Shown here: positions 1-21,789 of the stretch, one piece after another
Position numbering within the stretch: position 1 is the first letter of the stretch
How the letters are laid out: each line of letters starts with the position of its first letter
Source: a virus
Strand: one strand, 5' to 3'
IMG/VR virus record: IMGVR_UViG_3300024273_000114
Coordinates: 1 to 21,789 of that record
Length of the DNA stretch: 21,789 bases
Notes under the pieces: model-generated
Database searches by the model: none
Seen by the model: the letters and a program-made list of their open reading frames with translations, nothing else
What the model was told of the DNA's origin: nothing
Position numbers and translations under genes: made by a program

Positions 1-26
1 GATTTTGCGTGAATTTCTATGCTCAT
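1..26 (-). CDS. Start of an unidentified gene, cut by the window edge
   Basis: An ATG at 26 opens a frame reading MSIEIHAK that runs off the window. It begins 4 nt after the stop codon of the lysozyme-like gene, which is the normal tight packing of this phage. The preceding leader (CAACAACAATAATACT) is A/C-rich like the other early leaders and has no Shine-Dalgarno sequence. Only eight codons are visible, so no product can be named. Confidence 0.4.
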
Positions 27-30
27 AGTA

Positions 31-423
31 TTATTGTTGTTGGTGATAGGCTGAGATTATATCGTATGAGTCTAGTTCCTTTTTGACTTTAACCCAATAC
101 TTAACTGTCGATTTCTTCTTGTAGCCGTTCGGGCCTCCGTTGTGTATGCGGGCGATGTCTTCTGCTGTAGGCTTACGACCTAGGCGTTCTTCTGTAGCGT
201 ACCTGTCCATGTATGCCATGAAGATCGCAACCGCTACGTCACGCTGATAGGCGTCTTCATGTATCCAGTAAGCGCCAGCATGCTCCGCTGCGTCTTGAAC
301 GTAGGCAGCGTGTAGCTGTAAGCAGCCTAAGGCCTTGCCTCGGTCGCCCTTTGCGAAGTTGTCCCCGTTAGATTCTACGGTGATGAGCGCCATGATGAGT
401 GAGATGTATGTCATATTTTCCAT
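31..423 (-). CDS. Small lysozyme / lytic transglycosylase-like protein (130 aa)
   Basis: This is probably a peptidoglycan-cleaving enzyme of the lysozyme-like superfamily. Residues 14-20 read ITVESNG, where Glu17 sits in the position of the catalytic glutamate of SLT-type transglycosylases. It is followed by GDRGKALGCLQLH (residues 26-38), matching the family's G-x-x-Q motif, and by ARIHNGGPNGYKK (91-103), matching its later Asn/Gly-rich motif. No signal peptide or membrane segment is visible, so an endolysin role would need a holin encoded elsewhere; a virion-associated role is also possible. ATG 423 is used; MENM offers a second ATG at 414. The leader is C/A-rich (CACACTACATACACACCA). It follows the DUF932 gene by 56 nt. 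The fold assignment is fairly secure, the biological role is inferred. Confidence 0.7.
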   Translation of the reverse strand: MENMTYISLIMALITVESNGDNFAKGDRGKALGCLQLHAAYVQDAAEHAGAYWIHEDAYQRDVAVAIFMAYMDRYATEERLGRKPTAEDIARIHNGGPNGYKKKSTVKYWVKVKKELDSYDIISAYHQQQ

Positions 424-479
424 TGGTGTGTATGTAGTGTGATGCAGTGTAGGATGCTGCGCCCCTTCGGTGGATGGTG

Positions 480-1463
480 TTACGCTGTTGCTACACCAGT
501 GTTAATCAGCTGCTGGCCTCGCTCGATGGTAGCCTTGATAGTGCTAGTGTCGATGAGGGTATCCAACGCCTTAGCCTTCATGCTTGCAGAGCTGCCAAAC
601 TCTGAGCTTCTCCATACACTGGCAGCGTTACGTTTCGTCGCCTTGTCGCCATGTGTTAGGTACTCGGTCACACCGTTGAGCATGTCGTAACGACTTACGC
701 CTTTGTTGCCTATGCCATTTCTGGCCAGCTGTGCAACCCTGTGTGCCTTGGCAGAGCTGACAGTAGTGAGCCTGTTAGAGCGGTTGAAGAAGCCAGTGGC
801 CCATGCAATCATCTCTGGGTAGGCCATCGGTGTGTTGGCTAGGTCTGACATGTCAGCATAGATGTCACGGCGTACATCGAAGATGCTTTCAAGGTTCTGC
901 ATCACACCTTCAAAGCGGATAGATGCATTGGCGGTGTGCCGTACCTTGAGCTTGAACGCCTTGCCTCCAGCTCGACGCCCACTCTGCATCGTGTTCTTGC
1001 AGATGATACGAGTGGATGTGTCGAACATCTCGAAAGCAGAGCTGCCATCGTGGCTGCTATAGAACGTGATGTAGTTGCTGAACTCGTCGCCATTAACCTT
1101 GAAGTCGGCATCCTTGACCTCGGTCTGTACGAAGATACGGCCTCCGTTGTGAGTGTAACCGCCACCTACTACGTGGTGATCGACACCCTCAAGTGAGGTG
1201 TGTAGTGCATCCCATATCTTGGAGTTCTGGATGGGCTCATACTTGGCGCCGACGATGCCGATGCTCTGGTTGTTGTCAGTGCGGTTGATCGAAACGTGTG
1301 TCTGGATAGGCAGCGGATACTTGCCCTCAAGCAGTGCCACCATAGGAGTCTTTACAACGTCCCAGTCGAGGCCGCATTCGGCAGGTTTGGTGATCGATTC
1401 GACGATCTGGTTTGAGTATGTGTTGTCCTGTGTGTTTACGATGTATGTATCTGTCATGTTCAT
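480..1463 (-). CDS. DUF932-family phage/plasmid-like protein (327 aa)
   Basis: The protein resembles the DUF932 family of phage and plasmid proteins, whose biochemical function is not established. Visible family features are an N-terminal stretch with GLDWDVVKTP (31-40), a middle section with NNQSIGIVGAKYEPIQN (64-80) followed by GGRIFVQTEV (107-116), and DTSTRIICKNTM (149-160), the S/T-R-x-x-C-x-N-T signature common in this family. Its length is typical of the family. The start is ATG 1463, with an alternative ATG two codons in (1457). The leader is A/C-rich without a Shine-Dalgarno sequence. The promoter-like repeat at 1520-1539 sits 56 nt upstream, which suggests this gene and the lysozyme-like gene downstream can be transcribed separately from the genes before them. 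Confidence 0.8.
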   Translation of the reverse strand: MNMTDTYIVNTQDNTYSNQIVESITKPAECGLDWDVVKTPMVALLEGKYPLPIQTHVSINRTDNNQSIGIVGAKYEPIQNSKIWDALHTSLEGVDHHVVGGGYTHNGGRIFVQTEVKDADFKVNGDEFSNYITFYSSHDGSSAFEMFDTSTRIICKNTMQSGRRAGGKAFKLKVRHTANASIRFEGVMQNLESIFDVRRDIYADMSDLANTPMAYPEMIAWATGFFNRSNRLTTVSSAKAHRVAQLARNGIGNKGVSRYDMLNGVTEYLTHGDKATKRNAASVWRSSEFGSSASMKAKALDTLIDTSTIKATIERGQQLINTGVATA

Positions 1464-1519
1464 TATATGTGTTGTATGATTATGTGGATTTATGTGAGTG
1501 AGATTCGTTCTCGGCTTAT

Positions 1520-1539
1520 ATTATAACACCCCTGTCAAG
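1520..1539 (-). promoter_or_regulatory. Promoter-like repeat, copy P2
   Basis: Reading the minus strand, a perfect TTGACA is followed after 7 nt by a perfect TATAAT preceded by TG-T, the extended -10 form. The 20 nt differ by one base from the element at 4492-4511. It overlaps the last codons and stop of the 58-aa gene and precedes the DUF932 gene. The 7 nt spacing is too short for an ordinary sigma-70 pair, so it would have to act as an extended -10 promoter, a phage-specific promoter or an operator. Confidence 0.5.
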
Positions 1540-1697
1540 GCCTCTAGTAACAGCTCCTTATCTGAGGGCTGGGTCGTACGTCCTTCGATCTTGTTGAGCA
1601 TACGCTCTACGATCTCGCTGTGATACGGGTCTTTGACCTTGAGCAGGCGGTTTAACTGGCGGCAGGTGTCGATGAGTTCGGTGTTGAGTTCGTCCAT
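1521..1697 (-). CDS. Unidentified small protein (58 aa)
   Basis: I do not recognise this protein. It begins MDELNTELIDTCRQL and looks wholly helical, with charged and leucine-spaced segments (LNRLLKV, EIVERMLNKIE, DKELLLEALTGVL). A longer frame begins at TTG 1811, but that would run through the repeat at 1761-1792 and the end of the preceding gene. ATG 1697 is preceded by an A/C-rich leader (CAACGAAACAACACTAAT) like the neighbouring genes, so I use it. The stop codon is part of the TATAAT of the promoter-like repeat P2. The leader between the repeat and the start can fold (see 1718-1758). Confidence 0.6.
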   Translation of the reverse strand: MDELNTELIDTCRQLNRLLKVKDPYHSEIVERMLNKIEGRTTQPSDKELLLEALTGVL

Positions 1698-1717
1698 ATT
1701 AGTGTTGTTTCGTTGTT

Positions 1718-1758
1718 GGTTGGGCCTGTCTAGTACGACTTTCGATTTTCGAAGGCCG
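1718..1758 (-). other. Inverted repeats in the leader of the 58-aa gene
   Basis: Between the 32 nt repeat and the start codon the minus strand contains GGCCT ... AGGCC, and inside it TTCGA-AAA-TCGAA (1741-1753), a perfect 5 bp inverted repeat with a 3 nt loop. This could fold as a hairpin in the leader. No U-tract follows, so it is not a convincing terminator. A binding site for a dimeric protein is an alternative. Confidence 0.35.
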
Positions 1759-1760
1759 TC

Positions 1761-1792
1761 CTTTACTTTTGTCTTGATTGTACTACGCAGAC
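1761..1792 (-). repeat. Intergenic repeat B, copy 3
   Basis: This 32 nt element differs by one base from the copy at 3345-3376, and matches the copy at 2476-2506 except for one missing base. On the minus strand it starts GTCTGCGTAGTACAAT and ends AAGACAAAAGTAAAG. It begins over the stop codon of the 64-aa gene and precedes the 58-aa gene. GTCT and AGAC could pair as a 4 bp stem around a long loop. The function is unknown; a promoter for a phage RNA polymerase or a structured leader are the main candidates. Confidence 0.8.
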
Positions 1793-1986
1793 TATACAGG
1801 CAGCTGCTCATCCTGTAAGCGGAAGGTAAATCCGAGTGTCCTTAGTGCTGCCATGTCAGTGTCGGTCAGGGTCTTACGCCCCGTCAGCATCCTGATCGGC
1901 TGTGCTTTGGCCTCGTCAACTACGTAGTAGAAGGTCGAACCGTAGTGTGATTCCTTGCGGAGTGTGATGATCATGTCGTTATCCAT
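1792..1986 (-). CDS. Unidentified small protein (64 aa)
   Basis: I do not recognise this protein. It begins MDNDMIITLRKES and has a short beta-rich first half (GSTFYYVVDEAKAQPIRML) and a helical second half ending LGFTFRLQDEQLPV. An upstream in-frame TTG at 2046 would overlap the preceding gene by 47 nt, whereas ATG 1986 starts 13 nt after that gene's stop, so ATG 1986 is preferred. ATG 1974 (MIITL) is an alternative. The leader is ACATAACCAATACATACCT, A/C-rich without a Shine-Dalgarno sequence. The pairing with the 148-aa gene suggests they are co-translated. Confidence 0.6.
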   Translation of the reverse strand: MDNDMIITLRKESHYGSTFYYVVDEAKAQPIRMLTGRKTLTDTDMAALRTLGFTFRLQDEQLPV

Positions 1987-1999
1987 AGGTATGTATTGG

Positions 2000-2446
2000 T
2001 TATGTGTTGAGGTGAACTCTGATAGAGGAACGTGCTGTGCCGTCAAGCATCTTGTTTACAACAGCGACAGCGTCCTTTGCGGTGTGTACTTCGTCGCCGA
2101 CTTTGGCGGTTATAAACTGGCTGCTCCATGTGCTGTGACGTATCACAAAAGCGCCGACCTTGTAAGGGTTGTAAGTGAGAGCATGAGAACTGCCGATTCG
2201 GAACAGCTCATCGGTCAGCGTTCCAATCATGTAGGCATGGACATTCTTGCGCTGCTCCTTAATGACACGTTGGCGGCCAGCCTCGCTGATCTTAAAGGTG
2301 ACGTCGGATAGCTTGACCATGTCAGCATGAGCCACAACTAGGCCCTTCTGTTGGATGCTGAAGCATTTGCGGTGGAGGTTCCAATACACCTTTACGGGTT
2401 TGGCTATGTCGAGTGGCGCTTTAGTTCGTCGTAATGGTAATTTCAT
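2000..2446 (-). CDS. Unidentified basic protein (148 aa)
   Basis: The N-terminus is basic (MKLPLRRTKAP). It is followed by VYWNLHRKCFSIQ (20-32), GLVVAHADMV (35-44) and a helical segment EAGRQRVIKEQRKNVHAYMIG. I have the impression that the YWNLHRKCFS/VVAHAD signature recurs in proteins of unknown function in other phages, but cannot name a family. A longer frame starts inside the hammerhead and repeat region at 2539. ATG 2446 lies just after an A/C-rich leader (CAACCAACCCAAAACCACC) and is preferred. Its mRNA would begin with the downstream product of the 2520-2569 ribozyme, followed by repeat B copy 2. Confidence 0.7.
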   Translation of the reverse strand: MKLPLRRTKAPLDIAKPVKVYWNLHRKCFSIQQKGLVVAHADMVKLSDVTFKISEAGRQRVIKEQRKNVHAYMIGTLTDELFRIGSSHALTYNPYKVGAFVIRHSTWSSQFITAKVGDEVHTAKDAVAVVNKMLDGTARSSIRVHLNT

Positions 2447-2475
2447 GGTGGTTTTGGGTTGGTTGTCGGCGAGTA

Positions 2476-2506
2476 CTTTACTTTTGTCTTGATGTACTAC
2501 GCAGAC
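2476..2506 (-). repeat. Intergenic repeat B, copy 2
   Basis: This is a 31 nt copy of the repeat at 1761-1792 lacking one A in the central AGTACAATC, so it reads AGTACATC. It lies 13 nt after the 3' end of hammerhead 2 and 29 nt before the 148-aa gene. It shares a downstream CTCGCCGAC with copy 1, so copies 1 and 2 are related over more than the core. Confidence 0.8.
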
Positions 2507-2519
2507 TATGTGGATGTGT

Positions 2520-2569
2520 GGTCTCGTCAGTGACAGCATAACTGCCAGACGCCTTGCAGCGTTTCGACC
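2520..2569 (-). ncRNA. Type II hammerhead ribozyme, copy 2
   Basis: On the minus strand: stem II 3' arm GGTC (2569-2566), conserved GAAA (2565-2562), stem III CGC/GCG plus a closing U-G pair with a GCAA tetraloop (2561-2550), U16.1 and C17 (2549-2548), stem I TGGCAG (2547-2542) pairing with CTGTCA (2536-2531), core CTGACGA (2530-2524), stem II 5' arm GACC (2523-2520). Every invariant hammerhead core position is present. Cleavage is expected between 2548 and 2547. Because stem II is the open helix this is the type II permutation, known from bacterial and phage DNA. The element begins 12 nt after the stop codon of the 245-aa gene. Confidence 0.93.
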
Positions 2570-2581
2570 TGTAGGTAATGC

Positions 2582-3319
2582 TTAGCCGATCTTGATTGTG
2601 AATCCGCTGTTGTCGCTTCGTGCATCACCTTTAGCTCGGAGGCCGACAAACACACCGTCTTTATCGAGGAACCGCAGGTCTGTCTTGTCACCGTCAACAA
2701 CTTCGTGGTCACCGTAGGTCTCTGGCAACTCATCGGCTTTGGCTGTCGAGAATACGGCAGCTACGTTGCCTCCTGATGCCAGCACTGCAGCTACGGCTTC
2801 GTCATTACACTCGGACTTACTGAATGTAAGGTGGTAGTTGGCTGGCATTTTACCTTCGGCATATGCAATAGCTCGGCTCGGCACTTTAGTGTAGTCGTAA
2901 AACGCTACAGATGGGAACCGCTCCATCAAAGTGACGCCAAGCTCACCCTTTAGTCTCTCCCACGGCAGGTCACTTGTGCCGTTTAACCGTACCGCTGGTA
3001 TCATGCCCACCTTGGCTGCTTTGGTCACGATCTTTTGGATGTCGACTGCCAGCTGTTCAACGAACCCTTTAGGGTCGGCGAGGAATTTGTGGGTCTTGGC
3101 TATTCTAGCCTTCACTACCGATTGCATCTTGCCTCGGCCAGCTGAGTACAAGCATACTGCTTTGCAGCCCTCGGATGCCATTGGGCAGAGGTTGACTTTG
3201 TCACTGGCCTCGTTGGCTGGAGCAAGGTACAGAATACCTGTAAGGTAACCAGCTGAGTCACCTTTGCGGGTTTTGGCGTCGGCATTTACCGATAGGAGTG
3301 TTGTGTTGACTGTGATCAT
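2582..3319 (-). CDS. Cysteine-motif phage protein resembling the 'gene product 88' family (245 aa)
   Basis: The protein has a cysteine cluster CPMASEGCKAVC (45-56; C-x6-C-x3-C), then AGRGKM (60-65), an ARIAKTHKFLADPKGFV segment (71-87), VRLNGTSDLPWE (110-121), DYTKVPSR (142-149) and LTFSKSECND with a fourth cysteine (171). I associate this arrangement with a widespread family of phage proteins of unknown function, labelled gene product 88 in mycobacteriophage annotation; that label is from memory. The clustered cysteines suggest a bound metal or iron-sulfur cluster, which is inference. ATG 3319 follows repeat B copy 1 and a short CGACCAAAAATT leader. The gene lies between repeat B copy 1 and hammerhead 2, so its transcript would be trimmed 3' of the stop codon. 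Confidence 0.75.
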   Translation of the reverse strand: MITVNTTLLSVNADAKTRKGDSAGYLTGILYLAPANEASDKVNLCPMASEGCKAVCLYSAGRGKMQSVVKARIAKTHKFLADPKGFVEQLAVDIQKIVTKAAKVGMIPAVRLNGTSDLPWERLKGELGVTLMERFPSVAFYDYTKVPSRAIAYAEGKMPANYHLTFSKSECNDEAVAAVLASGGNVAAVFSTAKADELPETYGDHEVVDGDKTDLRFLDKDGVFVGLRAKGDARSDNSGFTIKIG

Positions 3320-3344
3320 AATTTTTGGTCGGCGAGAAGTGCCA

Positions 3345-3376
3345 CTTTACTTTTGTCTTGATTGTACTAGGCAGAC
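3345..3376 (-). repeat. Intergenic repeat B, copy 1
   Basis: This 32 nt copy has a single difference (CTGCC instead of CTGCG) from copy 3. It lies 8 nt after the stop of the 68-aa gene and 25 nt before the start of the 245-aa gene. It contains TACAAT, which resembles a -10 box, but no -35 box is visible at a suitable distance in any copy. Confidence 0.8.
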
Positions 3377-3384
3377 AGCGTGGG

Positions 3385-3591
3385 TTAGTACGTTTCGCCT
3401 ATTGCTACGACGAGAGTACCTTTCAGGTAACGGCAGTCGCTTATGTCCTCTTGGTTTTGGCATTCATATTTACCTTCGGTACGGTCATAGTTTTCCCTTG
3501 TCAGCATCGGGCCGAAAGGTTGGCCATTACGTAGTCGGCGGAAGAACTCACCGTTTGGAAGCTTGGATAGTGTGGATGTGGTGTATGTCAT
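3385..3591 (-). CDS. Conserved-looking small phage protein (68 aa)
   Basis: The sequence runs TTSTLSKLPNGEFFRRL (4-20), then RENYDRTEGKYECQNQEDIS (32-51), and ends LKGTLVVAIGETY. The KLPNGEFFKR...YDR...KY..DDI pattern is one I associate with small uncharacterised phage proteins, but no function is known to me. ATG 3591 is preceded by CACACATCATCACAACT, an A/C-rich leader without a Shine-Dalgarno sequence. The gene is the first one downstream of hammerhead 1 and would be the 5' gene of the cleaved RNA. Confidence 0.7.
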   Translation of the reverse strand: MTYTTSTLSKLPNGEFFRRLRNGQPFGPMLTRENYDRTEGKYECQNQEDISDCRYLKGTLVVAIGETY

Positions 3592-3624
3592 AGTTGTGAT
3601 GATGTGTGGTTTATGTGTGCTGAT

Positions 3625-3676
3625 GGTCTCATCAGTGACGTAGTAAACGCCAGACGGCTTTCACACCGTTTCGACC
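3625..3676 (-). ncRNA. Type II hammerhead ribozyme, copy 1
   Basis: On the minus strand: stem II 3' arm GGTC (3676-3673), GAAA (3672-3669), stem III CGG (3668-3666) with CCG (3657-3655) and a possible U-G closing pair, U16.1 and C17 (3654-3653), stem I TGGCG (3652-3648) with CGTCA (3640-3636), core CTGATGA (3635-3629), stem II 5' arm GACC (3628-3625). All invariant core bases are present and cleavage is expected between 3653 and 3652. Compared with copy 2, stem III has swapped a C-G/G-C pair and stem I differs in length while keeping pairing. It begins 12 nt after the stop of the 107-aa gene. Confidence 0.93.
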
Positions 3677-3688
3677 TTTAGCGCTTCG

Positions 3689-4012
3689 TTACCAAATGCA
3701 GGCCTCGGCCTCCCTGAGTTGCTCGGCCTTGACCTCCATGAATTGCTTTACATCTTCGATGGTGTCGAACCGTTCCAGTATGTCATTCTCGTCCATGTCT
3801 TCGTTGATGTTGATGCCTACTTCGTAGTCCTTCATGGCAATGGCCCTGACCTCGGCGACAAAGTCCATTTTACTACGTATTAGGGCCTCTTGTGCCCTCA
3901 ATTCGCAGATGGTATCGCTGAAAATAGAACGTAGTTCAGTGTCGCCACAGGTTTTGCCTAGGATGGAACGTAGTTGCTTACGGATGTCGTTGAGTGTGTT
4001 TCGTAGTGTCAT
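3689..4012 (-). CDS. Unidentified helical acidic protein (107 aa)
   Basis: I do not recognise this protein. It begins MTLRNTLNDIRKQLRSILGKTCGD and appears almost entirely helical, with an acidic second half (INEDMDENDILERFDTIEDVKQFMEVKAEQLREAEA) that could form a coiled coil. A longer frame begins at TTG 4066, but its extra residues (ASNIHIIIHIIHT) are only the CATCATCCAC repeat translated, so an internal start is used. ATG 4012 is chosen; ATG 4024 would add four residues. It follows the 119-aa gene by 43 nt of repetitive leader and is followed after 12 nt by hammerhead 1. Confidence 0.6.
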   Translation of the reverse strand: MTLRNTLNDIRKQLRSILGKTCGDTELRSIFSDTICELRAQEALIRSKMDFVAEVRAIAMKDYEVGININEDMDENDILERFDTIEDVKQFMEVKAEQLREAEACIW

Positions 4013-4025
4013 AGTGTGTGTCATA

Positions 4026-4055
4026 GTGTGGATGATGTGGATGATGATGTGGATG
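4026..4055 (-). repeat. CCACATCATC-type simple repeat in a translation leader
   Basis: On the minus strand the leader of the 107-aa gene is made of CATCCACATCATC units with hardly any G. A similar tract is found at 4385-4440. The composition keeps the leader unstructured and there is no Shine-Dalgarno sequence. CA-rich tracts near start codons are known to raise translation in E. coli; that they do so here is inference. Confidence 0.6.
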
Positions 4056-4415
4056 TTACTCGCCAACTACGTTTTCAGCGTAGGTAACGTCGAACTGGCA
4101 ATCGGAGTGATGAGCTGCGAAGATGACTGCGCTGTTGAGCTTTTGGAAGAGAGCAATTAGATCGTCCCTCTGTCCTTCGGACTGCTCGCTGTACTTACGC
4201 ATTTTCCAGTCGATCGTGACACGGTCACCATCTTCGATGTCCAGCCGAAGCCAGCCTTCGTAATGATCGGCATCGCCAAAGGCTAGCATCATAGATGAGC
4301 CGCCAAGGTCGCCTTCTGTGATGTAATCGCAGTAAGCTTCTAGTTGGATGTCGAGGATCGCTTTGAACGCATCGAACGGAGTTAGTGTGGATGATGTGGA
4401 TGGTGTGGATGTCAT
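4056..4415 (-). CDS. Unidentified acidic early protein (119 aa)
   Basis: I do not recognise this protein. The first residues (MTSTPSTSSTLTP) are a Ser/Thr-rich tail encoded by the CCACATCATCC repeat. The rest (FDAFKAILDIQLEAYCDYITEGDLGG... GWLRLDIEDGDRVTIDWKMRKY... LIALFQKLNSAVIFAAHHSDCQFDVTY) looks like a small acidic alpha/beta domain. The open frame extends to 4598 through the promoter-like element, so I take ATG 4415, which lies about 70 nt downstream of the likely transcription start. It appears to be the first gene of the early operon after the non-coding region, a position where T7-like phages place host-takeover genes; a function cannot be assigned. Confidence 0.6.
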   Translation of the reverse strand: MTSTPSTSSTLTPFDAFKAILDIQLEAYCDYITEGDLGGSSMMLAFGDADHYEGWLRLDIEDGDRVTIDWKMRKYSEQSEGQRDDLIALFQKLNSAVIFAAHHSDCQFDVTYAENVVGE

Positions 4416-4440
4416 AATGTATGGATGATGTGGATGATGT
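4385..4440 (-). repeat. CCACATCATC-type simple repeat spanning a start codon
   Basis: This tract of ATCCAC/ATCATCC units lies on both sides of ATG 4415, forming both the end of the leader and the first codons of the 119-aa protein. It matches the tract at 4026-4055. G is nearly absent from the mRNA sense. Confidence 0.6.
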
Positions 4441-4491
4441 GCCGTGATTGGCGGTGTGTTTGAGAGGTGAAAAGAACGATGTTGCCCCATC

Positions 4492-4511
4492 ATTATAACA
4501 ACCCTGTCAAG
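4492..4511 (-). promoter_or_regulatory. Promoter-like repeat, copy P1 (putative early promoter)
   Basis: On the minus strand TTGACA and TATAAT, both perfect matches to the sigma-70 boxes, lie 7 nt apart, with TG-T directly before TATAAT as in extended -10 promoters. One base differs from the copy at 1520-1539. Transcription would begin near 4485, giving a leader of about 70 nt before the 119-aa gene. No separate -35 box is visible 17 nt upstream of TATAAT. It may be an extended -10 promoter or a phage-specific site. Confidence 0.55.
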
Positions 4512-4554
4512 TTTCAGGCCCTTGTTTTGACCACTAAGCCTTTTTTTCCTGTGC

Positions 4555-4583
4555 GATACCCTGTGCATAATGCGGTCGGTATC
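4555..4583. repeat. 29 bp imperfect palindrome, copy 1
   Basis: The outer arms GATACC and GGTATC are perfect inverted repeats, and the centre GCATAATGC is a second nested palindrome. A 29 bp relative is at 4646-4674 (22 of 29 positions identical). It could be a cruciform, an operator for a dimeric protein, or an RNA hairpin. No U-tract follows, so it is not a terminator. Confidence 0.65.
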
Positions 4584-4645
4584 ATGCCAAAAGGTCAAAA
4601 ATAATTTGCAGACTTTTGCTACTTTCGGAGCTGGTCTTTCAGCGC

Positions 4646-4674
4646 GAAACCCTGCGCATTATGCGACCAGTTTC
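4646..4674. repeat. 29 bp imperfect palindrome, copy 2
   Basis: The outer arms are GAAAC and GTTTC and the centre is CGCATTATGCG, a perfect palindrome about the middle T. Compared with copy 1, the third base and its partner have both changed (T-A to A-T), so the symmetry is preserved where the sequence differs. Confidence 0.65.
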
Positions 4675-4891
4675 ATACGAAGACATCTGGGCCAGCGAGC
4701 GCGCTCCAACTTGTTGGCAAACAAAAAACACTGGTTAACAAACAAACGTGTCAATCCAACAGCCAAGATCGGTGGAAATCTCATGCGCCTGTCATCATCC
4801 GCCATGATCCGTCATGATGTGCGGCTGCAGGAACTGTGGCACAATACATATTATGTCTAATTGCACCCTAATTTGCCTCGTGATCGCACAT

Positions 4892-4912
4892 GTGGAGGCA
4901 TTATGCGCCCAC
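4892..4912. repeat. Third dyad element with the same GCATTATGC core
   Basis: The core GCATTATGC is the same as in the two 29 bp palindromes, and the flanks GTGG and CCAC are again inverted repeats, though unrelated in sequence to the outer arms of the other copies. This supports the core being the recognised part. Confidence 0.45.
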
Positions 4913-5013
4913 GCGACGAGATCGGAGGGGCATAGGGGGCGGGTTCGTTTCTCGCAGCGATATATACCCTCTCGTAAATTTCCAACAAAACTCAGCACAT
5001 GTTCCTAATGTGG

Positions 5014-5049
5014 AAAACCCCCCTAGAAAGTCGAAACTCCCTAGAGGGG
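5014..5049 (-). terminator. Intrinsic terminator after the large terminase gene
   Basis: On the minus strand CCCCTCTAG (5049-5041) pairs with CTAGGGGGG (5026-5018), extended by GGAGT/ACTTT around a TTCG tetraloop (5035-5032), giving a stem of about 14 bp including G-U pairs. TTTT (5017-5014) follows directly. It lies 35 nt beyond the large terminase stop codon and would end the late transcript. There is no T-tract on the other side, so it works only for minus-strand transcription. The U-tract is short but the stem is very strong. Confidence 0.85.
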
Positions 5050-5083
5050 CCACACATATATACACACACGTATAACAAATTGA

Positions 5084-6760
5084 TTACATCCAAGAGGATG
5101 TGTTGTTGTTCTTTCTACCGTAGTAAATGTTTTTAAACTTGTCTAGCTCATTATTGAGTAAATCGACTTTTCTATCAGCCATTTTCTCTTCTGCAGTCTG
5201 TGCCATTTGTTGTACCCAGTAGTTACAAGCGATAGATAGAGCATCTAGACGGTCATCATGACGAAGGGAGCCTCTTCCTGAGGTGACTCTGGTCATCTGA
5301 TGGAACAACATGTAGTGCAATTGTGACTCAGCTGGGTGTACTTGTGCGGTTTTGTAGTCGTTTTCTACAACCTTAGGGTCTATAACAAGGCGGTGGCCTG
5401 CCATTAAGGGTTCTAAAGTGTCGATAATGCGTTTCTCTTTCTGCACATTGTGCCTAACTTCCTCAATACTTACGGGATAGTCTCGTTTAAATACAGGAGA
5501 GATGAGAGAAGTGAACATGCCGTCACCGAAATTCGACTCTATTATGATGGCATTGACCTTATTTCTCTTAGCAATGCGAACAAGTTCTGTTAAAGCTTTC
5601 TCTTCATAGCCACCAGTAACACCACCAGCTTCAGGAACATATAGAGTACCGTTAAGCATCTTTACGACAGCGTAACCAGTCTCATCCTTACCACGACCAG
5701 AGGGGTCAATAGACATAACAGAACCAGTATAGGGGATCATGTCTCCTATGATCTTCATTGGTCGATAGAAACGATCACCACGGAGACCGACACAGGGGAG
5801 ATTAGTCCACTCTAGGTCTGGTGATTGTGACCATACTAGCTTCTCAGGGGCAACATCAGGATCAACATCATGAATAAGTAGATTACCTAGTTTTAGTGGG
5901 TAGCGATCAACATCCGACAGAGCTGTATTAAGCATAAATTGTAGCGCATACCCTGCTGAACCATAGGATATCTTACGTTCATTAAGGTCAAAATCAGTGA
6001 AGCGACTAGGCTCAGTAGCCATGCCTTCGGTTTCATCTATACATAGACTGGACACGCTGCCGTTATAGACTAGTTTGTTCTTCTTTTCTGATATGGTTTC
6101 TGACGTCCATATCTTTAGATTATACCCACGCTCTCCTAGCTTTCTGTACACTGAGTCCTCACATTGTGGAGTACCTAGAAACATGACCTTGGCTTCGTCT
6201 GTCGGTTTAAGGATAGCATCGAACTCCTTGATCTGTTCACTCAGTTTATCCCGCATTGCCTGTGTAGCTGAGTTTGTGGGGACTTCAATATCATCAGCGA
6301 TAATGAGATCAGCACGGCTACCAGTTAGCTGGGAGGTGATCCCCAGTGACTTAACAGAGGGGGCGTGGGATGCTGGTGCGGGGCCAACATCAAAAGATAC
6401 CTTACTAAACCGCTGGTCGTTCTTAGGTTTAAGGTGCTGTAAGAGCGGCAGCTCGTGCATCAACCTCAGTGTAAACGTAGAGAAGTCATCAGCACGAGTT
6501 TTAGACGCAGAAATAACAAGTATGTTTTTACTAGGGTCTAGCAGTAGCTGGTGCGTTACAAAGGCAGAACAGATCCAACTCTTACCCACACCACGAAAAC
6601 CTTGAATAACACCGCGTTTAGGGCCGTGTTGCATAAAGTTTGCAATGTCGTACTGGATAGGAGTTGGATCACGTTTGATCTGCTCAAGAGCATGCCATAC
6701 GTAATACAGGAAGTTCCTAAAGTCCTTTAGCTTCTCTGGTATCTGAGTCTGAGTATTCAT
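5084..6760 (-). CDS. terL: Large terminase subunit, T7 gp19-like (558 aa)
   Basis: This is the DNA-packaging motor ATPase and nuclease. The N-terminal ATPase has Walker A GFRGVGKSW (54-62), Walker B LIIADDIE (152-159) and the coupling motif VMFLGTPQ (192-199). The C-terminal nuclease half shows the expected acidic residues in VMSIDPSGRGKDETGYAV, IIIESNFGDGMF and RHDDRLDALS. Its length is close to T7 gp19 (586 aa). A TTG at 6781 would add MLISYHL; ATG 6760 (MNTQTQIPEKLKDFRNFLYYVW) matches the usual N-terminus better. It overlaps the small terminase gene by 44 nt in another frame, which suggests translational coupling. It is the last gene of the late block, followed by the terminator. Confidence 0.97.
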   Translation of the reverse strand: MNTQTQIPEKLKDFRNFLYYVWHALEQIKRDPTPIQYDIANFMQHGPKRGVIQGFRGVGKSWICSAFVTHQLLLDPSKNILVISASKTRADDFSTFTLRLMHELPLLQHLKPKNDQRFSKVSFDVGPAPASHAPSVKSLGITSQLTGSRADLIIADDIEVPTNSATQAMRDKLSEQIKEFDAILKPTDEAKVMFLGTPQCEDSVYRKLGERGYNLKIWTSETISEKKNKLVYNGSVSSLCIDETEGMATEPSRFTDFDLNERKISYGSAGYALQFMLNTALSDVDRYPLKLGNLLIHDVDPDVAPEKLVWSQSPDLEWTNLPCVGLRGDRFYRPMKIIGDMIPYTGSVMSIDPSGRGKDETGYAVVKMLNGTLYVPEAGGVTGGYEEKALTELVRIAKRNKVNAIIIESNFGDGMFTSLISPVFKRDYPVSIEEVRHNVQKEKRIIDTLEPLMAGHRLVIDPKVVENDYKTAQVHPAESQLHYMLFHQMTRVTSGRGSLRHDDRLDALSIACNYWVQQMAQTAEEKMADRKVDLLNNELDKFKNIYYGRKNNNTSSWM

Positions 6761-6956
6761 CAAATGGTAGGATATCAACAAGCCCAGATAGTGGGCTACT
6801 CTCAGTAATACTGCAAGTAATTTGATTGTCTCTTAGCAATTGACGTGCAACTCCTAGATGCCCTGACGTGGCTTCTCCATTCTTGATTTGTTCAATAAGG
6901 TCAGCGATAGTCAGAGTCATTAACTCTTCTAATAGATCTTTGTTTTTATCTTCCAT
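6717..6956 (-). CDS. terS: Small terminase subunit, T7 gp18-like (79 aa)
   Basis: This is the probable DNA-recognition subunit of the packaging machine. The section ADLIEQIKNGEATSGHLGVARQLLRDNQI (19-47) has the pattern typical of T7-like small terminases (helix, GEA turn, then a helix ending LKDN-x-I). The length is close to T7 gp18 (89 aa), and its place directly before the large subunit supports the call. The acidic tail (ILPFDEYSDSDTREAKGL) overlaps the start of the large subunit gene. ATG 6956 is 5 nt after the stop of the gp16-like gene, with only an A/T-rich leader. Confidence 0.88.
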   Translation of the reverse strand: MEDKNKDLLEELMTLTIADLIEQIKNGEATSGHLGVARQLLRDNQITCSITESSPLSGLVDILPFDEYSDSDTREAKGL

Positions 6957-6961
6957 AATAA

Positions 6962-9900
6962 TTATTGTTCTAGTAGGCCAGAAAGGGCGTCTTCATTGGC
7001 TCCTCGTTTTGCAAGTGTCTTAGCCTTTCTCAGGTCTTGATACTTTTTACGGATATCTGGAAACTCTTCCATCATTTTAGTAAGACCAGCAGAGCGGTAC
7101 TTGCCCATTACTTTATTGATAAGATCAACACGAGGGCTCTTAAAGCCTGCTTCAGAGTAGGGGCTTAGCTTGCGGTACTTACCAGACTTGATAAGACGTT
7201 CTAGCTCTTGTCTCATTGTACGCCCTCTTACCTTTGTTTCGCCCATCAACTGTAAGCGGCGGTCATGCGCTGTCTGCCCTCTTTCGTTTACATATTCGTC
7301 TAGATCGATCATACGATCCAGCTTAGTGCTAGGATTAGAGAAGCCGTGTTCAAGCGTTGCTAGTTCTTCAAAAACAACATCACCATCACGAGTAGACATA
7401 GCTGAGGGGTTGAAAGGGCCTACAAACTTGTACTGCTCTTTAATGATAGGCTCTCCTAGGATATTACGCTTCGGATCGAGGCGATCATTGCCCATAGGAA
7501 GCTTCTTCATAATAGCGTCTCCAATGTTACGTACTTCACGAGTAGTTGTATCACCACCAAGGGATTGACCTTGATAAAGGATATTAGGGACAAAGCCACC
7601 AGCAAGATTGTTGATCATCTTCTCCATCTTGTTTTCAGGATCAGACAACGCATCAGATAGCAATTGCAGACCAGCAAGGTAAGACTTGTCAGTTAAGTTA
7701 CGAGTCATTGACACAGTAGCTGCGGCAAAGACCTGCTCACCCACGGAGGTGTTAATGTCGCCTCCTTGTTCTAGCTGCTCAACCAAATCAACAAGGACAC
7801 CAAAGTGTGTGCCTAAAGGATCCATACCAGAGAAACTAGCATACTTGTTTCCGATATGGAATGAGTAACGCTGCCACCCTGTTTGTTCTAGGGTCTTCAT
7901 TTCTCCTACATCCTTTGGCCCACCACCAGTGATAAGATCACGGTTGGACATAATCATGTACAGAAGTGAACTGTTAATCATAACAGACGTACTAATCTTA
8001 CCAATGGCCCTAGCTTTAGCAATTGGGTCACGGCTTTCTAACTCGGCTCTCATACGCTCTTGTGTTTGTTTTAACATAGGCATGTCTGGCATACGAGCCA
8101 TAACATTCCTACTTAACTCAGGAGCGGCAAAAAATGCACGGTCAAAGGAGAACTTAAGGATGTTGATTGGAGTACGGACAAAAGGAAAGATGAACTTTAG
8201 GAATGGCACGGTTTGTACAACAGCCTGAGCAAGCTCTGCTGCTTTACCTGCGTCATTAGTGAATGTTCCGTAGCGAGCTTGTTCTAGCGAACGCGCTGCA
8301 ATGTTATCCAACTCTTCTAAGTTTTCTAACCCTAGGCCGCCTTCTTCGATAGACTTAAGCTTCTCTCCTCGTGCAGCTGTTTCTGAGTCCACAATCTCTT
8401 GAACTTTCGCTCCTCGTTCTGATGGAAGCATTCTAGCTTGCCCTGCGGCTACACCTGCTTCATCCATCTTATTGACTGTGTCCTGCGCGTGTTTGATGAC
8501 ACCAGCATTACTAAATGCTCGTTCACCGTTAACAAGGACAGCATCCAAACCGTCAGCTACGTACTCAGCTAGTTGATCAGGATCTTTAATACCCAGCTTC
8601 ATTCCCTTGAGGGTAAACTCTAGCTTAGCATTTTGACGGAACATAGACTGCTTAAAGACCTCATCCATTGACAGAAGAAGCTTTGTTGGCACGTTAACTA
8701 CATTGTCTCCAATCCAGTTGAACGCTTGTCGCATAGTTTGTTCTGGAGCTGCATCCTCAAAGTATTGAGGGCGCTGTGTCTTAGCAGCGTTCTCCAAGGG
8801 AGAGCGCCCCACATCAAGTAGTTGCTCGTCCATCTTGTAGGCTTTGAGGAAGAAATCCATACCTTCACGGAAGGATTCTAAAGTAGCCATCTCTTTTAAC
8901 ACTTGGCGAGTGATAGCCTTGTTAACAAAGACACCGCCGATAGCTGCTTCTACTTGTAGTAGTGACTGAGCAATGAAGTTACCAACACCATTCTTTACCA
9001 TAGTGCGAGGCCCTGACAGCAACGAATTAACGTACCAGTTCTGAGCCTTCTCCATGAAACCGCTTGGGTCAGCTTGACGAGCTGTCTTGGCAATACCCAA
9101 GGTGTTACGTACAACGTCTTCAGGATCACCAGAAAGAAGGATACGGTTAACAAGTACATCAAAGTTACCTGTTGTATTGTTATCCATGAACTCATTGACA
9201 ATTTCCTGAGAACGTATTTCAACATCAGACAAAGAAAGTTTTACACGTTTAAACTGTGTAGATTGCAGACCTTGACCAAAGCCGCGGCGTAGGTTTGAAC
9301 CAGCCGCATTCAAGTGAAGCATCTTTTTAAGAGTACCGACTAGCTGTGCTTTGTCAGCATCAGTAACTCCTGTTCCCTTTTTGCGGATGTTCTCAGCAGC
9401 TCTAAACACATTGTCAGCTTGGTCAGCTGCAAGAGATTCTACTACGTACATGCGTGATGCAATACGTCTTAGCTCTCCAGCATCTTTACCAGCTGCATTA
9501 ATCTCAGACTGAATTAAATCTTTATCAACGCCCGTCATTTCACTGAAACGCTGGACTGCTGCAACAATACCACCCTTTTCAAGGTTAGCAGGATTAAGAG
9601 AAGGATTTGCTCTAAGCTCGGCTTCTAGTTTACTTTCAGCAGCTGCTAATAGCTCTCCAAGATCATTAGTCGTTTCAACTTGATCAAGAGATTTACGCAC
9701 GCCAGCTAGTGCTATTTTACCACCACGCTTAATCTCAGAGGTATCGATTTCCATCTCATCCACTAAGGTCTTAATTTGTCCTGATTTGTTATCTTGCGTA
9801 CGCTTAAAGAAAGCTCGCCCACTTCGTGTAGGGAACATACGGCGTGAAGACTCTGGTAGGTAATCAATAGAACTGTATCGTTTCTTATTTTTTGTGACTA

Positions 9901-12900
9901 GATCAGTGTACGCTAATACAGTGTCTTCTAAAAGAGTTCCCTTAGCGTCTATACCAAGAAACTCTTTAAGTGAGTCCATGATTGTCTGCCATAGGTTTTT
10001 ATTATTCTCACTAGGTATTCCCTTAAGGAAGCTTTGGAATACAGGGTTAGTCATAGCCTCTGAAATGAACTCATCGACATTAGTCATCCCGTACCATTCA
10101 TCCAACTCTTTAGCTCCATATTTCTTAATGTAAGCTTCAGGATCGTTAAAGTGGTTAATGATGTTAGCATGCTTTGTTGGCATGTTATCTAGAGCAGTGC
10201 GATAAGTAGTTAAAATACTTTTTACATTTTTATCTGTACCAGCATCAGCAATAAATTCATCCACCGTACTTAGGTACTTACCGCCTGTTAGATTTTGATT
10301 AGCAGCGGATAAACGTGGTGGGATCTTAGTTACAGCTGTTGCGTGAACGATCTCATGCAAAAGTGTTCCTTCTCCAAATACTTGACGAGGGTCTCCTCCT
10401 TTTTCTAATTGTGTACGATTAGTGTACAATTCAACTTGACTTGTAAAAGGATTGTAAGCGCCTTGTGCATCCTTGCTAAAGTAAGCTTGAATACTTGTGT
10501 TAAGCGTTTCGTTATCTTTACCAACGAGCTTTTGAATCGACTCTGCTAGTTTTCTAACTTCAGGGCTCGATCCGTTTTTAGCTAAACGTTCTAGCGCAAA
10601 GTTGACTGTTGTTTCTGCATCCGAGACAGGATTTACATTACCAGCTCGTTGTGCTGTGCTGTCTTGCTCAAGAGCTAGTGCGTCAAGTTTACTAAATGCA
10701 GCTACTTCATCAAGGCCTAGCGCTTTACGTAGCTCAGGGTCTTTAATCTGTTCGCCTAGTACGTCCATCTTCTTTGTACGTACTCCCCACTGGGAAACAC
10801 CTTTGCTCATAGATTCAGCCATTTCGTCTGTAATATCTATAGAGTGAGCGGATATAGGTGCGTCTTTAACTTGAGCAGTCTTAACGTTAAAACGTCTATA
10901 TAGAGTATCAAAGACTTCAGCTGTACGTGGGTCGGACTCCATCCAACGATACTCATCAAACTGTTCCGCTAATTCGTAAACGTCATCAGAGTTAAAAGTC
11001 ATATCTACGTTATCTGGTAGATTACTTTCCATGGATTCTCGTAGTGCCTCACGAGCGTCTACTGGCTTGTTTGTTCCTTTTCGAGTGATTTGTACTGTAT
11101 CAGGGAACGTGTCTAAAGCACTAAGCATGTTTGAGAATGAATCCTCAGATTCCCCTACTTTAGCAGCGCGGATTTTTTGAATAAACTCTTGAGGAGATTT
11201 AATATCTAAAGGTGTAGATTTACGCTCTACATTTTTAATAGTACTTTTTGTACCAAACTTCTTTGTAAATCTATTAATAGCTTTAGGCATCCGCTCATCA
11301 TACTGCTGCATGAAAGGAGTGGACTTAACCGAGACAGTGTAATCCGTTTCAACGTGACCTTCCTTCCAAGAATCAACAGTATTAGCTGCTTTTGAACCTA
11401 CTAAAGCAATTAGTTCGTCTTTGCTCCGTACAATCTGATCGGTAGTCTGCCCTTTGCGGGTAATCTGAATAGACTTAGAACCGTCTTCATTAATTTTATT
11501 AATCTGAACACGCTCCACAACTTGATCATACAAGTCAGTAATGTCCTGTCCTTTAGCCCACGAGACGCGCTTGTATCCTTCAGCTGCTGCCATCTGTGTA
11601 ATGGAGCGCATTAGTGAATCTACGTAGCTTTTCTCTATAGGATTACTTTTACCTGATAAAACTTTTTTACCTGTCTTCCCTTCGTACTGACGAGCCCGTG
11701 AAATACTCTGTAAGTAATCCGATTGTAGCTCTTCTACGTAAAGTGTTTCAACACCATCTTCGTCAAAACGAGTAGTAGTTCTAAAGTGTGCTAGATTTTC
11801 ACGGCCATCTCGTTGAGCATCTTTATCATAGTGGCTTGTATAGATACCGTTTTTTTCTTTAGCCATGCTCTCCTTCTGGCTCGTTACGTTTTCATAAGCA
11901 GGGTCTCGGTCAAGCCCATTACGTGGGTTAATGTCTACAGTAAACTCACGATAATTTTCTCCTCCAGTTTGAGTAGCTTCTTTACGATAAATTGCACTAG
12001 GTGGGCGTTCTACAATACTAAGTGAAAGTTGTGAGCGTTCTACTGCTTGTCTTAGCCCCTTCTTTGTTATCTTACCATTAACAATCTCAGAAGGATCTAC
12101 AATTTCTTTAACATACTCAGGGTCATCTAAACCCATCCATTTGATTTCTTCACCGACGCCACGTACACCTCCACCAGCTCGTGTCATTTCATCCGCAATC
12201 TTGTTCAACGGAATCTCCTTACGGCTAATTTGGTCTAATGTTCTTAAGGCAGGGCTGTAAGCATCGTACGAATCTACTTCACTGAAGCTTCGCTTTTGAA
12301 AGGCATTAGCATTCTCCCGTAGGTAGGCTGCTCCATCCTCACCACGACGATTCTTTTTAAGAGCCTTTACACTGGTTATAAGGCCCGCGGCTACACCAGT
12401 AAGCCCAAGACCCTCAAGAGAGTTCTTAAAGCGTCCTTCAAGCTCTGAGTCGTTTTCGTCAGCTGCGAGGTATTCTGTAAGCGGGTTGCCTAGGGAAGGA
12501 AAGGCTTGGATCAGATTAGATAGACGCTCTTCTTGAGCATCAAAGGCAATAAAATCAGTAGCACTTTCAGCAGCGAGAACGCCCTTCCAGTTTAGAGTTT
12601 GTTTTCCCTTAGCGTTAACAGAGCTAAAAGCTTTACCAAACCTACCTAGTTTAGAGGCAGCGTTGACTCCCTTAGCGACGCCGCCATAGGGGACAAGGAA
12701 CTGTGTTACACCTTCTACAAGACTACCTGCAATTGTCTCAGACTTGCCGAGGAAACGGTTGTTGTAATCGGGGAGATAATCAAGAGTAGCGTAGTCTACT
12801 AAGTTGTAGATACTTTGCGCTGCTCCCTCAACACCGCGAAATGGTGCGGCTAGAATATCTTTAGCATAGTCTCCTGCGCTAAAATCTTGGGTTGCTGCGT

Positions 12901-12940
12901 TTTCTTGTGTAAGAAGTTCTGGTTTAATTCCTAGTGCCAT
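6962..12940 (-). CDS. Giant internal virion protein, gp16-like, with zincin motif (1992 aa)
   Basis: By position and size this is the large internal core protein that podoviruses eject into the host envelope with their DNA. T7 gp16 is 1318 aa. The N-terminus lacks an obvious T7-type transglycosylase. Residues about 305-470 (FTVDINPRNG... YTSHYDKD... NLAHFRTTTRF... LYVEELQSDYLQ) resemble the associated domains of phage polyvalent proteins. At 862-866 is HEIVH in a helix after a predicted strand, and NVDEFISEA (954-962) supplies a candidate third zinc ligand (E957 or E961), the pattern of zincin peptidases. The C-terminal third is helical with hydrophobic stretches (e.g. VPFLKFIFPFVRTPINILKFSF, 1578-1599) suited to membrane contact. 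ATG 12940 is 6 nt after the gp15-like stop. Confidence 0.88.
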   Translation of the reverse strand: MALGIKPELLTQENAATQDFSAGDYAKDILAAPFRGVEGAAQSIYNLVDYATLDYLPDYNNRFLGKSETIAGSLVEGVTQFLVPYGGVAKGVNAASKLGRFGKAFSSVNAKGKQTLNWKGVLAAESATDFIAFDAQEERLSNLIQAFPSLGNPLTEYLAADENDSELEGRFKNSLEGLGLTGVAAGLITSVKALKKNRRGEDGAAYLRENANAFQKRSFSEVDSYDAYSPALRTLDQISRKEIPLNKIADEMTRAGGGVRGVGEEIKWMGLDDPEYVKEIVDPSEIVNGKITKKGLRQAVERSQLSLSIVERPPSAIYRKEATQTGGENYREFTVDINPRNGLDRDPAYENVTSQKESMAKEKNGIYTSHYDKDAQRDGRENLAHFRTTTRFDEDGVETLYVEELQSDYLQSISRARQYEGKTGKKVLSGKSNPIEKSYVDSLMRSITQMAAAEGYKRVSWAKGQDITDLYDQVVERVQINKINEDGSKSIQITRKGQTTDQIVRSKDELIALVGSKAANTVDSWKEGHVETDYTVSVKSTPFMQQYDERMPKAINRFTKKFGTKSTIKNVERKSTPLDIKSPQEFIQKIRAAKVGESEDSFSNMLSALDTFPDTVQITRKGTNKPVDAREALRESMESNLPDNVDMTFNSDDVYELAEQFDEYRWMESDPRTAEVFDTLYRRFNVKTAQVKDAPISAHSIDITDEMAESMSKGVSQWGVRTKKMDVLGEQIKDPELRKALGLDEVAAFSKLDALALEQDSTAQRAGNVNPVSDAETTVNFALERLAKNGSSPEVRKLAESIQKLVGKDNETLNTSIQAYFSKDAQGAYNPFTSQVELYTNRTQLEKGGDPRQVFGEGTLLHEIVHATAVTKIPPRLSAANQNLTGGKYLSTVDEFIADAGTDKNVKSILTTYRTALDNMPTKHANIINHFNDPEAYIKKYGAKELDEWYGMTNVDEFISEAMTNPVFQSFLKGIPSENNKNLWQTIMDSLKEFLGIDAKGTLLEDTVLAYTDLVTKNKKRYSSIDYLPESSRRMFPTRSGRAFFKRTQDNKSGQIKTLVDEMEIDTSEIKRGGKIALAGVRKSLDQVETTNDLGELLAAAESKLEAELRANPSLNPANLEKGGIVAAVQRFSEMTGVDKDLIQSEINAAGKDAGELRRIASRMYVVESLAADQADNVFRAAENIRKKGTGVTDADKAQLVGTLKKMLHLNAAGSNLRRGFGQGLQSTQFKRVKLSLSDVEIRSQEIVNEFMDNNTTGNFDVLVNRILLSGDPEDVVRNTLGIAKTARQADPSGFMEKAQNWYVNSLLSGPRTMVKNGVGNFIAQSLLQVEAAIGGVFVNKAITRQVLKEMATLESFREGMDFFLKAYKMDEQLLDVGRSPLENAAKTQRPQYFEDAAPEQTMRQAFNWIGDNVVNVPTKLLLSMDEVFKQSMFRQNAKLEFTLKGMKLGIKDPDQLAEYVADGLDAVLVNGERAFSNAGVIKHAQDTVNKMDEAGVAAGQARMLPSERGAKVQEIVDSETAARGEKLKSIEEGGLGLENLEELDNIAARSLEQARYGTFTNDAGKAAELAQAVVQTVPFLKFIFPFVRTPINILKFSFDRAFFAAPELSRNVMARMPDMPMLKQTQERMRAELESRDPIAKARAIGKISTSVMINSSLLYMIMSNRDLITGGGPKDVGEMKTLEQTGWQRYSFHIGNKYASFSGMDPLGTHFGVLVDLVEQLEQGGDINTSVGEQVFAAATVSMTRNLTDKSYLAGLQLLSDALSDPENKMEKMINNLAGGFVPNILYQGQSLGGDTTTREVRNIGDAIMKKLPMGNDRLDPKRNILGEPIIKEQYKFVGPFNPSAMSTRDGDVVFEELATLEHGFSNPSTKLDRMIDLDEYVNERGQTAHDRRLQLMGETKVRGRTMRQELERLIKSGKYRKLSPYSEAGFKSPRVDLINKVMGKYRSAGLTKMMEEFPDIRKKYQDLRKAKTLAKRGANEDALSGLLEQ

Positions 12941-12946
12941 AATTTA

Positions 12947-15406
12947 TTATTTGTGAAAGTTTACTCCGTATTCTTTTTTAAAAACTGCATATTGATAAGT
13001 AAGTAACTTATCCATCTCGTTCTCGTCATTAAAATCTATATTCAATACTCGCGCATATTCCTTAAGTGTCTCTAGATTATTTTCGGTATTTGGGTTAATC
13101 AATAAATCTAATGATAACATTGGAACTGTCTTTGCCGTTTCTATGCTTAGTTTAGAGGTGTCAACGTAGTGCATGCCATGAACAAAGCCGCTCTCTAGTT
13201 CTTGCCATTTAACACCTACCTCGCCATCAAATAATATATTTACACCAGCTCGGTAGTCAAAAGCGAGGTCACGTTTCAAAAGTGGTATTATCGTGTCGAT
13301 AGGCCCACTAGACATAATGCTTTCTAGGTCTCGACGGTATCCTTTATGAGTCCTAGCAGCAATTTGCCACATCTCTTCTGGATTATTTATAAGATCCCTT
13401 TTGTCCTGTAATCTTTTCTTTACACGCTGAAGCTTCATCCAATCCCGTCCTTCTTCTGTTTGCGCGCTTTTTCTTGGATCAAAACCTTTAGGCATTGTTA
13501 AGGCGTTCTCTATTGTAGAGCTAATAACTAAAGGCGGGCTGCTTTCTTCCTCAACTTCTTTCTTATCCTCTACCTTAACTGCAGTCATCTCATTGTACTT
13601 AGCCTCGGCTGCTTTTTCTACATCCGCTAGGCTATCCTGCACTAAATTGGTGACCTGACGATTTCGATCCCCAATTGCTTTAGGTAAGTCCTTTTTTTCT
13701 TCATCGGTAAACGGGGCTCCAATAATGTTTCTTACACTTGTCTGTACGCCTTCAACTGTAGCATCACGTAAACTGTTTATTGCTTCTGATCCTCCCTCCA
13801 TGTCTGAAAACCATCCACTTAAGGCTTTAGTTATTTCTGTATTGTAATTACCGCCTATTCCCATGCCTACGCTAGTAAGTGTTTTTTCTACACGAACACT
13901 TGTGTTGTACTCATTTTGCGTCTTGTTTAGTTCTTGTTTAAGTTCTAAAGCTTTACGTTGTGTATAGCGTTGAGCTGCTTGTTGTTTTTCTCCTGATGTT
14001 TTATAGGTTTCGTTATCAGCATATATTGCATCAACACCTTCTTTAAGATCGTCCTCTAAGCCTGTTACTTTATCTAAGATAGCGTCAGTATCCATTCCTA
14101 GATAATTCTGACCTTCAACGTCTATATTAAGGTTATCACGAAAACCTGAGACTATGTTAGGAATAGATGATTTATTATATGTAGAATTTAAACGGTCTTC
14201 TTCTAAAGTTGTAAGTTTAATTATTTCATTATAGTGCATACCCTTTTCAGTTTCAGACATGTCACTGCCAGCTACTGCCGCTCTATAATTAGTTAAGACT
14301 TCAATCTTATCCTTTCCTATAGGAATCTCAGTAGGTATACCAGCTATATTTACTGTAAGGTTTTCTGGGGCATCTTTAGCTCCTATAAAACCAAAAGCAC
14401 CTGTAATAGCTTCTGTTATATCTGTACGTTGTTGTGTTACCTCTGCTTGTTCTACTCGTTCAAGCCGTTGCCGTTCCGATGTAATTTTCTCTGTAAGTTG
14501 GTTGATAACCCCATCAGATAAATTGGCATTTCCTCCTACCTTAATACCATCATCTTCAGTTACTAACCACCCAATTAACTCTTCAGCTTCGTGAAAATCA
14601 CCAGCTTCGATAACACCATTAACAAGTTCAGTAAGATATGTAGCTTGTTCGGTTGGAGTGTACCCAGCATAGTATTGACTAAAGTTTTTACCGAATTGTT
14701 TATAATCTGCTTGTTCAATGTCTAGTCGCAGAGCTTGCATAGAGTTAGAAATAAAAGTCTGTTCAGTCCTTTCATTCTGCATTGCAATAATTCTAGGAGC
14801 GAATCTCTCTTCTTGACGGGCAGCTTCGGCCATGAACCCTACTAAGGCATGTCCTTGTAGCTCATTGTTTTCAATTAGCTTATTACGTACTTCTTGAAAT
14901 TGTGTTTCAGGAGATTCGTCACTTCTAGCATAAGAGTCTATATTATCCATCAAGTCTAAGCCGTATTGGCCTGCGACCTTTGCACCGATAACATTAGCTC
15001 CTAGCCTATAGTTGTTAGGATTATCAACAAACTTAAGTAAGCGCTTCCGTTGTAGTGTATTTAGTTTGTCTGCTGTTTTTCCTAGAGAAGCCTCGACAGA
15101 AGAGATATCTCCAGACGAAACAGCTTTAGCTTGTTCAGGTGAAAGAACTTGAGCTATCTCAGCATACTCTTGCTGCCTTTGTTTTTCTAAGGATTTGTAT
15201 TGATTGAGAACTGGGCCAGCAAAGTCACCTAGCGCATCCGCAATCATACCTGCTGTGTTAGTACGTGCTGTGTCTTGAACCCTTACACCATAGTTACCTG
15301 CTTGAATGCGAGGAGTGGAGAAAGAGACGTCGTCTAAATTTAATTGAGTTTCAACACGACTATCGGAAGCTCCCAATAGAGATTTTAAAGTTTGTTTTCT
15401 AGCCAT
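12947..15406 (-). CDS. Internal virion protein, gp15-like (819 aa)
   Basis: The position between the gp14-like and gp16-like genes and the length (T7 gp15 is 747 aa) identify the second ejection protein, which in T7 forms the periplasmic tunnel with gp16. The sequence is almost entirely helical with charged, glutamine-rich stretches (KSLEKQRQQEYAEIAQVL; ITSERQRLERVEQAEVTQQRTDI; RYTQRKALELKQELNKTQNEY). There is an acidic linker (VEDKKEVEEESSPP) before the C-terminal region. No enzymatic motif is visible. ATG 15406 follows the gp14-like stop by 5 nt; the leader (CCTCATAAACATA) has no Shine-Dalgarno sequence. Identification rests on context more than sequence. Confidence 0.85.
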   Translation of the reverse strand: MARKQTLKSLLGASDSRVETQLNLDDVSFSTPRIQAGNYGVRVQDTARTNTAGMIADALGDFAGPVLNQYKSLEKQRQQEYAEIAQVLSPEQAKAVSSGDISSVEASLGKTADKLNTLQRKRLLKFVDNPNNYRLGANVIGAKVAGQYGLDLMDNIDSYARSDESPETQFQEVRNKLIENNELQGHALVGFMAEAARQEERFAPRIIAMQNERTEQTFISNSMQALRLDIEQADYKQFGKNFSQYYAGYTPTEQATYLTELVNGVIEAGDFHEAEELIGWLVTEDDGIKVGGNANLSDGVINQLTEKITSERQRLERVEQAEVTQQRTDITEAITGAFGFIGAKDAPENLTVNIAGIPTEIPIGKDKIEVLTNYRAAVAGSDMSETEKGMHYNEIIKLTTLEEDRLNSTYNKSSIPNIVSGFRDNLNIDVEGQNYLGMDTDAILDKVTGLEDDLKEGVDAIYADNETYKTSGEKQQAAQRYTQRKALELKQELNKTQNEYNTSVRVEKTLTSVGMGIGGNYNTEITKALSGWFSDMEGGSEAINSLRDATVEGVQTSVRNIIGAPFTDEEKKDLPKAIGDRNRQVTNLVQDSLADVEKAAEAKYNEMTAVKVEDKKEVEEESSPPLVISSTIENALTMPKGFDPRKSAQTEEGRDWMKLQRVKKRLQDKRDLINNPEEMWQIAARTHKGYRRDLESIMSSGPIDTIIPLLKRDLAFDYRAGVNILFDGEVGVKWQELESGFVHGMHYVDTSKLSIETAKTVPMLSLDLLINPNTENNLETLKEYARVLNIDFNDENEMDKLLTYQYAVFKKEYGVNFHK

Positions 15407-15411
15407 TATGT

Positions 15412-15948
15412 TTATGAGGGTTCTTTATTGCTTTGCCAGTCCGATCCAAAGGAGTACACACTCATGCCTGTTTTGGCTCCGTCAAGAGCTGAGCCGAGGT
15501 AATCAGTTTGTGCGATAGGTTTATTAATAGATAACAGATTGTTGTAAGATTGCATTTGACCGTCCTTTAATCTCAATTCTCTGCCAATATCTTGTTGCTC
15601 CCCTTGTCGTTGGAGGCCGTAGCGATACGCTCCTTCTTGGCGTGAGTAATCATCAAGAAGGGCCTGCACCGATAAACCAGAAACCCCAGCTTCACCAGCT
15701 GAAACAACAGCAGTAGCTCTTGCCTCTCTTGCCTTTTTACTGGCCTTCTGCATTTCCTTTGATCTTTCTTCGTTATCAAACGCCTGCTGAATACGCTCAG
15801 CTGACATCTGCTGCAGAAGGCGCTCACGCTCAGCAGCGCCTGCGCGTTGCTGAACTTTAGCTTGCGCTGCGGCTGCTTGTTGTTGCGAGTAAATTGAGGT
15901 AGCAGTTGATGCTACTGCGATCCCCACCGCTATCCATGCCATTGTCAT
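15412..15948 (-). CDS. Internal virion protein, gp14-like (178 aa)
   Basis: This is the probable third ejection protein, which in T7 makes the outer-membrane part of the DNA channel. The N-terminus MTMAWIAVGIAVASTATSIY is a hydrophobic segment, followed by a long Ala/Gln/Arg-rich helix (residues 21-77) and GEAGVSGLSVQALLDDYSRQEGAYR, a motif I associate with gp14-like proteins of T7-like phages. The length is close to T7 gp14 (196 aa). ATG 15948 is chosen because of the ribosome-binding site just upstream; ATG 15942 would remove two residues. Confidence 0.88.
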   Translation of the reverse strand: MTMAWIAVGIAVASTATSIYSQQQAAAAQAKVQQRAGAAERERLLQQMSAERIQQAFDNEERSKEMQKASKKAREARATAVVSAGEAGVSGLSVQALLDDYSRQEGAYRYGLQRQGEQQDIGRELRLKDGQMQSYNNLLSINKPIAQTDYLGSALDGAKTGMSVYSFGSDWQSNKEPS

Positions 15949-15950
15949 AG

Positions 15951-16895
15951 TTAATTGTCTCCTTCTGTTAATTCATTAAAGTTATCTACCGTTAAAATAT
16001 CCAGTAATTTATCGGTATCTGTTTCGTCTGTTCTATGAACCGTCATCCACACTGTCTCTGAGTGTGTATACAAAGCGCGTTGTGTTCCTGCTTCGGTGAT
16101 ATTACTGTAAGGTGCTTTAATACGTTGTAGCCCGTTCTCAGTAATTACTGAGACATCTCCCGACATAATAAAGTAAGGATGCTTTTGTTTGTGTATCTTA
16201 CTAATAATAATCTGACCAGCAGGCATAGTAATTTTACGTACATACATACCATCACCAAAAGTATGTTCTAATGGATTAAGCGTGTCTATTGTGGCTCTAT
16301 CTTCGGTTGCGTTATTGCTGCTTTTTATTTCATCAGTAAACTTAGAAATCTTTTCTCTAAATTCTTGTAGAGGCATAGGCTGAGCAAATACATCAAGAAT
16401 GTTCTCCTCTTCTTCTTCTTCTTCAGCTTCGATAACAAACTCAAGAAACACTTCTCCACCAATTTCTACTTTCTTTGTGAAGTCAGCGCCCAGCCAAGAC
16501 AGCCAACGAATGGATGTCTCATAGCTCGCTAAGACAAAGTTGGTTACTTTACCGTACTTTTTAATAAGAGGCTGTAACCATTCTTTAGATCCCTTAGCGA
16601 ACGCATACCAATTATCTTTAATACCGTCACTGCCCAGCAGCCAAATATAGCTAGTATCCCCTACACGTCCAACACCTAGCATTGCAAAGGGAACACCCTC
16701 AGCGTCTAGGCAGGTAACACACAGATCGTCGGCAGCCATAGCTTCTGTAAGAGCTGCTTTTGATGAGGGGTATCCAAAGGCTTTCGCTTCTGTAATATCT
16801 TCTTTCCTCAATAGGGGTGCAAGCTTCTCAGCGTGAGCTAATGTAGCTACGCAGACTGATTGACCACTGGCGTACTTTTTAAGTATTTTATCCAT
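15951..16895 (-). CDS. gp13-like virion protein with C-terminal cupin-like domain (314 aa)
   Basis: The first half (1-156) resembles T7 gp13-type internal virion proteins with an acetyltransferase-like fold (ADDLCVTCLDAEGVPFAMLGVGRVGDTSYIWLLGSDGI... YETSIRWLSWLGADF). An acidic run of seven glutamates follows (158-164). The second half (about 209-299) resembles a cupin: EHTFGDGMYVRKITMPAGQIIISKIHKQKHPYFIMSGDVSVI... HSETVWMTVHRTDETDTDKL, with histidines that could bind a metal. An open frame from TTG 16973 would add 26 hydrophobic residues inside the gp12-like gene. ATG 16895 gives the ordinary 8 nt overlap (ATGGATAA) with the gp12-like stop, so I use it. Confidence 0.82.
   Translation of the reverse strand: MDKILKKYASGQSVCVATLAHAEKLAPLLRKEDITEAKAFGYPSSKAALTEAMAADDLCVTCLDAEGVPFAMLGVGRVGDTSYIWLLGSDGIKDNWYAFAKGSKEWLQPLIKKYGKVTNFVLASYETSIRWLSWLGADFTKKVEIGGEVFLEFVIEAEEEEEEENILDVFAQPMPLQEFREKISKFTDEIKSSNNATEDRATIDTLNPLEHTFGDGMYVRKITMPAGQIIISKIHKQKHPYFIMSGDVSVITENGLQRIKAPYSNITEAGTQRALYTHSETVWMTVHRTDETDTDKLLDILTVDNFNELTEGDN
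15958..15964 (-). promoter_or_regulatory. Shine-Dalgarno site of the gp14-like gene
   Basis: AAGGAGA lies 9 nt before ATG 15948, inside the last codons of the gp13-like gene. It is the only strong Shine-Dalgarno sequence I see in the window, and it supports 15948 as the start. Confidence 0.8.
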
Positions 16896-19686
16896 ATCGA
16901 CTAGAACGGGGTTTAACAAAGGATTCAAACTCAGCGCTATTAAACTTACAATCAAAAGGGTTAAGACTTTCAATAGTCATTTCAGTATTTTTAGCTTTAC
17001 CGTGAACAGGAAACCTAAAGAATCCATCTCCAAATTTAACTCCGCTAATATCAATGTTATTAGGTTGATCCTCTGCGCGATACGAGGAAACTACTGCGTT
17101 TCTTTCGTCGGTCTCTATTTTAACATCAAATGAATTAGTATTATCGTAGAATACAGCCCCATTACGGACAATAAGGGAAGAGGCAGCTGACGGTGAGGAA
17201 CTCTTACCAGCCGCCGCTTTGAATAACTGCGTACTAAACTTGTACTTCATGTTATACAATCTACCGAAATAACCATATACAGGCGAACTAGGCGTAGAAC
17301 CTGTTCCAAAGAAGCCACTATAAGCGCTATAGGTTACAGCTTGTACTTGCCCTGTTGAGGTCACAAATTTGTAATCCGCGATATCGGCAGCATCAATATC
17401 ATAAGGAAGATTGGCTGAGTTAGAAGTCCATGTTGATCCGTTATACCACTCCAATCTATTGTTAGTGTTTCTTCTCATTTCAATACGATTATCAAGAAGA
17501 ACCTGTAAATTTTCAAAATCAGTGTCAGTGTTAGACAGATAAGGGTCAGCCGATGTCTGCCCCGAATTAATACTCATAGTCAATAACAGTGTCTGAGAGT
17601 CTCTTACAACTACCATAACAAGTTGCGACTCAAGGAACTCAATACCTCTTATTTCACCATCTACTGTAAACTTAGACCAAGAGCTCAGTGCTTTTGTGTT
17701 ATTCTCCCAGAAGTATTTATAGAAATAAATAGCATTACGTTCGTTTTGACTGACAACAGCATAAGCATTCTCTGCTGTAGTACCTGCTGTGTACACAAGT
17801 TCTCTAGGAATGTATGCAGGAACATGCTCAGTAATTTCTGCTGAGTCATACGTGTCGGTGTTAGCGTTGACCGTATACTCACGAATACCTGTGTAAGATC
17901 CACGACTAAAAGGAAAGTAAACGTAAGAACCTAACACAAGGGGAGTATCGTGCGTGTCAAAACTAAAGTTAGTAACGGGGCTTACAGATACTGTTTGAGG
18001 TGTGAGTAGATCCCCACCCTTCATAACAAACTGAACGTTGTCCCCAAAGATCAATAGATTCTCTTGGAAGCCTACAGCAGCTGTGAGCTTTGTAACACGG
18101 GTGCTTGATACGTTTACGTCAATAGGAGCGGAATCTAATAAAGAAGACACAGTTTTTCGATAAAAATTAAAAAACTTACCAGCTTCAGAAAAGATTACCG
18201 AGCCATCCGTTAAGAAACCTAATCGATTTTTAAAGAAGGTTATGTTATTAATCGTCGTTCCTACAAAAGAAGGCGGGGGGTTACTATCTAAGTCTCCTGC
18301 TTCCCTTACTTCTGTAACAACCTCTTCTAGAGAGAAAGCATTTAGCCCTGTATTTACAAACCTCATAGGCATAGTAGAATTATCAAGTCCAACAGGAACG
18401 TTAGGCCCTACCGTTTCCGTCCAAGTTCCGTTTCCAAGGGTTGATCCATCCTTAGTGGAAAATTCTACATAATAATCATCTTGATCAATATCAACATCTC
18501 CTACTACTTTAACTTTAAAACCATCAGGAGCTATTAAAGGAAGTGCAGAAATACTGTCTACGGCTTTATAAGCGGAAGTCATCCCGCTACCTCCAAGAGG
18601 ATCATAAGTTCTAATGTTAAAATCTTCTAAATTAGCGCTTAGGGCTGACTTCCATTTAAAACGGATAACATGTCCAACATGGGTAGTATCAAAGTTAGCT
18701 GCTGGTTTACTGGTCGAATCCTTACTAAGGCTGCCACCATACCCGTCTGCACCAGCCACGGTTAAGGAAGTAGCGTTGGCAAGGTTGACTATATTCCGAG
18801 CAATTACATTAGTATCTGCATTTTCCCCTCCTTGAGTAGCTGCTCCAGTCTTCGCAACCATTTTAGAATAGAATGATTCATCTATCGGAGTTATACCTGC
18901 TTTATATACGGTCACATCTTTACGTCCAGTGCCTCCTGTTATTGCTGACATCGGCCAAGTGACATGCCGCAATGTATTGGCAACGGCTACGATTCGACCC
19001 TCAGAGTCAAATGTAGGGACGAGTCCTAAATCCTGTTCTTGTCCCCCCTTGTAAGACCATGATTGAATACCATAACCACTAGCAAGAATCTGAACATAGT
19101 CAATATAACCACCGCGTCCGTCAGTGTAAAGCTGCCAATATTTAATTACGCTTGGTTCATTACTACGTCCTATTTCTATTTCATATCTTTTTGCATAGTC
19201 GCCTTGATTGATTGATACAATAGCCTCGCGCTCTAGGGGTGGTGTGAGAGCGGTATCTTCTTTAACTTCAACGGTAGAGTTTAATAAAAAAGTGTTATCA
19301 GCTACCGTAAGTGCTTTTATATCACGATCAGGGGAAGCTGAGTTTAGATAATGCCCAGCAGGAATATTCGCAAATGCAGCTTCATTAATAGTACATTGGA
19401 CTCCTGTAATAGTATTAAAGGCAAAAAGTTTATTGACCGCTTTATCTAAAACTAGTACATACTTCTCCTCATCATCTCGATTAATAAAATGAACAAAACT
19501 CTTATCGCTAATGGCCGACTCAAACATACGGACAACGTGTTTTGTATTAGGTCTCTTTTTTAACCCGTCCACAACAGAGCTTAAAGCATTTAACTGCTCG
19601 TCGCATTGCCCAGCAAATCGAACACTGTCAGGCTGTTGGGAAACACCCTGAATCATGTTGGTAACAGAAGTATTAATTAAAGGCAT
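16888..19686 (-). CDS. Tail tubular protein B / nozzle, gp12-like (932 aa)
   Basis: The N-terminus MPLINTSVTNMIQGVSQQPDSVRFAGQCDEQLNALSSVVDGLKKRPNTKHV has the G-I/V-S-Q-Q-P-D and GL-x-KRP motifs of T7 gp12-type nozzle proteins. Further matches to the family are FVGTTINNITFFKNRLGFLTDGSVIFSEAGKFFNFY and ENLLIFGDNVQFVM in the middle. It forms the tail nozzle below the gp11-like ring. It is longer than T7 gp12 (794 aa); the extra length seems to lie in Gly/Ser/Thr-rich beta regions. ATG 19686 is 3 nt after the gp11-like stop, with an A/T-rich leader and no Shine-Dalgarno sequence. Confidence 0.96.
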   Translation of the reverse strand: MPLINTSVTNMIQGVSQQPDSVRFAGQCDEQLNALSSVVDGLKKRPNTKHVVRMFESAISDKSFVHFINRDDEEKYVLVLDKAVNKLFAFNTITGVQCTINEAAFANIPAGHYLNSASPDRDIKALTVADNTFLLNSTVEVKEDTALTPPLEREAIVSINQGDYAKRYEIEIGRSNEPSVIKYWQLYTDGRGGYIDYVQILASGYGIQSWSYKGGQEQDLGLVPTFDSEGRIVAVANTLRHVTWPMSAITGGTGRKDVTVYKAGITPIDESFYSKMVAKTGAATQGGENADTNVIARNIVNLANATSLTVAGADGYGGSLSKDSTSKPAANFDTTHVGHVIRFKWKSALSANLEDFNIRTYDPLGGSGMTSAYKAVDSISALPLIAPDGFKVKVVGDVDIDQDDYYVEFSTKDGSTLGNGTWTETVGPNVPVGLDNSTMPMRFVNTGLNAFSLEEVVTEVREAGDLDSNPPPSFVGTTINNITFFKNRLGFLTDGSVIFSEAGKFFNFYRKTVSSLLDSAPIDVNVSSTRVTKLTAAVGFQENLLIFGDNVQFVMKGGDLLTPQTVSVSPVTNFSFDTHDTPLVLGSYVYFPFSRGSYTGIREYTVNANTDTYDSAEITEHVPAYIPRELVYTAGTTAENAYAVVSQNERNAIYFYKYFWENNTKALSSWSKFTVDGEIRGIEFLESQLVMVVVRDSQTLLLTMSINSGQTSADPYLSNTDTDFENLQVLLDNRIEMRRNTNNRLEWYNGSTWTSNSANLPYDIDAADIADYKFVTSTGQVQAVTYSAYSGFFGTGSTPSSPVYGYFGRLYNMKYKFSTQLFKAAAGKSSSPSAASSLIVRNGAVFYDNTNSFDVKIETDERNAVVSSYRAEDQPNNIDISGVKFGDGFFRFPVHGKAKNTEMTIESLNPFDCKFNSAEFESFVKPRSSRYG

Positions 19687-19689
19687 AGT

Positions 19690-21687
19690 TTAAAATAAAT
19701 TGTAGTTACGGTTAATACCAATACGAGTTGCTGTGTCGTAGTTATCAAAGACTGTATAATTAGCATTGTCAAAGTCACGATCTTTAAAGTAAACACGCAG
19801 CTCTGCTTCCATCTTAGGGAGACGCTGTAGATCAGCACCGCTCTGTGGGTAAAGCTCCGTAAGTATTAGAGCTACACGAACGTTTAGATACTCAAGGAAC
19901 TTCTGAGGGAGATCAAGTAGATCTCGGTTGTATATAACTGTGGCCTTGACAGGTGCAGGTAACCAATGCTCATAGGATTTCTTTTTGAGGTCATACAGAT
20001 AACGAACACCACCAATTGTTTTAATGATCGTATCATAATCATTAGCCTCTACTGAGATCACATCTGCGGGAATTGCTACCCTGTGTTCTACTACTAGAGT
20101 GCCTACCTCAAACAAAGCAGGGTCTGGGTATGCTCCTGTACCTACGTTTGAATCAAATGTTTCATCGTACACTCCTGCTGGATGCTCAGAAGCTAGAACC
20201 CAAGTTCCAACTGTGTTAGTGTCGTTGGTATCAGTGTTACTAAAGTAGTGAAGGTTGTTACCGTTTGTACGCTCATAGCGCCCGTTGGTGGCATTATATG
20301 CATAGATGCCATCCCACTGTCCTCCGTCACCAGAGACAACAAACTCGGTTACTTCTGGTAACTCTACGTCTTTCTCAGTGTTGAACCACCAGCCACGGCC
20401 TTGTAGTTCTTCCGATGTGTCTCGTAGCAGGCGTACCGTTTCAGAAGTCAAAGAGTTTGAGTTAACAGCGGTTACAGGTGGCTCACCTATAAAACGCATT
20501 ATCTTGTTTACCTCAATAAGTTCTGCAGCTGTCGCTACTTCTGTTGCTGTAGATAGCCGTAGTTTAGCAGCATCCTTCAGCACTTCAATTTTCTTATAAG
20601 CAAGTAACTGTTGGAAAGTAGATTCCTGTACTCCCATCATACGCATCTCAGCAGCGTAGTCTCGGTAGGTATCTTGAGTACCAGCTACAACACCGTCGTA
20701 GAAAGATTTCTCTACTGCGATTTCAACTGCTGTTTTAGTGGTAAGCTCCAAGCTCTGAGCATCTACGAGTAGTTCCTGAGCGTCTAGTAGCGCTGCTTCA
20801 GATGTTTGTTTGTTTATTGTGGATACTGACTCTAATACTTGCTGACTGACAAGCGCCTGTTGGCTGGTAATCAGTCCCGCCTCTGCGGAAACCTTAATAG
20901 TATTTTGAACTTCTGTTATTACCTGCTTTGTTAAAAGGTCAGCTTGCTCACCGATAAGAAGAGTCTCAGCTCCTGTCTTTGAGATATTAGCTACAGCCTC
21001 TAAGACCTGCTGGCTTACTAGGGCTTGCTGAGCAGTGATTAAACCAGACTCAGCGGCAGTCTTAATTCCTGTTTGAACCTCAGTAAGAACCTGTGTGTCT
21101 ACTAGTTCTTCTTGGGAACCAATAAGGGCTGTCTCAGCAGCAAGCTTAGCAGCTGTATTTAACTCCGTTGTAAGACGGATTGTAAGGAGCTTTTCTTCGG
21201 CGTTCCCTTGAAGGAACATGAACTCCTCAATCCCCATTCCTTTAAGCTCAGCTGGGAAGGAGGTAAAACTTGTAGCTCCCCCTCCATTGCGTACATGAGC
21301 CTGAGTCAATACAGCATAGCTGACCTGCTCTTCCAGCATTGAGAACTTGTAAAGATCCTCAGAGCCTAAAAAGCGAGACTGTAGAATACGAGAAGCTCGG
21401 ATAGCGATATAGCGGCGCGCTTCCTCTGGAAGTAAACTATTGAAATTCTCGTTAGCTCCTGTACCAGTGTTAGAAAGAATAGTTATTTCAGTAGGAACCG
21501 TTAATCCTGTATTAAACCACCACCCTTTGCTTTGAACATCTCTATTAACTTCCTCAATAATCTGTTTAGCTAGGACAACGTTTGTTGATGTGCTATCTAC
21601 TGCGTCTACAGGTGTTTCACCGAGACTACTTAAGCCAGTATTAATAGCATCGAGAAGTTCTGTTTCTACAGTATTTACGTCAGGCAT
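19690..21687 (-). CDS. Tail tubular protein A / adaptor, gp11-like, duplicated and expanded (665 aa)
   Basis: T7 gp11 is 196 aa and forms the tail adaptor ring. Here two gp11-like units are present. Unit 1 (about 7-170) contains LGETPVDAV...GWWFNT and EEARRYIAIRASRILQSRFLGS. Unit 2 (about 388-665) contains IGEPPVTAV...GRGWWFNT and LEYLNVRVALILTELY...ELRVYFKDRDFDNANYTVF. Between them residues 183-322 form five tandem 28-residue helical repeats. Unit 2 also has a Trp/Tyr/Asn-rich insertion (about 450-525; WDGIYAYNATNGRYERTNG) that looks like a small beta domain. ATG 21687 follows the preceding gene by 22 nt of A/T-rich leader. The family assignment is firm; the roles of the expansion and insertion are unknown. 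Confidence 0.92.
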   Translation of the reverse strand: MPDVNTVETELLDAINTGLSSLGETPVDAVDSTSTNVVLAKQIIEEVNRDVQSKGWWFNTGLTVPTEITILSNTGTGANENFNSLLPEEARRYIAIRASRILQSRFLGSEDLYKFSMLEEQVSYAVLTQAHVRNGGGATSFTSFPAELKGMGIEEFMFLQGNAEEKLLTIRLTTELNTAAKLAAETALIGSQEELVDTQVLTEVQTGIKTAAESGLITAQQALVSQQVLEAVANISKTGAETLLIGEQADLLTKQVITEVQNTIKVSAEAGLITSQQALVSQQVLESVSTINKQTSEAALLDAQELLVDAQSLELTTKTAVEIAVEKSFYDGVVAGTQDTYRDYAAEMRMMGVQESTFQQLLAYKKIEVLKDAAKLRLSTATEVATAAELIEVNKIMRFIGEPPVTAVNSNSLTSETVRLLRDTSEELQGRGWWFNTEKDVELPEVTEFVVSGDGGQWDGIYAYNATNGRYERTNGNNLHYFSNTDTNDTNTVGTWVLASEHPAGVYDETFDSNVGTGAYPDPALFEVGTLVVEHRVAIPADVISVEANDYDTIIKTIGGVRYLYDLKKKSYEHWLPAPVKATVIYNRDLLDLPQKFLEYLNVRVALILTELYPQSGADLQRLPKMEAELRVYFKDRDFDNANYTVFDNYDTATRIGINRNYNLF
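20722..21141 (-). repeat. Five tandem 28-residue coding repeats
   Basis: Residues 183-322 of the gp11-like protein form five units of 28 residues (four heptads). Two types alternate: AxSGLITxQQALVSQQVLE and ETxLIGxQxxLxxxQVxTE. Units 2 and 4 resemble each other most, as do units 1 and 3, so the array seems to have grown by duplication of a 56-residue pair. The pattern predicts a long amphipathic helix or coiled coil. Confidence 0.85.
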
Positions 21688-21709
21688 ATTATTATATTAA
21701 AATTAAGGG

Positions 21710-21789
21710 TTACTCTCCACGTACACCAGTAGAAACAAAGGAAGCATTAAATCCTGTGCCATTTTCTTGAACGTGTATTATATAAGTTG
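21710..21789 (-). CDS. C-terminal end of an unidentified upstream protein (partial)
   Basis: An open frame enters from the window edge and ends ...VQENGTGFNASFVSTGVRGE with TAA at 21712-21710. It precedes the gp11-like gene, the place where T7-like phages encode the major capsid protein (gp10), but the 25 visible residues do not show a capsid signature. It may equally be another virion protein. The frame is supported by its tight spacing to the next gene and by being open to the edge. Confidence 0.55.
   Translation of the reverse strand, partial: TYIIHVQENGTGFNASFVSTGVRGE

Follow-up and report, generated by a model that had tools for sequence, protein, structure and literature searches.

The early region of a T7-like phage carries two type II hammerhead ribozymes (HHRs), and the tail that follows one of them belongs to a phage subtype in which the tail covaries with the catalytic core. 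We consider it likely, at a probability of roughly 65%, that both ribozymes cut the early polycistronic mRNA at gene junctions and that the tail of copy 1 acts after cleavage, as a latch.

Anatomy and identity of the two hammerheads

The window, meaning the whole stretch of DNA analyzed, is a 21.8-kb IMG/VR virus contig whose genes lie on the minus strand. A preliminary description made from the letters alone had placed type II HHRs at 3676-3625 (copy 1) and 2569-2520 (copy 2); all motif elements of both copies are present there on the minus strand, and C17 falls at 3653 and 2548, as it had stated.

3625-3676, minus strand: copy 1, type II HHR (exact core, structural search, independent covariance model)
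3676-3673 with 3628-3625, minus strand: copy 1 stem II
3672-3669 and 3668-3655, minus strand: copy 1 GAAA and stem III hairpin
3654 and 3653, minus strand: copy 1 U16.1 and C17, predicted cut 3653/3652
3652-3636 and 3635-3629, minus strand: copy 1 stem I hairpin and CTGATGA
3677, minus strand: unpaired A just 5′ of copy 1 stem II
2520-2569, minus strand: copy 2, type II HHR (exact core, structural search, independent covariance model)
2569-2566 with 2523-2520, minus strand: copy 2 stem II
2565-2562 and 2561-2550, minus strand: copy 2 GAAA and stem III hairpin
2549 and 2548, minus strand: copy 2 U16.1 and C17, predicted cut 2548/2547
2547-2531 and 2530-2524, minus strand: copy 2 stem I hairpin and CTGACGA
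2570, minus strand: A 5′ of copy 2 stem II; the tail of this copy is ACACA, with no latch

Copy 1 reads GGTC, GAAA, CGGTGTGAAAGCCG, TC, TGGCGTTTACTACGTCA, CTGATGA, and GACC (3676-3625), and copy 2 reads GGTC, GAAA, CGCTGCAAGGCG, TC, TGGCAGTTATGCTGTCA, CTGACGA, and GACC (2569-2520). The invariant core (CUGANGA and GAAA, with UH at the cleavage site) is exact in both copies, and each has three helices, with I and III looped and II closing from outside. Both have a 4-bp stem II and a 6-bp stem I with a 5-nt loop. As had been noted, the copies differ in stem III, stem I, the loops, and N7 with pairing preserved. Pairing between loop I and the first 8 nt of the tail amounts to at most 2 to 3 contiguous pairs in either copy, so neither shows the loop I-tail pseudoknot of the published type II consensus. 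Self-cleavage after H17 would be expected to give 5′-OH and 2′,3′-cyclic phosphate ends.

A joint pattern of these elements matches exactly these two sites in the window and none in 100 dinucleotide shuffles, and a structural type II search likewise finds only these two HHRs in the window. The search with the Rfam Hammerhead_II model that the preliminary description had proposed gave a divided outcome: neither copy matches at the gathering score of 37 bits, but on short stretches the model is the top match, in the correct register, for copy 1 (17.6 bits; E = 0.14 over 4,227 families) and copy 2 (16.3 bits; E = 0.27). The low scores probably arise because RF02276, to judge from its printed consensus, models a 2-bp stem II and a conserved tail rather than a 4-bp stem II. 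Taken literally, a miss at the gathering score is the refuting outcome that the preliminary description had named, but it reflects a narrow Rfam model, and that score is a database threshold, not a defining property of a ribozyme. Because the model scores this form so far below threshold, phage hammerheads are probably undercounted.

An independent covariance model was built from 74 phage HHRs in whose loci no similarity to proteins of the window was detected. It scores copy 2 at 62.8 bits (E = 9.6e-17) and copy 1 at 60.8 bits (E = 3.9e-16), with no other match in the window up to E = 10. The stems of these 74 HHRs are 99.8% paired, a figure to be read in light of the fact that the model rows came from a search requiring stems; compensatory changes occur in all three stems, and 328 cells show a change in both partners, as against 92 in shuffles. 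Together, the model and the compensatory changes support the type II assignment.

Early-gene setting, relatives, and placement across phages

From right to left, the window encodes gp11-/gp12-like tail proteins, internal virion proteins, TerS, and TerL, followed by a small-gene block holding GP88 (PF17338), a homologue of L5 gp82, DUF932, and a lysozyme-like gene. These structural and terminase proteins bear out the description of the phage as T7-like; T7-type TerL, tail tubes, and internal virion proteins, as expected of Autographiviridae, are present in the window. The contig ends before the point where a gene for the phage's own single-subunit RNA polymerase would lie; 7 of 12 related contigs encode a T7-type RNA polymerase, which also supports the T7-like description. 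Two further frames are worth recording: a destabilase (i-type lysozyme)-like protein is encoded at 31-423 among the early genes (PF05497; 7.8e-8), and frame 15951-16973 fuses a T7 internal-virion-like domain (phrog_308; aa 43 to 183) to a short tail fiber/adhesin-like domain (phrog_12032; aa 195 to 338).

3689-4066, minus strand: early gene upstream of copy 1, start codon uncertain, stop 12 nt before stem II
3385-3591, minus strand: early gene of 68 aa that follows copy 1, its start lying 33 nt beyond stem II
2582-3319, minus strand: GP88-family gene (PF17338; 2.4e-48), 245 aa, between both HHRs, stop 12 nt before copy 2
2000-2446, minus strand: Mycobacteriophage L5 gp82-family gene (PF25735; 2.5e-31), downstream of copy 2
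423-480, 1463-1510, 2446-2480, 3591-3620, 4036-4060, and 4415-4450, minus strand: C/A-rich leaders

The gene at 3689-4066 has no convincing family match. The early-gene leaders are C/A-rich, with, for example, CACATCCACATCATCC repeats, and carry no clear Shine-Dalgarno sequence. A 34-nt repeat, TAGTCTGCGTAGTACAATCAAGACAAAAGTAAAG, lies on the minus strand at 1757-1791, 2472-2508, and 3344-3378, within or close to three early-gene leaders; it is often followed by a small GGC..GCC hairpin, recurs in the early regions of relatives L130, L132, and L200 to L207, and is not clearly a promoter.

The proposal that both HHRs sit in an early operon is supported by a relative (L319, also G010) with the one-strand order TerL, HHR (3291), GP88 (3693), HHR (4430), DUF932 (5727), and RNA polymerase (10355). 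In a second relative (G002; 39.9 kb), both HHRs are upstream of the RNA polymerase gene and at most 1.5 kb from the contig end. The position of the block between TerL and the polymerase in relatives, together with the latter layout, indicates that these are early genes. An HHR directly follows GP88 in all of L200 to L208, further HHRs in relatives precede the GP88 block or DUF932, and the two near-complete HHR-bearing relatives have no HHR outside the early region. L199 and L260 both derive from a single contig, which ends just after GP88. One relative with 81% TerL identity (L323, also G005) lacks both the small-gene block and HHRs, so the function of the HHRs is dispensable.

Among the named T7-like or GP88-bearing phages checked, only Rhizobium phage vB_RleA_TRX32-1 gives a weak type II HHR candidate, at 39597-39660 of MW023914.1 (9598-9661 of our locus L339; 15.6 bits). 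LUZ100, HTVC309P, Lo5R7ANS, CRP-125, CRP-6, and two uncultured MedDCM genomes have no HHR by finder or model. RtcB ligates the type of ends that hammerheads produce; an annotated putative RtcB RNA ligase lies just upstream of the RNA polymerase gene in Mesorhizobium phage Lo5R7ANS (KM199771.1, 9397-10050), a genome in which the covariance model finds no HHR.

A pattern scan of viral contigs returned at least 120 stretches with a match. Applied to 3.0 Mb of phage loci, the structural search detected 416 HHRs, against none when the same DNA was reversed; the loci were picked for HHRs or kinship to the window, so these counts are not population frequencies. The fetched loci hold up to 11 copies each, and in 35 of the 35 multi-HHR loci of the first set all copies are on one strand. 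For 302 phage HHRs, an upstream stop codon lies within −15 to 60 nt in 87% (23% for random same-strand positions) and a start codon within 100 nt downstream in 75% (29% for random same-strand positions). Phage HHRs thus lie at gene junctions on the coding strand, a placement that supports self-processing of polycistronic mRNA.

A tail that covaries with the catalytic core

The preliminary description did not mention that the tail of copy 1, ATCAG at 3624-3620, is able to sequester the core.

3620-3635, minus strand: copy 1 latch hairpin, CTGATG (3635-3630) pairing with CATCAG (3625-3620), loop AGAC

As modeled, this hairpin would exclude both the catalytic core and stem II. We defined the latch subtype by RUCAG directly after a 4-bp stem II, with N′ complementary to N7. 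Copy 1 belongs to it (CTGAT GA GACC ATCAG), and copy 2 does not, given its ACACA tail. A RUCAG tail complementary to core CUGAY occurs in 122 unique phage HHRs including copy 1, nearly always with a 4-bp stem II; the latch version of the HHR is widespread in phages. Among 75 HHRs with a 4-bp stem II from a sample chosen without regard to the tail, 14 continue with NUCAG, versus ~0.3 by chance.

A further scan held C3-A6 and UCAG constant but let both N7 and its tail partner vary. Since C3-A6 is fixed by catalysis, and C3-A6 and UCAG by the search, covariation can show only at the N7 pair and, to some extent, at the G8 pair. Across 86 context clusters (122 unique sequences), N7:N′ is U:A in 61, C:G in 24, and U:G in 1, with no mismatch. 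N7 is also matched in seven further HHRs with just NUCA, and in nine HHRs whose A9 is immediately followed by GGUCAG an equivalent pairing is available in a different register (C:G in 6, U:G in 3). The partner of G8 is a pyrimidine in 81 of 81 latch HHRs versus 72 of 89 latchless ones, giving the hairpin CUGAYG-ANNN-YRUCAG, and a formal pairing count over 15 distinct latch forms is 100%, with slid controls at no more than 53%. An A just 5′ of stem II is present in all 81 latch HHRs and in most other HHRs. A latch scan of bacterial and archaeal genomes turned up six matches to the pattern; the finder accepts three HHRs, which lie on two contigs and are U:A in every case.

Loop I-tail complementarity depends on stem II length. 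At least 4 contiguous pairs are found in 52% of HHRs with a 2-bp stem II (permuted, 26%) and in 88% of those with a 3-bp stem II (permuted, 22%), so that 2- to 3-bp HHRs show, as judged from complementarity, the published loop I-tail pseudoknot. HHRs with a 4-bp stem II, mostly with a 6-bp stem I and a 5-nt loop, are at 11 to 12% (permuted, 7 to 11%). We also considered this pseudoknot as the reason for the tail and rejected it: the value for latch HHRs, 11%, equals the permuted background.

In folding models, the latch is in the minimum-free-energy fold of the 3′ product for 117 of 117 unique sequences. In uncut RNA the latched form is favored by ~1.6 kcal/mol on average, a value that leaves tertiary energy uncounted. 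Equilibrium folding of copy 1 prefixes gives stem II a probability of 0.87 at +1 nt, which drops to 0.00 by +5 nt, where the latch reaches 0.99. For copy 2, the folding model has downstream sequence including the 34-nt repeat compete with the ribozyme from +17 nt; this competition lacks covariation support.

We infer the following course of events for the infected cell. Each ribozyme would fold once stem II is transcribed and then cut, one ahead of the block that holds the 68-aa gene and GP88, the other directly downstream of GP88. With the cut after C17, the stem III hairpin would form the end of the upstream mRNA and the stem I hairpin the start of the downstream mRNA. In copy 1, AUCAG after stem II and the last stem II base would pair with core CUGAUG: once the four pairs of stem II that hold the upstream product have come apart, the core strand would snap into the latch hairpin. 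This could free the upstream product, block re-ligation, and leave the new 5′ end (5′-OH) capped by two adjacent hairpins. Against this, 4 of 18 consensus HHRs assayed in 2011 showed no activity (PMC3088659).

A post-cleavage lock is the best reading of the modeled latch, but the same hairpin could instead act before cleavage, as a timer or switch that permits cutting only from the moment stem II is finished until RUCAG emerges and locks transcripts still uncut at that point; the cleaved fraction would then be set by polymerase speed, pausing, ions, or a bound factor, and each transcript would have a limited time to cut. The loss of stem II between +1 and +5 nt in the copy 1 model fits this idea, as do the similar advantage of the latched form in C- and U-type latches (~1.6 kcal/mol in each) and the tracking of latch strength by stem II strength (rho = 0.64), although that correlation is partly built in because both structures share a stem II base. 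We saw no ligand site or regulator, and T7-type RNA polymerase genes are not enriched with the latch (2 of 50 latched contigs versus 1 of 90 latchless, the window's clade excluded). We judge the timer rather unlikely, favoring the post-cleavage lock since transcription finishes the ribozyme before it reaches the latch and since the latch is optional, as its absence from copy 2 and most 4-bp HHRs implies. The same contig counts weaken, but since the contigs are partial do not eliminate, a separate idea, that the latch senses a fast phage RNA polymerase. We give a rather low probability to the broader view of a distinct phage type II class with a co-evolving off-state, in which competition between tail and core would make a transcription-coupled timer or switch for mRNA processing.

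The HHRs might instead mainly mark the borders of exchangeable gene cassettes, as recombination landmarks or selfish passengers whose cleavage is tolerated and not useful. Their presence at gene junctions in unrelated phages would suit this, as would relative L200, whose GP88 is 100% identical to that of the window while its early-gene neighbors are 45 to 86% identical and loop I of its post-GP88 HHR differs; against it, covariation in stems and latch requires selection on RNA structure, and copies within multi-copy loci always share a strand. We regard it as unlikely. It is very improbable that the motifs are decayed, inactive hammerheads: both fall below the Rfam gathering score, but the core bases are all intact, as are the stems, with compensatory differences between copies, and both score 61 to 63 bits with the independent model. 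Hardly credible is a DNA-binding site in place of an RNA hairpin. CTGAY-N6-RTCAG is indeed a dyad in DNA, but one of its arms is fixed catalytic sequence, and nearly all such dyads in 3.3 Mb, mirror strand counted, fall inside HHRs.

Comparison with known systems

For the role of bacterial and phage hammerheads, a question standing since 2011, a tail that co-evolves with the sole free core base offers a precise test, by breaking and restoring a single base pair, of events after, or instead of, cutting. In bacteria and prophages, type II HHRs flank genes, and processing of mRNA to operon or gene length has been proposed (Perreault et al. 2011, PMC3088659); that paper gives the loop I-tail pseudoknot for a majority of type II HHRs, not for all. 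The core, permutation, cleavage site, A 5′ of stem II, and clustering with phage genes are the same in the window as in the published forms described there and in RF02276, whereas those typically combine a short stem II with the pseudoknot and the window form has a 4-bp stem II and no pseudoknot. The tail of copy 1 is complementary to the core; neither a latch nor N7 covariation appears in the available text of PMC3088659. The open-access literature searched yielded no latch hammerhead and no report of an HHR in Autographiviridae, which does not prove novelty; within that scope, the presence of HHRs among the early genes of T7-like phages is apparently new, as is a latch subtype whose tail covaries with N7.

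HHphage of haloviruses HF1/HF2 likewise precedes an early gene of a lytic virus, with a transcript 5′ end mapped at most 3 nt from the cut, but it belongs to an archaeal virus, has a variant core, and is present as a single copy (PMC3088659). The candidate of TRX32-1, a cultured, temperate, T7-like phage, directly follows the GP88 gene (38823-39572), just like copy 2, and differs in having the loop I-tail pseudoknot form and apparently an extra U after A9.

RNase III processes T7 early mRNA between genes, leaving hairpin ends. The window's HHRs would likewise cut an early polycistronic mRNA between genes and leave hairpin ends; unlike the T7 sites, they would do so by RNA catalysis, with no host enzyme, and the ends expected are 5′-OH and 2′,3′-cyclic phosphate.
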